From: Cryobacterium sp. SO1
Lineage (GTDB): Bacteria > Actinomycetota > Actinomycetes > Actinomycetales > Microbacteriaceae
Assembly: GCF_004210215.2 (NCBI RefSeq)
Contig: NZ_CP067394.1
Span: 4,004,635-4,068,634 of the forward strand
Direction of reading: 5' to 3'
DNA: 64,000 bases
Shown: positions 1-64,000 of the stretch, in pieces
How positions within the stretch are numbered: the stretch's first letter is position 1
How the letters are laid out: every line of letters begins with the position of its first letter
Program-made: the position numbers and the translations under genes
The notes under the pieces: generated by a model
What the model saw: only the letters and a program-made list of their open reading frames with translations
Told to the model about the DNA's origin: nothing
Database searches by the model: none

Positions 1-824
1 GAGAAGACGGCTTCGACCCCGGTGGCCTTGACGGCGGCGACGAGGGCGTCGATTTCGGCGGCGCTCGGCTCGGCGTTGTCATCGAAGCTCGGGATGACGC
101 TGCCGACGTACGTGATGTCGTACGCGGCGGTGAAGTAGCCGAAGGCGTCGTGGTTGCTCACCAGCAGGCGCTCGTCGGAGGGAACGGTGTCGATGTTCTC
201 TCGGATCCAGGCGTCGAGCTCGGCGAGCTGGCCGGCATAGACGGCCTCGTTCGCCTCGAAGTCCGCGGCGTGCGTGCTGCTGGCCGCGGCCAGGCCGTCG
301 GCGATGGTGGCGACCATGGTCTCGGCGTTCGACACGTCGGTCCAGATGTGCGGGTTGCCGCCGGCGTGGTCGTGGTCGTGTTCCTCGGTGGCTTCCCCGG
401 CGGCTTCGTCGTCGTGGGCGGCTTCGTCCTCGTGGCCGGCCTCGCCGTCCAGGATGGTGATGCCCTCGTCGGAGTCGATCGTGATGCCGTCGAAGCCGGA
501 GGCCTCGATGGCGTCGTCGAGCCACTCCTCGAGCCCCACACCGTTGATCACGAGCACGTCGGCCTCGCCGAGGGCCGTGAGGTCGGCGACCGAGGGGTCG
601 TAGCTGTGCGCGCTCTGGTTGGGCTGGATCAGCTGGGTGATGCTGACGCCGTCGGTGTCGCCGACGACGTTGCGGGTGAGGTCGGCGATCTGGGTGGTCG
701 TGGCGACGACCTTGAGGTCGCCGTCCGATCCCGTCGCGGCGTTGGTGGCGGTCGTCGCGCATCCGGCCAGCGCGAGGGCGGCCGAGGCGGCCAGGGCGGG
801 GAGGAGGAACTTGGGGGTCTTCAC
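1..824 (-). CDS. Zinc/manganese-type ABC transporter substrate-binding lipoprotein (3' end outside window)
   Basis: Cluster A-I metal-binding protein that would capture Zn(II) outside the membrane and pass it to an ABC permease. The GTG at 824 gives a lipoprotein signal (MKTPKFLLPALAASAALALA followed by a G-C lipobox). A His/Asp/Glu-rich loop (HEDEAAHDDE ... EEHDHDHAGG) lies at about residues 135-155, followed by NPHIWTD, the usual family context for a metal-ligand His. The protein runs off the left edge, so the C-terminal lobe is incomplete. No good ribosome binding site is seen before this start. A Zur-like palindrome sits about 20 bp upstream, which fits zinc repression. Family assignment is firm; zinc rather than manganese is inferred from the His loop and operator. 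Confidence 0.88.
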   Translation of the reverse strand, partial: MKTPKFLLPALAASAALALAGCATTATNAATGSDGDLKVVATTTQIADLTRNVVGDTDGVSITQLIQPNQSAHSYDPSVADLTALGEADVLVINGVGLEEWLDDAIEASGFDGITIDSDEGITILDGEAGHEDEAAHDDEAAGEATEEHDHDHAGGNPHIWTDVSNAETMVATIADGLAAASSTHAADFEANEAVYAGQLAELDAWIRENIDTVPSDERLLVSNHDAFGYFTAAYDITYVGSVIPSFDDNAEPSAAEIDALVAAVKATGVEAVF

Positions 825-843
825 CTGTGGAACGCTACGCCTA

Positions 844-860
844 TTGATAATGATTGTCAA
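844..860. promoter_or_regulatory. Zur-type operator upstream of the metal-binding lipoprotein gene
   Basis: TTGATAATGATTGTCAA is a 17-bp palindrome with one mismatch. It resembles Zur boxes of the TGATAATNATTATCA type and lies just upstream of the minus-strand start at 824. Repression by zinc-loaded Zur is inferred from sequence likeness and position. Confidence 0.75.
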
Positions 861-885
861 AACCATTAGAACGGGCGTTCGGGGC

Positions 886-1605
886 TCATAGGTGCCGCAG
901 ATACCGCTCAGGGGCATCAAGGAAACTGGCCCAATTGGTGACCAGGTCGAGGTCCCGCCACGCCATCTCGCGCAGCCCCCACTCACCCACCTCGAGAATC
1001 TGTGCGCCGGGCAGAGCGGCGAGCAGCGGTGAGTGCGTCGACATGATCACCTGCGAGCCGCCGTCGGCCAGCAGGCCCTTGAGGTGGCCGAGCAGCGCCA
1101 GGCAGCCCGAGAAGGAGAGCGCCGATTCCGGTTCGTCGAGCACCCAGAGACCCCGCCCGCGGAACTTGTCGATGGCCAGCTCGAGGAACGATTCGCCGTG
1201 CGAGAACTCGTGGAATCGCGGCTCGGGCTTACTGCCCGGGTTCTCCTCCAGGTAGGTGAAGAAGCCGTGCATGGTCTCGGCGCGCAGAAAGTAGCCGCGG
1301 CGGGTGCTGCCGCCGCTGCGCACCAGCCGCAGGTGATCGTGCAGCGGTGACTCACTCACCCGGGAGGAGTTGCGTGCGCCGGTGGAGCCGCCCTCCGGCG
1401 AGAGGCCCCAGGCCAGGGCGACGGCCTCCACCAGGGTGGACTTGCCGGCACCGTTCTCGCCGACGAAGACCGTGGCCGGCCCCAGGTCGAGTCCGCTCTC
1501 GAGCAGTTGCGCCACCGGCGGCAGGGTGGCCGGCCAGGCACTCCTGGCCAGCGGATGCAGGGGGTCTTCCTCAATCCGGCGCAGGGGCGTGCTCTCAAAG
1601 GCCAT
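886..1605 (-). CDS. AAA family ATPase (ABC-like, stand-alone)
   Basis: Cytoplasmic P-loop ATPase of about 239 residues. Walker A is GENGAGKST near residue 50; the ABC-like region is followed by LWVLDEPESALS (Walker B with catalytic Glu) and STHSPLLAALPGA (switch His). This is the compact predicted-ATPase type related to the ATPase halves of OLD/RecF-like proteins, with no transport partner nearby. ATG at 1605 is chosen because GGAGGATGGGG precedes it; an upstream in-frame ATG would add a Pro/Gly-rich stretch unlike the family. The cellular role is unknown. Confidence 0.8.
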   Translation of the reverse strand: MAFESTPLRRIEEDPLHPLARSAWPATLPPVAQLLESGLDLGPATVFVGENGAGKSTLVEAVALAWGLSPEGGSTGARNSSRVSESPLHDHLRLVRSGGSTRRGYFLRAETMHGFFTYLEENPGSKPEPRFHEFSHGESFLELAIDKFRGRGLWVLDEPESALSFSGCLALLGHLKGLLADGGSQVIMSTHSPLLAALPGAQILEVGEWGLREMAWRDLDLVTNWASFLDAPERYLRHL

Positions 1606-1862
1606 GCCCCATCCTCCCCCGCCGCCCGGCGGTCGGGGCATCCCGCTCTCGACGTAGTGGGGCGGCGCCCGCGGGCCCAGGCTCGCGGGCCGCAAGGTGC
1701 GCCCGCTTGCTGCACCCCCCCGTCAGCGGCGTCGAAGGGAGACGTTGCCGCATCTCGGCGAGCCAGCCATCCGCGACATCAGCCACGAGCCCCCATCAGC
1801 ACTCCCGATGGGGAATTCTGCGGCAACTCGCGGTGGCGACGCCCGCCGTCTACTCTGTTGCC

Positions 1863-2564
1863 ATGAGAGCACGCGCCGGCAAGGGCACCACCCCACCCGC
1901 CGGAAGCTTGCCCGGCCCGGCCCGCTCCGGTCGGATTGCCCGGGTCGGTCGGGCCGCCAGGGTGGCGCCGCCGGCCACTGCACAGCCGAACTCTGCACAG
2001 CCGAACTCTGCACAGCCGGCCCCGACCGCGATGCTCCGTCCGTGGCGACTCGGCGACGCGGCCGGCCTGCAGAGCGCCTTCGCAGGCAGCGACGACCTCG
2101 CCGCCCAGTTCGGCGCCTTCGAGCTGTCCACGATCGCCCGCTGCCAGAGCTTCATCGCCGACAACCTCGCACCGGCCACGGTCTCCCGGCAGAACTTCGC
2201 CATCAGCGTCGACGGCATCGCGGTGGGCAACGTGGGCATCGGCAGCATGGAGCACCGGCACGGCACCGGCTGGGTCTACTACTGGGTCTCGGCCGAGGCG
2301 CGCGGGCAGGGCCTGGCGACGCTCGCGCTCGCGTCGATCGCCGCCTGGGCCTTCACCGAGCAGGGTCTGCACCGGCTCGAGCTCGGGCATCGCACCAACA
2401 ATCCGGCCTCCTGCCGGGTCGCCGCCAAGGCGGGCTTCGCCTTCGAGGGCATCGAGCGGCAGAAACTCAAGTACGGCACCGAGCGCTTCGACGTCGAGAC
2501 GCACGCCAGGCTCCGCACGGATACCCCTCCCCCGGTCCGCCCGCTGCCCACCGCCACCTTCTAG
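1863..2564 (+). CDS. GNAT family N-acetyltransferase (RimJ/RimL-like)
   Basis: Acetyl-CoA dependent N-acetyltransferase. The GNAT core covers about residues 55-225, including the strand with VGIGSME, the acetyl-CoA loop ARGQGLATLAL, and the C-terminal HRTNNPASCRVAAKAGFAFEG typical of RimJ/RimL relatives. The N-terminal 50 residues are Arg/Ala/Pro-rich and contain a pentapeptide repeat (AQPNS, AQPNS, AQPAP) encoded by a 15-bp tandem repeat. The true start could therefore be internal, for instance near MLRPWRLGDA. The substrate is not predictable. Confidence 0.8.
   Translation: MRARAGKGTTPPAGSLPGPARSGRIARVGRAARVAPPATAQPNSAQPNSAQPAPTAMLRPWRLGDAAGLQSAFAGSDDLAAQFGAFELSTIARCQSFIADNLAPATVSRQNFAISVDGIAVGNVGIGSMEHRHGTGWVYYWVSAEARGQGLATLALASIAAWAFTEQGLHRLELGHRTNNPASCRVAAKAGFAFEGIERQKLKYGTERFDVETHARLRTDTPPPVRPLPTATF
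1978..2018 (+). repeat. 15-bp tandem repeat inside the GNAT N-terminus
   Basis: About 2.7 copies of the unit CTGCACAGCCGAACT. It is in frame, so copy-number change would only alter the number of pentapeptide units in a low-complexity N-terminal extension. Confidence 0.85.
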
Positions 2565-2584
2565 GCCCGAGCAACCGACCAGCC

Positions 2585-3364
2585 ATGTCGCCGCACTCCG
2601 TTGCCCCCGCCGAGGTGATCGACCGGCTGCGCGCGGCGGGGTGCGTGTTCGCCGAGGAGGAGGCCCGGCTGCTGCTCGCGGCCGCCGGCGACCCAGCCGA
2701 TCTGGAACGATTGCTGCGCCTGCGCACCTCCGGCCTGCCGCTCGAACAGGTGCTCGGCTGGGTGGACTTCTGTGATCTGCGGATCACCGTGCGGCCGGGA
2801 GTGTTCGTGCCCCGCCGTCGCACCGGCCTGCTGGTGAAGCGGGCGGCCCGGCTCATCCGGCCGGGCGCGGTCGTGGTCGACCTCTGCTGCGGCACGGGCG
2901 CCGTCGGCGCCGTTCTTCTCATCGAGGAGCCCACGCTGACCCTCTACGCCGTGGACATCGACCCGGCGGCCACGGCGTGCGCCCGGGAGAACATCGCCCC
3001 GAGCGGCGGTACGGCACTGACCGGAGACCTGTTCGCCCCGTTGCCGCCCGGCCTGCTCGACCGGGTCGACGTCGTCGTGGCGAACGCCCCTTACGTGCCG
3101 ACGGATGCCATCGCGCGGATGCCGCCGGAAGCGCGGCTGCACGAGGCCCGGATCGCGCTGGACGGCGGCCCTGACGGCCTCGAGGTGCAGCGGCGCCTCG
3201 TGGCGGCGGCGCCGGACTGGCTGGCGCCCGGCGGGCATCTGCTCGTGGAGACCAGCGCGGGGCAGGCCGCACACACCGCGGCGATCTTCGCACGGCACGG
3301 GCTCGCCCCTCGCGTCGTGCACTCCCGGAAGCTGGACGCCACCGTGGTGATCGGCACCGTGTGA
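2585..3364 (+). CDS. Putative protein N5-glutamine methyltransferase (PrmC/HemK-like)
   Basis: Class I SAM-dependent methyltransferase of 259 residues. A helical N-terminal domain precedes VVDLCCGTGAVGAVL (SAM motif I, near residue 102), DIDP (motif II) and NAPYVP (near residue 167), the N-P-P-Y equivalent used to hold a glutamine amide. The first Pro of NPPY is Ala here, as in an actinobacterial paralogue group annotated as putative N5-glutamine methyltransferase. It follows the GNAT by 20 bp and may be co-transcribed. Release-factor methylation is therefore not assured; canonical PrmC is probably elsewhere. Confidence 0.8.
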   Translation: MSPHSVAPAEVIDRLRAAGCVFAEEEARLLLAAAGDPADLERLLRLRTSGLPLEQVLGWVDFCDLRITVRPGVFVPRRRTGLLVKRAARLIRPGAVVVDLCCGTGAVGAVLLIEEPTLTLYAVDIDPAATACARENIAPSGGTALTGDLFAPLPPGLLDRVDVVVANAPYVPTDAIARMPPEARLHEARIALDGGPDGLEVQRRLVAAAPDWLAPGGHLLVETSAGQAAHTAAIFARHGLAPRVVHSRKLDATVVIGTV

Positions 3365-3388
3365 TCGGCACCGTGTGATGGGCGCCAC

Positions 3389-3823
3389 GTGAGCGGCACC
3401 CGCCAGGCCCAACCATCGCGCGCCTCAGTCCTCGCGGTCGGCGGCACCGCGGTCTTCCTCGCCGAGCTGCCGCTGACATCGCCCGTGCCGCTGGTCCTCA
3501 CCCCGGTCGCCAGTGGCCTGGTCCTCTGGGCCACCTGGACCCACCGTTGGCAGCGGCTCGGCCTCTCCCGTCCGCCGCGGGGCGCCGTCAGCGGGTCAGC
3601 GTGGCTCCCGGTGGCGCTGCCCCTGGTGCTGGTTCTGGCACTGGTCGTCGCGACCACCGGCGGGCTCTTCGCGGCGTGCATGTATCTGCGCGTCGGCAGC
3701 ATCTGGCCGGCGATCCTGTTCCACGCCGGATTCGACGCGGCCCAGTTGGGCAGCGTGCACCAGACCCCGCCCACGGTGGATGCCTGCTCAACGAGGCTGA
3801 CCAGGTCACTCTCGAGTGCGTGA
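3389..3823 (+). pseudogene. CPBP/Abi-type intramembrane protease remnant (internal deletion)
   Basis: The 144-residue product keeps the start and end of a CPBP (CAAX protease/bacteriocin-processing) protein. The C-terminal block GGLFAACMYLRVGSIWPAIL followed by FHAGFD matches CPBP motif 3 and its preceding helix. The catalytic EExxxR and FxxxH segments normally found about 70-90 residues earlier are absent: an N-terminal membrane helix pair runs straight into the C-terminal block. With no Glu/His catalytic set it should be inactive. Start GTG at 3389, 24 bp after the methyltransferase stop. I read it as an in-frame or compensated deletion derivative; a short membrane protein with another role is less likely. 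Confidence 0.6.
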
Positions 3824-3924
3824 GCGTTCGCTGCGCCCCCTGTGGCCCAATGCACCAGCTATAGCTGGCGCATCGGGCCGTGCGGGGTGCAGCGAGCGTC
3901 GCGGAGGGCGGACCACCCCGTCGG

Positions 3925-5388
3925 CTACTCCAGGAGCAGCGCCGGCTCCTCGATGATGCTGGCCACGTCGGCGAGGAAGCGGCTGGCCACGTCGCCGTCG
4001 ACCACACGGTGGTCGAAGCTGGCGCCGATGGTGGTCACGAAGCGCGGGCGCACCTCGCCGTCGACCACCCAGGGCTTGAGCTTGATCGTGCCGAGCGCCA
4101 CAATCCCGGCCTCGCCGGAGTTGAGGATCGGCGTGCCGGTGTCCATGCCGAAGACACCGATGTTGGTGATCGTGATGGTGCCGTTGGCCATCTCGGCGGG
4201 GCTGGTCTTGCCGTCGCGGGCCGTGATGGTGAGCTTCTCCAGGGCACCGGCCAGCTCGAGCAGGCTCATGTCCTGGGCTTCCTTGATGTTGGGCACGATC
4301 AGGCCGCGCGGGGTGGCCGCGGCGATGCCGAGGTTCACGTAGTGCTTGATCACGATCTCCTCGTCGGTGAAGACCGAGTTGACCGTGGGGTTGCGCCGCA
4401 CGGCCCAGATCATGGCCTTGGCCATGATCAGCAGCGGCGACACCTTGACCCCGGCGAAGTCGGTGGAGACCTTGAGCCGCTTGACGAACTCCATCGTGCG
4501 GGTGGCGTCCACATCGACGAACAGGCTCACGTGCGGGGCGGTGAAGGCGCTCTTCACCATGGTCTGGGCGATCACCTTGCGCACGCCCTTGACGGGGATG
4601 TGCTCTTCGCGGTCCGTCGGCCACTCCGGCGTCTGGATATTGCGGAACACGCTGGCCTGGGTGGCCTCGCGCAGCACGTCCTCCCGGGTGACATCGCCGA
4701 ACCGGCCGGTCGCTTCGACCTGGCTGATGTCGACGCCGAGGTCCTTGGCGAGCTTGCGGATCGGCGGCTTGGTGATCACGGGACCGGCGGGCTTGGCGGG
4801 CGCGGATGCGGCGGGGGCGGCGGCCGACCGAGCCGGCGGCACCGGCCGCGACGGGCCGGTCGCGGCGGTGGTCGAGCGGGGACCCGAGGCGGCCGCGCCG
4901 CCCTGCGGGGGTGCGGTCGCCGCGGCGGCGAGGGCTTCGTGCGCCGCGGTCGGGACCACGTGCCGGCGCCGGCGGGTGGGCATCGAGGCAGCGGCGCCGC
5001 GACCCACGAGCACGGCCGGGGACTCTTCGGCGGGTTCCTGCGAGATGGTGCCGCCCGCATCCCGAGCGGCATCGGCGAGGTCGTCGGCGGCCGGGGCGGC
5101 CGGAGTCGCGGCAGCCGGGGCGGGTGCGGCGCTGTCGGGGGCGCCGGCCTCGGAGAGGATCGTGATGATGACGGTGCCCACATCGACGGTGGTGCCCGGT
5201 TCGACGAGGATCTCGCCGACGACGCCCACGTAGGGTGAGGGCAGTTCAACGAGGGACTTGGCGGTTTCGATCTCGACGAGCACCTGGTTGATCGAGATGG
5301 TGTCGCCGGGGGCGACCTTCCACTCGACGATTTCGGCCTCGGTCAGGCCCTCGCCCACGTCGGGGAGGGTGAATCGGGAGACGCTCAT
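3925..5388 (-). CDS. bkdC: 2-oxo acid dehydrogenase complex E2, dihydrolipoamide acyltransferase
   Basis: Transfers the acyl group from E1-bound thiamine diphosphate to CoA through a lipoyl arm. Lipoyl domain at residues 1-80 with lipoylated Lys in IETAKS (about K44), an Ala/Pro linker, a peripheral subunit-binding domain near 195-235 ([20 protein letters not shown]), and a catalytic domain to the end with [10 protein letters not shown] (catalytic His and Asp). It is the last gene of the minus-strand run hisC-like, E1alpha, E1beta, E2. No E3 (lipoamide dehydrogenase) lies beside it, so E3 is probably shared. Branched-chain specificity is inferred from the separate alpha/beta E1 and family resemblance. 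Confidence 0.9.
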
Positions 5389-5414
5389 GGGGTGCCTTTC
5401 ACAGCGGGGGACGG

Positions 5415-6428
5415 TTAGAAGGCGAGGGAGCGGTCGACGGCTTCGAGCACCCTGTCCGGGCTGGGCAGGTAGTGCGTCTCCACCGCGGCGGGCGGGAACG
5501 GCGTGTCGAAGCCGGAGACCCGCAGCACGGGCGCCTCGAGCGAGTAGAAGGCCCGCTCGGTGACGGTGGCGGCGATCTCGGAGCCGACGCTGACGAAGCC
5601 GGCAGCCTCCTGCGCGACGACGAGGTGGCCGGTCTTGTGCACCGACTCGAGGATCGGTGCGTAGTCGATCGGTGAGATCGAGCGCAGGTCGATGACCTCG
5701 AGGCTGATGCCCTCGGCTGCGGCCAGTTCGGCGGCCTGCAACAGCACGCTCACCATGGCGCCGTGGCCGACGACGGTGACGCTCGTGCCGGTGCGGACCA
5801 CCTTGCTGGCGTGCAGCGGGGTGCCGGGGGCGGTGAAGTCCACCTCGCCCTTGGGCCAGTAGCGGCTCTTGGGTTCGAAGAAGATCACCGGGTCGTTCGA
5901 GGCGATCGCTTCCCGCATCATCCAGTACGCGTCGTGCGGGTTGGACGGGCTCACCACGCGCAGCCCCGGGGTGTGCGCGAAGTACGCCTCCGGGCTCTCC
6001 TGATGGTGCTCGATCGAGCCGATGTGGCCGCCGTAGGGGATCCGCACGACGACGGGCATGGTGACGCCGCCCTCGTGCCGGTTGCGCATCCGGGCCAGCT
6101 GGCTGGTGATCTGGTCGAAGCCGGGGAAGACGAAGCCGTCGAACTGGATCTCGCAGACCGGCCGGTAGCCGCGCAGGGCCAGGCCGATGGCGGTGCCGAT
6201 GATGCCGGACTCGGCCAGCGGGGTGTCCAGCACCCGCTTCTCACCGAACTCGGCGTGCAGGCCCTCCGTCACCCGGAAGACGCCGCCGAGCGGGCCGATG
6301 TCCTCGCCCATCATGAGCACCTGGGGGTCGTCGAGCATCGCTTGGCGCAGCCCCGCGTTGAGGGCCTTGGCCATCGGCAGGTTCGCGCGGGTCGGCGCGG
6401 CGTCGCGGTCGGTTGTCAGTGTGGTCAT
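5415..6428 (-). CDS. bkdB: 2-oxo acid dehydrogenase E1 component, beta subunit
   Basis: Transketolase-like beta subunit (337 residues, full length) pairing with the alpha subunit to decarboxylate 2-oxo acids, probably branched-chain. Family landmarks include [17 protein letters not shown] near residue 42, [18 protein letters not shown], the [20 protein letters not shown] stretch, and the C-terminal transketolase domain ending in the GFDTPFPPA segment. Its ATG overlaps the alpha-subunit stop as ATGA, so the two subunits are translationally coupled, fitting 1:1 assembly. Confidence 0.92.
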
Positions 6429-7576
6429 CAGGACTCACTCCCGTCGAACGACGTTTCGTAGGCGTCGAGCCAGGCTTTCTGTTCCACGACCAGCGGATGC
6501 GGTTCGGCGTAGACGTTGTCGAAGATGACCGAACGGTCCGGCGAGCTGATCTCCAGCGCGCGCCGGCGCACATCCGCGGCGTGGTCTGCGGCTTCTTCGT
6601 CGACGGAGTCGAGGAACTCCTGCTCGACGCCGAGGCGCTTGAGGTAGGCACGGAAGCGCACGATCGGGTCGCGGGCGACCCAGTAGGCCAGCTCGTCGGG
6701 GTCACGGTACTTGGTGGGGTCGTCGGCGGTGGTGTGGGCGCCGACCCGGTAGGTGAGCGCCTCGATCAGTGACGGGCCGTGGCCGGCGCGGGCGTCGTCC
6801 ATGTTCTTGGCGGTGACCGCGTAGCTGGCCAGCACGTCGTTGCCGTCGACCTGGATGCCGGGCATGCCGAAGCCGCCGGCGCGGAGGTACAGCGGGGTGC
6901 GCGACTGGCGGGAGACGGGCACCGAGATGGCCCAGTGGTTGTTCTGCATGAAGAACACCTGCGGGGTCTGGTAGCTGGCCGCGAAGACCAGGGCCTCGTT
7001 GGCGTCACCCTGCGAGGAGGCGCCGTCGCCGTAGTAGACGATCACCGCCTGGTCGGTCTCCGGGTTGCCCGTGGCCGTGGCGCCGTCCAGTTGCATTCCC
7101 ATGGCATAGCCGGTGGCGTGCAGGGTCTGCGAGGCCAGCACCAGGGTGTAGAGGTGGAAGTTACCGTGCTCCTCTGGCGTCCAGCCGCCCAGGGTGACGC
7201 CGCGGAGCATCCGCAGGATGTCGACCATGTCCAGGCCGCGGATCATGCCGACAACGTGCTCGCGGTAGGACGGGAACACGTGGTCCTGCGCCCGGGTGGC
7301 GTAGGCGGAGCCGACCTGCGCGGCCTCCTGGCCGTGGCTGGGCACCCACAGGGCGAGTTGGCCCTGGCGTTGCAGGTTCGCGGCCTCGGTGTCGAACTTC
7401 CGCACGACGACCATGTCGCGGTAGAACCTGCGGTAGTCGGCCTCGGTGAGGCGCTCGAAGTAGGGCAGGAACTCGGCGGCCGAGTCGGACGGCGCGAACG
7501 CCCCCTCCGTCGACAGGAGCTGCACGGTCGGAGAGGTCAGAGTGCGCACGGGTGCGTCGTTGGAGGTCACTGGCAC
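6428..7576 (-). CDS. bkdA: 2-oxo acid dehydrogenase E1 component, alpha subunit
   Basis: Thiamine-diphosphate enzyme subunit of 382 residues. The ThDP-binding motif is YYGDGASSQGDANEAL ending in FFMQNNHWAIS. The region around YRVGAHTTADDPTKYR corresponds to the phosphorylation-loop segment of branched-chain E1alpha. GTG start at 7576 (a second in-frame GTG is two codons later), only 4 bp after the aminotransferase stop. Co-transcription with the aminotransferase suggests a link to amino-acid transamination and oxidation. Confidence 0.92.
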   Translation of the reverse strand: MPVTSNDAPVRTLTSPTVQLLSTEGAFAPSDSAAEFLPYFERLTEADYRRFYRDMVVVRKFDTEAANLQRQGQLALWVPSHGQEAAQVGSAYATRAQDHVFPSYREHVVGMIRGLDMVDILRMLRGVTLGGWTPEEHGNFHLYTLVLASQTLHATGYAMGMQLDGATATGNPETDQAVIVYYGDGASSQGDANEALVFAASYQTPQVFFMQNNHWAISVPVSRQSRTPLYLRAGGFGMPGIQVDGNDVLASYAVTAKNMDDARAGHGPSLIEALTYRVGAHTTADDPTKYRDPDELAYWVARDPIVRFRAYLKRLGVEQEFLDSVDEEAADHAADVRRRALEISSPDRSVIFDNVYAEPHPLVVEQKAWLDAYETSFDGSES

Positions 7577-7580
7577 CGTA

Positions 7581-8687
7581 CTAACCTAGCCGCCGGGCCG
7601 GATGCCCCGTTGGTAGATCCTGAACAATCTCAGCGCCGATCCGTAGGAGCGTGGCCACAGATTCCTCCTCGCCAATCGAGACCCGGATGCCCTCCGGGTG
7701 GAAGGGCCGGACGACGAGTCCGGCATTCGTGAACGTGTCGGCGGTCGCCGCGGTCGCCGCGCCCAGCGGCAGCCAGACGAAGTTGGCCTGCGACCGGGGG
7801 ATGTCCAGTCCAGCGGCGACGAGAGCCGCGCGGATGCCGTCGCGTTGTGCGGCGATCACGCCGACCCGCGCGAGCAGCTCGGGTTCGGCGTCGAGCGAGG
7901 CCAGGGCGGCGGCCGAGCCCTGCCCGGTGACCGAGAGCGGGATCGCGGTGGCGCGGGCGGCGTCCAGGATGCCGACCGGGCCCAGGCCGTAGCCGACCCG
8001 AAGGCCCGCCAGGCCGTAGGCCTTGGAGAAGGTGCGCAACACCACGAGGTTGGGGTAGCGACCCAGCAGGTTCGTGCCGTCGACGGCGGCGGGATCGGTG
8101 ACGAATTCGGCGTACGCCTCGTCGAGGATCACCAGCAGGTCGGCGGGGACCTGCTCCATGAACGCTTCGAATTCGTCGGCCGTGACGATCACACCGGTGG
8201 GATTGTTGGGGCTGCAGACGATCACGACGCGGGTGCGCGGGGTGATCAGCGCGGCCATCGCGGGCAGGTCGTGGCCGTGGTCGGCGCGGTTCGGCGCGGT
8301 GACGCTGGTGGCGCCGGACACCGTCACCAGGCTCGGGTACGCCTCGAACGAGCGCCAGGAGTAGAGCACCTCGTCACCGGGCCCGGCCGCGGCCAGGATC
8401 AGCTGGGCCAGCAGCGCCACCGAGCCCGCGCCGATGTGCACCTCGTCGGTGGTCAGGCCGTACCGGGCGGCGAGCCGCTCGCGCAGGGCGAGGGCGGAGG
8501 CATCCGGGTACCGATTGAAGGCCGAGACGGCGTTCACCGCGTCGACGACGCCGGGCAGCGGGTCGAACGGGTTCTCGTTGCTGGACAACTTGAAGGCGGA
8601 GGCGGAGGCCGCCTTGCCCTGCCGGTACGCCGGCAGCGCAACGATCTCAGGGCGCAGGCGGACCGAGGGCTGGTCAGAAGGGCTCAC
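7581..8687 (-). CDS. Histidinol-phosphate/aromatic aminotransferase (class I/II PLP enzyme)
   Basis: PLP aminotransferase of 368 residues. KLSSNENPF near the N-terminus is the HisC signature; [16 protein letters not shown] and [17 protein letters not shown] (PLP Lys near residue 222) complete the fold. Leads a four-gene minus-strand operon with the 2-oxo acid dehydrogenase. A stand-alone copy beside bkd-type genes is common in actinobacteria, where it may act as an aromatic or branched-chain aminotransferase rather than the histidine-operon HisC; for that reason no symbol is given. GTG start at 8687. Confidence 0.82.
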
Positions 8688-8791
8688 TCGGCGAGTCTAC
8701 GCCGCGGCATATTCGCGGTGCCGCATGCTCCGGCCGTATATGCCGCGCCGGAAACCAGCCCGAAGCGGGCGCGGGCTGACAGTATGGAACC

Positions 8792-9187
8792 ATGGGAAGT
8801 TTCCTGATCAAGCTCATCGTCAACGCCGTCGCCCTCTGGGTGACGACGCTCATCGTGGCGGGCGTTCGGGTCGACGCGTACGCGCCGGACACCGTGGCCG
8901 TCGTCCTGACCTACCTGCTGATCTCGCTGATCTTCGGGTTCGTCAACGGGTTCGTCGGCGGCTTCGTACGCATCGTGGCCTTCCCGCTCTATGTGCTCAC
9001 CCTCGGGCTGCTGTCGTTCATCGTGAACGGGCTGCTGCTGATGCTGGTGGCCTGGATCTCCGGCCTGCTCGGCTTCGGCCTGGTCGTGGAGAGCTTCTGG
9101 TGGGGCGTGCTCGGCGCGTTCGTGCTGGGCGTCTTCAGCTGGCTGTTCGGCCTGCTGGTGCGACCGTTGAACAGAGCCAGCTCTTAA
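8792..9187 (+). CDS. Phage-holin-family small membrane protein (four helices)
   Basis: 131-residue integral membrane protein with four predicted hydrophobic segments and an N-terminal MGSFLIKLIVNAVALWVTTL block, resembling the mycobacterial four-TMS phage-holin superfamily (DUF360-like) that is widespread in bacterial chromosomes. The conserved GLVNGFVGGFVRI-like loop appears as FVNGFVGGFVRIV. It is divergent from the aminotransferase, with about 100 bp between them. Despite the family name there is no prophage context here, and its role is unknown. Confidence 0.8.
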   Translation: MGSFLIKLIVNAVALWVTTLIVAGVRVDAYAPDTVAVVLTYLLISLIFGFVNGFVGGFVRIVAFPLYVLTLGLLSFIVNGLLLMLVAWISGLLGFGLVVESFWWGVLGAFVLGVFSWLFGLLVRPLNRASS

Positions 9188-9209
9188 GCAACCCGGCCCG
9201 CAGCCTGGG

Positions 9210-10895
9210 TCACCCGACCCGTTCGGCGCGCCACACGGTCTGCTCGCCGGGCGCGGTGCCCACGATCTCGTCCAGCTGCGCGCGGAACGCGACAAGCCGG
9301 GGCTCCGGTGAGACGTCGACGAGACGGGCGGTCTCGCGGTAGCCCGCCAGCTGGTGCGCGGGCAGCGTCTCGGCCGCCGGTACTTCCCGGCCAGCGAAGA
9401 GCTCCCGCCGCACGTAGACACGCTGGTCCTCCTGGGCCCTGGGCCCCAGCGCGGGGACGATGTCGTCGGCGTGCTCGACCGCGATCGCCGGCATGCCATC
9501 GGGCAGCGGCAGGTCGGTCTCGGGCGCCCCGAAGGTGAGCATCCCCACGGCGCTGACGTCGCCGTTGGAGACCAGCTGGTTGGCGATCAGCCCGCCCTGC
9601 GAGTGCGCCACCGGCAGCACCGGGTCACCGGGCTGCACCCCGGCCGCCTGCATGGCCTGCAGCACCGCCCGGTAGGAGCCGGCATCCTGCCCGGCCACGG
9701 CCGCGACGTTGGAGGCCATGTCCCACGGCTCGGTCGAGCCGGTCGGGCTCCACTCCACAGTGCCGCCGATGTAGACCAGCCAGGACGGATGCTCCGCGTC
9801 GCCGTACCGCTCGATGCGCACCTGGCCGCCGTCGTCCTCGGTGGGGATGCGGTCGGCCAGGTCGGCGAATCCGGTGGGTGGGCTCGGCGGCGCCAACTCG
9901 GCTGTCGGGGCGATGCCGGCCGCCGGCTCGGTGGCGAGCCTGTTGCCGGGCCGGGGCGTCGGATCGGCGGCCGGGCCGCGCGGGGGCAGGCCCAGCGGCC
10001 CCGGTGCTGAACCGGCGGCGGGGCCCTGCAACGGAACGGCCGCCGGGCCGAACGGTGCGACCGGGACGCCGCCGGTCGCGCCGGCCCCGGCCAGGCCCGC
10101 CCGGGCGACCCGGGCCGGGTCATCTGCGCCGCCTGCCCGTCCGGTCGACGAGCCGACCTGGCTGACCCGCACGGGCGTCTCGCGCAGCAGTCCAGCCGCC
10201 TGCGCTGCCACGAGCAGGCCGAACGCCGAGGACTGGGCGCCGAGTATCCCGGCACCCTCGTCGCCCACCGCAGCGGCCACCGGGTACGGCACGCCCAGCC
10301 GGCCCAGCGCCGCTTCATCGGCCGAGGACACCAACGTCCGCACCAGCGCGACGGTGGCCGGGTTGGTGAGCAGCCGCGGGTTCTCCCGCAGCCAGTCGGT
10401 CAGCCAGGGCGGCACCACCGACGGTGTGCGGCCCAGTGCGGCGCTGGACAGCAGCGATCCGACCGCCAGATAGGCCATCGGGGTCGCCGCCCACAGCGCC
10501 AGAACCGGCGCCGGAACCCCCAGGGTGTGGGCCATCCAGGCGCCAGTACCCCGCAGCGCGGTGTCCAATCCGTTCTCGAGGCGGCCGTACTCCTCTGCGG
10601 CCTGCTCGAGGGCATCGGCCAGCTCCCCGCTCCGGTCGGCGACGGCGTCGATCGCCACCGACGCGCCGAACACGCAGGCGCCCAGGTCATCCGGCTGCCA
10701 GGCCGGCGCGGGGCCGACACCCAGCGACCGGACCCGACCGATCTGCCCCCGCCACTGCTCCGCCTCACCCTGCAGCAGGCGCAGTGCGGCCATCTCGGTG
10801 AACACCGTGTCGGTGGCCACCCGGATGCCGCCGCCCGACACCATGAGCGCGCCGTCGTTCCCGCCAGGGCCGCCGTCGCCGACCGGGCCTGTCAC
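9210..10895 (-). CDS. Alpha/beta hydrolase with helical N-terminus (possible secreted or cell-surface esterase partner)
   Basis: 561-residue protein. The N-terminal 120 residues are helical and resemble WXG100/ESAT-6-like substrates, followed by Ala/Leu-rich helices, a Pro/Gly linker (about 260-340) and a C-terminal hydrolase fold with AHSQGGL near residue 431 (nucleophile Ser), TFGAPETD, and AVEHADDIVPALG (candidate acid/His region). GTG at 10895 overlaps the upstream gene's TGA as GTGA, fixing this start. The coupling and helical N-terminus suggest the two proteins act together. No secretion machinery is visible nearby; substrate unknown. Confidence 0.75.
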   Translation of the reverse strand: MTGPVGDGGPGGNDGALMVSGGGIRVATDTVFTEMAALRLLQGEAEQWRGQIGRVRSLGVGPAPAWQPDDLGACVFGASVAIDAVADRSGELADALEQAAEEYGRLENGLDTALRGTGAWMAHTLGVPAPVLALWAATPMAYLAVGSLLSSAALGRTPSVVPPWLTDWLRENPRLLTNPATVALVRTLVSSADEAALGRLGVPYPVAAAVGDEGAGILGAQSSAFGLLVAAQAAGLLRETPVRVSQVGSSTGRAGGADDPARVARAGLAGAGATGGVPVAPFGPAAVPLQGPAAGSAPGPLGLPPRGPAADPTPRPGNRLATEPAAGIAPTAELAPPSPPTGFADLADRIPTEDDGGQVRIERYGDAEHPSWLVYIGGTVEWSPTGSTEPWDMASNVAAVAGQDAGSYRAVLQAMQAAGVQPGDPVLPVAHSQGGLIANQLVSNGDVSAVGMLTFGAPETDLPLPDGMPAIAVEHADDIVPALGPRAQEDQRVYVRRELFAGREVPAAETLPAHQLAGYRETARLVDVSPEPRLVAFRAQLDEIVGTAPGEQTVWRAERVG

Positions 10896-11203
10896 GGCGC
10901 CGCCTTGACCCGGCCGATGGCCTCGTCCACGGCCCACAGCGCGTCGTCCAGGGCGCGCCAGGCGCCGCGCAGGTTGGCGCTCAGCTCACCCAGGACGGCG
11001 CCATAGGCCCGCTGCGCCGGTGACCGCCACGCCGGCCCGGTCTCCTGGCCGGCTAGCCGGCGCCCCGAGACCTCCACCGCGTCCCGCACCCCGCGCAAGA
11101 GCCACCGCTGTTCACGCAGCCGGGCCAGAGTCTCGGCATCCGGCCCTGTGCTTACATCCGGCCCGCTCACATCTGGCAGGATGCTGCCGCCCGCTGATTC
11201 CAT
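10892..11203 (-). CDS. Small helical protein coupled to the alpha/beta hydrolase
   Basis: 103 residues, predicted all-helical with W at several positions (GPAWRSPAQRAYGAVLGELS, GAWRALDDALWAVDEA), reminiscent of WXG100-type or T7SS-chaperone-like helical hairpins. A strong site, AGGAGGTG, lies 4 bp before ATG 11203. Its stop overlaps the start of the hydrolase by GTGA. The function is inferred only from this pairing. Confidence 0.65.
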   Translation of the reverse strand: MESAGGSILPDVSGPDVSTGPDAETLARLREQRWLLRGVRDAVEVSGRRLAGQETGPAWRSPAQRAYGAVLGELSANLRGAWRALDDALWAVDEAIGRVKAAP

Positions 11204-11330
11204 CGCACCTCCTCGTTTCGGCCAGACTGCGCCGGTCGGCCGGGAGGGTGGCGGCCGGCGCTGGATCCGGGGGAAAGTTGCCTCTGGGGGGGCGGATGTG
11301 GAGGAGGGGAATGTGGAACACAATGGACAC

Positions 11331-11858
11331 ATGAATTTTGCGGCGCTCAGTCCAGATGAGTCGACGCCATTCCGGATCATTTTCGTCTGCACCGGCAACA
11401 TCTGCCGGTCGCCCATGGCCGAGGTGATGTTGCGTGACCTGGTCACGCGCTCCGGACTGGGTCGGCTCATCACGACGAGCTCCGCGGGCACCGGCGACTG
11501 GCACGTCGGCGAGCAGGCCGACACCCGCACGGTCTCAGCCTTGGCCAAGCGCGGCTATGACGGCAGCCACCATCGGGCGCGGCAATTCGACGCGGGCTGG
11601 TTCGAAGACCTCGACCTCGTCGTGGTGCTGGACAGGTCGCAGGAGCGCATCCTGCGGAACTGGGCGCCCACCGAACGCGACCGCAACAAGGTGCGCCTGC
11701 TGCTCAGCTTCGACAGGGACCAGGCGGCCCTGCGGGACGTGCCCGACCCGTACTATTCCGACGATGCGCTGTTTGACTCCGTTTTAGGCATGATTGAGAG
11801 AGCCAATTCTGCGCTCTTCGCGCAGCTCGCACCCGCAATCAGACAGGGAGTCCGATGA
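11331..11858 (+). CDS. Low-molecular-weight protein-tyrosine-phosphatase family protein
   Basis: About 175 residues. P-loop CTGNICRSP (C-x5-R) near residue 20 and DPYYSDD near 138 (general-acid Asp) mark an LMW-PTP that would dephosphorylate phosphotyrosine proteins in the cytoplasm. The usual C(X)5RS order is kept, so it should be catalytically competent. ATG 11331 is taken as start; an in-frame GTG at 11313 lies closer to the GGAGGGGA sequence and cannot be excluded. Its end overlaps purB by ATGA, so they are translationally coupled, although no functional link is known. Confidence 0.85.
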   Translation: MNFAALSPDESTPFRIIFVCTGNICRSPMAEVMLRDLVTRSGLGRLITTSSAGTGDWHVGEQADTRTVSALAKRGYDGSHHRARQFDAGWFEDLDLVVVLDRSQERILRNWAPTERDRNKVRLLLSFDRDQAALRDVPDPYYSDDALFDSVLGMIERANSALFAQLAPAIRQGVR

Positions 11859-13237
11859 GTCCTCTACCCCCACAGGTCCTCAGTCCACTCGACGGCCGGT
11901 ATCAAGCCGCGGTCACCGAACTGGGCGAGCACCTGTCTGAGGCCGGACTGAACCGCGCCAGGGTCAAGGTCGAGGTGGAGTGGCTGATCGCCCTCACCGA
12001 CCGCAGCCTGTTCGGCTCCGCGCCGCTCAGCATCGTGCAGAAGAAGGGCCTGAAGGCCTTGGTCACCGACTTCGGCCAGGCCGAAATCGATGAACTGGCC
12101 ACCCTCGAGGCCGTGACCCGGCACGACGTCAAGGCCGTGGAGTACCTCGTGCGCCGCCGCCTGGTGCCGCTGGGCTTAGAGCCGATCAGCGAGCTGACCC
12201 ACTTCGCCGCCACCAGCGAGGACATCAACAACCTGGCATACGCCCTCACCGTCTCCGCGGCCGTGCGCGAGGTCTGGCTGCCCAAGCTCCGCGCCCTGAT
12301 CGGGGCCCTCCGCCGCCTGGCCGCCGAGTACCGCGCCGACGCCATGCTCGCCCGCACGCACGGTCAGCCCGCCACCCCCACCACCATGGGCAAGGAACTG
12401 GCGGTCTTCGTCTACAGGCTCGAGCGCATCCAGAAGCAGATCGAGGCCAACGAGTACCTCGGCAAGTTCAGCGGCGCCACCGGCACCTTCGCCGCGCACG
12501 TCGCCGCGGATCCGGCCGTGGACTGGCCCGCAGTGTCCCGCGAGTTCGTCGAGGGCCTCGGCCTGGGCTGGAACCCGCTGACCACCCAGATCGAGTCGCA
12601 CGACTGGCAGGCCGAGCTGTACGGAAAGGTGTCGCACGCCAACCGGGTGCTGCACAACCTCGCCACCGACATCTGGACCTACATCTCGATCGGCTACTTC
12701 CGTCAGGTGCCCCAGGCCGGCGCGACCGGGTCGTCGACCATGCCGCACAAGATCAACCCGATCCGGTTCGAGAACGCCGAGGCCAACCTCGAACTTTCCA
12801 GCGCCCTGCTGGATTCCCTGGCCGCGACCCTGGTCACCTCCCGGTTGCAGCGCGACCTCACCGACTCGACCACCCAGCGCAACATCGGGGTCGGCTTCGG
12901 CCACTCGCTGCTCGCGCTGGACAACCTGGTGCGGGGCCTGGGTGAGATCGACCTCGACCGTGACCTGCTCGCGCACGATCTGGACACCAACTGGGAGATC
13001 CTCGGCGAGGCCATCCAGACGGTCATCCGCGCCGAGGTCAGCGCCGGCCGGTCCACGATCGCCGACCCGTACGCGCTGCTCAAGGAGCAGACCCGCGGCA
13101 AGCGGATCAACCGTGCCGACCTGGTGGCGTTCGTGCAGGACCTCGAGATCGGCGACGCCGCCAAGGCCCGCCTGCTCGAGCTCACCCCGGCGGGCTACGT
13201 CGGCCTGGCCGACCCGCTGGTGGACTACCTGGGCTGA
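11855..13237 (+). CDS. purB: Adenylosuccinate lyase
   Basis: Cleaves SAICAR to AICAR and adenylosuccinate to AMP, releasing fumarate, in purine synthesis. 460 residues with the fumarase/aspartase-superfamily signature GSSTMPHKINPIR near residue 292, TSEDINNLAY near 115 and ARTHGQPATPTTMGKE near 165. The SPLDGRY N-terminus is typical of the long (E. coli-like) PurB class. Its 3' end overlaps by 13 bp the convergent P-type ATPase gene. No other purine genes are adjacent. Confidence 0.95.
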   Translation: MSPLPPQVLSPLDGRYQAAVTELGEHLSEAGLNRARVKVEVEWLIALTDRSLFGSAPLSIVQKKGLKALVTDFGQAEIDELATLEAVTRHDVKAVEYLVRRRLVPLGLEPISELTHFAATSEDINNLAYALTVSAAVREVWLPKLRALIGALRRLAAEYRADAMLARTHGQPATPTTMGKELAVFVYRLERIQKQIEANEYLGKFSGATGTFAAHVAADPAVDWPAVSREFVEGLGLGWNPLTTQIESHDWQAELYGKVSHANRVLHNLATDIWTYISIGYFRQVPQAGATGSSTMPHKINPIRFENAEANLELSSALLDSLAATLVTSRLQRDLTDSTTQRNIGVGFGHSLLALDNLVRGLGEIDLDRDLLAHDLDTNWEILGEAIQTVIRAEVSAGRSTIADPYALLKEQTRGKRINRADLVAFVQDLEIGDAAKARLLELTPAGYVGLADPLVDYLG

Positions 13238-15963
13238 GCACGCATCGGCCGGCGGCGAGCCCGGCGCCGGCCGATCAGCTTGTTCACTTCGACAAGAACG
13301 AAGATCACCAGGGCCAGGCCCAGCGTGTAGGCCCACTCGCGCAGGCCGATCGGCGTGGAGCTGAACCACACGTTCATCACCGGGGTGTACACGAAGATCA
13401 GCTGCAGCACGAGCATCGTGCCCACCGACATCCACACGGCCCGGTTGCCGCGCAGCACGCCCAGTGTGAGGCTCGACGCCCGCAGGAACCGGCAGTTGAA
13501 CAGGAACACCAGCTGGCTGAGCACCAGCATGGTCACCGCTGTGGTCTGCGCCACCGCTCGGGACGACCCGATCGACTGCTCGTAGAAGAACACCCCGATG
13601 GTCGCCGTCGTGATCAGCACAGACACCCAGACCAGTCGGCCGAGGTATTCGGAGTCGAGGACCGACCCGCCCGGCGGGCGCGGTCGGCGCAGCATGATGC
13701 CGGGTTCGGCGGGCTCGGTGGCCAGGGCCAACGACAGGGTCACCGCGGTGATCAGGTTGACCCAGAGGATCTGGGTGGGCTGCAACGGCAGCGCAAAGCC
13801 GAACAGCACCGCCAGCAGCACCACCAGGGACTGCGCAGCGGTGGTCGGCAGGATGAAGATGATGGATTTCTGCAGGTTGTCCCGAATGCGCCTGCCCTCT
13901 TCGACGGCCTTCTGAATGGTGGCGAAGTTGTCGTCGGCCAGCACGATATCGGCGGCCTCCTTGGTCGCCTCCGTGCCCTTGATCCCCATCGCCACACCCA
14001 CATCCGCCCTGCGGAGCGCCGGGGCGTCGTTGACGCCGTCGCCAGTCATCGCCACGACCTCGCCGTGCGATTGCAGCGCCTTCACGATGCGCAACTTGTG
14101 CTCCGGGCTGGTGCGGGCGAACACGTCCACGTCCCGCACGACCTGGGCCAGCTGGTCCTGGGAGAGTTTCTGCAGCTCGCCGCCGGTGAGCACCCGCGCG
14201 GCTTCGGTCACGATCCCCATTTCCGTGGCGATCGCCACGGCTGTGCCGTGATGGTCGCCGGTGATCATCTTCACCCGGATGCCGGCGTCGTGCATGATCC
14301 GGATGGCCGCGATGGCCTCCGGCCGGGGTGGGTCTACGATGCCGACCACGCCGAGGAACACCAGGCCGTCGTCGATGTCGCCAAGGTGCAGGGAGCCCAG
14401 GCCGGCCGGAGCGTCGCCCACGGCCGCCCCGAGGACGCGGAGCCCGGTGGAGCTGAGCTCGTCGACCCGCCGCTCCCAGAGCGCCTCGTCGAGGGGTTCG
14501 GGGATGCCTGCGGCATCCAGCTGCAGACTGCACCGCTCCAGCAGCCGGGCTGGTGCCCCCTTCACCAGGATCCGGGCGGGCTCGTCATCCCACCGGTTGA
14601 GGGTGGCCATGAACTTGTTGGCCGACTCGAACGGGATCACGGCCAGTCTCTGGGCGCCCGCCGGGTCGAAGCCGGCCTTGTGGCCGAGGGTGCAGAGCGC
14701 CCCCTCCGTCGGTTCTCCGACCACCTTCCAGACACCGTCGTCGGCACTGACCCTGGCATCGTTGCAGACAACCATGACCTCTACCAGCCGGGCCAGGTCA
14801 TCCTGGTCGGCGACCGTCACCAGCCGGCCGTCCAGGATGACGGCGCCGGCCGGGTCGTAGCCGATCCCCCGCACCTCGTACCGGGCCGCGCCGGTGATCA
14901 CGGCGCGCACCGTCATCTCGTTGCGGGTGAGGGTGCCGGTCTTGTCGGTACAGACCGTGGTCACCGAGCCGAGAGTCTCCACGGCGGTGAGCTTTCGCAC
15001 GATGGCGTTGTGGGCGGCCATCTGCCGCACACCAAGGGCCAGCGTGATCGTCACCAGGGCCGGGAGCCCCTCCGGCACCGCCGCCACCGCGAAACCGATC
15101 GTGGCGGCGAAGAGGTCGGCGAAGCCGCGGTCGTGCACCAGCCGGCCGATCACGAGCATCAGGCCCGAGATGGCAAGGATGCCCAGCGAGATCCGGGTGC
15201 TGAAGACGTCCAGCTGGCGAGTCAACGGGGTGGCCAGGGCCTCCGTGTCGGTGACCAGGGTCTGGATGCGTCCGATCTCGGTGGCCGGTCCGGTGGCCGT
15301 CACCACCCCCCGGCCGCTGCCCACCGCCACGATCGTTCCCGAGTACAACATGCAGTGCCGGTCGCCGAGTCCGGCGTCTGCGGCGACGGCGGCGACGTCC
15401 TTGCCGGCCGGAACGGATTCCCCGGTGAGCGCGGACTCCTCGACCCTGAGGTTGGTGCCCTCGATCAGGCGCAGGTCGGCGGGCACCTTGTCGCCGGACT
15501 TCACCCGCACGATGTCGCCGGGCACGAGGGTGGCCGCGTCGGTGTTCACCCAGTGGCCTCCCCGGCGGGTTTTCGCGTTCAGCGACAGCATCCGGCGGAT
15601 GCCGTCGAGCGCCTTCTCCGCCCGGCCCTCCTGCAGGAACCCGATCACCGCGTTGATCACGGCCACCGCCAGGATCACCGACGCGTCGACCCAGTCGCCG
15701 AACACCACCGTGAGCACGGCCGAACCGAGCAGCACGTAGATGAGCACGTCGTTGAAGTGGCCGAGGAAGCGCAGCACCGGATTCTGCTTGGCTACAACGG
15801 GCAGGGCGTTCGCCCCGTACCGGGCCAGCCGTTCGGCAGCCTCCGACTCGTCGAGACCGTGCCGGCTGGTCTGCAGCTCGGCGCACACCTCGTCGACGCT
15901 GCGGGCGTACGGCCGGGCGGGGATCGCCGGCACGGCGGCCCGCGCACGGCCCTCGGTGGTCAT
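13225..15963 (-). CDS. P2-type cation-transporting ATPase
   Basis: 912-residue ion pump. N-terminal cation-ATPase domain, ALTGESVPAGKD (actuator TGES, near 177), AAVPEGLPALVT in M4 (near 298), CTDKTGTLTRNEM with the phosphorylated Asp near 338, TGDGVNDAPALRRADVGVAMG near 639, and six C-terminal membrane helices. M5 lacks the charge pattern needed to choose confidently among Ca, Na/K or Mg transport. ATG 15963 follows GAGGGGGCAGCT. It converges on purB with a 13-bp overlap of the coding ends, leaving no room for a terminator between them. Confidence 0.9.
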   Translation of the reverse strand: MTTEGRARAAVPAIPARPYARSVDEVCAELQTSRHGLDESEAAERLARYGANALPVVAKQNPVLRFLGHFNDVLIYVLLGSAVLTVVFGDWVDASVILAVAVINAVIGFLQEGRAEKALDGIRRMLSLNAKTRRGGHWVNTDAATLVPGDIVRVKSGDKVPADLRLIEGTNLRVEESALTGESVPAGKDVAAVAADAGLGDRHCMLYSGTIVAVGSGRGVVTATGPATEIGRIQTLVTDTEALATPLTRQLDVFSTRISLGILAISGLMLVIGRLVHDRGFADLFAATIGFAVAAVPEGLPALVTITLALGVRQMAAHNAIVRKLTAVETLGSVTTVCTDKTGTLTRNEMTVRAVITGAARYEVRGIGYDPAGAVILDGRLVTVADQDDLARLVEVMVVCNDARVSADDGVWKVVGEPTEGALCTLGHKAGFDPAGAQRLAVIPFESANKFMATLNRWDDEPARILVKGAPARLLERCSLQLDAAGIPEPLDEALWERRVDELSSTGLRVLGAAVGDAPAGLGSLHLGDIDDGLVFLGVVGIVDPPRPEAIAAIRIMHDAGIRVKMITGDHHGTAVAIATEMGIVTEAARVLTGGELQKLSQDQLAQVVRDVDVFARTSPEHKLRIVKALQSHGEVVAMTGDGVNDAPALRRADVGVAMGIKGTEATKEAADIVLADDNFATIQKAVEEGRRIRDNLQKSIIFILPTTAAQSLVVLLAVLFGFALPLQPTQILWVNLITAVTLSLALATEPAEPGIMLRRPRPPGGSVLDSEYLGRLVWVSVLITTATIGVFFYEQSIGSSRAVAQTTAVTMLVLSQLVFLFNCRFLRASSLTLGVLRGNRAVWMSVGTMLVLQLIFVYTPVMNVWFSSTPIGLREWAYTLGLALVIFVLVEVNKLIGRRRARRRPMRAQPR

Positions 15964-16045
15964 AGCTGCCCCCTCAGGGGAAGGAACACCGGGAACAGGA
16001 CCACGATGGTTCCATTAAAGCACCGGGCCGGCGCGAGACTGGGGG

Positions 16046-16315
16046 CTAATGGCCCTTGTTGTCGCCGTTCTGGTTCTGTTCGTCCAGGTCGCTCTTCTCG
16101 GCCGCGTTCGGCTTCATGCCCAGGGCGAGCATCGCGATGACGACCAGGGCGATGATGAAGGTGATTCCCAGCGCGATCGACGACAGCGCCCAGTTGCGGG
16201 TGGCCAGCAGGATGGTGAGACCGACGAAGAGGCCCATCACGGCGGAGATGGCGACCAGCTCAACGGGCTTGAGGATCTCGCTCCTGGTGGGCTTGTGCGG
16301 GGTGTTCTGGGTCAC
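16046..16315 (-). CDS. Small two-helix membrane protein
   Basis: 89 residues with two hydrophobic segments (VELVAISAVMGLFVGLTILL and the LSSIALGITFIIALVVIAML region) and a charged hydrophilic tail ending DLDEQNQNGDNKGH. GTG at 16315 overlaps the upstream gene's TGA as GTGA. Similar short ORFs follow HdeD-like genes in Microbacteriaceae. Function unknown. Confidence 0.7.
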   Translation of the reverse strand: MTQNTPHKPTRSEILKPVELVAISAVMGLFVGLTILLATRNWALSSIALGITFIIALVVIAMLALGMKPNAAEKSDLDEQNQNGDNKGH

Positions 16316-16911
16316 GGGGTGTCCGAATCTGTGGGGGAAGAAGCCAGGTCGCGCCGCGCATCCACGGGCGCTGAGGAGAGGGAGACACCGGCGATGACCA
16401 GGTACACCCCGGTGATCACCAGGTAGGCGCCGAGCAGGCCCACCGCGACGACGGCGTTCGGCGGCAGGAGCAGGAACACCAGGGCCAGCACCGCGGTGAG
16501 AGCACCGACGACCAGCCAGTCGCGGGCGACCTGGCCGCGTCCGTGCACCCGGATGCCCGAGTACAGCTCCAGGAAACCGGTGACCGCCGCCCACACCGAG
16601 ACGATGTAGAGGAAGAAGCCCAGCCCGCCGGCGTTCAGGGCGAGCGCGAGCACGCCGGCGAGAACGCCGACGGCGCCCTGAATGGCGAAAATGCTGCGGT
16701 CACTCCGGTCGGTGACGGTCGGCCAGCTGAGCAGCCCGGTGACTAGACCGTTGACCAGCGCGAAGGCACCGAACACCAGGAGCCCGAACTCGGCGGAGTG
16801 GTCGGCGTTGAACGTGATCACGGCCGCCGGCACGAACGCCACGACGGCGCGCGCGACGGGCACGGTCCAGTACCGGGCACCGATGACGGCTCCTACCGGG
16901 GCATGCGCCAC
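16312..16911 (-). CDS. HdeD/DUF308-like multi-pass membrane protein
   Basis: 199 residues with about six hydrophobic helices in two similar halves, including the small-residue-rich segment AIQGAVGVLAGVLALALNAG, matching the general layout of DUF308/HdeD proteins. GTG start at 16911 preceded by AGAGG. It forms a two-gene coupled unit with the following small membrane protein. No catalytic motif is visible; a stress-related membrane role is the family default, not shown here. Confidence 0.6.
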   Translation of the reverse strand: MAHAPVGAVIGARYWTVPVARAVVAFVPAAVITFNADHSAEFGLLVFGAFALVNGLVTGLLSWPTVTDRSDRSIFAIQGAVGVLAGVLALALNAGGLGFFLYIVSVWAAVTGFLELYSGIRVHGRGQVARDWLVVGALTAVLALVFLLLPPNAVVAVGLLGAYLVITGVYLVIAGVSLSSAPVDARRDLASSPTDSDTP

Positions 16912-17033
16912 GCGGGCACCTCTTTCGTCGCAGGGAGTCCTCCCAGTCTACGCGGCGCATCTGACCGGGTTCGGTGCCCGCACGTAGCGGGCCGGGGCAT
17001 CCGCGACTACCGTCAGGCTCGACAAAGGGGTTC

Positions 17034-17822
17034 ATGGTGGTCACATCGAATGTTCCGGCCGGCAGCGTGCGGGTCAGTCCCGGCGAGGACGCGGACGCGT
17101 TGGCGGACCTGCTCGCGCGGGCGCCCGGCGACGTGCCCGGCTTTCTCAGCAGCCGCTCCGGCCTGCCGGGGCCGCGGGCCAACCTGCCCCTTGCCGACGC
17201 CTTCGCCGCAACGGCGCCGGCCGAGCTGATCTGGAGCCTGGCCGACTCCCCCGACGAGTACCTGGCCTTCTGCGGTGCAGAGGGGCTCGGCCGGCTCGCT
17301 CTCGCTGCCCCGGACCGGCCCGAGGCTCTCACGGCCCTCCGCCGCGCAGCAGCCGACGACCGCTGGCGGGTGCGGGAGGGCGCCGCCCGGGCAGTGCAGC
17401 TGGTCGGCGATGCCGACCCGGCCCTGATGCACACCATCGTCGAGGACTGGTCGGCAGCGCGGGATGCGTGGCTGGCCCGGGCTGCTGTGGCCGCGATCTG
17501 CGAGCCCCGGCTGCTGACCGGCTCCGACGCCCAGGCCCTCGCCCTGCAGGTCTGCGACCGGGCCACGACCCTGCTGCTCGCCGGTGAACCGCCGGAGGCC
17601 GACCCGGTACGCTCCCGCGAGGCGCACCGGGTGCTGCGCCAGGCCCTGGGTTACGGCTGGAGCGTGGCGATCGCTGCGAGTCCGAAGGCCGGCCTTGCCA
17701 CGTTCCACGGACTGAGCGCCAGCGACAACCCGGATGCCCGGTGGGTCGTGCGGTCGAACCTCACCAAGGCGCGACTACGGTCGGTGCTCGCCGAGCGCAA
17801 CCTCTGGGGCACGCTCGGCTGA
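17034..17822 (+). CDS. HEAT-repeat-like hypothetical protein
   Basis: 262 residues, almost entirely helical. The middle (ALRRAAADDRWRVREGAARAVQLVGD) is a HEAT/PBS-lyase-like repeat with the D-x-R-W-x-V-R-E-x-A-A motif. Residues 205-245 hold further helices (REAHRVLRQALGYGWSVAIA, NPDARWVVRSNLTKARL). ATG 17034 has AAAGGGG five bases upstream. It is convergent with pntB 9 bp away. Possibly a scaffold or DNA-repair-glycosylase-like (AlkD-type) helical protein, but no catalytic residue set could be recognised. Confidence 0.65.
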   Translation: MVVTSNVPAGSVRVSPGEDADALADLLARAPGDVPGFLSSRSGLPGPRANLPLADAFAATAPAELIWSLADSPDEYLAFCGAEGLGRLALAAPDRPEALTALRRAAADDRWRVREGAARAVQLVGDADPALMHTIVEDWSAARDAWLARAAVAAICEPRLLTGSDAQALALQVCDRATTLLLAGEPPEADPVRSREAHRVLRQALGYGWSVAIAASPKAGLATFHGLSASDNPDARWVVRSNLTKARLRSVLAERNLWGTLG

Positions 17823-17831
17823 GCCGCGCCG

Positions 17832-19205
17832 TCACAGGGCGTTGACCGCGCCGAGCACCTTGGTGAGCGAGTCCTTGGCGTCGCCGAACAGCAGCGTGGT
17901 CTTCGGGTCGAAGAGCAACTCGTTCTCGATACCGGCGAACCCGGGGCGCATCGACCGTTTGAGGAAGACGATCTGGCGGCCGTCCTCGACCTCCAGGATC
18001 GGCATCCCGTAGATTGGCGACCCCGGGCTGGTCTTCGCGGCCGGGTTGACCACGTCGTTCGCGCCGACCACGAGCACCACGTCGGTGTTCTTGAACTCGG
18101 GGTTGACCTCGGCCATCTCCTTGAGCGATTCGTAGGGCACGTTGGCCTCGGCGAGCAGCACGTTCATGTGACCGGGCATCCGCCCGGCGACGGGATGGAT
18201 GGCGAAGTCCACGTCGACGCCGCGCGCCTCGAGGGTCGTGGCGAGTTCGGCGATGGTGTGCTGGCCCTGGGCGACGGCCAGGCCGTAGCCGGGCACGATC
18301 ACGACCCGCTGCGCGTAGGCGAGCATCACGGCCACGTCCTCGGCGTTGGAGGACCGAACCGGGCGGTCGCTCTGCACCGTGGAGCCGGCCGTCGAGCCGC
18401 CGCGGAAGGCGCCGAACATGATGCCGCTGACACCGCGGCCCATGGCGGAGGCCATGGCGCGGGTGAGGATGGTACCGCTGGCGCCGACGAGGGTGCCGGC
18501 GACCACGAGCAGCACGTTGTCCAGCACCACACCGGATGCGGCGACGGCGAGACCGGTGAAGGCGTTGAGCAGTGAGATCACGATCGGCACGTCGGCGCCG
18601 CCGACGGGCAGCACCAGCAGCAGGCCGAGGATCAGGCCGAGCACCAGCAGCAGCACCGCCCAGCCGGCCGAACCGGTGGCAACGACGAAACCGCCCACAA
18701 CGAGCGCGGCCACGGCGGCCAGCGTCATGACCCACTTCATGCCGGGGAACACCACGGGCCTGGTGGTGATCAGTTCCTGCAGCTTGGCCACGGTGATCGC
18801 GGAACCGGCGAACGAGACCGCACCGACGAGCATGGTGAACACCACGGCGACGAGCACCCAGGGGCCGTCGCTGTGGCCGAGTTCGAGCATCGCGACCAGC
18901 GCCGCGGCGCCACCGCCGACGCCGTTGAACAAGGCGACAAGTTGGGGCATCTGGGTCATCTGCACCCGGCGGGAGATGGGCGCCGCGATCGCGGATCCTA
19001 TTGCGATCGCGAGCAGGATCAGCGGGATGTTGTCGAGTTTGGCCGACAGGAACACCGTGATCACGGCGAGCGTCGCACCGGCGGCGCCGATCAGGTTGCC
19101 GCGCCTGGCGGTCTTGGGCGAGCTCAGGCCCTTGAGGGCGAGGATGAAGCAGATGGCAGCGACCAGGTACAGCAGTGCGGTCCACTCGGCACTCAGGATG
19201 CTCAT
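17832..19205 (-). CDS. pntB: NAD(P) transhydrogenase, beta subunit
   Basis: Membrane and NADP(H)-binding subunit of the proton-translocating transhydrogenase, which transfers hydride between NADH and NADP. 457 residues: about eight or nine membrane helices in the first 280 residues, then domain III with VVIVPGYGLAVAQGQH (NADP fold Gly motif), HPVAGRMPGHMNVLLAEA, VVLVVGANDVVNPAA and the family end block with LKRSMRPGFAGIENELLF. ATG 19205 overlaps the stop of pntAB (ATGA), which fixes the start. Confidence 0.95.
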   Translation of the reverse strand: MSILSAEWTALLYLVAAICFILALKGLSSPKTARRGNLIGAAGATLAVITVFLSAKLDNIPLILLAIAIGSAIAAPISRRVQMTQMPQLVALFNGVGGGAAALVAMLELGHSDGPWVLVAVVFTMLVGAVSFAGSAITVAKLQELITTRPVVFPGMKWVMTLAAVAALVVGGFVVATGSAGWAVLLLVLGLILGLLLVLPVGGADVPIVISLLNAFTGLAVAASGVVLDNVLLVVAGTLVGASGTILTRAMASAMGRGVSGIMFGAFRGGSTAGSTVQSDRPVRSSNAEDVAVMLAYAQRVVIVPGYGLAVAQGQHTIAELATTLEARGVDVDFAIHPVAGRMPGHMNVLLAEANVPYESLKEMAEVNPEFKNTDVVLVVGANDVVNPAAKTSPGSPIYGMPILEVEDGRQIVFLKRSMRPGFAGIENELLFDPKTTLLFGDAKDSLTKVLGAVNAL

Positions 19206-19510
19206 TTGGTGGTGTCCTTCGGGGTGGCGGCGGGCTTGCGTCCGCGGAACATGCCGAGCATCCGGTCGGTGACGACGAAGCCGCCGACGAGGTTGGCGGT
19301 GGCGAGAGCGACGGCGAGAAGGGCGAGCGCGATCAACCACGGGTCGTCAAGCTGGCCGGCGACGATGATCGCACCGATCAGGATGATGCCGTGGATGGCG
19401 TTGGCGCCGCTCATCAGGGGGGTGTGCAGGGTGCTGGACACCTTGGAGACCACCTCGAAGCCGACGAAAACGGTCAGCACGATGACCGTCAGGAGGGTAA
19501 TCGGATCCAT
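19202..19510 (-). CDS. pntAB: NAD(P) transhydrogenase, alpha-2 (membrane) subunit
   Basis: 102 residues forming the separate membrane part of the alpha chain, as in split actinobacterial and alphaproteobacterial transhydrogenases. Contains FVGFEVVSKVSSTLHTPLMS and GANAIHGIILIGA, which are family signatures, and three to four helices. It overlaps by ATGA with both the gene before it and pntB after it, so all three subunits are translationally coupled. Confidence 0.93.
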   Translation of the reverse strand: MDPITLLTVIVLTVFVGFEVVSKVSSTLHTPLMSGANAIHGIILIGAIIVAGQLDDPWLIALALLAVALATANLVGGFVVTDRMLGMFRGRKPAATPKDTTK

Positions 19511-20655
19511 CAGTGTGTTCCTTCCAGCGCGGCAGCGGTCGGTGCGTGACGCACCACACCGTCGGCGGTGAGACAGGCGCCGGCGATGACCTCGTCGGTG
19601 AAGTCGGGGACGACCTGGCCGTCTTTTGTCATCAGGGCGAGCAGGTTGGCCACGTTCTTGGCGTAGAGGCGCGACGCGTCCGAGGCCATCGCAGAGGCGG
19701 CGTCCTGCATGCCGACCAGGGTGACGAAGCCGTCACCGGCCGTGGTGGGCACCAGCTGGTCGACGCCGGGCTGCACGCCCTCGACGTTGCCGCCGGTTTC
19801 GGCGGCGAGGTCGATGACCACGGAGCCGGCCGGCATGGCCGCGACCATCTGGCGGGTCACCAGGAGCGGGGCGGGGCGGCCGGGAATCGCGGCGGTGGTG
19901 ATGAGCACATCCGCTTTGGCCACGTGCGGAGCCAGGAGTTTGCGCTGGCGCACGGCACGGTCCTCGGCCAGTTCGCCGGCGTACCCGCCGGCGCCCTCGA
20001 CGGCGGCGAGGTCGAGCGTGATGAACGTGCCGCCCATCGAGGTGACCTCGTCGGCCGAGGCCGGGCGCACGTCATAGGCGGACACGCGGGCGCCGAGCCG
20101 TTTGGCGGTGCCGATGGCCTGCAGCCCGGCGACACCGGCGCCGAGCACGAGCACCCGGGCCGGCGGGATGGTGCCGGCCGCGGTCATGTAGAGCGGGAAG
20201 AACCGGGGGAAGCGGATGGTGGCCTCGAGCACGGCGCGGTAACCGGCGACCAGGGCCTGGGAGGTGAGCGCGTCCATCGACTGGGCCCGGGAGATGCGCG
20301 GCACCAGCTCGAGGGCGAAAGCGGTGACCTTCGCGGCGGCCAGGGCGGCCACGGTGGGCAGTTCGGAGGCCGGCGAGGCCAGGCCCACCGTGATGAGGCC
20401 GGCCGGCAGCGTGGCGGCCAGCTCCGGGCTCAGCGGGCGCACGTGGCAGAGCACGTCGACCGCGGTGGCGTCGAAGTCCGGGGCGAGCTGCGCGCCGGCC
20501 TTCTGGTAGGCCGCGTCCGAGTAGCCGGAGGCCAGTCCTGCGCCGGCTTCGACGGTGACGTCGACCCCGAGGCCGATGAGCTGGGTCACCGTTTCCGGTG
20601 TTGCCGCGACACGTTTTTCGCCGTTTCGGCGTTCACGCCCAATGCCAACTTTCAC
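19510..20655 (-). CDS. pntAA: NAD(P) transhydrogenase, alpha-1 (NAD-binding) subunit
   Basis: NAD(H)-binding soluble domain of the transhydrogenase, about 381 residues, related to alanine dehydrogenase. GRERRNGEKRVAATPETV opens the protein; RVLVLGAGVAGLQAIGTAKRLGA is the dinucleotide-binding loop; YDVRP and the mobile loop region ITTAAIPGRPAPLLV follow. GTG 20655 is selected because AAAGGAG lies about 9 bp before it and the family normally begins at this point. First gene of the minus-strand pntAA-pntAB-pntB operon. Confidence 0.93.
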   Translation of the reverse strand: MKVGIGRERRNGEKRVAATPETVTQLIGLGVDVTVEAGAGLASGYSDAAYQKAGAQLAPDFDATAVDVLCHVRPLSPELAATLPAGLITVGLASPASELPTVAALAAAKVTAFALELVPRISRAQSMDALTSQALVAGYRAVLEATIRFPRFFPLYMTAAGTIPPARVLVLGAGVAGLQAIGTAKRLGARVSAYDVRPASADEVTSMGGTFITLDLAAVEGAGGYAGELAEDRAVRQRKLLAPHVAKADVLITTAAIPGRPAPLLVTRQMVAAMPAGSVVIDLAAETGGNVEGVQPGVDQLVPTTAGDGFVTLVGMQDAASAMASDASRLYAKNVANLLALMTKDGQVVPDFTDEVIAGACLTADGVVRHAPTAAALEGTH

Positions 20656-20976
20656 GAGCAACCACTCCTTTGACGCATCTTCCACCGGACAAGCGCAAAC
20701 GGGGTCGTTCGCGCGTCCCAGGGCGATCTCACTTCGTAGCGTACCGTCGGGCTCCCCCGGCCCCCGGCGATTATCAGGGCCCAAAGACCCAGCCCAGTTA
20801 GCCAAGGGTGGCTCACAGAGCCTGCCTGACAGGCGGGGCCATCCCCGCTGTCAGGCCTTTATCGTCGGTTGCCGAAGCGGGCCACTGGCTCTGAGTTGCG
20901 TCTGGTGGGCCCAGAGTCGAGGCTCGGTACCTGCGACACGTGAGCACACACCCCCCAAACGCGACAGACTGAGGAC
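20656..20976. other. Divergent intergenic region, pntAA / hrpB
   Basis: 321 bp between two outward-facing operons, so it should hold promoters for both. Apart from the hairpin at 20824-20856 I see no convincing gene or operator. Short frames here are antisense or composition artefacts. Confidence 0.6.
20824..20856. terminator. Strong GC hairpin between divergent operons
   Basis: GCCTGACAG pairs with CTGTCAGGC and CGGGG with CCCCG around a four-base loop, with one bulged G. It is followed by CTTTAT rather than a clean T tract. It lies between divergent genes, so it may be a leftover terminator or a leader element for one of them. Confidence 0.45.
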
Positions 20977-23535
20977 GTGACCCGTCTTTCCTTCGATCCG
21001 TCGAGACTTGGTCGCGGGCTCGCATTCGCCTCGGCGATCGATGATCTGAGTGCTGCGCTTGATCGGAGCAGCACCGTGGTCGTCAGTGCGCCGCCGGGCA
21101 CGGGAAAGACCACACTCGTGCCGCCCATCCTCGCCGATCGGGTTCCGGGTCGTGTGATCGTCACTCAGCCCCGCCGGGTCGCTGCCCGCGCTGCCGCCCG
21201 ACGACTCGCGCAGTTGGACGAATCCTCTCTCGGCTCTCGCGTCGGATACACCGTCCGTGGCGCACATCAGGTGAGTCCGTCCACCCTGATCGAGTTCGTT
21301 ACCGCCGGCGTGCTTCTGCGCCGACTGCTCGATGACCCTGGTCTCGACGGGATCGATGCGGTCATCATCGACGAAGTGCACGAACGGGCTTTGGAGACGG
21401 ACCTGCTGATCGGGCTACTCGGCGAGGTCCGCGAGCTGCGCGACGACCTCGTTCTCATCGCGATGTCCGCGACCCTCGACGCCGAGAGGTTCGCGACAAT
21501 TCTCGGTACGGATGCGTGCCCGGCCCCGATCGTGACCCAGAGCGCACCGGCCCATCCGCTCGAGGTGCGCTGGGCGCCCTCTCCCTCACCTCGACTGGAT
21601 GAGCGGGGGGTCACCTGGGCGTTCCTCGACCACGTCGCGAGCACCGCGGTTGCCGCACACCGCACCCTCGTGCGCACCGATCCGGCCGCCGATGCTCTGG
21701 TCTTCGCGCCGGGTGCGCGTGAGGTCTCCGAGATCGCCGGACGCATCCGTTCTCTCGCCGCGGAGTTCGACGTGCGGGAACTGCACGGCCAGATCCCCGC
21801 TGCAGAGCAGGATGCGGTGATCAGTGGGCGGAGCCCCGGTGCTGCGGCACGGATCATCGTCACGACGTCACTGGCCGAATCATCTCTGACCGTGCCCGGC
21901 GTACGCCTGGTCGTCGACACCTGCCTGTCTCGTGCTCCGCAGCGGGATGCTGCGCGCGGCATGAGCGGTCTCGTCACCGGCCCGACGCCCAAGGCCTCCG
22001 CCGTCCAGCGCTCGGGGCGCGCCACCCGGCAGGGGCCTGGCGTCGTGGTCCGCTGCGTCGACGAGCGCACCTTCGCCACGGCACCGTCGCACGCTGCCCC
22101 CGAGATCCAGGCGGCAGATCTCACCGATGCAGCCCTGCTCCTCGCCTGCTGGGGCGCCCCAAGTGGCGTGGGCCTGCGGCTGGTCGATCCGCTCCCGTCT
22201 GGCAGCCTGGACGAGGCCCTCGCCGCGCTGCGTGGGCTCGGCGCGATCGATGCCGCTGAACGCGCCACCGACGAAGGGCGAGCGCTCGCCCGCGTCCCGA
22301 CGGCTCCGCGCCTCGCCCACGCACTGCGCGCCGGGAGTGCCCTGGTCGGCGGGCGCACAGCGGCCGAGGTCATCGCGCTGCTCACAGGTGACCTCCGCGT
22401 TCACGACGGAGACGCCCAGGCCACCCTCAACGCGCTACGCACTGGACGAAGCCCGGATGCCCGCCGATGGGAGCAGGACGTCCGCCGTCTCCAGCGCTTC
22501 GCCGGGGCGAATGACACGGCGCGAGGAGGCGCTGATCAGACCGGACTGATCATCGCGCTCGCCTTTCCCGCGTGGATCGCCCGCCGCGTCGATCAATCGC
22601 CCAACGGTGCAACCTTTCTTCTCGCCTCCGGCACCCGTGCCGGGATCACCGGTCAGCTCGCGAGTGCCGACTGGTTGGCGGTGGCGGACGTCACTCGGGC
22701 AGAGGGACGAGCGGCCGCAGGAACCGGAGCACTCATCCGCTCTGCCGCCATCATCTCCGAGAAGCAGGCGGAGCAGGTGGCGCCCCATCTCTGCACAGAC
22801 CGGGTCGAAGCACGGTTCGTGGACGGGCGCGTCGTGGCCCGCCGCGAACGTCGGATCGGTGCGATCATTCGCTCGTCCGTGCCGGTGCGCGTACCGGCGG
22901 ACGAGGGCGGACGGGATGCCGTCCGCCGTGCCGTCACAGCGCACGGCCTCGGAGTGTTCATCTGGTCAGACGCCGCGGACGCTCTGCGGCGTCGCCTCGC
23001 GCTGCTGCATCGCGAGCTCGGATCGCCCTGGCCGGATGTCTCAGACACCGTTCTGCTCGCTACGCTCGATGCCTGGCTCGGCCCCGAGCTGTCAGACCTG
23101 GCCGCCGGCATTTCGGCCGCGCGCATCGACCTTGCCCCTGCACTCCGCCGTACTCTGCCCTGGCCCGCCGCGGTCGACCTTGACGCTCTGGTTCCGGAGC
23201 GGCTCCGGGTTCCCAGCGGTTCGCATGTCCGTCTCAGCTACCCACCCGCCGATGATTCGTCGGCTCGTCCCGTTGTGGCTGTGAAACTCCAGGAATGCTT
23301 CGGATGGGCAGAGACCCCACGAATCGTCGGAGGACAAGTGCCGGTGTTGTTCCACTTGCTTTCCCCCGCCGGGCATCCCCTTGCCGTGACCGACGACCTC
23401 GCATCCTTCTGGGCAGGTCCGTACTCGCAGGTACGAGCGGAGATGCGCGGACGCTACCCGAAGCACCCCTGGCCGGAGGACCCCTGGTCCGCCGTACCCA
23501 CCCGGCACACCACGCGCCGCGCTGCCCTGGGCTAG
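20977..23535 (+). CDS. hrpB: ATP-dependent RNA helicase HrpB
   Basis: DEAH/RHA-family helicase of 852 residues, full length for HrpB. Motif I APPGTGKTTLVPP near residue 37, motif II DEVHER near 131, motif III MSATLD near 163, VTTSLAESSLTVPGV and RSGRATRQGPG (motifs V and VI), an HA2 domain, and a C-terminal HrpB domain ending with YPKHPWPEDPWSAVPTRHT, which is diagnostic. GTG start at 20977. The role in bacteria is not settled. It marks the left edge of the accessory island. Confidence 0.93.
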   Translation: MTRLSFDPSRLGRGLAFASAIDDLSAALDRSSTVVVSAPPGTGKTTLVPPILADRVPGRVIVTQPRRVAARAAARRLAQLDESSLGSRVGYTVRGAHQVSPSTLIEFVTAGVLLRRLLDDPGLDGIDAVIIDEVHERALETDLLIGLLGEVRELRDDLVLIAMSATLDAERFATILGTDACPAPIVTQSAPAHPLEVRWAPSPSPRLDERGVTWAFLDHVASTAVAAHRTLVRTDPAADALVFAPGAREVSEIAGRIRSLAAEFDVRELHGQIPAAEQDAVISGRSPGAAARIIVTTSLAESSLTVPGVRLVVDTCLSRAPQRDAARGMSGLVTGPTPKASAVQRSGRATRQGPGVVVRCVDERTFATAPSHAAPEIQAADLTDAALLLACWGAPSGVGLRLVDPLPSGSLDEALAALRGLGAIDAAERATDEGRALARVPTAPRLAHALRAGSALVGGRTAAEVIALLTGDLRVHDGDAQATLNALRTGRSPDARRWEQDVRRLQRFAGANDTARGGADQTGLIIALAFPAWIARRVDQSPNGATFLLASGTRAGITGQLASADWLAVADVTRAEGRAAAGTGALIRSAAIISEKQAEQVAPHLCTDRVEARFVDGRVVARRERRIGAIIRSSVPVRVPADEGGRDAVRRAVTAHGLGVFIWSDAADALRRRLALLHRELGSPWPDVSDTVLLATLDAWLGPELSDLAAGISAARIDLAPALRRTLPWPAAVDLDALVPERLRVPSGSHVRLSYPPADDSSARPVVAVKLQECFGWAETPRIVGGQVPVLFHLLSPAGHPLAVTDDLASFWAGPYSQVRAEMRGRYPKHPWPEDPWSAVPTRHTTRRAALG

Positions 23536-23942
23536 GGCCGCGACACACCCTGCGGTCAGCTGACATGAAGATTCCACGCCTACTTGCAATTGGATTTTCC
23601 TTGTGAGCCACAAAACATCACAAACCAAAGGACTGTAACGTGTATAGCAACGATATTCATGATCGCTTATGGAGTATCCCGGGGGCGGCAGGCCAAAACG
23701 CCTCGTTAGCCACGACCGAGTCGCCGTTGCCACCAGACGATCGTACTCACCACAAATTCGGACAGAGCCACCCGACATAGGCCGCCGCTGGTTTGACTCC
23801 AAGGCTGAGGCGCTTGTCCGCGGAAGAGCTTGAGGGACACCCCGCAGTGAGCGGCGAGCCTCCGTACGCCAAGGCCGTAGATTACGTCCAGACTCTCCTC
23901 GTCGAAGGCGGGGTGACTCGATAGCTCGATAAGCCCAAGCTA
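23536..23942. other. Gene-poor start of the accessory island
   Basis: About 400 bp with lower GC than hrpB. Positions 23790-23925 read well on both strands: on plus as a peptide ending KAVDYVQTLLVEGGVTR-stop, on minus as SSHPAFDEESLDVIYGLG then VRRLAAHCGVSLKLFRGQ. Neither has a start codon with a ribosome site. I take this as a gene remnant whose strand I cannot settle. Nothing else is recognised. Confidence 0.5.
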
Positions 23943-24680
23943 CTACTTCACATCACGACGAAGAAATGACATTGCACCAACCGTCAGGATCAAGAAGATC
24001 CATACGACTGAAAAAGTCGCCGCTAGAGGTCGGTCCAGAGCGGCCCCATCCTGGAACCCGATCTCACTGACATCGAACCCGAATGCGGACAGCATCGTTG
24101 GAAGAGGGAACCATACGGCGCCAGCCTTCCAGAAAATCGCGACCACCGTAGCGACCGCGAGAGTCACGGGAGCGACAAACAGAGCCAAGAGATGCTGTTG
24201 GACCACGAGCCCGACTCCGAGGCCCCAAATGCCGGCGGCAGCACCGACAGCAGCTGACGCTGCGGTAGTTGGCCAGTCAACATTGGTACCGCCCATCGAG
24301 ACCGCGAGGGCCACGTGACCACCGACTATAGTACTCAAGGCAACGAGCGCTCCTCCAAGAGCTGCGGCCGGAACCCTCGCCGCCAGGGTAGCCCACCGCG
24401 GCTGCAGCGTGAGCCGTTGCGCCACAACACCGTTTCGCCTGTCGACCGTGTAGCGGAAGGAACCGTAGATTGCTGCAAGGACTGCACCGTAGGTTGCCAT
24501 CACAGTTTCGAACGGAGCGAGGAACTCTTGACGAGCACTACCCGGAGCGTCCGAGAAGTCCGTCGGGACACTTGTCGCCAACGAGAGCGCCATCACGAAA
24601 GCTGCGCCGACCACCGATAGGAGAACTACATCCCCTGCAAGGCTTCGCGCCTGAGCACGAAAGGCTTGGGTGGCCATCAT
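23943..24680 (-). CDS. ABC-2-type transporter permease-like membrane protein
   Basis: 245 residues with about six helices. The opening MATQAFRAQARSLAGDVVLL and the cytoplasmic stretch YGAVLAAIYGSFRYTVDRRNGVVAQR are typical of ABC-2 permeases for peptide or antibiotic export. ATG 24680 overlaps the stop of the preceding permease (ATGATG), so it is the last gene of an ABC export operon. It appears intact, but its partner genes upstream on the same strand are broken by mobile elements, so the transporter is probably non-functional. Confidence 0.65.
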   Translation of the reverse strand: MMATQAFRAQARSLAGDVVLLSVVGAAFVMALSLATSVPTDFSDAPGSARQEFLAPFETVMATYGAVLAAIYGSFRYTVDRRNGVVAQRLTLQPRWATLAARVPAAALGGALVALSTIVGGHVALAVSMGGTNVDWPTTAASAAVGAAAGIWGLGVGLVVQQHLLALFVAPVTLAVATVVAIFWKAGAVWFPLPTMLSAFGFDVSEIGFQDGAALDRPLAATFSVVWIFLILTVGAMSFLRRDVK

Positions 24681-25172
24681 GCGACGCGCCGACGTCCCAC
24701 GAGCCAAGCGATCAGCACCAATCCGACGGTCCAAACACCTGCAATTCCCGCGGCGGAAGCGAACTCAAGGAGACGGTCCTTAAACTCCGGGACGCTCAAC
24801 GCGGCGATTGCCATGCCTGGCGAAAAGCGCGCGACCTCGGGTGCCGTCCCAAGGAGCGCAAACTCCACGCCAATCGGGAACGCGAGGACGACCGCTGCGC
24901 CGACGTAATAGTTGCGTGAGATCCATCCCACGGACGCACCGACGAAAGCGCCCAGAATTACGCCAAGGAGCGCACCAGCATAGATCCGCAGTCCTGCCTC
25001 ATCGATACTAAGTGCGAGCCCTCCTTGCTTGAGAATGAAGAACACGACTACGGTCCAGATCGCGAACATGCACAGCGCGAGAGCGACGGCTGTGATCAAC
25101 CCAGCAACCATCTTGCCCCAGAAGGCTCGGCGGTATCCAAGTTCGGTGAGGGTTGTTGTACGTCTCGCGGGG
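24677..25172 (-). pseudogene. ABC-2 permease, 3' fragment (interrupted by TniA/TniB-type transposon)
   Basis: C-terminal part of a membrane permease, readable from TTLTELGYRRAFWGKMVAGL through several helices to LIAWLVGRRRVA. Its coding frame continues upstream past the first ATG (25111) to the left end of the transposon near 25172, so the ATG is internal. The matching 5' fragment is at 28502-28777. Joining the pieces at the shared CGCG leaves a frame difference, so the junction has probably lost or gained bases. Confidence 0.7.
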
Positions 25173-25276
25173 TGACGATGTAGGCGTCGTCGCCGGTGAC
25201 GATGTGTTTTAGCGCGACCGGATTTGGTGTCTGCTCGTCGGCGGCGTCAGGCTGACGATGTCCGGATAGACGAAGG

Positions 25277-25311
25277 GCCCGGCGTGCGATCTTTGCGGAT
25301 CACGCCGGGCC
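25277..25311. repeat. Hairpin upstream of the transposon zinc-ribbon gene
   Basis: GGCCCGGCGTG pairs with CACGCCGGGCC around a 13-base loop, about 25 bp before the first gene. No T tract follows, so it may be a leader structure or protein site rather than a terminator. Confidence 0.5.
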
Positions 25312-25335
25312 ATTCTGACGCGTAAAGGCGCGCTG

Positions 25336-26013
25336 ATGCTCACGGTAAGTCATGATTCTGTTGTTGTCGAGTTGGACCTGCGGGTCGGGCGCGTGGTCTG
25401 CCCGGATTGTGGTGGCCGATTACGTCCGTGGGGGTGGGCCCGGGCGCGTGTGATCCGCGATGGCCTCGTCACGGATTGGGCTTGTCGTCGCCTTCGCCCG
25501 CGCAGGTCGAGGTGCGCGGTCTGCGGCGGCACGCATGTGCTGCTCGAGGTGCGGTTGGCCGTGCGGCGGGCCGATGCGGCCGAGGTGATCGCGGCGGCGG
25601 TCGAGGCGAGGACAGTGCTGGGTTGGGGCCACCGGAAGATTGCCGCGGGCTGCGGCAGGCCGGTCTCGACGGTCCGTGGTTGGTTGCGCGCTTTCGCCGC
25701 CTCGGCCGGTGCGATCGGCGAGCGGTTCACGGGGTTGTTGGTGCGGGACGCTCCCGATTCGGTGGTGCTGTGGCCCAAACCGGCCGGCACCGCTCGGGGT
25801 GAGGCGTTGTCGGTGTTGATGGCGTATGCGGAGGGACTGGGGCGTCGGTTTGCCGCGACCGTCACGGTGACGTGGATCCAGGCGGGTATCGCTACGACGA
25901 ACGGGCGGCTGTTTTGCTCGAGCTGGTGGGCTGGCGCTCCCAACACCAACAGGCCCTTATGCCAGACCGGGGCGGCGGGAAGGGTGGCAGGAGCGCCTGC
26001 CATATCCCTGTGA
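25336..26013 (+). CDS. Zinc-ribbon, HTH protein of the transposon (DUF6431-like)
   Basis: About 225 residues. CPDCGG near residue 22 and CAVCGG near residue 60 form a four-Cys zinc ribbon, followed by a helix-turn-helix-like segment (LGWGHRKIAAGCGRPVSTVR, then GWLRAF). This layout is the small protein often found ahead of the TniA/TniB-like pair in actinobacteria and annotated as DUF6431. It probably binds the element's ends or aids regulation. The last 40 residues are Trp/Asn-rich and less conserved-looking. Confidence 0.65.
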   Translation: MLTVSHDSVVVELDLRVGRVVCPDCGGRLRPWGWARARVIRDGLVTDWACRRLRPRRSRCAVCGGTHVLLEVRLAVRRADAAEVIAAAVEARTVLGWGHRKIAAGCGRPVSTVRGWLRAFAASAGAIGERFTGLLVRDAPDSVVLWPKPAGTARGEALSVLMAYAEGLGRRFAATVTVTWIQAGIATTNGRLFCSSWWAGAPNTNRPLCQTGAAGRVAGAPAISL

Positions 26014-26044
26014 TGGGCGTCTTCACTGTTTGAGAGGACCTTTC

Positions 26045-27574
26045 ATGCCCGCAACACCGCCGACCCTCCCTCCGACGCTGCCACCGGCAGTGCCGCGGGT
26101 TTCCCCGGCACGCCCTGCCGTGTCTTTGCTCGTGCCGGCCGGGTCACCGTCGGAAACGGCAGTGCGCCGCGACCGGACGGAGAAGATCGCCCTGTTCCGG
26201 TATCAGCTCATCCGCGCTGCCGCCGATGCCAGCGTCACGACGCGGCAGCGCGGTCCGATGGTGCGGGACCTCGCGGCGATGGTGCATCCGGGGCCGTTTG
26301 GCGGCACGGTGACGGTTTCTAAAGACACCATCGACCGGTGGATTCGGGCCTGGCGGGCCGGCGGGTTCGACGCGTTGAAACCCCGCGGCCGCGCCCAGGG
26401 CGCCGTGACGCCGGCGCAGATCCTGTCCTTGGCCGCGACCCTGAAACGCGAGCGGCCCGCCCGCACCTCAGCGCAGGTGCGCCGCATCATGATCGATACC
26501 CTCGGCGACGCACCTTCCGAGTCGACGTTGCTGCGGCACTTCCGCACGCTGGAACTCCCGACCGGAGTCCGCGAGGTCTTCGGCCGGTTCGAAGCGGACT
26601 ACCCCAACGAAATGTGGGTCGGTGACGGCCTCCACGGCCCCCGGATCAACGGGCGGAAAACGTATCTGTTCGCGTTCCTCGATGACCACACCCGCCTCGT
26701 CACCGCGGCCCGGTGGGCCTACGCCGAAGACTCCGTCCGCCTCACGGCGGCCCTCCGCCCGGCGTTGGAATCCCGCGGTATTCCGGGCACGATCTATGTC
26801 GACAACGGGAGCGCTTTTGTTGATGAGTCCCTCTCTCGGACCTGCGCACGCCTGGGAATACGGTTGACGCATTCGAAGCCGTATCGTCCGCAGGGCCGCG
26901 GGAAGATCGAGCGGTTCTTCAACACCGTCAACTCGCAGTTCCTCACCGAGATCACCGTCGTCGACACCGCGACCGGCGTCGTCGATGCCGGGGTGGGCAG
27001 CATGGTGACGTCATTGGATGAGTTGAATGCGTTGTTCAGCTCGTGGGTGGAGATGGTTTACCACCAGGCCACACACTCCACGACGGGGCAAACACCTTTG
27101 CAACGCTGGGACGCCAGCTGGGCCGGCCGCAAACCGGTGCGGAAATCGCGGGACGAGATCGCGGAAGCGTTCCGGTGGTCGACGATCCGCACCGTGACGA
27201 AGTCCGCGACGGTGTCGTTGCAATCCAACACTTACCAGGTTGATCAGCTCCTCGTCGGCAAACGGGTGGAGCTGGTCTATGACCCCTTCGACCTCGCCGG
27301 GCTGATCACCGTCTCCGCCGGCAACGGCGTCCCGGCCGGCATCGCCGTCTTGAGCGAGATCCGGCGGCACGTGCATAAAAAGGCCGCCACGGCCGCTGCC
27401 GACAGCATCGAGACCGGTGCGAAGAACGCCGTCTCCGGCATTGACTACCTCCGCCTGGTCGAGACCCGTCACAAGGGCACCATGGCGGGCGAGCCGATCA
27501 GTTTCGTCAAAGCGTCCACCTCGAAACGGGCCGCGGTCGTCTTCGTGCCGAGCGTCCAGGAGGCCGTCCGATGA
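26045..27574 (+). CDS. DDE transposase (TniA/IS481/Mu-like integrase core)
   Basis: 509 residues. The N-terminal third has paired helix-turn-helix segments (DTIDRWIRAWRAGGFDALKP). The integrase core has Asp in MWVGDGLHG (about 194), Asp in YVDNGSAF (about 252) and Glu in GRGKIERFFN (about 287), i.e. a D-D-35-E set. A C-terminal beta domain (SLQSNTYQVDQLLVGKRVEL) resembles the Mu/TniA C-terminal barrel. ATG 26045 overlaps nothing upstream; its stop overlaps the ATPase start as ATGA, so transposase and ATPase are coupled. Confidence 0.85.
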   Translation: MPATPPTLPPTLPPAVPRVSPARPAVSLLVPAGSPSETAVRRDRTEKIALFRYQLIRAAADASVTTRQRGPMVRDLAAMVHPGPFGGTVTVSKDTIDRWIRAWRAGGFDALKPRGRAQGAVTPAQILSLAATLKRERPARTSAQVRRIMIDTLGDAPSESTLLRHFRTLELPTGVREVFGRFEADYPNEMWVGDGLHGPRINGRKTYLFAFLDDHTRLVTAARWAYAEDSVRLTAALRPALESRGIPGTIYVDNGSAFVDESLSRTCARLGIRLTHSKPYRPQGRGKIERFFNTVNSQFLTEITVVDTATGVVDAGVGSMVTSLDELNALFSSWVEMVYHQATHSTTGQTPLQRWDASWAGRKPVRKSRDEIAEAFRWSTIRTVTKSATVSLQSNTYQVDQLLVGKRVELVYDPFDLAGLITVSAGNGVPAGIAVLSEIRRHVHKKAATAAADSIETGAKNAVSGIDYLRLVETRHKGTMAGEPISFVKASTSKRAAVVFVPSVQEAVR

Positions 27575-28383
27575 GTATTGACACCCTGCAATCGCACTAC
27601 GGTTTCACCCGCATGCCCTTCGCCCGGGACATTCCGCCGCAAGCCTTGCACCCGCACCCTTCGCACCGGGAAGCGATTGCCCGCATCGATTGGTGCGTCA
27701 GTCAACGCCAACTCGGCGTGATCAGCGGTGAAGTCGGCGCCGGGAAAACCATCGCCGTTCGCGCTGCCCTCGCTCAACTGGAGCCCTCCCGGCACCAGGT
27801 GATCTACATTCCCGATCCGACGATCACGATGCGCGGCATTCATACTCGCATCGTCACCGCGCTCGGCGGCACCCCCGCGTTCTTCTCCGGAGTGCTCGCC
27901 TCGCAAACTGCGGCGCTGCTCGCCGGGGAGCTCGACGAACGCGCCCGCCTGCCCGTGGTCGTGATCGATGAAGCACACCTGCTCACCAACACCGATTTGG
28001 AAGCCCTTCGCATGCTCACCAACAGCGATATGGACACGGGCTCGCACTTCGCGATGCTGCTCATCGGCCAGCCGACGCTGCGGCGCAGGCTCAAGCTCGC
28101 GGTGCTCTCGGCGCTGGATCAACGCATCTCCACGCGCTACACAATCACCGGGATGAACGCAGGCGACACCACGGATTACGTCCGTCAGCACTTGAAGTTC
28201 GCGGGCCGGTCCGACCCGCTCTTCTCCGACGACGCGATCCATGCCATCCACCTCGCATCGCGCGGTTATCCGCGGGCGGTGAACAACCTCGCCGTTGCCG
28301 CTTTGATCGCGACCTACGCCGCCGATAAAGCGATCGTCGACCTGGCCGCCGCGCAATCGGCGATCACCGAGAACAGCGAGTGA
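27571..28383 (+). CDS. ExeA/TniB-like AAA+ ATPase of the transposon
   Basis: 270-residue AAA+ ATPase that would select targets and activate the transposase, as TniB, MuB or TnsC do. Opening HYGFTRMPFARDI is typical of ExeA-like proteins. Walker A GEVGAGKT near residue 53, Walker B VVVIDEAHLL near 130, sensor and arginine-finger segments (LDQRISTRYTITGM) are all present. It looks intact. It is translationally coupled to the transposase. Confidence 0.85.
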   Translation: MSIDTLQSHYGFTRMPFARDIPPQALHPHPSHREAIARIDWCVSQRQLGVISGEVGAGKTIAVRAALAQLEPSRHQVIYIPDPTITMRGIHTRIVTALGGTPAFFSGVLASQTAALLAGELDERARLPVVVIDEAHLLTNTDLEALRMLTNSDMDTGSHFAMLLIGQPTLRRRLKLAVLSALDQRISTRYTITGMNAGDTTDYVRQHLKFAGRSDPLFSDDAIHAIHLASRGYPRAVNNLAVAALIATYAADKAIVDLAAAQSAITENSE

Positions 28384-28425
28384 GCCCGCGTCACGGCTGA
28401 CGACCACCACGTCACCATCCTGACG

Positions 28426-28459
28426 AAAGCCCTGCCGGAATCCTCCGGCGGGGCTTTTT
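28426..28459 (+). terminator. Rho-independent terminator after the transposon ATPase
   Basis: AAAGCCCTGCCGGA pairs with TCCGGCGGGGCTTT (one T-G wobble) around a short loop and continues into TTTTTC, a normal intrinsic terminator, 42 bp after the ATPase stop and inside the transposon. Confidence 0.8.
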
Positions 28460-28501
28460 CATGACCCGGCATCGTCACCAGAGATGACGCCGACATCGTC
28501 A

Positions 28502-28777
28502 AATAACGCGACGGGCGACAAGGGTGCGGTCCATCGACTCGTAGTAGTACTCGCGGGTGACCGTATACGCCCCCACGAACGAGGCGGTGATGAAGGACCA
28601 TGCCAGTGGCTGGAGTAGTTGGGCTGTCGCGGCCCCGGCGCTCAACCCGTCCAGGTCGGTGAGGGAGTGGTCGGAGGTGAGCACTACGACGGGGACAATG
28701 ATCGCGAGGAGATACACCGCTGAGAGGGAGAGCCCACTGACAGAGCGCAGCGATTCGCTTCGGATTGCCGAGATCAC
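28502..28777 (-). pseudogene. ABC-2 permease, 5' fragment
   Basis: N-terminal two-helix part of the permease, ending TVTREYYYESMDRTLVARR before the transposon right end, where a chance stop follows. REYYY followed by S-x-x-R-T-L is a typical first cytoplasmic loop of ABC-2 permeases. GTG start overlaps the ATPase stop (GTGA). The remainder lies at 24677-25172. Confidence 0.75.
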
Positions 28778-29000
28778 GCGACACCTTCTTCCACGAGGTC
28801 AAAATACTTGTTCTCGAGCGAGTCGCCTTCGCGGGACACGAGGTCCCCCAGCTTTCCCGCGAAAAGAGCTCGGCGTTTGATGACGACGACTTCGTCGACG
28901 ACCTGTTCGAGTTCCGCAAGTTGGTGGCTAGAGATCAGGACTGTTCCTCCGCTCTCCGCGAAGTCACGGAGGTAACGCCGGAGCCAGCGGATGCCATCTG
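28774..29000 (-). pseudogene. ABC transporter ATP-binding protein, C-terminal fragment
   Basis: Only the end of the nucleotide-binding domain remains: PDGIRWLRRYLRDFAES, then GGTVLISSHQLAELEQVVDE (switch His in SSH) and a C-terminal tail. Walker A, signature and Walker B have been lost. The break is where the IS21-like element begins near 29000. The opposite end of that element does not carry the missing part, so those sequences were deleted. It overlaps the permease fragment by GTGA, showing an ATPase-permease-permease operon. Confidence 0.8.
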
Positions 29001-29030
29001 GTGGCGAGTAGCGCTTGGTGGTAGCGGTGT

Positions 29031-29045
29031 TCTGTCGACTTGGTA
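29031..29045 (+). repeat. 15-bp target duplication of IS481-like element, left copy
   Basis: TCTGTCGACTTGGTA, identical to 30800-30814. The pair brackets the IS481-like element exactly. Confidence 0.85.
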
Positions 29046-30799
29046 TGTGATGTCTCAGCTCTGTGTTTACAACCTGTCTCACGACGTTGTTGTCACCATG
29101 TGTCAGGACCTTCTTTACGGGATGTCTCACGACCCTGATTACAGGTTCGGCGGTCAAGGAAGCACGCCCTGAACGTGGTTTTTGATAATTGGGAGTGCCT
29201 AGATCCCTTTCTCCCGCCGTCCGCCGCCAGATCATTGAATACGACCCGCTTGCCGCCGACGGGCCCAGCGTTACCGAGTTCTGCCAAAGACTGAACATCA
29301 GCCGTCCGTCGTTTTACAACATCCGGCGACGATTCCTCCGTGAGGGCAATACGGCGCTGAATCCGCGCTCGTCAGCGCCGCTGAACCCGGTGCGGACCTT
29401 TGACCAGAAGACCACCGAGATCGTTCTGAGGATCCGCGCCCGACTGAAGAAGGAAGGATGGGACAACGGGCCCAAATCAATCTGGTTCACCGGGATCGAC
29501 ACCGGCGAATTCGCTTCTCCCATCCCGTCGGTGGCGACGATCGCCCGCATCCTCGCTTCATCCGGCGTCACGAACGCGAACCCGCGGAAACGGCCACGGA
29601 CGGCCTGGCTTCGGTTCTCCCGTGCCGCGGCGATGGAGATGTGGCAGCTGGACGCGTTCGAGTACCGTCTCGCCGACGCGCAGGGCCCGAATGCGCTGGG
29701 CACCAAGGTCACCGTCTACCAGCTGCTGGACGACTCCACCCGCTTCGACGTCGGCACGATGTGCTTCGCCACTCCGGAGAACAGCACCGACGCCATCATC
29801 ACGCTTCGTTCCGCCATCACCGACCACGGGGTTCCGAAAGAACTACTCAGCGACAACGGGACTGCGTTCAACCAGGCCCGACGCGGCAACATCTCCGCCA
29901 CCGAACGGTTCCTCGCCGACCGGGGCTGTCTGGGCATCACCGGGCGCGGAAGCCACCCCCAGACCCAGGGGAAGAACGAACGCAGCCACCAAACGATCTT
30001 GCGGTTCCTCGATGCCAACGCCCCCGATACCCTGGAGCAGCTCACCGCCCTGATCATTGCTTACCGCGCCTATTACAACTACCGCCGACGGCACCAGGCG
30101 CTGCCCGGATCGATGACACCCGGGCAGGCCTGGGACGCCGCGGAACACCGCCCCGCCGATGGCACCCCGATTAGCCACGACGTGCTTCAGGCGCGAGCGG
30201 ATTCGTACCGGGACAAATCCCTCGCCGATCAGTCGGGCGTAGCTGTCTTTGGAGGTGTCGATCTGAGGGAGACAACGATTCCCGCCGAGCCTGGCGCGCA
30301 GCAGGTGCCGCATGGTGGCCGGTTGCGCGATTCCTCGGACCACGTCGTCATCACGCGAGCCAACCCGCAGTTCTACTTCCACGGCCTCCGAATCAAGGTC
30401 CCGACGACGTTGGTCGGGACCTACCAAGTCGTGACCACCGAGACCGAATTCGCTATGTTCGACGCGTTCAGTGGAGTCGAGAGCATCTACTTCCCACTGC
30501 CCATGCGCACCGACGCCGCCCAAGAACCCTTCCCGCTCTGGCAAATCGAGGGAGCGAAAATCCGCGACCCGAAACCAGCCTGGCTCCACAAACATCAGAC
30601 CTACGAGAAGGAGCATTTTCCGGCGGATCGTGACTACACGTCCTTGCCGACTTCGTCGGCCGGGCAGTTGCGCCGGCTGTAATCAACGTCGTGCGATTGG
30701 TTGTACATAACGTGGCGACACAGGTTGTAAACAACGTCATGAGAGCGGTTGTAAACAAGGAGGTGAGAACGTGTGTAAACAACGTGATGCGATTACACA
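29046..30799 (+). mobile_element. IS481-like insertion sequence, 1754 bp
   Basis: Ends are TGTG...CACA, as expected for IS481-family elements, with a perfect 15-bp direct repeat outside. Both ends carry clusters of short repeats related to GTTGTTTACA and TGTCTCACGAC (29050-29150 and 30680-30795), probably transposase-binding sites. It carries one transposase gene. Longer than most IS481 elements. Identical target duplications suggest a fairly recent insertion into the end of IS21-like element 1. Confidence 0.82.
29189..30682 (+). CDS. IS481-family-like DDE transposase
   Basis: 497 residues. N-terminal HTH (VTEFCQRLNISRPSFYNIRR), integrase core with Asp in MWQLDAFEY (about 154), Asp in LLSDNGTAF (about 220) and Glu in QGKNERSHQT (about 262), then YNYRRRHQALPGSMTPGQAW, a common IS481/IS3 C-terminal motif. 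The start is uncertain: TTG 29189 or GTG 29195, neither with a good ribosome site. The C-terminal 120 residues form an additional domain (VITRANPQFYFHGLRIKVPT) also seen in longer members. Confidence 0.82.
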   Translation: MGVPRSLSPAVRRQIIEYDPLAADGPSVTEFCQRLNISRPSFYNIRRRFLREGNTALNPRSSAPLNPVRTFDQKTTEIVLRIRARLKKEGWDNGPKSIWFTGIDTGEFASPIPSVATIARILASSGVTNANPRKRPRTAWLRFSRAAAMEMWQLDAFEYRLADAQGPNALGTKVTVYQLLDDSTRFDVGTMCFATPENSTDAIITLRSAITDHGVPKELLSDNGTAFNQARRGNISATERFLADRGCLGITGRGSHPQTQGKNERSHQTILRFLDANAPDTLEQLTALIIAYRAYYNYRRRHQALPGSMTPGQAWDAAEHRPADGTPISHDVLQARADSYRDKSLADQSGVAVFGGVDLRETTIPAEPGAQQVPHGGRLRDSSDHVVITRANPQFYFHGLRIKVPTTLVGTYQVVTTETEFAMFDAFSGVESIYFPLPMRTDAAQEPFPLWQIEGAKIRDPKPAWLHKHQTYEKEHFPADRDYTSLPTSSAGQLRRL

Positions 30800-30814
30800 T
30801 CTGTCGACTTGGTA
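30800..30814 (+). repeat. 15-bp target duplication of IS481-like element, right copy
   Basis: Second copy of TCTGTCGACTTGGTA. It runs on into the GCAGGATTCCGAGG sequence of IS21-like element 1. Confidence 0.85.
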
Positions 30815-30870
30815 GCAGGATTCCGAGGTGGTGGTAGCGGCCCGGGTTGGGTGCCCGGGCCGCTTGGGTA

Positions 30871-31638
30871 TCACTCCCAGTAGCCGTCCTGGGCTCGCGC
30901 TTGATCGTTGCGGTGCCGGCGCATGTCGATCTGGCCCAGGTTGATGATTCGGGCGTTGTTGGCGAGGCGGTTCACGATCGAGTCCGCCGCAACCCGGTCG
31001 GGCAACTCGGCAACCCAGTGGGTTGGCCCAGTTTGTGAGGCGATCATCGTCGGCAGCCGGTGTTCTCGGTTGGCGAGGATGGCGAACAGATCGCTGGCGG
31101 CGTCGCTGTCGATGCCGACGGTGAGGAAGTCATCGATGATGAGCAGGTCGATGTCGGAGAGCTCGTTCAACAGTTTCTGGTGAGCGATGCCGTTGCCGCG
31201 GGCAATGATGAGCCGTCGGGCGAGGTCGTCCATCCGGAAGTAGAGGACCGAGTGTTCGCTTTGGCAGGCGCCGATAGCCAGCGCGCAAGCGAGGTAGGTT
31301 TTGCCGCCGCCGGTGGGCGAGATGATCAGCAGGTTCGTCGGGTCTGCCCTCCAGGCATGGTCCGCATAACGGCGCATTCTGACCGGGGTGATGCCGCGCC
31401 CCTCGCGGTAGTCGACCTCGGCGACGGTCGCGCCGGGGATAGGGAACGCGGCTTGGCGGATGAGTTTGTCGACCTTGTTGATGCGCCTGGACTCGAGGGC
31501 GTCATCGACGGCGGTGAGGAACAGCTGCTCGGGGGTGAGCGTGTCGTTATCTTCGTCCTGGATGAGTTCCTCCAGCCGGGTCGCAACGTGCGTCACCCGC
31601 AGGGCCCGGAACTTGTCGTAATCGACGCTGGTGAACAT
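30871..31638 (-). CDS. istB: IstB-like ATP-binding transposition protein (IS21-like element 1)
   Basis: 255-residue AAA+ ATPase helper of IS21 transposition. Walker A SPTGGGKTYLACAL near residue 107, Walker B DIDLLIIDDFL near 165, sensor region MIASQTGPTHW and the final IVNRLANNARIINLGQIDMR block. ATG 31638 overlaps the istA stop as ATGA, typical for istA-istB. It appears intact, though its istA partner is split. Confidence 0.88.
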   Translation of the reverse strand: MFTSVDYDKFRALRVTHVATRLEELIQDEDNDTLTPEQLFLTAVDDALESRRINKVDKLIRQAAFPIPGATVAEVDYREGRGITPVRMRRYADHAWRADPTNLLIISPTGGGKTYLACALAIGACQSEHSVLYFRMDDLARRLIIARGNGIAHQKLLNELSDIDLLIIDDFLTVGIDSDAASDLFAILANREHRLPTMIASQTGPTHWVAELPDRVAADSIVNRLANNARIINLGQIDMRRHRNDQARAQDGYWE

Positions 31639-32490
31639 CACTTGCCCTCCTCGTCGCGTGCGTAGTGGGAGGCGTCGCGAACGTAAACGTCTGGCATGGA
31701 GTCGCGGAAAACGACGGTGCTGACGCGTTTGCGTGTCGAGGCCGCCGGGACCACCGGGCGAGGCTTCTTCGCATCGCTGTCGATCGTGGCCATGCTGTGT
31801 TTCAGCGTCGTATAGGTGGGATGGGCTCGACGGTTGAGCAGCTCTTGGCAGGCCGCGTCCAGCCGCTCGCGATTGTTCTTCCCGAGCCCGTCCAGGATGT
31901 TTTGGCAGGCCAGATACCCCTGCGCCTCGATCGCCTGGCCGTCGAGGATCTGCTCGATCACGGTCACAGTCGCCGGTCCAACGCTGCGGGCCCGGTCGGT
32001 GAACCACTGTCGGGACCAGAGCCCGTCGATGTTGCGGTGCTGCGGTGGAATGTGCTCGGGCAGGGTCGAGTACTGGCCCTTCCGGCCGGTCAACCGTGGG
32101 TGTTCGCAGAGCATCTCGTGCCCGTCGAAGACCGTCACCCGTGACGAGGTCAGCCTCACCCGCAGCAGCTTGCCCGCCAGGCCGAACGGCACCGAATACC
32201 GTTGCGTGTCGGCGGTGACGTGGTAGTTCCGGCCGGCCTTGAGCTCCTTCCAGGAGACGTCCTCGAAAGCAGCGTCCGGCAACGGCTCAAGGAAGTCTCG
32301 TTCCTCGGTGTCGAACCTCTCCCACCGGGTCGTATCGTCCGCGCGGCGAATGTCGTGGTTGATCTCTCGCACCCGCTCGTTGATCGCGTCGTTGAGCTCG
32401 CTGAGGGTCGTGAAGACATCGTCGTCGAGGTAACCGATGACGCGTTTGTTCACGACGTTCACCGCGTTCTCGGCCGCCGCCTTATCGCGC
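31638..32490 (-). pseudogene. istA: IstA-like transposase, C-terminal fragment (split by RIT)
   Basis: Carries the catalytic Glu segment (DKAAAENAVNVVNKRVIGYL) and the C-terminal barrel of the IS21 transposase. Upstream sequence belongs to the RIT element. Fusing it to the fragment at 35960-36569 restores VKRPRDKAAAEN in frame when one copy of TCGCGC is removed, so the reading frame was intact before RIT insertion. Confidence 0.88.
32485..32490 (+). repeat. RIT flanking direct repeat, left (TCGCGC)
   Basis: TCGCGC occurs here and at 35960-35965. It is the short overlap expected from tyrosine-recombinase integration; removing one copy rebuilds istA. Confidence 0.75.
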
Positions 32491-32510
32491 TTATCCCGAA
32501 TTCGGGATAA
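32491..32510. repeat. Perfect 20-bp palindrome at RIT left boundary
   Basis: TTATCCCGAATTCGGGATAA is self-complementary over its full length. Its half, TTATCCCGA, recurs within the 85-bp repeats, so it is probably a recombinase-binding arm pair. It has no equivalent at the right end. Confidence 0.85.
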
Positions 32511-32515
32511 CAAAG

Positions 32516-32600
32516 ACTATCCCGAGGATTCTGTTATCCCGAGTATCGGCCGCGATGCCTGTGCGGTGGCGGCCTGAGGGCTGATTTCCTCGGGATAATC
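32516..32600 (+). repeat. RIT terminal inverted repeat, left (85 bp)
   Basis: Exactly complementary to 35876-35960. It starts ACTATCCCGAGG and contains three copies of TATCCCGA/TCGGGATA. It includes no gene. Confidence 0.95.
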
Positions 32601-32655
32601 GCGGCCCGCCTACGCTGGCTCATCTCTTTCGATTTCACTGGAGGTGAGCTTCGAG

Positions 32656-33897
32656 ATGAATGTTTCTATTGGCGAGCTGATCGTGCAGGCGGATGCTGCC
32701 ATGAGTGGACTGCAGCATGCGCCATCGACGACGATGCAGTACCGGTGGGCGTGGTCCCAGTTCGCGAGGTTCTGTTCCCGCGACGGTATCGATGAGTTCA
32801 GAGAGGAGGCCGTCGCCGCGTTTATTGAATTCGTCGCCGCGGAGTATCGGGACGGCCGGTTCAAAGGGTGGAAAAGCAAGCTGCTGCGCAAGGCCGCTCT
32901 GGTGCTGTCGGAGGTGGCACGGACCGGGTCCTATGAGTGGTGTCTGGCTCGCCCGGCGCATCCGAATGATGCGCTGGACGTGGTCTTCCGCCCGGTCCAG
33001 GAGCAGTTCGAGCGCTGGCTGCAGGGCCGGTCGTTGGCCGTCAGCACCCAGAATCTGTATGCGACGGTGTCGCGCGCCGCGTTGGCGTGGCTGCCCGACC
33101 GCGGCGTGGCCGATGCTCGGGCGCTGTCCAGAATGGACGTGTCGGCAATGGTGGTGTTTCTCGGCAGCCGGTACCAGCCGGGGAGCATGAGGACAGTGCT
33201 GTCGGCGCTGCGCGTGCTGTGTCGCTTCTGGGAGGAATCCGGCTACGGCGTCGGACTCTCGCAGGCGGTCCCGGCTCAGAGGGTGCGGCGTGTCCGCTCG
33301 GTGGGAGTCATCTCGGCCGACGGAGTCGACGCGCTGGTGAACTCCGCGGCGGTGTCCACACCGATGGGCTTACGGGACAGAGCAATGCTGCTGGTTGGCG
33401 CCCGGACGGGGCTGCGGCCGGTGGACATCGCAGGGTTGCGGTTGCGCGATATCGACTGGCCGCACGCACGAATCACTCTCACCCAGCACAAGACGGGGGC
33501 GTCGGTGACGTTGCCGCTGCTGGCCGAGGTCGGTGAGGCGATTGCGGAGTATCTGTTGCATGGCAGACCCGTCGACGGGGACGACGACCATGTTTTCCTG
33601 CGCTCCCATGCCCCCTACGTGGGCCTGACCCTATCCCACAGTTTGTATTGGGTGGCCGCGCGGGCCTTCGCCCGCTCCGGCACTGTCACCCAGAACGGCA
33701 CCGGCCGCGGCTTCCGGGTGTTGCGGGCCTCGTTCGCCACCCGGCTGCTGGCGGACGGCACACCGCTGCCGGTGATCTCCGGCGCCCTCGGGCACCGGGG
33801 GATCACCTCGGCGAAACACTACCTCTCGGCCGACGACGAGCGCATGCGGGAGTGCTGCCTCGACTTCGCCGGTATCGAGCCGAGAGGAGCACTCTGA
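32656..33897 (+). CDS. ritA: RIT tyrosine recombinase A
   Basis: 413-residue phage-integrase-family recombinase. Core-binding SAM-like domain about 95-200; catalytic domain with Arg in GARTGLRPVDI (about 253), a Lys in the beta-hairpin (QHKTG), the box-II block RVLRASFATRLL (about 353; Arg replaces the usual His of HxxR), LGHRG and the nucleophile Tyr in AKHYLSADD (about 388). ATG 32656 follows TGGAGGTGAG. It overlaps the next recombinase by one base (TGATG), as in other RIT operons. Confidence 0.9.
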   Translation: MNVSIGELIVQADAAMSGLQHAPSTTMQYRWAWSQFARFCSRDGIDEFREEAVAAFIEFVAAEYRDGRFKGWKSKLLRKAALVLSEVARTGSYEWCLARPAHPNDALDVVFRPVQEQFERWLQGRSLAVSTQNLYATVSRAALAWLPDRGVADARALSRMDVSAMVVFLGSRYQPGSMRTVLSALRVLCRFWEESGYGVGLSQAVPAQRVRRVRSVGVISADGVDALVNSAAVSTPMGLRDRAMLLVGARTGLRPVDIAGLRLRDIDWPHARITLTQHKTGASVTLPLLAEVGEAIAEYLLHGRPVDGDDDHVFLRSHAPYVGLTLSHSLYWVAARAFARSGTVTQNGTGRGFRVLRASFATRLLADGTPLPVISGALGHRGITSAKHYLSADDERMRECCLDFAGIEPRGAL

Positions 33898-34871
33898 TGA
33901 GCGGCTTCGTCAGCGGCCTGGCCGCTCCGCTGCAGTCCCTGCTGGAGCTCAAGCACGCGATCGGGTTGCCCTACGTGAACTCCGAGTCGCATCTGCGCCG
34001 CTTCGACAGGATGTGTGCTGAGACTTACCCGGGCGAGGTGACGCTGACGAAGGAGATGGCCATGTCCTGGGCCGTCGCCCGCCCGGATGAGCACGTCAAC
34101 GGGCAGATGCGGCGGATCACCCCGATCCGGCAACTGGCCAAACATATGGGCGCCCTCGGCCTGAGCGCCTTCGTCATCCCGCCGGGCATCCCCGGCAAAC
34201 AAATTCGTTACCGCCCGCACATCTACTCCCACGCGCAGCTACGGTCCCTCTTCGACGCCGCCGACGACATCAAGGCCACCGGCTATGGCGGCAGACGGGA
34301 GGTGATCATCCCGGTGATCTTCCGGATGATCTACTGCCTGGGGCTGCGGCCGAGCGAAGCCCGCACGCTGCACCGCAACGACGTCGACCTGGCCCGCGGC
34401 ACGGTGAGCATCCGGCAGTCCAAAGGGCACAAGGACCGCATCGTCTTCCTCTCACCAGACCTGCACGAATACTGCCGCAACTATGACGCGACGATCAGCG
34501 TCCACCATCCGGACCGGGTCCCGTTCTTCCCGAATCGCTACGGAGGTTTCTATAGCGACTGCACGATCGACTACTGGTTCCAGCAGCTGCTGGCCGCCGC
34601 CGACCCGCCCGTCGTGTCCAGCCCGGGTTCGCCGCCGCGCGTCTACGACCTCCGCCATGCCCATGTGGTCGAGAACATCAACCGGTGGGTCCTCGCCGGG
34701 AAGGACCCGGAAGCGTTGGTGGCCTATTTGAGCCTGCATCTCGGACACGCCAACACGGAGGACACCTGGTACTACTTCCACCTTGCCGCGGACTTCCACG
34801 TCGACCTGCGCCGGATCGCCAACACCGGAATCGAATCCGCACTCCTGGAGGCCCCCGATGGCCTCCGATGA
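33897..34871 (+). CDS. ritB: RIT tyrosine recombinase B
   Basis: 324 residues. Arg in CLGLRPSEARTL (about 151), Lys in QSKGHKDR, box II YDLRHAHVVENI (about 250; HAH follows the Arg), LGHANTEDTWYYFH with the Tyr about 292. Start ATG 33897 overlaps the ritA stop by one base. Its last 14 bases overlap ritC. Having lost no catalytic residue, it is presumably active. Confidence 0.9.
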   Translation: MSGFVSGLAAPLQSLLELKHAIGLPYVNSESHLRRFDRMCAETYPGEVTLTKEMAMSWAVARPDEHVNGQMRRITPIRQLAKHMGALGLSAFVIPPGIPGKQIRYRPHIYSHAQLRSLFDAADDIKATGYGGRREVIIPVIFRMIYCLGLRPSEARTLHRNDVDLARGTVSIRQSKGHKDRIVFLSPDLHEYCRNYDATISVHHPDRVPFFPNRYGGFYSDCTIDYWFQQLLAAADPPVVSSPGSPPRVYDLRHAHVVENINRWVLAGKDPEALVAYLSLHLGHANTEDTWYYFHLAADFHVDLRRIANTGIESALLEAPDGLR

Positions 34872-35877
34872 CTTCTTCCGACTGGTCCGATCCTGGCTGA
34901 CGGTCCACCTGCCCCGGTCGCGGCGGCTCAGTCCGCACACCATCCGCTCCTACAGAACCGCGCTGAACGCCCTGCTCGACTTCCTGCGCGAGTCGCAGCA
35001 CCTCGCCCTGGCCGAGGTCTCCTTCGAGGTCATCGACCGCTCCACCATCACTGCCTTCCTCACCTGGCTGTTGGAGACCCGGCATCTCGCAGCTTCCTCC
35101 GCGAACCAGCGCCTGGCCGCGGTCAAGTCGTTCCTGTCGTATTGCGCCGGCGAGGATCCGGCACTGGTGTCGATCTGGCTGGAGGTCACCCAGGTCAGAC
35201 CCGCCCGGACGCCGACGCGAGCCCCGGACGGGTTGAGCATGCCCGCCGTCGACGCGCTGATCCGCGCCCCCGGACAGCACACCGGCCGCGGGCGCCGGGA
35301 CACCACCCTCATCCTGCTCACCTTCGACGCCGCCGCGCGAATCCAGGAGATTTTGGACCTGACCCCAGCGGATATCGACACCACGATCGGTGCCGCGCGG
35401 GTGACGCTCACCGGCAAAGGCCGCAAGAGCAGGACCGTCCCGCTGATGGACAAGACCGCCCGCCACCTCGACCAGTATCTGGCCGAGCTGCATCCCGGCG
35501 CGGCGAATTCGGCTGCCTTGTTGTTCTTCACTGTCCGGGCGGGTCGCCGGCACCCGATGAGCCAGGACAACATCTCCTACCTGCTCAACAAACACGCGAC
35601 CGCGGCACGGCAACACTGTTCGGAGGTCCCGGAGAAGGTCCATGCCCACCAGCTTCGGCACGCCCGCGCGATGCAGATGCTGCGCGTCGGGGTTCCCCTT
35701 CCCCACATCAAGGAATTCCTCGGCCACGCGAACATCTCGACCACGAGCATTTATGCGTCGGCCGACAACCAGATGGTCCGTGAGGCGATCCAGAAAGCAG
35801 GCAGCTCCACACCCGACCTCGCACCGCTCTGGAACGGAGGCGACGACCTCATTCTGCAGCTCGCCGGGCTGAAGTGA
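34858..35877 (+). CDS. ritC: RIT tyrosine recombinase C
   Basis: 339 residues. Core-binding domain about 15-105 (LSPHTIRSYRTALNALLDFL), catalytic Arg in FDAAARIQEILDL (about 160), Lys in TGKGRKSRTVP, HAHQLRHARAMQML (about 262) with the classical H-x-L-R-H, and LGHANISTTSIYASADN with the nucleophile Tyr (about 297). The stop codon TGA at 35875 reaches into the right inverted repeat. This member has the most canonical active site of the trio. Confidence 0.92.
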   Translation: MASDDFFRLVRSWLTVHLPRSRRLSPHTIRSYRTALNALLDFLRESQHLALAEVSFEVIDRSTITAFLTWLLETRHLAASSANQRLAAVKSFLSYCAGEDPALVSIWLEVTQVRPARTPTRAPDGLSMPAVDALIRAPGQHTGRGRRDTTLILLTFDAAARIQEILDLTPADIDTTIGAARVTLTGKGRKSRTVPLMDKTARHLDQYLAELHPGAANSAALLFFTVRAGRRHPMSQDNISYLLNKHATAARQHCSEVPEKVHAHQLRHARAMQMLRVGVPLPHIKEFLGHANISTTSIYASADNQMVREAIQKAGSSTPDLAPLWNGGDDLILQLAGLK

Positions 35878-35960
35878 TTATCCCGAGGAAATCAGCCCTC
35901 AGGCCGCCACCGCACAGGCATCGCGGCCGATACTCGGGATAACAGAATCCTCGGGATAGT
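35876..35960 (-). repeat. RIT terminal inverted repeat, right (85 bp)
   Basis: Perfect reverse complement of 32516-32600. The first two bases are the end of the ritC stop codon. Confidence 0.95.
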
Positions 35961-35965
35961 CGCGC
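35960..35965 (+). repeat. RIT flanking direct repeat, right (TCGCGC)
   Basis: Second copy of the six-base overlap sequence; see 32485-32490. Confidence 0.75.
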
Positions 35966-36569
35966 GGGCGCTTCACTCGAGCCGGGACGATCGCGCACTG
36001 ATAATGATCGGCGAGCTGCTGATACCTCGCGTTCACGACCCGCTCTGCGTCGCCCTTGTGGGTTTGATGGGTCGAGGTCGTCGGGTTGTCCGGAACGACG
36101 ATCTGCGGAACACCGCCATAAAACGCAAACGCTTGAACGTGAGCGTCGAGCCAGGCCGGGGACTTCATATCCGCATAAGCGCGGCAAAACATCATCCCCG
36201 AAAACGGCAACACCGCAACGAACAGCACCGCCCGGATCACCTCGCCGGTGATCGTGTCCACGACGTCCATCGTGTCTCCGGCCCAGTCGACCAGCATTGC
36301 CCGCCCAGGTTCGTGACGGAGCACCGCCACCAGATCATGGCTGCGGAGGTAATCGGTGAACAGGGCGCAGAACTGCGAATACCCATACTTCTTTCCCGCG
36401 TCCTTGGCATCGACGTATCGGCGCCAGGCCAACAGCAACGTGAAGTGCCGGTTCTGCTTCATCGCCGCCACCACCCGGGCCAGATCGGGCTGGACGTACT
36501 CCTCCGAAACCTTCCGACGCCCGTCTGGGAACCACTTCGCCAGGTCCGCGTCGGTGATCGCGACCATCG
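35960..36569 (-). pseudogene. istA: IstA-like transposase, N-terminal fragment (split and 5'-truncated)
   Basis: Reads from TDADLAKWFPDGRRK through MLVDWAGDTMD (first catalytic Asp) and IVVPDNPTTS (second Asp) to VKRPRD, where the RIT begins. Comparison with the intact istA at 37435 shows that about 45-50 N-terminal residues, the HTH, are missing; the sequence stops at 36569 where IS21-like element 2 begins. An ATG at 36567 is present but is not the original start. Confidence 0.85.
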
Positions 36570-36685
36570 TGAGTATTTGCAGGCTTGGGGGCCAGTGAAT
36601 ATTGCCTTCGGGGGCCACCGGTATTGCCTTCGGGAGCCACGCAGTCGCGCGGTCGGGGGCCAGCGGCGCCCGACCGCGCGACTGT

Positions 36686-37438
36686 CTATGCCGTGACCTG
36701 GCCGGCGGTGTGTTCTCTCATGTTGTGGCCGCCGGTCTCGACCCAAATGGTGTTCTGCACGATGCGGTCCATGATCGCGTCGGCGTGAACTCCAGAACCG
36801 AGACGCTGATGCCAATCCTTCTGGGCGTACTGGGTGCAGAACACCGTTGAGGCCTGGTCGTAGCGCCGCTCCAGGAGCTCCAACAGCATGCTCCTGGTGC
36901 TCTCGTCGGGCTCGTCCAGGAGCCACTCATCGATCACCAACAGCGAGAACGCGGCGTACTTGTTCAGGAACTTCGTCGACCCGGACGGCTTATCGCGGGC
37001 CAGCTGCCAAGCCTCTTCGAGCTCTGGCATCCGGATGTAGTGCGCTCGCACCCGGTGCCGGCAGGCCGCTTTCGCCAGCGCGCAGCCCAGATACGATTTC
37101 CCCGACCCGGTGAAGCCCTGGAACACGACGTTCTGCTGCCGGTCGATGAACGAGCACGTGCCCAGGCCGGCGATCATCGACCGGTCGAGGCCGCGTTCCT
37201 CGACGAGGTCCAGGCGACGCAGGTCCGCGTTCGGGTAGCGTAGGTTCGCCCGGCGGATCAGGCCCTCGACCTTGGTTTGGGTGAAGACGGAGTGGGCGTC
37301 ATCGACGGCCAGTTTGATCTTTTCCTCGAACGCCAAACCCAGCGTCAGGACATCGTCCTGGGCGTTGAACGCGTCCAACAGAGTGGTCACGCCCATCTCG
37401 CGGAGTTTCCGTTTGGTCTCGATATCGAGCCGGCTCAT
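36686..37438 (-). CDS. istB: IstB-like ATP-binding transposition protein (IS21-like element 2)
   Basis: 250 residues, DnaC-like AAA+ ATPase. Walker A GFTGSGKSYLGCAL near residue 108, Walker B FSLLVIDEWLLDEP near 165, CTQYAQKDWHQRLGSG and ADAIMDRIVQN near the end. ATG 37438 overlaps the istA stop (ATGA). Intact and distinct from the first element's IstB, so the two IS21-like elements belong to different subgroups. Confidence 0.9.
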   Translation of the reverse strand: MSRLDIETKRKLREMGVTTLLDAFNAQDDVLTLGLAFEEKIKLAVDDAHSVFTQTKVEGLIRRANLRYPNADLRRLDLVEERGLDRSMIAGLGTCSFIDRQQNVVFQGFTGSGKSYLGCALAKAACRHRVRAHYIRMPELEEAWQLARDKPSGSTKFLNKYAAFSLLVIDEWLLDEPDESTRSMLLELLERRYDQASTVFCTQYAQKDWHQRLGSGVHADAIMDRIVQNTIWVETGGHNMREHTAGQVTA

Positions 37439-39006
37439 CGTGCACCGCCTCCGGCGTAGTAGTCGGCCCCGCGGACATATCCGCCCGGTTCGGGCTCGGT
37501 GGGCTCGAAACGGGGAATCCTGCGGGTGCCTGTCTTGTCTTGCCCGGTCTCCAAGATCGGCTGCAAGTGCGCATACCGGGGCGAGCGAACACGACCCTCC
37601 AGGGCGATCTGACACGCTCTTTCCACTCGCTCGCTGGAGTAGCGCCGGCTCAGCCGCAGCACGGCCAGGGCGGCGTCGAAGCCTTGCTCCTCCACCGGCA
37701 CGGCCTCGAAGATCCTGTTCACCACGGTCACCATGTTCGGGCCGACCCGCTCCGCCCAGGCCCGGATCCTGACAGTGTCCCACTCCCGATATTTCTCGCC
37801 CTGGGGCTGGTCGGCATCGTTGGTGCGGTATTCGTTCACGACATGATCGCCGAACAACAGATGGCTGGTGAGCCGCTCGTGATTCCGGTAAACCTCCAGC
37901 ACTTGGGCGGTGATGCGCAGGTCGACGGCCTGTCCGATATGCGCGTAGGGGGCGGAGTAGAAGTTCTTCTCCCAAACCACATGCCCGTTCTTCTGCACCC
38001 GGCGCCCGATGATCCACCGGCTGATCTCATACGGAGCCGCCGGCAACGGCCGCAGCAACGCTTTTTCCTCGCTTTCGAACACACTCAGGCGCGAACCAGC
38101 ACGCTTCTGGAACGGCTCCCGGTTGTAAGCATCAATGCGTTCGCGGATCGCGGCCCTCAACTCGGGAAGGGTTCCGAAGCTCTGGTTCCGCAACCCGGCG
38201 ATGACCCAGGTCGCAACATGAGAGACGGTGTTTTCCACGGACGGTTTGTCTTTTGGTGACCGGGGGCGTCCCGGCAGCACCGCGGCCGAGTAATGCGCGG
38301 CCATCTGACGGTAGGCCTCGTTCAACACGACCTCACCCTCGCGAGGGTGCTTGATCACGCCAGTCTTCAGATTGTCGGGCACGATCCTAGGAACCGTTCC
38401 ACCGAACCACTCAAACATCGCCACGTTCGCCAGCAGCCAGGTGTCTTGGCGCATATCCAGCGCTGGCTCGACGAACGCATACCTCGAGAACGGCAGGCAC
38501 GCGACGAACAAATACACCCGCGACGTCTCGCCCGTGACCGGGTTGACGAGCTGCATCGTGGGCCCCGACCAGTCGACCTCGACCGTCCGCCCGGCCTTGT
38601 GGCCCACCCGGGACGCCGCCCCAGTGACCAGAGCATGGGCCGCGTAGGACTTGCAGAATCGGTCGTAACCCATCGCCGGCTGCCCCGTCGCTTTGCACCG
38701 GTCGACGTACTCGCCATGGAGCAGCTTCAGCGTTACCCCGACCTTGGCGAGCTCTTTATGCACCCCGTCCCAATCAGGCTGCACGAACACACTCTCGTGC
38801 TCGCCCCGACCAGGGAACAGCAGCGCATATACCTCGGCCTCGCTGCGGCTGGCATGGCCGTCACTGCCAATGCCAGCCTTCTCGGCGGCATCGAACACCG
38901 CCAACACACTCTTACGCGACATGCCTTGCGCGATCGCGATCGCCCGCCCGGTCATACCTTCGGCTCTGAGCTGAAGCACGAGCTTCGCGTTGATCCTTCG
39001 TACCAT
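37435..39006 (-). CDS. istA: IstA-like DDE transposase (IS21-like element 2)
   Basis: 523 residues. N-terminal HTH (LRAEGMTGRAIAIAQGMSRK), core with Asp in VEVDWSGPTMQ (about 143), Asp in RIVPDNLKTG (about 208) and Glu in DKPSVENTVSHV (about 255), then the C-terminal Mu-type barrel (NFYSAPYAHIGQAVDLRI). Intact, so this element may still be able to move. Confidence 0.92.
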   Translation of the reverse strand: MVRRINAKLVLQLRAEGMTGRAIAIAQGMSRKSVLAVFDAAEKAGIGSDGHASRSEAEVYALLFPGRGEHESVFVQPDWDGVHKELAKVGVTLKLLHGEYVDRCKATGQPAMGYDRFCKSYAAHALVTGAASRVGHKAGRTVEVDWSGPTMQLVNPVTGETSRVYLFVACLPFSRYAFVEPALDMRQDTWLLANVAMFEWFGGTVPRIVPDNLKTGVIKHPREGEVVLNEAYRQMAAHYSAAVLPGRPRSPKDKPSVENTVSHVATWVIAGLRNQSFGTLPELRAAIRERIDAYNREPFQKRAGSRLSVFESEEKALLRPLPAAPYEISRWIIGRRVQKNGHVVWEKNFYSAPYAHIGQAVDLRITAQVLEVYRNHERLTSHLLFGDHVVNEYRTNDADQPQGEKYREWDTVRIRAWAERVGPNMVTVVNRIFEAVPVEEQGFDAALAVLRLSRRYSSERVERACQIALEGRVRSPRYAHLQPILETGQDKTGTRRIPRFEPTEPEPGGYVRGADYYAGGGAR

Positions 39007-39219
39007 TGTTGATTACTCCTTCTGCCGCGTGCCTATACACGCGGCGGAAGGAGCTAAGCAGATGGCCCCCAACAGCAATATTCAGTGGCCCCCAAGCGCG
39101 CTACTGAGCACATCGCCCGGTGGCCCCCAAAGGCAATATCGGTGGCCCCCAGAAGCGCTAATACTCAGCGAAGCTTGCGTCTGCGGGGAGAAGCGAGGTC
39201 CAGAGCGCTTGCGGGGCGC

Positions 39220-40257
39220 TCATCCCAGGTTCTTTGGTGAACCGATCAGCTGTGCATTCTGCAAGCCAAGATTCACATTGAGAAGCTCGATTGCGTCGAT
39301 GCACAGCCTCGCGGCAGCATCTTCGTCGATGTCTCGTCGGGCGGATACGCGGTCGCGCGCCAGTTCCATCGAACTGGAGCTCTGGATCGCCGATACGATT
39401 TCGGCGGTGAGTGGTGTCAGTAGCTGACGTCGTCTTGTTGTGACGTCAGCCAAGACGAGTCCGCTTGACGCCTCAAGCATGAACGGGTCCGCTGCCAGTG
39501 GTGCCGCGTCCGCGCGTTCGTCCTCGAAATTGGACCATCCGAACCCGTCGATCTTCGCGGTCCCATTGTCGAGCTGCAGCATCTTGATCAGTTCTGTGGC
39601 ATTCAGGTACCGCGGAAGCCATGGATGGGTTCCCAAGTCGGCGTGCACGACCTCTGGAGGGACAGCGCCCCCTAAGGCGTCAGCTTTGGACACGAGGTTG
39701 CCAACAGCGGCATCCCAGTTCCCTGCGTTCCCGAGCGGAATGCCTTGCATGCCCAGGCCGATGGTTCCATCTGCTTCCAGCCGGAACGCGTGAGGAAGCG
39801 ATGTCAAGCGGTCGGCGGCGAACATGTCGCGGTCTGCCAAGACCACGCGTGGATCAATGAGCGAGGACGGAAACACGCCGGTCATTCGGGCGAGATCCGC
39901 ATCGTCAAGGAACGCTCGCCAGCCGGCGTCGTCAAAAAAGCGCACGGCGGTAGGGCCAACGATCTCAATGAATCCTGCCGACAAGTAGTCTTGCACTTCG
40001 ACCCCACGGTCATTGAGAAAGAGTTCATCACCGGCATCTAACATTTGTCCGGTGTAGGTCACTACCCTGCCGCGGGTCGGTACCCAGCTGCAACCAGCTG
40101 GGAGCAGTACTGCGTCATCTCGGCCGAGCACATGCTCGAGGCCGGCAGGATTCGCCTCGGCAGCGATAAAGAAGATGCGCCGAACATCGGTTCGCTCTCC
40201 GCTGACCCACTCGAGAATTGTGCGTGCTGCGATGGAATCTTTTACTTCAGTATTCAA
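39220..40257 (-). CDS. Hypothetical protein resembling a daptide-type RiPP recognition protein
   Basis: 345 residues, soluble. The opening LEWVSGERTD, the block GRVVTYTGQMLDAGDELFLND, DYLSAGFIEIVGPTAVRFFD, FLDDADLARMTGVFP and a C-terminal PqqD/winged-helix-like region (PFMLEASSGLVLADVTTRRR) resemble, from memory, the actinobacterial proteins named daptide biosynthesis RiPP recognition protein. TTG start with AAAGGGGGGG upstream. It is on the same strand as the ABC remnants at 23943-29000, with mobile elements between, which fits one former operon. No precursor peptide, dehydrogenase, aminotransferase or methyltransferase is found. The assignment is tentative. Confidence 0.45.
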   Translation of the reverse strand: MNTEVKDSIAARTILEWVSGERTDVRRIFFIAAEANPAGLEHVLGRDDAVLLPAGCSWVPTRGRVVTYTGQMLDAGDELFLNDRGVEVQDYLSAGFIEIVGPTAVRFFDDAGWRAFLDDADLARMTGVFPSSLIDPRVVLADRDMFAADRLTSLPHAFRLEADGTIGLGMQGIPLGNAGNWDAAVGNLVSKADALGGAVPPEVVHADLGTHPWLPRYLNATELIKMLQLDNGTAKIDGFGWSNFEDERADAAPLAADPFMLEASSGLVLADVTTRRRQLLTPLTAEIVSAIQSSSSMELARDRVSARRDIDEDAAARLCIDAIELLNVNLGLQNAQLIGSPKNLG

Positions 40258-40595
40258 AAGGCCCCCCCTTTAATGTTGCAGGGCGCCACATACCGATCTC
40301 CCAAGAATTACTCATATCTCAGCACCGTTATCGTCGCGATGAAGCACTTGACGACGTTGCTGAGATCCCCTGGGTCAGGCTACACGGACAAGTCGGATCA
40401 CGTCTATCCCCCGCTTCCGTGCAGAGTGGAATGATCTACGCGCAGTCGGCGAGCTGCCAGGTTCGGTCGAGGAAGACAGTTAGCCACGTGACCGCCGCCG
40501 CGTCATCCGTCGTAACAGGCTTTTATTCTCAACCGCGGCACGAACTAAGGACAGGCGCGTATATCGCGTCTCTTTTCACGCTGTAGCATCGGATC
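40258..40595. other. Intergenic stretch with a possible gene remnant
   Basis: The plus strand reads RYRRDEALDDVAEIPWVRLHG at 40325-40385 and, in another frame, FRAEWNDLRAVGELPGSVEE to a stop near 40490, as if a short coding end has a frameshift. On minus, a 22-codon frame lies just before the TTG of the preceding gene. Neither can be named. Presumably holds promoters for the divergent genes. Confidence 0.4.
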
Positions 40596-40835
40596 ATGTC
40601 GATCCCGGGTAAGAACGAAACTGGCGGTCTCGCCTGGGGAAAGATCCTCATCGGTGTGGGCGTCCTGATACTTGGCGCATCATCTGCATTCGCCGGTGGT
40701 CCCTGGTGGCAGCTCATCACCTCAGCTGCTGCCGCAGCTTTGGGCCTATTCTTGTTGATCTCTGGGCTGCGCGACCTCTCCGCTCGTCGAAGGGTGCAGC
40801 CAAGGGCGCAGGACGAGGATCGCGGGAGCGAATAG
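40596..40835 (+). CDS. Small two-helix membrane protein
   Basis: 79 residues: hydrophobic segments ILIGVGVLILGASSAFAG and the LITSAAAAALGLFLLIS region, then a basic/acidic tail (SARRRVQPRAQDEDRGSE). No family recognised. GC content and codon use are nearer to the chromosome than those of its neighbours. It may be chromosomal DNA surviving inside the island. Confidence 0.55.
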   Translation: MSIPGKNETGGLAWGKILIGVGVLILGASSAFAGGPWWQLITSAAAAALGLFLLISGLRDLSARRRVQPRAQDEDRGSE

Positions 40836-41574
40836 CCCGTCGGTGAGTCGGAGACCGCGGTGCTACGACGAATTGCCCTGTAGGTTTCTCATGAACCGCT
40901 GGAGTCTGTACATATCGTGACCGTAGTCCAAGGTCCCAAGAAGTCGCTCTCAGCAATGTTCTGAGGAATTACGGGAAGGCTGACGCGACGGGAGACTTGA
41001 TACTCCTTCCTGTACGGACGCCAAATAGGCCGATCGCGCTATCCCATCAATTTCTTGGTGGAACTTCGTTGATGCACTCCAACTGGGGCCCTGGATCAAT
41101 CTTGAGCGCATATAACACGACTGCTGCGGGAGGCCCCAGCCTCCCGGCGGACTCACTGAGTGTCGCGCCGCTTTCCTGCAATTTTCTCATTGAAGAACGG
41201 TCGACTTCGTGGACGCGTGTCCCGCTGTACTGTCCGAATTCGGGGACGTCAGGCTCCCAGCTTAAAGGCTCGTCGATGCCCGCCTGAGCGAGAAACTCAT
41301 ATGCAAAGACGTCAAGGCTTGACAGCAACGCGGGGGGAGAGTTCCCATCGAAACTTGGCAATTTGTGCCCTCTCTTCGTTGGATTTCGTCCGCTACGGCT
41401 GGAATGCCGGCTTTATGCTCGAGCACCACGAAGCCCCCCGCCACGACAGGGTCCATCCCGAGTCCGGGCTCCGACAAGGATTCGTCGCACTAGAGGCAGG
41501 CTCAGTCCGTGTTCTTGACCTGAGTTGCATCCCCGACCGGAGTATTGGATCTTCGACCGGAATCTACATGACAG
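40836..41574. other. Low-coding stretch of the island
   Basis: About 740 bp without a recognisable gene apart from the doubtful frame at 41047-41361. Several frames are open on both strands between 41040 and 41480 without good ribosome sites, as in decayed coding DNA. No tRNA or attachment site is seen. Confidence 0.5.
41047..41361 (-). CDS. Doubtful small ORF, possibly a gene remnant
   Basis: 104 codons from TTG 41361 with AGAGGG upstream. The product contains LLSSLDVFAYEFLAQAGIDE and GTRVHEVDRSSMRKLQESG, plausible as soluble protein, but no family is recognised and an adjacent frame on the same strand (ERAQIAKFRWELSPR) looks equally coding just upstream, which suggests frameshift decay. 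Confidence 0.3.
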   Translation of the reverse strand: MPSFDGNSPPALLSSLDVFAYEFLAQAGIDEPLSWEPDVPEFGQYSGTRVHEVDRSSMRKLQESGATLSESAGRLGPPAAVVLYALKIDPGPQLECINEVPPRN

Positions 41575-43488
41575 CTAGCGGGAGTTTCCTAGCTAGCCTC
41601 GGTCAGAGTTCCAGAAGTGCTGGTCAACTCTGGTTTTGGCGGCTGGGTTGTGTATGACCTAACTTTTCTTCGGGGCCCACTGGTCGAGGTTGAAGATCTC
41701 GGCGAGTTGGTCCTGGGTGGGGGTCGTCGTGGTGAGCATTCGGCGCGCTTTGGGACGCCCACCGGTCGAGGAGTAGATCATGAGGGTCTCTTGGATCTTC
41801 TCGAGCTGGTCGAGGAGCTCCCGGACCGAGAGGTGCAGGCCTGCCTGCTCTGTTTGGCGTCGCATGAGGTGCGCGATTTGCAGTGCCAGGACACAGGTGA
41901 AGGTGTGCACGCGGATGTTGTGCTCGGTCCAGTGATGCATGGGCGAGAACGACACCACGTGGGGGTCTTTGAGCTGGCGGAAACTGAACTCCGCGTCAGA
42001 TTGTGATCGGTAGGCTGCCACGACATCAGCGATCGGCCACTCGTCCTGGTCGGTGACGAGGACGCGCTTGCCAAACACCTCTGTCTCCAACGCGAGGCGG
42101 GCGTCATCATCGACCGTGAACGTGAGCTGATGCGTGGCTGGCGTGCTGCCGGTCAGGTCCCAGTTCAGGACGCGGCGAACCCAGGAGTCGTGGGTGATGC
42201 TTCGGATTTCCTCGGTGACTTGGTCGGTGCTGCGCCGGGTTTTCCCACGCGCCAGCGTCGCGGCGAGTTCAGTCAGGAGGCCGTGGGCTTTGTGGAGGGT
42301 TTGCACGAATCCGACGGCTTGTTTGTCGTGCAGGGTCGGGGAGTGCGTGAGAATCACACGCCGTTCAGAGCCGTAAACCGTTCGGCGGGTCTCGACCGCG
42401 CTGAGCCCGCCGAATCGGGCCTTATCGACGACGCGGCGCTCGCTCGCGGGCAGGGCAAGCAGATCGGCGACGACGGATGGTGGGATGGACCCCACGAAAG
42501 AGAGACCGGTGGCGGTGACGTGGGCGAAGTTGCTCAGAGAGTTTTGGCCGGCGTCGAAGACGACCGTCATCTCTGCTGGCGCCACTCGTCCGGCTTGGGC
42601 AGCGAGGGCTGCATGGCGGGCGCTGAGGAGGTCGATCATCAGTGGGAACTGGGTCACGTCGGGCCGGTTTCCGGGGTAAGCGTGGGCGACCAGAGGCACG
42701 CCGCCATCACGGGTGACGACTAAACCCAGACCGACCAGGCGCAGGTCGGTGCGTTTCTGCTTCGCTTTGCCGCGCTGAGCGATGGGCGCCTTGTCGTTAG
42801 CGGAATCGATGTAGGTCGCGAAGTTGGTCATATCCAACGCCAACGCCGAAATATCCAGGTCGAACGTGGTGATCATCGCCACCGCGAGTCGCTGCTCAAT
42901 CTCAGCGAGCTGGTCCCCGGTGACTTTATGCATCGCGTCCCAGAACCGACGATGATCCAACACGCCAGCCGGCACCTTCGTGAACCGGTCCGCGGCGGTG
43001 CTTTTCCACCACTCCGCAAAGCCCAGCTTCGACGTCGGGGCCACGACCCTGTTCAGCGCAGCCAGCACCAGATAGGTCCCCACTGACGCTCCCGCGTCAC
43101 TGCGGCGCGCGCCGACGACATCGTCGATGATCCCAGCCACGTCGAGCCGGTTCAGAATCTCCCAGACCGCGGCCGTGTCTCCAAAGCCCAGGTGCTGCGA
43201 CTTCGACGGCAACGATTTGGCCTCGCGCCCGTCATGCAACGCCGCAATATCGGCCGCTGACCCCAGATAGCGTTCGGAGACCATCTTGGGCTTGCCGTCG
43301 ACACGGGCCATCTCCCTCAAGTACCAGTACGGCTTCCCATTGATGGTCTTCTTATACAAACTAGCCATACTTTAGGTCATACGCTCTCACGGACCAAAAG
43401 TCACGCCACCACGCCGAAGAACGCCAGACCAACACCGGAATTCAATTCGGCGCAGTCTGGCGTCCCTGAGATAGCTAGGAAACTCCCG

Positions 43489-43492
<4 letters not shown>
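41575..43492 (-). mobile_element. IS1634-family insertion sequence, about 1.9 kb
   Basis: One transposase gene bounded by perfect 21-bp inverted repeats starting CTAGCGGGAGTTTCC and ending TAGCTA (41575-41595; 43472-43492). The right repeat contains the stop codon of dnaB. The flanking bases do not match, so no target duplication is evident. Confidence 0.82.
41659..43368 (-). CDS. IS1634-family transposase
   Basis: 569 residues, DDE transposase of the IS4/IS1634 type. The opening KPYWYLREMARVDGKPKMVS and ERYLGSAADI is highly typical. Catalytic candidates are Asp in ALALDMTNFATY, Asp in VVFDAGQNS and Glu in SDAEFSFRQLKDPHVV, preceded by the Y-x-x-x-x-x-x-E-x-x-F arrangement. Full length and apparently intact. 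The start MASLYKKTING at 43368 is 120 bp inside the right end. Confidence 0.9.
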   Translation of the reverse strand: MASLYKKTINGKPYWYLREMARVDGKPKMVSERYLGSAADIAALHDGREAKSLPSKSQHLGFGDTAAVWEILNRLDVAGIIDDVVGARRSDAGASVGTYLVLAALNRVVAPTSKLGFAEWWKSTAADRFTKVPAGVLDHRRFWDAMHKVTGDQLAEIEQRLAVAMITTFDLDISALALDMTNFATYIDSANDKAPIAQRGKAKQKRTDLRLVGLGLVVTRDGGVPLVAHAYPGNRPDVTQFPLMIDLLSARHAALAAQAGRVAPAEMTVVFDAGQNSLSNFAHVTATGLSFVGSIPPSVVADLLALPASERRVVDKARFGGLSAVETRRTVYGSERRVILTHSPTLHDKQAVGFVQTLHKAHGLLTELAATLARGKTRRSTDQVTEEIRSITHDSWVRRVLNWDLTGSTPATHQLTFTVDDDARLALETEVFGKRVLVTDQDEWPIADVVAAYRSQSDAEFSFRQLKDPHVVSFSPMHHWTEHNIRVHTFTCVLALQIAHLMRRQTEQAGLHLSVRELLDQLEKIQETLMIYSSTGGRPKARRMLTTTTPTQDQLAEIFNLDQWAPKKS

Positions 43493-44895
<1,403 letters not shown>

Positions 44896-45338
44896 GCCGA
44901 GCCTCCTCGTGTTGGTGTGGTTCTGGTGTATCAGGAGCCGCTGACAGCGATCATCCGGCACGCAGGCGCACGGGTGCGAATACCTGCTTGCCCACCATAG
45001 AGAGACTCTTCCACGCCGCCAAACCACCCTGTGGATAACTATGTGAGTAATCTGCGCGAAACGCCGCGTGACTTGTGCACAACCTGTGCACTCGGCTGTG
45101 GACAACTCAGGAGTTTTGAACTCGAATTGGGTTTGATCAGCTAATTAATCTATTCACATGGGTGTGGAAAAACTAGTTTCAATACCCTATTGAATGTTGA
45201 TGAAATAGGTGGTCGCCTGTGCACAAAGACGTGCAAAACCGGTGAAAATTGTGCCAAGAATGGGGGTTATGCGCGTGCGTTAAAAAGGAGTAGCGGCGGC
45301 TCCTATCGGAAACCGCCGCTACTTTCAGTGAAACGAGA
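44896..45338. other. Intergenic region between rplI and dnaB
   Basis: 443 bp without a gene. The middle (45110-45250) is AT-rich for this genome and probably contains the dnaB promoter. The rplI terminator occupies 45289-45323. Nothing else stands out. Confidence 0.6.
45283..45323 (-). terminator. Rho-independent terminator of the rpsF-rplI operon
   Basis: On the minus strand AGTAGCGGCGG pairs with CCGCCGCTACT (11 bp, perfect) and is followed by CCTTTTTA, 15 bp beyond the rplI stop. Confidence 0.88.
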
Positions 45339-45788
45339 CTACTTGGCGGCTACAACCTGAAGGTTGATGGTCGCGCTGACCTCGTCGCGCAGACGAACCG
45401 TCGCAGTGTGCTCACCGGTCGCCTTGATCGGGCTGAGCTCGATCTTGCGCTTGTCGATGGCACCGAGACCGGCAGCGGCAACCGCTTCGGCCACGTCTGC
45501 GGTCTTGACGGAGCCGAACAGGCGTCCGCCGGCGCCGGCCTTGACGACCAGCTTGACCTTGGTGTTCTCAAGGGTGACCTTGAGAGCCTGGGCCTCTTCG
45601 AGGGTGGCGTGCTCGCGGGCTACGCGGGCGGCCTTGATCTGCTCGATCTGCTTTTCGCCACCGCGGGTCCACGCAACAGCGAAGCCCTGGGGGAGAAGGT
45701 AGTTGCGAGCGAACCCGTTCTTGACATCAACGATGTCACCGGGGGTGCCGAGGCCGGAGACCTCGTGCGTCAGAATCAGTTTCGACAT
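45339..45788 (-). CDS. rplI: 50S ribosomal protein L9
   Basis: 149 residues, normal length. N-terminal domain [35 protein letters not shown] is the L9 signature, followed by the long helix and a C-terminal domain ([14 protein letters not shown], the usual G-K-L-F-G-S-V-T pattern). Binds 23S rRNA at the base of L1. Last gene of rpsF-ssb-rpsR-rplI. Confidence 0.97.
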
Positions 45789-45799
45789 GTGAGGGCTCC

Positions 45800-46063
45800 T
45801 TACCGGCCTGAGCCGGCGTAGGGCAGCAAGGCCATTTCGCGGGCGTTCTTGACGGCGCGCGCGATCAGACGCTGCTCCTGGACGGAGACGCCGGTGATGC
45901 GGCGGGCGCGAATCTTTCCACGCTCTGAGATGAACTTCCGAAGAGTGGGGACATCTTTGTAATCGATGACACCAACCCGGATCGACTTCGCGGGAGCGGC
46001 GTTCTTGCCACCCTTAGCACCGCGGAGCGGCTTGCGGCGGTCGCCGCTCGACTTTCCAGCCAT
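45800..46063 (-). CDS. rpsR: 30S ribosomal protein S18
   Basis: 87 residues with [19 protein letters not shown] and [20 protein letters not shown], both diagnostic. No CxxC pair is present, so this is the zinc-independent form as far as can be seen; the zinc-linked status depends on a paralogue elsewhere. It pairs with S6 in the small subunit. Confidence 0.97.
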
Positions 46064-46117
46064 GATTTCCTAACTTTCTAAAACGTGTGAGTGCAGCCGT
46101 CAACCGTGAGGTTCGGC

Positions 46118-46627
46118 TTAGAAGGGGGTCTCGTCGCTGAAGTTGCCCGGGGTGTTCCAAACGTCTCCGCCGCCAGTGTTGGCTGCGGGGGCGCTGGGTG
46201 CCCAGGGCTCGTCGTTACCCTGCTGCTGCGCGACGGGCGCGCCGCCGCGAGGTGCAGAGGACGACTGCGCGCGCGTGAGGGAGGCGGTGGCGTAGCGCAG
46301 CGAAGGACCAATTTCGTCGATCTCGAGCTCCATGCTCGTGCGCTTTTCACCTTCCTTGGTCTCATAGGAACGCTGCTTGAGACGCCCGGAAGCGATGACA
46401 CGGGAACCCTTGGTCAGTGAACCGGCCACGTGCTCGGCGAATTCACGCCAAACGCTCGCGCGCAGGAACAGTGCCTCGCCATCTTTCCACTCACTCGTGG
46501 CGCGATCGAAATTGCGCGGAGTAGAGGCAATGGTGAAGTTGGCTACCGCCAGCCCGTTCTGCGTGTAACGCAGTTCCGGATCGCTGGTGAGGTTGCCCAC
46601 CACGGTGATTACGGTCTCGCCGGCCAT
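46118..46627 (-). CDS. ssb: Single-stranded DNA-binding protein
   Basis: 169 residues. OB fold with [20 protein letters not shown] and [27 protein letters not shown], a Gly/Pro/Asn-rich tail, and the acidic C-terminal tip FSDETPF that recruits partner proteins. Lies three bases after rpsF. Encoded in the rpsF operon, so expression is linked to ribosomal genes. Confidence 0.96.
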
Positions 46628-46630
46628 GGG

Positions 46631-47137
46631 CTACTTGTCGCTTGCCTTGTCGGCGTCTGCCTCGGCAGGAGCGTCCACGGCGACCGGAGCTGCCGGGGCA
46701 GCGGCAGGCTTCGCGGATGCGGCGACCTTGGCAGCGGGAGCTGCGGCAGGGGCGTCGGCCTTGACCGGAGCAGCAGCAGCCTTCGGGTTGGCTGCCTTGC
46801 GGGCGGCCTTCTCGGCGGCAAGCTTGCTTGCGACGGCAACCTGGGCGATGCCCTCTTCTGCGCGAAGCACCTTGGTGCGCATGACGGCTTCCGACAGCTT
46901 CAGCTGACGGTCGAGCTCGGCAGTTGCTGCGGCGTTTGCGGTGAAGTCGACGACGGCATAGATGCCCTCGGCCTTCTTGTTGATCTCGTATGCGAGACGG
47001 CGGCGACCCCAAACATCAACCTTGTCAATGGTTCCGCCATCGTTGCGAACAACGTTGAGGAACTTGTCAAGGCTGGGAGCTACGGTGCGCTCATCGATCT
47101 CGGGATCGAGGATAACCATCAATTCGTACTGGTGCAT
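46631..47137 (-). CDS. rpsF: 30S ribosomal protein S6 with long Ala/Pro tail
   Basis: The S6 fold occupies about residues 1-98 ([47 protein letters not shown]). A further 65-70 residues are almost only Ala, Lys, Pro, Val and Asp (for example [20 protein letters not shown]), making 168 residues against the usual 95-120. Such tails occur in Microbacteriaceae ribosomal proteins. First gene of the operon; ribosome site GGAGG precedes ATG 47137. Confidence 0.95.
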
Positions 47138-47311
47138 GACTAACCCACCTCCTTCGGACTAAAACGGCTGCAGTATTTCTGCAACAGGAGGGTTGTGCAT
47201 GTGTTGAACGTGGAGGCCGGGATCCGGCACACAGACAACCTGCCAAGACTACCGGAACCGCGGCCGTATCGCCACCATCCCTTCCGATGCCCTCCGCACC
47301 GGAAACTCGTT

Positions 47312-47365
47312 GCGAGTTGCCCTCCTGCGGACCAGCTGCTCCGGTAGACCGGGGCAGCTCGTCCG
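47312..47365. repeat. REP-like palindromic repeat, downstream copy
   Basis: GCGAGTTGCCCTCCTGCGGA followed by an inverted arm GGGGCAGCTCGTCCG. Related to 48480-48535 on the other side of the AbiEi-like gene. Confidence 0.65.
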
Positions 47366-47404
47366 TTTGCGGGCAGGTCGCGGTGCGCACCCGCCTGGGC
47401 GCCG

Positions 47405-48379
47405 TCATTGCTCTGGCCGCAGTCCGGCATTGACGAGCAACGCTCGAAGGCGCTCGGGTCGGAGAGCGTCCGCCCACAGCCAGCGGGCCATTCCCCGGCC
47501 GGGAGCGCGCAACCGGTCTTCCCGACGTTTCTCCGCCCAGACGACCTCGTCGATCGTGCGCCCGCCCATGAATTCGCCCCTGGTGTACTTGATCTCCCCG
47601 TCGAACTCACCGAGAAGAGGCATCCGTTTCACGTGGAACCTTCTCTTCCACCGAAAGTCCACCTGGTCTTCCCCGAAGGCGTGGGGGTATGCCACCTGTA
47701 GGTCGGGCATCGGCATGGCGGCGAGGAAGACGCCCGTGCGGCTGAGGGACTCCCCCACCGATCCCGACCGCGCGTCGGCGAAGGCCAGGGACTGGCGAGC
47801 ACGGCGCGTGCCCCGCGCTGAACCCAGCCGAAGGACGCGGTCCAGCACCTCGTCGCGCGTGATGGCAGGCAACTGCGCATCTCCGGGCCGCGCGAACCGC
47901 TCCTGCAGTCCGGCATCCAGGCTGATCACCGCGGACCGGAAGGGCTGGCTGCGAGCAAGGTCCACCAGGGTGCGGAGCCTCGTCGTCACCAGCAAGCCGT
48001 CAATCTCGGTGACATCGTCATCCGGCAGCGGGTCGTGATGCCAGACGATCGCGTTCTTCGAACTGCGCGTCTGCCCGCTGCCTCCCTGCAGATGCACCTC
48101 GGACGGCCACTGCCCGAGGATCGGCAGACCCCAGACCCGAGCCGCCGACAGATGACTCGCCACCGGGCGGGACTGCCTGGACAGCACTGCCGCGTGGATC
48201 CGCAGCAGGTAGCGGGCATCCGCGTCAGCGCTCGACCAGATGCTCTGCGGCACGTAGATTCCGCGCCGCAGGCGCTCGGAGCCACCGTTCTCGCGGTCGC
48301 GGCGGATGGCGCGCCCATCGTGGCCGAGCTGATCGCGAGTGAGCTGAAGCTGAGGCAGCCGGGAAGACAGGTTATCCAT
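47405..48379 (-). CDS. AbiEi-like/endonuclease-fold hypothetical protein
   Basis: 324 residues. Residues about 1-45 are HTH-like with GGSERLRRGIYVP, the pattern of AbiEi-type antitoxin N-termini; the middle (ASHLSAARVWGLPILG, TRLRTLVDLARS) is the usual AbiEi_4 continuation. The C-terminal part (LGEFDGEIKYTRG ... KRREDRLRAPGRGMARW) fits a Vsr/DUF559-like nuclease fold. No toxin gene lies beside it, so it is the solitary type very common in Microbacteriaceae, often in several copies. The role is unknown. Flanked on both sides by related palindromic repeats. Confidence 0.7.
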   Translation of the reverse strand: MDNLSSRLPQLQLTRDQLGHDGRAIRRDRENGGSERLRRGIYVPQSIWSSADADARYLLRIHAAVLSRQSRPVASHLSAARVWGLPILGQWPSEVHLQGGSGQTRSSKNAIVWHHDPLPDDDVTEIDGLLVTTRLRTLVDLARSQPFRSAVISLDAGLQERFARPGDAQLPAITRDEVLDRVLRLGSARGTRRARQSLAFADARSGSVGESLSRTGVFLAAMPMPDLQVAYPHAFGEDQVDFRWKRRFHVKRMPLLGEFDGEIKYTRGEFMGGRTIDEVVWAEKRREDRLRAPGRGMARWLWADALRPERLRALLVNAGLRPEQ

Positions 48380-48479
48380 GCGGCCAAGCGTCAGCCGAGG
48401 GACCCGGTGGGGCCCGACCACCACCGAGGCGGTGCCCAACGAGAGGCCGTCGCTGCCTGTGGAGGACGGGCGCCAGCCC

Positions 48480-48535
48480 GCGAGTTGCCCTGCTGCGGAC
48501 GAGTTGCCCTGCTGCGGTGGGGCAGCTCGTCCGCA
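48480..48535. repeat. REP-like palindromic repeat, upstream copy
   Basis: Two tandem units of CGAGTTGCCCTGCTGCGG followed by the inverted arm GGGGCAGCTCGTCCGCAG, so the segment can fold into a long hairpin. Confidence 0.75.
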
Positions 48536-48585
48536 GGTGGGATACTCGGCGAAGTGGTCCCGGGCGGTGCGGGTGCGACGCGGGG

Positions 48586-50016
48586 TCAGGCGGTGCGGGT
48601 CGCCCACCAGGACTGCAGGCGGCGGGTGGCTTCCTCGGCGCCGAGCGGGCCGTCATCGAGGCGTTGCTCGAGGAGGTACCGGTAGGCCTCGCCCACCTCA
48701 CGGCCCGGGGTCAGCCCCAGGATCGTCATGATTTGTTCGCCGTCGAGGTCCGGACGAACCGAGTCCATCTCCTCCTGGGCCGCGAGCTCGCCGATGCGCT
48801 CCTCGAGGTCGTCGTAGGCGAAGCCCAGACGGTCGGCTTTGCGTCGGTTGCGCGTGGTGACGTCCGCGCGAGTGAGGATGTGCAGCCGCTCGAGCTGGTC
48901 GCCGGCGTCACGCACGTACCGCCGGACGGCGGAGTCGGTCCAGGCCCCCTCGGTGTACCCGAAGAACCGCAGGTGCAGCTCCACCAGCTTGCCGACAGCG
49001 GCGATCGTGTCGTTGTCGAACCGCAGTGCCCGCAGGCGCTTCTTGGCCAGCTTGGCCCCGACCACATCGTGGTGGTAGAAACTCACCACCCCGCCGGACT
49101 CGAGCCGCCGCGTGGCCGGCTTGCCGATGTCGTGCATGAGCGCTGCCAGGCGCACCACGAGGTCGGGTTCGGTGAGGTTCTTGCGGCTATGCTCATAGCC
49201 GATCGCCTGGTCGAGCACGGTCAGGGTGTGCTGATACACGTCCTTGTGATGGTGGTGCTCGTCGATCTCCAGCCGCAGCGCCGGAATCTCCGGCAGCACG
49301 ATGGCGGCCAGTCCCGACTCGACCAGCAATTCGACGCCGGCCCGCGGGTTGGCCGCGCGCAGCAGTTTGCCGAGCTCGTCGCCGACCCGTTCGGCGGAGA
49401 TGATGTTGATACTCCCGGCCATGGCGGACATGGCGATGGCGGTGTCGATGTCGAGGGTGAAGCCCAGCTGGGCGGTAAACCGGGCGGCCCGCATCATCCG
49501 CAGCGGATCGTCACCGAAGGAGATCTCGGGTGCGGTGGGGGTGCGCAGAACCCCGTTGAGCAGGTCGTCGATGCCGTTGGACGGGTCGACGAGAGTGATC
49601 TGCGGCAACCGCAGGGCGAGCGCGTTCACCGTGAAATCGCGCCGGAGCAGGTCGTCGTCCAGGCTGCTGCCGAAGACCACATCCGGGCGACGGGTCTGGC
49701 CGTCGTAGGAGTCGGCCCGGTAGGTGGTGATCTCGACCTTCTCACCCGCAATCTGGGCGCCGATCGTGCCGAAGGCCCGCCCGATATCCCAGTGCGCCTC
49801 GGCAATCGGCTTGACGATACTGAGGATCTGATCCGGGGTGGCGTTGGTAGTGAAGTCGAGGTCATTGGTGACGCGATCCAGGAACGCGTCCCGGACCGGA
49901 CCGCCGACGAGGGCCAGTTCAAAACCGGCCTCGGCGAATGAGTTCGCCAGACGGGACACCGTGGGGGACGCAGCCAGGTCGCCCAGTCTTGCGAGGGCTG
50001 ACGTGACGCTCTGCAT
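48586..50016 (-). CDS. CCA tRNA nucleotidyltransferase
   Basis: 476 residues. Adds or repairs the 3' CCA of tRNAs. Head domain LVGGPVRDAFL near residue 36 and DLDFTTNATPDQ near 47 hold the catalytic Asp pair; RRDFTVNALAL, DPLRMMRAARFTAQL and an HD-type domain (LMHDIGKP) follow. Class II enzyme of the actinobacterial poly(A) polymerase/CCA type. ATG 50016 lacks a strong ribosome site but matches the family start. Divergent from the DUF6049-type gene. Confidence 0.92.
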   Translation of the reverse strand: MQSVTSALARLGDLAASPTVSRLANSFAEAGFELALVGGPVRDAFLDRVTNDLDFTTNATPDQILSIVKPIAEAHWDIGRAFGTIGAQIAGEKVEITTYRADSYDGQTRRPDVVFGSSLDDDLLRRDFTVNALALRLPQITLVDPSNGIDDLLNGVLRTPTAPEISFGDDPLRMMRAARFTAQLGFTLDIDTAIAMSAMAGSINIISAERVGDELGKLLRAANPRAGVELLVESGLAAIVLPEIPALRLEIDEHHHHKDVYQHTLTVLDQAIGYEHSRKNLTEPDLVVRLAALMHDIGKPATRRLESGGVVSFYHHDVVGAKLAKKRLRALRFDNDTIAAVGKLVELHLRFFGYTEGAWTDSAVRRYVRDAGDQLERLHILTRADVTTRNRRKADRLGFAYDDLEERIGELAAQEEMDSVRPDLDGEQIMTILGLTPGREVGEAYRYLLEQRLDDGPLGAEEATRRLQSWWATRTA

Positions 50017-50106
50017 GCCCCAATGGTAGTTGCTCGCCCGCTGTGCCCGCGCGCCGCCCAGCCAGCGCGGAGGGTTCTCCCCCAGGTACGCCGTAGAATC
50101 CCGTAC

Positions 50107-52502
50107 ATGCTGGCCGATCACAATCACGCGCGTCGGCCTGCGCTCCCCGGAACCAGACGTCGCATCGTGGCCGCACTACTGTGCGCCTTTCTACTACTCT
50201 GGCCGGCGCTGGCCACGGCAAATCCGGCAACCGCCGCAACCGCCGCGGCGGTCGGCCCTGCCGTCGCGGCCACCATCGACGACACCGTGGCGCTGCATGT
50301 GACACCGAGCAACTCCTCCGCCCTGCGCCTCAACGAGGATCTCGAGCTTTCAGTGACCATCACCAACGACTCGGCCAGCGCGGTGTCCGCCGGGAACGTC
50401 GACGTCTACCTCGCGGAGCGCGCACTGACCAGTTCGACGGCCCTGGACAGCTGGCTCACCCCCGACGAGGACGACGCCGCCGGCGACCTGATGACCAGCG
50501 TCCCACTCACCGCTCCGGTGCAGCCGCACAGCACCGTCACCATCGCCATCACGGTACCAAGCGCCGCGCTGGGTCTCTTCGAGTGGAGTCCGTGGGGACC
50601 GCGCGGCATCGCGGCATCCCTCAGCTCCGATGGTTCGGTGCGCGCATCAGGCCAGTCCACCTTCGTCTGGTATCCGGATGCCTCGGTCGTGCAGCCTCCC
50701 GTGGTCACTCCGGTCAACCTCGCGGTGGCAATGCCCATCACCACCCCGCGAACAGCACCGGCCTCATCAGCGCCGAGGACCTTGTCGCTTACACGGCCGA
50801 TTCCGGAATCCTCACCCGTCAGCTGGACGGGGTGGTCAACCGGCCGGTAGCCATCGCGATCGACCCCATGATCATCGCGTCCATCCGGGTCCTCGGCACC
50901 AGCGCCCCGGAATCCGCGCTGGCGTGGCTGAACCGGCTGACTCTGGCGGAGAATGACATATTCCCACTCGGGTATGCGGATTCTGACCCGTCCCTGGCCG
51001 TTCAGGCCGGTTCGGCGAGCCCGCTGGCGCCGACCTCGCTAGCCTTCGCGATGGACCCGGCCCTGTTCGTCCCGACGGCGCCCAGCACGGCCGCCGAGCC
51101 CGGCGAGAGCGCCGCCGACCCGAATATTCCCGCACCGACATCTACGGAGGGCGCGCCACAGCCCGGGCAGCCCGAGGACGGCAGCACAGCCCCGACCCTC
51201 GAGCAGATACTCGCCTGGGACTACACCGCGACGACCATCGCGTGGCCCGCCGACAACGCCGTCGCCCAGTCCGACTTGGCCGCATTCGCGGCCGCTGGTC
51301 TCACCACCACGATTCTTCAGTCGGGGAATGTGGCACAGGACGACGCCGAGGCCACCACCAACACGGCGCTTGAACTGGGCTCCAATGAGCTCGGGCTTGT
51401 CGCGGATTCCGGTGTTTCGGAGGCGATGCGCAAGGCCGTCATGGCCACCACCGACGACACCTGGCGCGGATACATGGCCGAACTGTCGTCACAGATCGCG
51501 GTCGTGGCATCCGCGAACCCCGGCCAGGCCCGCACCCTTCTCGCTACCTTCGATCGCGGTTGGCCGCCGACCGCGCCGCGACTGGCGCAAACCATCGACG
51601 GCCTGGCGGCCCTTCCCTGGTACGCGGCGACCACGCTCACCGCGGCCGCCGCGACCCCGGTCGCGACCGAGGCCGCCGACGTCACCTTCGTGCCGCAAGC
51701 CGAACCGACCGGCAGCGTCGACCTGGCGAACCGACTGCTCGACCGAGAAGCCGAGGTCGTCGCCTTCTCCGGATCCCTCGCCGAGCCGGCGGCCGTCACC
51801 GCACCGTACCGACTCGCCCTGCTGGCCCTGTTGGGGACGTCCTGGCAGAGCACCCCCGACGAGTGGCGCACCGCCGTGGGTGACACCCTGACGAGCTCAC
51901 ACGAGGTTCTGCGCTCGGTGACCGTGAGCACCAAGGGACCGATCAACGTCGTCGGAAGCAAGGTCGACATCCCCGTCACCTTGAACAACGCCCTCGGCCA
52001 GGCCGTCTCCGTGCGGGTGCAGGTCCTTCCGTCCAACGGTCGCCTGGTGGTGGGTAATGACGTCGAAGCCGTCATCGACGCGGATTCAGCCAGGACAGTC
52101 TCGATCCCCGTGACCGCTGCGGTCGGCAACGGCGCAGTCAGCCTGCGAGTGATGCTTTACACCCCCACCGGCGCGGAGGTGGGCCAGCCCTCCTTGATCT
52201 CGGTCAACGTTCGCGCGGATTGGGAAGGCATCGGATCCCGCATCTTCGCTGCGCTGGTCGTGTTGTTCTTCGGCTTCGGAGTGTGGCGCAATATCGTGCA
52301 CCGCCGCCGGGACCGGGCAGGAGCCGCCGCCGAGGCCGATCCCACAGCAGACCTGGACTCCGGTGCCGACGCCGCAGCGGTCACGTCGGCCGGCTCAGCT
52401 CCGACCCGCCTCACCACCGCGCCGCCCGATGACCGTCCCACCGGCCCGGCCGCCACTCCCCCGGCGTCTGACGACAGCCTGCCCCCGGCACCCCGTGGCT
52501 AG
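50107..52502 (+). pseudogene. DUF6049-like secreted/anchored protein with frameshift
   Basis: Two frames make one protein of about 797 residues. Frame 1 (50107 to about 50750) has a signal peptide (VAALLCAFLLLWPALATA) and a beta domain (DDTVALHVTPSNSSALR). Frame 3 (about 50750-52502) continues GLISAEDLVAYTADSGILTR, PVAIAIDPMIIASIRVLG and ends with a membrane helix and a polar tail. The switch falls at ACCACCCCGCG: one more C would restore GLIS in frame. It precedes murJ and overlaps it by 8 bp, the position of DUF6049 genes in this family. Real mutation or sequence error cannot be told apart. Confidence 0.8.
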
Positions 52503-54114
52503 TCAGGGCGGCATCGGCCGCGCCAGCGCGATTCTGGCATCCGGAACCATGGTTTCCCGCCTGCTCGGGTTTCTCAAGGTCATCGTCCTCGCCAACATCG
52601 TCGGCCAGATCGGAAACGTACCCGACGCGTTCACCGTCGCCAACCAACTGCCCAATACCGTCTATACGATCGTGGCCGGCGGAGTGCTCACCGCGGTGCT
52701 GGTGCCGCAGATCGTGCGTGCGAGCCTGCACGACGACGGCGGCACCGCCTACATCAACAAGCTCGTCACCCTGGCCCTGAGCATCCTCGCGCTCACAACC
52801 CTGGCCGCGACTCTGCTCGCCCCGCTGATCACCCGGTTCATCGGCCTGGGCTTCTCCCCCGACCAGCTTGCCCTTGCCGTGGGGTTCGCCTACTGGTGCC
52901 TGCCGCAGATCTTCTTCTACGGTCTCTACACGGTGCTGGGCGAAGTGCTCAACGCCCGCAAGTCCTTCGGCCCGTTCACCTGGGTCCCCGTGATCAACAA
53001 CGTCATCTCCATCGGCGGACTCCTGCTCTTCGGTCTGCTGTTCGGCGTCGACCCGAACGGCCTGCGCCCGCCGGCCGATTTCACGCCGGGCATGACCGCC
53101 CTGCTGGCCGGCAGCGCCACCCTCGGCGTCGTGCTGCAGGGTTGTGTGCTCTATTTCTTCTGGCGCCGGATCGGCCTGCGCTACCGGCCCGACTTCGCCT
53201 TCAGGGGTGTCGGCCTAGGTGCAGCCGGCAAGATGGCCAGCTGGACGTTCGGCATGCTCATCCTGACCACCGTCGCCGGCATCGTCGAAACGCAGGTGGT
53301 GACCCTCGCCTCTGGAGAGGGCGCCTCGTCCACGGTCATGAGCACGGCCTGGCTGATCTTCATGCTGCCGCACTCGATCATCACGGTGTCGGTGGCCACC
53401 GCGTATTTCACCCGGATGAGCGAGCACTCCTCCCGCGACGACACCGACAAGCTCCGCACGGATGCCTCCTCCGCCATCCGCGGGACCACCCTGCTGATCG
53501 TGCTCGCCAGCGCGGTCGTCATGGTCTGCGCCTACCCGTTCGCCAGGGTCTTCGGTGAGGCCGGATTCGCGCAGGTGCAAGCAATCGGAAACGTGATCAT
53601 CGCCTTCCTGCTGGGCCTGGTGGCATTCTGTGTGCTCTTCGTCGTTCAGCGCACGTTCTATGCCCTCGGCGACACGCGCACCCCGTTCTTCTTCACCCTG
53701 TTCCAGGTCGTCCTCGTCATCACGGGTGTGCTCGGTTGCGCTTTGCTTCCGCCCGAGTGGATCGCGTTCGGCATCGCCCTCGTCGTCACCGTCTCAGGGA
53801 CCCTCCAGGCGATCCTGGCCGCCTGGTTGCTGCGCAAGCGGCTCGGCGGCATCGACGGGCGTCGCATCCTGCGCAGCCTGGTGAAGTACTTCGTCGCCGT
53901 CCTCATCCCCGTGGCCGCGGGCGTGGGCGTCCTGGTCGCGCTGGGCGGCACCACTGACGGTGGCTTCGCGGTATCGGCCGTGGCCCCGGCGATCCTGTCC
54001 ATGATCCTGATCGGCACGGTGATGGCCGCGTTGTACTTCGCCCTGCTGCTCCTGATGCGCAGCAGCGAACTGCAGGCCTTCCTGGCCCCGCTGAAGGCCC
54101 GCCTTCGGCGCTAA
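52495..54114 (+). CDS. murJ: Lipid II flippase, MurJ (MviN)
   Basis: 539 residues with about 14 membrane helices, moving lipid-linked peptidoglycan precursor outward. Starts ASAILASGTMVSRLLGFLK, the MurJ opening; LPNTVYTIVAGGVLTAVLVP, EVLNARKSFGPFTWVPVINN and QRTFYALGDTRTPF are family marks. The actinobacterial form here lacks the long C-terminal kinase-like and beta domain seen in mycobacteria. GTG 52495 lies inside the end of the preceding gene, so translation is coupled and a frameshift upstream may lower its expression. Confidence 0.94.
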   Translation: MASQGGIGRASAILASGTMVSRLLGFLKVIVLANIVGQIGNVPDAFTVANQLPNTVYTIVAGGVLTAVLVPQIVRASLHDDGGTAYINKLVTLALSILALTTLAATLLAPLITRFIGLGFSPDQLALAVGFAYWCLPQIFFYGLYTVLGEVLNARKSFGPFTWVPVINNVISIGGLLLFGLLFGVDPNGLRPPADFTPGMTALLAGSATLGVVLQGCVLYFFWRRIGLRYRPDFAFRGVGLGAAGKMASWTFGMLILTTVAGIVETQVVTLASGEGASSTVMSTAWLIFMLPHSIITVSVATAYFTRMSEHSSRDDTDKLRTDASSAIRGTTLLIVLASAVVMVCAYPFARVFGEAGFAQVQAIGNVIIAFLLGLVAFCVLFVVQRTFYALGDTRTPFFFTLFQVVLVITGVLGCALLPPEWIAFGIALVVTVSGTLQAILAAWLLRKRLGGIDGRRILRSLVKYFVAVLIPVAAGVGVLVALGGTTDGGFAVSAVAPAILSMILIGTVMAALYFALLLLMRSSELQAFLAPLKARLRR

Positions 54115-54278
54115 CCGCCCCTCCCGTCCAGTGGCGGCCGGCTAACCGCTTGCTGAACGGCGGCTGTGCACACCGGCCCAGGGCCGGACGGGGCGGAATA
54201 GCATCCGATTAGGATGTGTTGTACCCGAATGTGAGGCGCCGAAGGGCGTCTCTCCCACTGATTTCAAGGAGTCTACGC

Positions 54279-55253
54279 GTGCGCCAGATCATCATCATCG
54301 GTTCGGGACCTGCCGGGTTCACGGCCGCCATCTATGCCGCGCGCGCCAACATGAAGCCGCTCCTGATTGCCAGCTCGGTCGAGGCCGGCGGCGAACTGAT
54401 GAATACCACAGACGTGGAGAACTTCCCGGGCTTCGCCGATGGCATCCAGGGACCTGATCTGATGGCCAAGATGCAGGAGCAGGCCGAGAAGTTCGGCACC
54501 GAGGTCGTCTACGACGACGTCACCAAGCTCGAGTTCGGCGACACCGTCAAGTCAGTGACACTGGGCAACGGCGAGAAGCACGAGGCCCTCTCGGTGATCT
54601 TCGCCACCGGCTCCGCCTACCGCAAGCTCGGCATCCACGACGAAGAGCGCCTGAGTGGCCGGGGCGTGTCCTGGTGCGCGACCTGCGACGGATTCTTTTT
54701 CAAGGAGAAGATCATCGCCGTCGTCGGTGGTGGCGACTCCGCCATGGAAGAGGCCACCTTCCTGACCCGGTTCGCGAGCAAGGTCTACATCATCCACCGT
54801 AAGGACACCCTGCGCGCCTCAAAGATCATGCAGGAGCGCGCGTTGTCGCACCCGAAGATCGAATTCGTCTGGAACACCGAGGTCATCGGCATCGACGGAG
54901 AGGAGGCCGTCGAGGGGCTGCGCCTGCGCGACACCGTCACGGGCACCGAGACCAGCCTCCCGGTCGGCGGCCTGTTCGTTGCCATCGGCAACGACCCGCG
55001 CACGCATCTGGTGCACAACCTGCTCGATCTCACCAGCGAGGGCACCATCGCCGTAGCCGGACGGTCCTCCAAGACCAGCCAGGCGGGCGTGTTCGCCGCC
55101 GGAGACGTCATCGACCCCACCTACCGCCAGGCCGTCACCGCGGCCGCCAGCGGCACCGTGGCGGCCTTGGACGCTGAACACTACCTGGCCACCCTTCCCG
55201 AGGATCTGCTGGCTGCTGCCGGCGACCCCGAATTTGCAAGCGTCACCAACTAA
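54279..55253 (+). CDS. trxB: Thioredoxin reductase
   Basis: 324 residues. FAD-binding IIIGSGPAGFTAAIYAAR, redox-active CATC in SWCATCDGFF (about residue 132), NADPH-binding VVGGGDSAMEEATFL and the closing GVFAAGDVIDPTYRQ. GTG 54279 has AAGGAG seven bases upstream. Followed by trxA after 10 bp, so enzyme and substrate are made together. Confidence 0.96.
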   Translation: MRQIIIIGSGPAGFTAAIYAARANMKPLLIASSVEAGGELMNTTDVENFPGFADGIQGPDLMAKMQEQAEKFGTEVVYDDVTKLEFGDTVKSVTLGNGEKHEALSVIFATGSAYRKLGIHDEERLSGRGVSWCATCDGFFFKEKIIAVVGGGDSAMEEATFLTRFASKVYIIHRKDTLRASKIMQERALSHPKIEFVWNTEVIGIDGEEAVEGLRLRDTVTGTETSLPVGGLFVAIGNDPRTHLVHNLLDLTSEGTIAVAGRSSKTSQAGVFAAGDVIDPTYRQAVTAAASGTVAALDAEHYLATLPEDLLAAAGDPEFASVTN

Positions 55254-55263
55254 GGAGCACCAC

Positions 55264-55587
55264 ATGTCAGCACGCGCCGTCACCGACGCCACCTTCGAGT
55301 CGGAAGTCATCAACAACGAGAAGACCGTCCTGGTGGACTTCTGGGCCGAGTGGTGTGGCCCGTGTCGCGCCGTCAGCCCGATCCTCGACCAGATCGCCGC
55401 AGAGAACTCCGACAAGATCGACATCGTCAAGCTGAATGTCGACGACCACCCGGCCCTGGCCGCGAAGTACATGATCACCTCCATCCCCGCGATGAAGGTG
55501 TTCCAGAAGGGCGAGGTCGTCAAGACCGTCATCGGCGCCAAGCCGAAGCCCGCACTCGAAGCCGACCTGGCCGCCTACCTCAAGTAG
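55264..55587 (+). CDS. trxA: Thioredoxin
   Basis: 107 residues with the active site WAEWCGPCRAV (about residue 30) and the cis-Pro loop TSIPAMKVF. Cytoplasmic dithiol reductant recycled by TrxB. Site AAGGAG before ATG. A strong terminator follows. Confidence 0.97.
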   Translation: MSARAVTDATFESEVINNEKTVLVDFWAEWCGPCRAVSPILDQIAAENSDKIDIVKLNVDDHPALAAKYMITSIPAMKVFQKGEVVKTVIGAKPKPALEADLAAYLK

Positions 55588-55614
55588 CCGCCGGAAGGTT
55601 CCGACCGAACCCCA

Positions 55615-55646
55615 CACCCGCCCGGCAACCGCCGGGCGGGTGTTTT
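55615..55646 (+). terminator. Rho-independent terminator after trxA
   Basis: CACCCGCCCGGC pairs perfectly with GCCGGGCGGGTG around AACC and runs into TTTT. Confidence 0.93.
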
Positions 55647-55719
55647 CGCATATCCGGGGCAATGCGTACACTGCGGAACGCACCCCATACGATTGAGGCC
55701 TCACCAGAACGGACATGAC

Positions 55720-57039
55720 GTGACAGCGATAGGCACTCCCCAGGCCGGTAACAACCTCGACCCGTGGTACCACCACTACGCCGAGCGAGCCGCCGCCCTG
55801 CGGGCCTCCGAGGTGCGCGCCCTGTTCGCTGTCGCCTCACGCCCCGAGGTCGTCTCCCTTGCCGGTGGGATGCCCTACGTTGCGGCCCTGCCGCAGGACC
55901 TTGTGATCAACGCCATGGACAGCGTCATGCGCAAACAGGGCCCCGTGGCCCTGCAATATGGCTCTGGTCAGGGAGTTCCCCTATTCCGGGAGCAGATCCT
56001 CGAGGTCATGGCCCTGGAGGGCATCCGAGCCAATGCTGACGACGTGGTCGTCACCACCGGCTCCCAGCACGCCCTGGAACTGGTGAGCAAGCTCTTCCTC
56101 GACCCGGGCGACGTCGTGATCTCTGAGGGTCCGAGCTACGTCACCGCCATGGTGATCTTCAAGTCCTACCAAGCGGATGTCGATCATGTGCCGATGGACG
56201 AGCACGGCATGATCCCGGAGGCGCTCCGGGAGCACATCGCCCGCCTCAAAACCGACGGTCGCAAAATCAAGTTCCTCTACACGATTCCGAGCTTTCACAA
56301 CCCGGCCGGCGTGACCCTCAGCTGGGCTCGGCGCCTGGAAATCCTGGAGATCGCCAGGGCCAACGAGATCCTGGTCCTCGAAGACAACCCGTACGGACTG
56401 TTGTACTTCGACCAGAAGGCGCCGGATGCGATGCGCTCCGTCGAACGGGACGGCGTTGTGTACCTGGGCACCTTCTCGAAGACCCTCGCCCCCGGCTTCC
56501 GGGTGGGCTGGGCGCTGGCGCCGCACGCCATTCGGGAGAAGCTGGTCTTGGCCAACGAAGCGGCCGTCCTCTCCCCCAGCTCCTTCAGTCAGCTGGTCAT
56601 CTCCGAGTACCTCTCCACCGCGGATTGGAAGGGCCAGATCAACACCTTCCGAGGCGTCTATCGGGAACGCAAGAACGCCATGCTCTCGGCGTTGACGGAG
56701 TACCTGCCCGAGCTCACCTGGACCAACCCCAACGGCGGGTTCTACGTCTGGCTCAACCTGCCCGACACCCTGGACTCCAAGGCCATGCTTCCCCGCGCCG
56801 TCAAGGAACTCGTGGCGTACACCCCGGGCACCGCCTTCTTCGCCGACGGACAGGGGCGCCAGAACATCCGGCTCTCGTTCTGCTATCCGACGCCGGACCA
56901 CATCCGTCTGGGCATTCGCCGCCTCGCCACCGTGATCCGTGACGAGCTCGAGCTGCTCGACACCTTCGCCGGCACTGGTTCGCTGTATCCCGCCCATGAC
57001 GGACGACGCTTCGGCGCCCCGCCGCCAGACATCAACTGA
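55720..57039 (+). CDS. PLP-dependent aminotransferase (MocR/2-aminoadipate-type)
   Basis: 439 residues, fold-type I aminotransferase. VVSLAGGMPYVAALP opens the catalytic fold; ALQYGSGQGVPLFREQI, TTGSQHALELVSKLFLDPGD, EDNPYGLLYFD and GTFSKTLAPGFRVGW (PLP Lys about 253) follow. No HTH domain, so it is the enzyme type, not the MocR regulator. GTG 55720; no convincing ribosome site, while TACACT about 55670 could be a -10 box. Substrate is unknown. Confidence 0.85.
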   Translation: MTAIGTPQAGNNLDPWYHHYAERAAALRASEVRALFAVASRPEVVSLAGGMPYVAALPQDLVINAMDSVMRKQGPVALQYGSGQGVPLFREQILEVMALEGIRANADDVVVTTGSQHALELVSKLFLDPGDVVISEGPSYVTAMVIFKSYQADVDHVPMDEHGMIPEALREHIARLKTDGRKIKFLYTIPSFHNPAGVTLSWARRLEILEIARANEILVLEDNPYGLLYFDQKAPDAMRSVERDGVVYLGTFSKTLAPGFRVGWALAPHAIREKLVLANEAAVLSPSSFSQLVISEYLSTADWKGQINTFRGVYRERKNAMLSALTEYLPELTWTNPNGGFYVWLNLPDTLDSKAMLPRAVKELVAYTPGTAFFADGQGRQNIRLSFCYPTPDHIRLGIRRLATVIRDELELLDTFAGTGSLYPAHDGRRFGAPPPDIN

Positions 57040-57082
57040 CCCCGCGTTTCTCTCCGGCTCGAGCTAAGGAAAACCCCAGATC

Positions 57083-58042
57083 ATGAGCGAATCAGAGTTT
57101 CTTGACATTGTGGTGCTCGCGGGTGGAATCTCGCACGAGCGCGACGTCTCCATGCGCAGCGGACGCCGCGTCGCCGACGAGTTGACCGGGCTCGGCCACA
57201 CCGTGACGGTGCTCGACCCCCAGGCCGGGCTCCTCACCGAGTTGGCCACGCGCCGGCCCGACGTCATCTGGCCCGTGCTGCACGGCGCGACCGGCGAGGA
57301 CGGCGCCCTGCTCTCCTTGCTCGAAACGACCGGGATCCCGCACGTGGGCCCGCGCGGCACCGCCGCCGGCCTGGCCTGGTCGAAGCCCACGGCCAAGGAG
57401 CTCGTGCGTCGTGCGGGCTTCGCCACGCCGGCGTGGATCGCCCTCTCACGCGAGACCTTTCGCGACCTGGGCGCGGCCAGCGTGCTCGAGCACCTGGTGC
57501 GCGCGCTTGGCATTCCGCTCGTCGTTAAGCCCGCGCAGGGCGGGTCCGCCCAGGGTGTGACGATCGTCGAAACCCCTGCAGGTCTCCCCCGTGCCATGGT
57601 GGATGCCTACACCTATGACGAAACGGCCCTCGTTGAGACCAAGGTCGAGGGCACCGAGCTCGCCGTGACGGTCATCGACACCGGGGCCGGGCCCGTCGCT
57701 CTCCCCGCGGTCGAGATCGTTCCCGTGAGTGGCGTGTTCAGCTTCGACGCCCGCTACAACGCCGGGGAGACCCTGTTCTTCACGCCAGCGCGCATCGCAC
57801 CGGAGGTGGCTCAGAGGATCGCCGACACGGCCGTCGCCATCCATACCCTGCTTGGTCTGGCACAACTCTCCCGCATCGACCTGATCGTGGATGCCGAGTG
57901 TGTTGCCTGGTTCCTCGAGGCCAACGTGCTGCCCGGCCTGACGGAAACCTCCCTCGCCCCGCAGTCCATCGAAGCCTCCGGCGAATCCCTCGGCACCGTC
58001 TACGCTGCACTGGCGCGCGCCGCGTTCACCGACCAGAGGTAG
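57083..58042 (+). CDS. D-alanine--D-alanine ligase family protein
   Basis: 319 residues, ATP-grasp. VVLAGGISHERDVSMRSGRRV near the start, PVLHGATGEDGALLSLLETTGIPHVG, VVKPAQGGSAQGVTIV and FLEANVLPGLTETSL (metal-binding E-x-N) are D-Ala-D-Ala ligase landmarks. Shorter than typical Ddl and located next to the parS/parAB region, where Microbacteriaceae have such a second copy. It may make D-Ala-D-Ala or a related dipeptide. Start ATG 57083 has AAGGA upstream. Confidence 0.82.
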   Translation: MSESEFLDIVVLAGGISHERDVSMRSGRRVADELTGLGHTVTVLDPQAGLLTELATRRPDVIWPVLHGATGEDGALLSLLETTGIPHVGPRGTAAGLAWSKPTAKELVRRAGFATPAWIALSRETFRDLGAASVLEHLVRALGIPLVVKPAQGGSAQGVTIVETPAGLPRAMVDAYTYDETALVETKVEGTELAVTVIDTGAGPVALPAVEIVPVSGVFSFDARYNAGETLFFTPARIAPEVAQRIADTAVAIHTLLGLAQLSRIDLIVDAECVAWFLEANVLPGLTETSLAPQSIEASGESLGTVYAALARAAFTDQR

Positions 58043-58052
58043 CGTTCGGCCA

Positions 58053-58068
58053 TGTTTCACGTGAAACA
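58053..58068. promoter_or_regulatory. parS site 1
   Basis: TGTTTCACGTGAAACA, perfect 16-bp parS palindrome, ParB-loading site for chromosome segregation, 11 bp after the ligase stop. Confidence 0.97.
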
Positions 58069-58232
58069 TGGCGTCGGGAGGGCCAATGTGACGGCCACTC
58101 TCGCGATCCGGCACAACCCTGCATGCCCAAATATCGGGAGAGTGGCGTACAGCGAACCGAAAATAGCCTGTTTTGAGTGGTTTTGCCACGTCTTGTCGGT
58201 CATCTGTCCCGCTGCTTGTCGCCGCCGGCCAG

Positions 58233-58248
58233 TGTTTCACGTGAAACA
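58233..58248. promoter_or_regulatory. parS site 2
   Basis: TGTTTCACGTGAAACA, perfect match, 180 bp from site 1. Confidence 0.97.
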
Positions 58249-58275
58249 TCCCGCCTGCCGATCACACAGCCGCTC

Positions 58276-58492
58276 CTTGATTTCGACAGGCTCAATCAGC
58301 GGGGTCGTGCGGGCACGCCTGGAGGTGCACCCACGTCGGTCGGGCTTGTGGAAACTTACATGGGGCTGACATCGAGGCGCTCAATCAGCGGAGGGGGTCC
58401 AGCATCTCCGCGCAAGCTGCCCATACGTTGGTCGAGCCCGTCGAGACCAGCACGTAACCTGATTTCGACGAGCTCAATCAGCGGACGAGCCC
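58276..58492. repeat. Three copies of a short dispersed intergenic repeat
   Basis: Copies of (GATTTCGAC)AGGCTCAATCAGCGG occur at about 58278-58301 and 58461-58484, with a shorter CGCTCAATCAGCGG at 58378-58392. Between them is GGTCGAGCCCGTCGAGACCA. Sequences of this kind are scattered through Microbacteriaceae genomes; here they lie between parS sites. Confidence 0.65.
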
Positions 58493-58577
58493 CACACGCT
58501 GGTCGATATTAACAAGACTCACTGAATGACCTGATCTTGACACGCCCGGTCAAAAGCGTGGCTGCGCGGAACCGCAA

Positions 58578-58593
58578 TGTTTCACGTGAAACA
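58578..58593. promoter_or_regulatory. parS site 3
   Basis: TGTTTCACGTGAAACA, perfect match, immediately beyond the parB stop. Confidence 0.97.
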
Positions 58594-58600
58594 CTGGGCT

Positions 58601-59629
58601 TCAGTTGGCTCCGAAGCCCGGCTCGCCGAGCACGCCGAGGATTCGATTCAGATCACCGATTGTGGCGAAATCTACCGTGATCTGCCCTTTTCTTGCGCCT
58701 AGGCTGATCTTTACGCGAGTATCCAAGCGATCGCCGAGGTGTTCGGCGATCTCATTGAGGTGTCCCTGGCGCTTACCGGCTGCCGGCTTGACGACCGCCG
58801 TCTTGGGTCCGGCGGCAGCGGCGGCCTCGGCCGCACGCACCGACAGATCCTCGTTCACGATCTTGTCGGCGAGGTGAAGCATGCCCTCGTAGTCCCCCAC
58901 CGACAGCACCGCGCGAGCGTGGCCGGCAGACAGCACTCCGGCCGCAACTCGAAGCTGCACGGCCTCCGGTAGCTTCAGCAGGCGCAGGGTATTGGTTATC
59001 TGAGGGCGGGACCGGCCGATGCGACTGGCCAGCTCCTCCTGGGTGATCCCGAAGTCGCTCAACAGTTGCTGATACGCGGATGCCTCTTCGAGCGGGTTCA
59101 GCTGGGCACGATGCAGGTTCTCCAGCAGCGCATCCCGCAGCATGTCGATGTCGGCGGTATCCCGAACGATTGCCGGAATGCTGTCGAGGCCGACTTCCTT
59201 GGTCGCCCGCAGACGCCGCTCCCCCATGACCAGTTCGTACTTACCGGGCTGTTCGGCGAGGGGACGAACCACGATGGGCTGCAGCACACCGACTTCCCGG
59301 ATGCTGTGCACCAGCTCGGCCAGGTCGTCCTCATCGAACACGCTGCGGGGCTGAACGGCATTCGGAACGATGTCGGCAGGATTCAGATGGGCGAGGCGCG
59401 CACCGGGAACCGGAAGCAACTCCAGCGCATCGTCGGCCGCCGGCGCCACAGCGATCTCCGCCGCTGTGGAATGCGCCCCGCCGACCACCGGCGAAGCGCC
59501 GGCGGTACCCTCGGCATGCGGCACCTCGTTGTACGGGAAGAACACGTCGACTGGCCGAGCCTGCGACGGGTTGTCCTGAACTGGAATCAGCGAGCCGATA
59601 CCGCGACCGAGCCCTGTACGTTTCGCCAT
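58601..59629 (-). CDS. parB: Chromosome partitioning protein ParB
   Basis: 342 residues. Opening MAKRTGLGRGIGSLIP; the CTP-binding/ParB N-terminal domain with VMGERRLRATKEVG (GxRR-type box) near 135; HTH SRIGRSRPQITNTLRLLKLP near 200; SAGHARAVLSV; C-terminal dimer domain with KGQITVDFATIGDLNRIL. Spreads from parS and loads SMC. Overlaps parA stop by one base (TAATG). Four parS sites are within 2 kb. Confidence 0.97.
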   Translation of the reverse strand: MAKRTGLGRGIGSLIPVQDNPSQARPVDVFFPYNEVPHAEGTAGASPVVGGAHSTAAEIAVAPAADDALELLPVPGARLAHLNPADIVPNAVQPRSVFDEDDLAELVHSIREVGVLQPIVVRPLAEQPGKYELVMGERRLRATKEVGLDSIPAIVRDTADIDMLRDALLENLHRAQLNPLEEASAYQQLLSDFGITQEELASRIGRSRPQITNTLRLLKLPEAVQLRVAAGVLSAGHARAVLSVGDYEGMLHLADKIVNEDLSVRAAEAAAAAGPKTAVVKPAAGKRQGHLNEIAEHLGDRLDTRVKISLGARKGQITVDFATIGDLNRILGVLGEPGFGAN

Positions 59630-60567
59630 TACTGGGTATCTCCTGTTCGTGGAACGCCCCGACGGGCGATTTCGGCCGCTGCTTCGAGGTAGGAGAGCGA
59701 TCCTGCGGAGTTCAGGTCGTAGCTGATGACGCTCTGACCGTAGCTGGGCGCCTCAGAGACCCGCACAGAGCGTGGAATCAGCGTATCCAGCACCTGCTTT
59801 GGGAAGTGATCGCGCACATCCTGTGCCACCTGGTTGGCCAGATTGGTGCGGCTGTCGTACATTGTGAGCAGGATGGTCGAAACCACCAGCTCGGGATTGA
59901 GATGCTTCTCGATCAGCTCGATGTTCTTGAGCAGTTGACTGAGCCCCTCGAGCGCGTAGTACTCGCACTGGATCGGGATGAGAACCTCACGCGCAGCGAC
60001 GAAGGCGTTGATGGTGAGCAGCCCGAGCGACGGTGGGCAGTCAATGAAGACGTAATCGTACGGGTCCGCCATTTCTTTGATGTGCAGATCAAGCGCCCGG
60101 CGCAGGCGTTGCTCGCGAGCGACCAGGGAAACCAGTTCGATCTCGGCCCCGGCCAGGTGGATAGTGGCCGGCACGCAATACAGGGCACCGAACTCCGGGC
60201 TCTTCTGCACCACATCCACCATCGGGAGATCGTTGATGATGACGTCATAAACGCTCGAGGTTTCGGCGCGGTGCTCCACGCCGAGGGCGGTGGACGCATT
60301 GCCCTGGGGGTCGAGGTCGATCACCAGCACCCGCGCGCCCTGACGCGCCAATGCCGCGGCCAGGTTGACGGCGGTGGTGGTCTTGCCCACCCCGCCCTTC
60401 TGGTTGGAGATGGTGATCACACGGGTGCTGTCCGGTTTGGGCAGGCGTTCCGCTGCGATCACCTGGCGGCGGCGGGTTAGATCTGAGATCTCCCGCGCCA
60501 GCGGGGTGCTGTTGTCGACGCCGGAACCGGTGGAGCCGGCCTGCTGGTCTTCACCAGGATGTTTCAC
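59629..60567 (-). CDS. parA: Chromosome partitioning ATPase ParA
   Basis: 312 residues. Deviant Walker A NQKGGVGKTTTAVNL near 50, DLDPQGNASTAL, FIDCPPSLGLLT. Moves ParB-parS complexes by ATP cycling on the nucleoid. GTG 60567 is the best start (AAAGG lies 6-10 bases before) and it falls inside a parS palindrome. The first 45 residues before the ATPase fold are polar and variable, as in other actinobacterial ParA proteins. Confidence 0.94.
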   Translation of the reverse strand: MKHPGEDQQAGSTGSGVDNSTPLAREISDLTRRRQVIAAERLPKPDSTRVITISNQKGGVGKTTTAVNLAAALARQGARVLVIDLDPQGNASTALGVEHRAETSSVYDVIINDLPMVDVVQKSPEFGALYCVPATIHLAGAEIELVSLVAREQRLRRALDLHIKEMADPYDYVFIDCPPSLGLLTINAFVAAREVLIPIQCEYYALEGLSQLLKNIELIEKHLNPELVVSTILLTMYDSRTNLANQVAQDVRDHFPKQVLDTLIPRSVRVSEAPSYGQSVISYDLNSAGSLSYLEAAAEIARRGVPRTGDTQ

Positions 60568-60575
60568 GTGAAACC
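60560..60575. promoter_or_regulatory. parS site 4, covering the parA start
   Basis: TGTTTCACGTGAAACC, 15 of 16 bases. The GTG in its centre is the predicted parA start, so ParB bound here could affect parA expression. Confidence 0.88.
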
Positions 60576-60653
60576 TTTGCGTTCGACGGTTGATGAGCCA
60601 CCCGTGAGGGCGTCCGGTACTGTCCTCTCGAACCGAGCGGATGCTGCCGGGGG

Positions 60654-61283
60654 TTAGTCCACTGTAGCCCTTATGACCCGAGTGACGTCCTCGAGCACGC
60701 CCTCGCCGAGGGTGAGAACTTCCACATTGCGCAGGTGGAACCGCGCGATGGGCTTGGCCGCGTTGGTGATCTCCCCCGCAGCGCCCGCGCCCTTCATCAG
60801 TACGAGTTCCCCGCCGGGGCGAAGCAGCGGTGCGGTCAGCGGGATGAGGGTCTTGAATGCGCTTACAGCGCGCGCGGTGACCTGGTCCAGCGGGGTGTCC
60901 AACCGGATGTCTTCGGCGCGGGCTCGCAACACCCGCGTGTTGGTCAGGCCCAGCGCGGCGACCTGCCCGGTGAGCCAGGCTACCCTGCGCTCCATCGGCT
61001 CGATCAGCACGAAGGACACATCGGGCCGCGCGATTGCCAGCACCAGGCCGGGCAGGCCGGCACCCGATCCGACGTCGCCGACCAGGCCGGGCCTCAGAAG
61101 CGGCGCCACGACAGCGCAGTTGAGGATGTGCCGGCTCCACAGCCGGGGAAGTTCCAGCGGGCCGATCAGCCCAAGCTCCTCCCCCTGCTCGGCGAGGTGC
61201 CGGCTGAACTCTCTGGCGACCTCGATGCGGTCGCCGAAAAGGGCGACGGCTACCGCCGGTTCAGCCTCGAGGGTCTCAGTCAT
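60654..61283 (-). CDS. rsmG: 16S rRNA (guanine(527)-N(7))-methyltransferase
   Basis: 209 residues. SAM-binding VGDVGSGAGLPGLVLAIARPD near 67; LIEPMERRVAWL; RARAEDI; the VTARAVSAFKTLIPL segment. Methylates G527 of 16S rRNA, which affects streptomycin response. Follows jag by 11 bp in the conserved origin order. Confidence 0.95.
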   Translation of the reverse strand: MTETLEAEPAVAVALFGDRIEVAREFSRHLAEQGEELGLIGPLELPRLWSRHILNCAVVAPLLRPGLVGDVGSGAGLPGLVLAIARPDVSFVLIEPMERRVAWLTGQVAALGLTNTRVLRARAEDIRLDTPLDQVTARAVSAFKTLIPLTAPLLRPGGELVLMKGAGAAGEITNAAKPIARFHLRNVEVLTLGEGVLEDVTRVIRATVD

Positions 61284-61294
61284 ACGGGGCGTGG

Positions 61295-61819
61295 TTACGC
61301 TGCCGTGATGACGGTATGCCGGTCGCGGCCCTCGCCCAGGGACTCGGACACGTAGCCGCGCTCCGAGACGATGTCGTGCACGAGCTTGCGCTCGTAGGAC
61401 GACATCGGGGGGAGGGAAGCCTCCGTTGCGCCGCCTTCGATGCGCTCGATGGCGTGGCCGACGAGGTGGGTCAGTTCAGCCTGACGCGCCTCGCGGGATC
61501 CGCCGATGTCGAGGATCAGCCGGGAGAACGATCCGGTCTTGTTCTGCACGGCCAGACGGGTGAGCTCCTGAAGGGCGTTCACGGTGTCGGGCTTGGACAG
61601 CAAACGCAGGTTCTCCGGCTCGGACGAGTTCACCGAAAGGTACGCCCGACCGTTCCGGGCGTCGATGTCGATGTCGCCGTCCAGGTCGCAGATGTCGAGG
61701 AATTCCTCGATGTAGTCGGCGGCGATGTCGCCTTCCTGCTCCAGCTGGCCGATGGTGGGCGCAGCGTCGGACGCGGCATCCGCATTGATCACGTCGGTGT
61801 TCTCAGTCACGTTGTCCAT
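61295..61819 (-). CDS. jag: Jag/KhpB-type RNA-binding protein (KH and R3H)
   Basis: 174 residues. Acidic N-terminus, then a KH-like domain (FLDICDLDGDIDIDARNGRAYLSVN) near 40-105 and an R3H domain (EASLPPMSSYERKLVHDIVSERGYVSESLGEG) at the end. Binds RNA; partner of YidC genes in Gram-positive bacteria. It is 5 bp from yidC. Confidence 0.94.
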   Translation of the reverse strand: MDNVTENTDVINADAASDAAPTIGQLEQEGDIAADYIEEFLDICDLDGDIDIDARNGRAYLSVNSSEPENLRLLSKPDTVNALQELTRLAVQNKTGSFSRLILDIGGSREARQAELTHLVGHAIERIEGGATEASLPPMSSYERKLVHDIVSERGYVSESLGEGRDRHTVITAA

Positions 61820-61824
61820 CCCTC

Positions 61825-62799
61825 TTACTTCTTGGGGCCGGTCTGCTTCTTGGCACGGTTCTTACCAACAGGCTGCTGACGCTGGGCCGGCTTCTTGGGC
61901 TCATCGACAACGATGATGTCGCCATCGGTTGCGATGAGCTTGCCCTTGCGGGCGAGCCGCTCTTCGCGGGCCTTGGCGGCCTCGCTGCCGGGCGTGGGCA
62001 TGTTGCGGATAACGAGGAACTGCTGGGCCATGGTCCAGATGTTCGAGGTGAGCCAGTAGAACATGACGCCGAGCGGGAAGGCCACACCGGAGAAGGCGAA
62101 GACCAGCGGCAGCAGGTACAACATGATCTTCTGCTGGCGGAACATGGGGCTCGCCTTGGTCTCCGGCGACATGTTCTTGGAGACGATCTGCAGCTGAGTG
62201 ATGAACTGCGAGGCGGTCATCAGGACGACCATGGTGGCCGCGATGATCATGACGGAGAGGTTGAAGTCCGCTCCGCCGGTCCACAACGCCCACTGTTGGG
62301 CGAAGGTGTCGTGCAGGGGCGCGACGCCGAACAGGTTGGCGTTTCCGAAGCTCGTCGCCAGGGCCTGGTTGAGCGGGCCGACACCGGCGTTGGAGCGCTG
62401 GGCGTCGTTCAGCACCGAGAAGAGGGCGAAGAAGATCGGCATCTGCAGCAGCAGGGGCAGGCAGGAGGCGAGCGGGTTGGTCCCGGTGCGCTTGTACAGC
62501 TCCATGGTCTCGCGGGACATGGCCTCGCGGGAGAACTGGTCCTTCTTGCCCTTGTACTTGTCCTGGATCTTCTTGAGCTGCGGCGCCACCTCGAGCATCT
62601 TGCGCTGGCTCTTGATCTGCCGGACGAAGATGGGGATCAGCGCCGCACGAACCACGAGGACCAGGCCGACGATGGACAGCACCCAGGTGAGGCCGTCGTT
62701 GTAGCCCATGCCCAGGTTCGAGAACAGCCAGTGGAAGGCGACGAGCAGAAGCTCAACGGCCCATTTCAGCGGCCAGAGGATAGTACCTATGAGGTCCAT
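61825..62799 (-). CDS. yidC: Membrane protein insertase YidC
   Basis: 324 residues, Gram-positive type without a large outer domain. Membrane segments include WVLSIVGLVLVVRAALIPIF (with the conserved hydrophilic-groove Arg), the cytoplasmic hairpin QIKSQRKMLEVAPQLKKIQD, CLPLLLQMPIFFALFSVLND and two C-terminal helices, followed by a Lys-rich tail (KNRAKKQTGPKK). Inserts membrane proteins with or without SecYEG. Its first 13 bases overlap the yidD end. Confidence 0.96.
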   Translation of the reverse strand: MDLIGTILWPLKWAVELLLVAFHWLFSNLGMGYNDGLTWVLSIVGLVLVVRAALIPIFVRQIKSQRKMLEVAPQLKKIQDKYKGKKDQFSREAMSRETMELYKRTGTNPLASCLPLLLQMPIFFALFSVLNDAQRSNAGVGPLNQALATSFGNANLFGVAPLHDTFAQQWALWTGGADFNLSVMIIAATMVVLMTASQFITQLQIVSKNMSPETKASPMFRQQKIMLYLLPLVFAFSGVAFPLGVMFYWLTSNIWTMAQQFLVIRNMPTPGSEAAKAREERLARKGKLIATDGDIIVVDEPKKPAQRQQPVGKNRAKKQTGPKK

Positions 62800-63119
62800 A
62801 CGTGCGGGTCAGCCCTTTCCGTGGCTAAAGGAACTACAAATCCAAACGACGTCACGGTATAGCGACGGTGTCGTTTCAGGGGAACATCATCGATTCCGCC
62901 CTCAGCCCAAGGATGACAACGCGAAACCCGGCGCGCGGCGAAAAAGGAGCCGACGATCAGGCCATATTCTTGAACGGCGCCAAGGGCGTACGCCGAACAC
63001 GACGGGTAGTACCGGCAGACATCGCCGTACAACGGTGAGACTACTGCGCGATAGACGCGAAGCAACATCACCCCGAGGTTCCGGGGGAGCAACCACAGCG
63101 TGACTATCGCCCTGTTCAT
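62787..63119 (-). CDS. yidD: Membrane protein insertion efficiency factor YidD
   Basis: 110 residues. The stretch YRAVVSPLYGDVCRYYPSCS, then AYALGAVQEYG and RVSRCHPWAEGGIDDVP contains the Cys pattern of YidD (DUF37). ATG 63119 overlaps the rnpA stop (ATGA) and the end overlaps yidC by 13 bp, so rnpA-yidD-yidC form one translated chain. Confidence 0.95.
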   Translation of the reverse strand: MNRAIVTLWLLPRNLGVMLLRVYRAVVSPLYGDVCRYYPSCSAYALGAVQEYGLIVGSFFAARRVSRCHPWAEGGIDDVPLKRHRRYTVTSFGFVVPLATERADPHVWTS

Positions 63120-63457
63120 CGTGCGCGCTGCCCCTTGATCAGGGCGTTCGACAGCTCGGCCACAAGATCGGGCCAACTGGCGTGCACCGATGTGGGCAGT
63201 GCGCGAAAAACGATCTCCGTCCCGGCTGGAACGCCAGGAAGGAGATCGAAGCTTGCTGCTTTCATTCGACGCCGCACGCGGTTGCGCACTACCGCGCCGC
63301 CAACGTTCTTGGCGACGATGAACCCGAACCGCACCGGAGTGGGTTCTGGGTTGCGGCGCAGATACGCCACCGTGTGCGGGCCGACGACCCGTACACCTCG
63401 TCGAACGACAGCTTTATAGTCGCTCCCGCTCGTGATGCGATTGGCGTGAGCGAGCAC
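63116..63457 (-). CDS. rnpA: Ribonuclease P protein component
   Basis: 113 residues. FGFIVAKNVGGAVVRNRVRRRMK is the RNR motif region; N-terminal ANRITSGSDYKAVVRRG. Assists RnpB in trimming the 5' ends of tRNAs. GTG 63457 is used because no ATG lies upstream before rpmH; there is no clear ribosome site, and only 8 bp separate it from the rpmH stop. Confidence 0.95.
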   Translation of the reverse strand: MLAHANRITSGSDYKAVVRRGVRVVGPHTVAYLRRNPEPTPVRFGFIVAKNVGGAVVRNRVRRRMKAASFDLLPGVPAGTEIVFRALPTSVHASWPDLVAELSNALIKGQRAR

Positions 63458-63465
63458 GGGAGGTC

Positions 63466-63603
63466 TTACGCGGAGAGTTCGGTGCGACCCTTGCGACGAC
63501 GAGCACCGAGGATGGCGCGTCCGGCGCGGGTGCGCATGCGAAGACGGAAACCGTGCACCTTCGCGCGACGACGGTTGTTCGGCTGGAACGTTCTCTTGCT
63601 CAT
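63466..63603 (-). CDS. rpmH: 50S ribosomal protein L34
   Basis: 45 residues, [20 protein letters not shown] then [20 protein letters not shown]. Highly diagnostic. First gene of the minus-strand run rpmH-rnpA-yidD-yidC-jag-rsmG-parA-parB, which lies beside dnaA and oriC in most bacteria. Confidence 0.98.
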
Positions 63604-64000
63604 TGTTCAATCTCCACGTATTGGATCTCCGCAGGCCTAAACGAGCGGCCGGGAAAGAGTGAGGTAGCCCACGGGCTGGGGTCAACTGATTAAATCTACG
63701 GCTTCGCTCGCCCGCGGTCAAACTGACGAGGCCCAAAGTCTCGATTCTGCCCATTGAATTCCCATTTCCGGTACAGACACGCTGGCATTCTGCAAGCTAA
63801 TTTGGCCTGACCGCCGGTCATTGACTACCGTGAGGACAAGTTATCCACAGGTTGTGGGTAAACCCTGGGAATCCAGTCGTTATTTGCCCACAGGCGGTGG
63901 ATAACGTTGTGGATGAATCGCCCGACGGGCCATCCTGTGTGCACAAAATGGATGACCGCGCCGCGCGGACCGGTGGATGAGAAAAAGAATGTGGGGAACC
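63604..64000. promoter_or_regulatory. rpmH leader and oriC-proximal region with DnaA boxes (dnaA lies beyond the right edge)
   Basis: No gene. DnaA-box-like sequences: TTATCCACA at 63841-63849, TTGTGGGTAA at 63852-63861 (reverse), GGTGGATAA near 63897 (reverse) and TTGTGGATGA near 63908 (reverse). This is the rpmH-dnaA intergenic space, which often carries part of the origin or dnaA autoregulation sites. Only part is inside the window. Confidence 0.85.

Follow-up and report, generated by a model that had tools for sequence, protein, structure and literature searches.

The mode of movement of RIT (recombinase in trio) elements, the nature of their ends and their need for three recombinases are open questions in the literature accessible here. 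The window, a stretch of 64,000 nucleotides from Cryobacterium sp. SO1 (NZ_CP067394.1, positions 4,004,635 to 4,068,634), contains a complete RIT element at 32491-35965, 3,475 bp in all, interrupting the istA gene of an IS21 element. Its coordinates, the genes ritA, ritB and ritC and the direct repeat TCGCGC bear out the initial annotation, whose reading of a RIT in a reconstructable IS21 target is supported. The locus is composed of:

30871..31638, minus strand: istB of the interrupted IS21 (IstB_IS21, 1.7e-37)
31641..32490, minus strand: istA 3' half, on the B' side of the target (NF033546, Mu-transpos_C_2, element-free homologues)
32485..32490: 6-bp crossover TCGCGC, palindrome/target junction (attR)
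32491..32510: perfect 20-bp palindrome TTATCCCGAATTCGGGATAA, made of the core half-site twice, both copies facing outward; located at the 3' side of istA
32511..32516: CAAAGA, the spacer of middle site M, here a passenger; the second genomic copy has it as its target spacer
32515..32600: left 86-bp inverted-repeat arm, which contains the half-sites TATCCCGA (32518, 32535) and TCGGGATA (32590)
32656..33897, plus strand: ritA, tyrosine recombinase, 413 aa (Phage_integrase, 5.5e-21; XerD alignment)
33897..34871, plus strand: ritB, tyrosine recombinase, 324 aa (Phage_integrase, 1.7e-10; XerA, weak)
34858..35877, plus strand: ritC, tyrosine recombinase, 339 aa (Phage_integrase, 4e-27; XerD alignment)
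35876..35961: right 86-bp inverted-repeat arm, a perfect match to the left one
35960..35965: 6-bp crossover TCGCGC, core/target junction (attL)
35966..36567, minus strand: istA 5' half, on the B side of the target (NF033546, 52-221; rve)

Architecture, borders, spacers and target position can be read directly from the sequence. The inverted repeats are perfect, as first described, but span 86 bp rather than 85 (32515-32600 and 35876-35961). The 20-bp palindrome at 32491-32510 lies outside them, at the left of the element. There are three crossover sites, not two, at target/core, core/palindrome and palindrome/target, each with a 6-bp spacer. Elements of the Tn554/SE type have two borders only, with 6-bp spacers, whereas each RIT copy has three spacers. 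A spacer length of 7 bp was dropped in favor of 6 bp, the seventh base belonging with the core. The initial annotation had overlooked both the palindrome and the adjoining CAAAGA as a second crossover spacer.

Gene coordinates and Phage_integrase matches confirm three overlapping tyrosine recombinases; all run in the same direction, with overlaps of 1 bp (ritA/ritB) and 14 bp (ritB/ritC). In its alignment to XerD, RitC retains Arg, His-x-x-Arg, His and Tyr; 733 proteins match it at E <= 0.001, of which 120 were listed. In the corresponding alignment of RitA the box II His is absent. The XerD-like region of RitA, residues 120-399 of 413, is preceded by an N-terminal part, in agreement with the two CB domains described in PMC8138268. 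RitB matches XerA weakly and is aligned in its first part only; its LRH and Tyr were picked out by eye.

The IS21 transposase model NF033546 matches both flanks, at profile positions 52-221 (35971-36567) and 225-294 (31641-32489). Both flanks are one transposase gene, as the profile break at 221/225 indicates and element-free homologues support. Seven such homologues from Cryobacterium (L017-L023, one from each of seven genomes, which hold additional istA matches besides; a partial match, L024, was dropped) are all open across [KR][KR]PRDKA..E, over 100 residues each, upholding the proposal that removal of the element plus one TCGCGC restores the istA frame. The search for an uninterrupted homologue, suggested as a check, yielded matches to the predicted join in protein sequence and, for L018, also in DNA sequence: L017 reads VKRPRD-KAAAEN exactly, with synonymous differences in the junction DNA, and the bases in L018, CGCGCGATAAGG, are those predicted for the join. 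Profile break and homologues also support an insertion between the codons of the second Asp and the Glu that follows the break, which we take to be the catalytic Glu of IstA.

A second copy in the same genome is 100% identical over 3,455 bp (window 32511-35965), so the insertion is not a chance arrangement. It lies inside another istA, at the corresponding codons, with its operon reversed. Read in the target sense as left/middle reversed/right, the spacers are GCGCGA/CAAAGA/GCGCGA in the first copy and CAAAGA/GCGCGA/CAAAGA in the second; the middle spacer of each is the target spacer of the other. Two identical copies at different sites argue for recent movement of the RIT.

We then considered the related copies in istA. 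Spacers were tabulated from 25 loci, five of which gave no row; the 20 rows, less three that each repeat a copy and L110, which has another target, leave 16 istA copies. The palindrome lies at the istA 3' side in 16/16 copies with a readable palindrome, and the operon runs with istA in nine and against it in seven (L058 by analyses separate from the table). Left and right spacers are equal in 11 of the 15 copies with both known and unequal in four. The reversed middle spacer equals some istA border spacer of the table in 13/16 copies; TAAGGA, GTGCGA and GATGGA have no exact border match. Where all three spacers are equal, a match between middle and border carries little weight. Exchanging left and middle spacers makes the unequal borders of L053 equal and leaves one mismatch in L040, the pattern that core inversion would give; L012 and L016 differ at one and four bases, respectively. 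With istA pieces cut at the element border, the IS21 model fits 9/9 of the 5' pieces tested (aligned ends 219-226) and 10/10 of the 3' pieces (aligned starts 226-228). The insertion point is a recurrent target of the whole lineage and not one event, which the initial annotation had missed; two copies in G015 are probably a single event. One Glaciibacter copy sits in a glycine-betaine-binding gene, and hence the site is a DNA sequence and not istA as such.

We propose, with a probability of about 0.7, that the RIT moves by site-specific recombination to one conserved codon site of istA by way of a circle in which the palindrome links two addresses. The mobile unit would consist of the core (the 86-bp inverted repeats around ritABC), a 6-bp spacer and the 20-bp palindrome. 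In the excised circle, equivalent attachment sites would lie on the two sides of the palindrome, one being palindrome-[spacer a]-core and the other palindrome-[spacer b]-core, and the target could recombine with either. The spacer that is used would come to form the target borders, while the unused one would stay between core and palindrome as a reversed passenger. Such a circle would account for a palindrome at the istA 3' side with an operon pointing either way, and for the exchange of used and passenger spacers between the two Cryobacterium sp. SO1 copies. This suggests that the element carries two interchangeable landing addresses. We infer the circle, excision, spacer choice, inversion and activity from genome assemblies.

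In an integrated element, recombination may also take place at the middle site, leading to core inversion or to the joining of two targets. Hybrids with two 5' or two 3' halves are expected when the partner of the middle site is a second target. Candidates with two 5' halves are L127, on a finished plasmid, and L162; those with two 3' halves are L102 and L103, and L124. L102, L103 and L109 are draft contigs, in which short repeats can misassemble. L162, looked at after an advance prediction, fits in part: an IS21 istA is broken six codons after the presumed Glu, the other flank is a recombinase with a weak Pfam match, and the palindrome is absent, as expected of a hybrid.

An ordinary site-specific transposon with a 6-bp target duplication, inserting in either direction and with the palindrome as a fixed part of one end, would leave the exact 6-bp repeats that flank 11/15 istA copies. 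A palindrome fixed to one end should flip with the operon, however, and it stays at the istA 3' side in 16/16 copies while the operon divides 9:7. The identical cores of the two SO1 copies with middle and border spacers exchanged, and the four copies with unequal borders, also speak against such a transposon, which we regard as quite unlikely. Alternatively, in-place inversion of the core, by recombination between its border and middle sites, could be the sole source of operon direction and spacer exchange, with no two-site circle. L040 and L053 do resemble core inversions, their middle spacer being closer to the right one than the left is, but inversion alone fails to explain how the two SO1 copies, in different targets, hold each other's exact spacers between matched borders; as the sole cause it seems unlikely.

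A role as promoter, operator or terminator for ritABC is highly improbable for the palindrome. It consists of recombinase half-sites, which makes autoregulation possible, yet it adjoins ritA in some copies and ritC in others. A promoter role was rejected since its position tracks the target and not the genes.

The proposed two-address circle may extend to other RITs, different lineages homing to different short conserved DNA sites, mostly catalytic-motif codons of mobile-element genes. Thirty RIT-like plasmid stretches were taken, of which 24 had readable targets (L119, L121, L130, L153, L154 and L163 were left out). By raw count, 23/24 targets lie at or within six codons of motifs that we take to be catalytic, namely ArdC HExxH, tyrosine-recombinase motifs, PD-(D/E)XK and IstA. 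This suggests that a tendency to insert at active-site codons of mobile genes is shared by RIT relatives, and DNA conservation may be the whole cause. In the ArdC lineage (12 copies), the palindrome is at the 3' side in 8/8 where visible, with seven operons in the same and five in the opposite direction. It is visible in 15/24 readable plasmid copies, in L129 at the 5' side of the target, and also adjoins one end in RITs of Rhodococcus, Cupriavidus, Phaeobacter, Desulfotomaculum and Erysipelotrichaceae. Both versions of the automatic detection miss palindromes with mismatched central bases, such as L126 and L151, the first also that of L069 and the other that of L120; their blanks are no evidence, because palindromes visible by eye were missed. 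Many of the 53 genome contigs were too short, cut or without a clear inverted repeat; L060 and L066 have repeats and stand outside the target counts.

The core/palindrome junction (<=3 mismatches) was found order-wide in 1/396 genomes, the window's own, with few other members of the genus drawn. RitA at E <= 1e-30 occurs in 9/396 Actinomycetota genomes, again including the window's own, and the palindrome (<=2 mismatches) in 10/57 genomes of Cryobacterium. Two stretches of viral contigs contain the palindrome, with no core adjoining within 501 bases of either.

Because ends, 6-bp crossover and target, and a third site that was unexpected, are all defined by natural copies, the mechanism is directly testable. 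If transposases, integrases and anti-restriction genes are generally hit by RITs in their active-site codons, RITs would be parasites inactivating other parasites, and their recombinases could serve as tools aimed at conserved motifs.

RIT elements themselves are known, for example from Cupriavidus metallidurans CH34, and in the parts of PMC2864759 and PMC3414803 available to us they resemble the window element in overlapping ritA-ritB-ritC, a length of ~3.5 kb and inverted repeats, and sit within transposase or radC genes; PMC2864759 has radC and IS66 targets. PMC3414803, in those parts, has RIT ends that vary and repeat searches that were otherwise unconvincing. The three-site layout, the spacer swap and the catalytic-codon rule do not appear in the portions of either paper available, and we did not find the layout or the target rule in the literature searched, which did not include the principal paper on RITs (Ricker et al. 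2013). According to the accessible part of PMC10214605, SE elements and Tn554 share with RITs tyrosine recombinases, target specificity and 6-bp border spacers; SEs differ in having two tyrosine recombinases, two other proteins and two borders, and that part describes no palindromic third site for them. Its comparison table appears to mark RIT target specificity as "not formally tested". GInts, compared by their description there, are like RITs in three recombinase-related genes and target specificity, and unlike them in having four conserved genes and lying in a genomic island.

Taken together, we put it at even odds that RITs are distinct site-specific transposons, with a two-fold symmetric, two-address site made by the palindrome that provides memory of two targets and switching between them, and that RITs collectively home to the catalytic codons of other mobile elements' genes, disarming competitors at a site that can hardly mutate. 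Inteins and homing introns likewise settle where their target genes are most conserved, in the codons of the active site, and splice out of RNA or protein. Unlike these self-splicing elements, a RIT breaks the gene that it enters.

The window does carry, as the initial annotation held, a complete RIT element (recombinase in trio: overlapping tyrosine recombinase genes ritA, ritB and ritC between inverted repeats) inside an IS21 istA. The inverted repeats are perfect, as described, and measure 86 bp rather than 85 bp. The same genome (one contig, C1, 4.07 Mb) holds a second copy, identical over window 32511-35965.

Window 32491-35965: copy 1 (locus L001), complete RIT element; interrupted istA on the minus strand
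C1 2179474-2182928: copy 2 (L002)
Window 36686-39006: second IS21, adjoining the interrupted one; istB and istA both open
C1 779810-782177: 99% copy of this second IS21
Window 58051-58070: sole further perfect 20-bp palindrome in the window

The target halves of copy 1 match the IS21 transposase model at profile 52-221 and 225-294. The predicted rejoining of istA was borne out by element-free homologues, which are open at the site in 7/7 genomes of Cryobacterium (100 residues each; one locus per genome, a partial eighth match excluded), and the predicted protein join was found in locus L017: VKRPRDKAAAEN. The istA of the second IS21 in the window has the site uninterrupted, CCAAAAGACAAACCG.

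Copy 2 occupies the same codons (GRVRAP-KD-KASVEN) of another istA, and its core, the inverted repeats plus ritABC, points in the opposite direction. Both copies have a 20-bp palindrome, TTATCCCGAATTCGGGATAA, between the core and the istA 3' half. The stretch common to them runs from CAAAGAC through GTCGCGC; GCGCGA borders istA and CAAAGA the palindrome in copy 1, and these roles are swapped in copy 2. Comparison of junctions across genomes gave, in target sense, the layout B-[left]-core-[middle]-palindrome-[right]-B', where B and B' are the target 5' and 3' sides and the bracketed positions are 6-bp crossover spacers.

Spacers of RIT copies in istA, by locus (left / middle reversed / right)
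L001: GCGCGA / CAAAGA / GCGCGA
L002: CAAAGA / GCGCGA / CAAAGA
L012: TAAAGA / GCGCGA / GAAAGA
L014 and L037: GCGCGA at all three
L016 with L038: GCGCGA / GCGCGA / AAAAGA
L040: GCGCGA / TAAGGA / TAAAGA
L045: GAAGGA at all three
L046: left not known / GTGCGA / GCGTGA
L047: GAAAGA at all three
L052: GACGGA / GATGGA / GACGGA
L053: CAAGGA / GCGCGA / GCGCGA
L057: CCGGGA at all three
L058: GCGTGA at all three
L059: AAAAGA at all three

The 25 loci submitted gave 20 rows (none from L048, L051, L054, L063 or L065) and, after removal of L043, L044 and L097 as repeats of a copy under another locus and of L110 for its other target, 16 istA copies, L013 counted among them. Left and right spacers are equal in 11 of the 15 with both known, and in 13/16 the middle spacer is identical to one of the border spacers tabulated above. 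Because the seventh base agrees between left and middle wherever both are known, while that at the right can differ (L001, L045, L052, L057, L059), we assign it to the core. The IS21 model fits the 5' pieces in 9/9 and the 3' pieces in 10/10 copies tested, the matches meeting at profile 219-228 with pieces cut at the border. The istA flanks of L013, L014, L037, L016 and L038 match those of copy 1 or 2 by DNA, and the target of L040 was identified by eye. L014 and L037, both in genome G015, are identical over 5,948 bp, istA included; they are probably one event, and the broken IS21 and its RIT may have been copied there as one unit.

We propose a circle of core plus palindrome that would be two-fold symmetric. 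With a palindrome half-site on each side and identical core ends, it would therefore have two attachment sites and two spacers. Integration via either site would give the layout seen, the spacer presumably being chosen in this way, and the spacer left unused would stay in the middle. Hybrid copies suggest that the middle site is also used while the element is integrated. The core lies between two recombinase 5' halves in L127 (Aromatoleum plasmid 2) and between an istA 5' half and a recombinase 5' half in L162 (Cupriavidus plasmid); two outward-facing 3' halves occur in L102 and L103, both draft contigs, and in L124. L040 and L053 resemble copies in which the core has inverted, an event that we infer.

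The palindrome is on the target 3' side in 16/16 istA copies, with nine operons in the same direction as the target and seven opposite; L058, undecided by script, was assigned opposite on a separate reading of the locus. In the ArdC lineage, all eight copies in which a palindrome was seen also carry it 3' of the target (operons seven same, five opposite). Elsewhere it is 3' in L069, L110, L117, L118, L122, L125 and L128 and 5' in L129; its side may differ between lineages.

Palindromes were also seen at L103, L099 and L066. L103 (genome G444) has two in tandem at 1501-1544, 4 bp apart with no core, and on each side of the pair the 3' half of an IS3-type transposase gene. L099 (G437) has one at position 1501, with neither core nor recognised target in the adjacent bases inspected. 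The 20-bp palindrome of the Cryobacterium element recurs unchanged in an Erysipelotrichaceae RIT (L066, 3583-3614; RitC 38% identical).

Thirty stretches of plasmid DNA surrounding RIT-like matches were picked from match lists for variety. The broken gene was readable from at least one side in 24, and the palindrome was seen in 15 of these 24. Twelve copies (L120, L126, L143-L152) break ArdC at HExxH, with a single half of the gene in eight of them. Tyrosine recombinases are broken at box II (L124, L127, L128, L131) or at Tyr (L117, L118, L123), and the YhcG PD-(D/E)XK nuclease at Asp (L122, L125). We take the roles of these motifs to be catalytic. IstA is the target of L132 and L162, the break in L162 being six codons off. 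The one exception among the 24 is L129, in a strawberry-notch helicase, between its domains.

Target pieces were searched separately against Pfam, for ArdC in L120, L126, L145, L147, L148 and L149 only. MPTase-PolyVal matches (of 126) stop at 53 (L120), 47 (L148) and 45 (L145) and restart at 53-56 (L120, L126, L147, L149); YhcG_C stops at 62 and restarts at 60 of 157 (L122, L125). Phage_integrase (of 172) stops at 121 (L127), 124 (L069) and 125 (L128) and restarts at 134 (L131) for box II breaks, and stops at 138 (L117) and 161 (L123) for Tyr breaks. The pieces of L118 and the short pieces of L124 had no Pfam match; both targets were identified by eye, that of L118 also being supported by its record name, integrase.

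Outside plasmids, L069 (a Desulfotomaculum contig) breaks a recombinase at LRHTFA. L110, a sister element in Cryobacterium, interrupts an IS3-type transposase, where the rve match stops at 100 of 102 and the 3' piece has no Pfam match; in L111, similar to L110, the 3' piece restarts at rve_3 22 of 67. An exception is one Glaciibacter copy, L109/L114, at position 138 of 257 of an OpuAC gene. The target pattern may simply arise because a recombinase requiring conserved bases finds them best in active-site codons.

In the available parts of the papers cited, RITs are known inside an IS66 tnpA and inside radC (PMC2864759); their ends are variable, only the inverted repeat and an overlapping palindrome were convincing in repeat searches, and why three proteins are needed is hard to understand (PMC3414803). 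Domain features of RitA and RitC are also described (PMC8138268). The three-site layout and target rule were not found in the literature searched, available in part, and may stand in the 2013 RIT paper. A comparison table in the available text of PMC10214605 apparently lists the target specificity of RITs as lacking a formal test. The same text gives 6-bp spacers for SEs, and the RIT copies here likewise have spacers of 6 bp.
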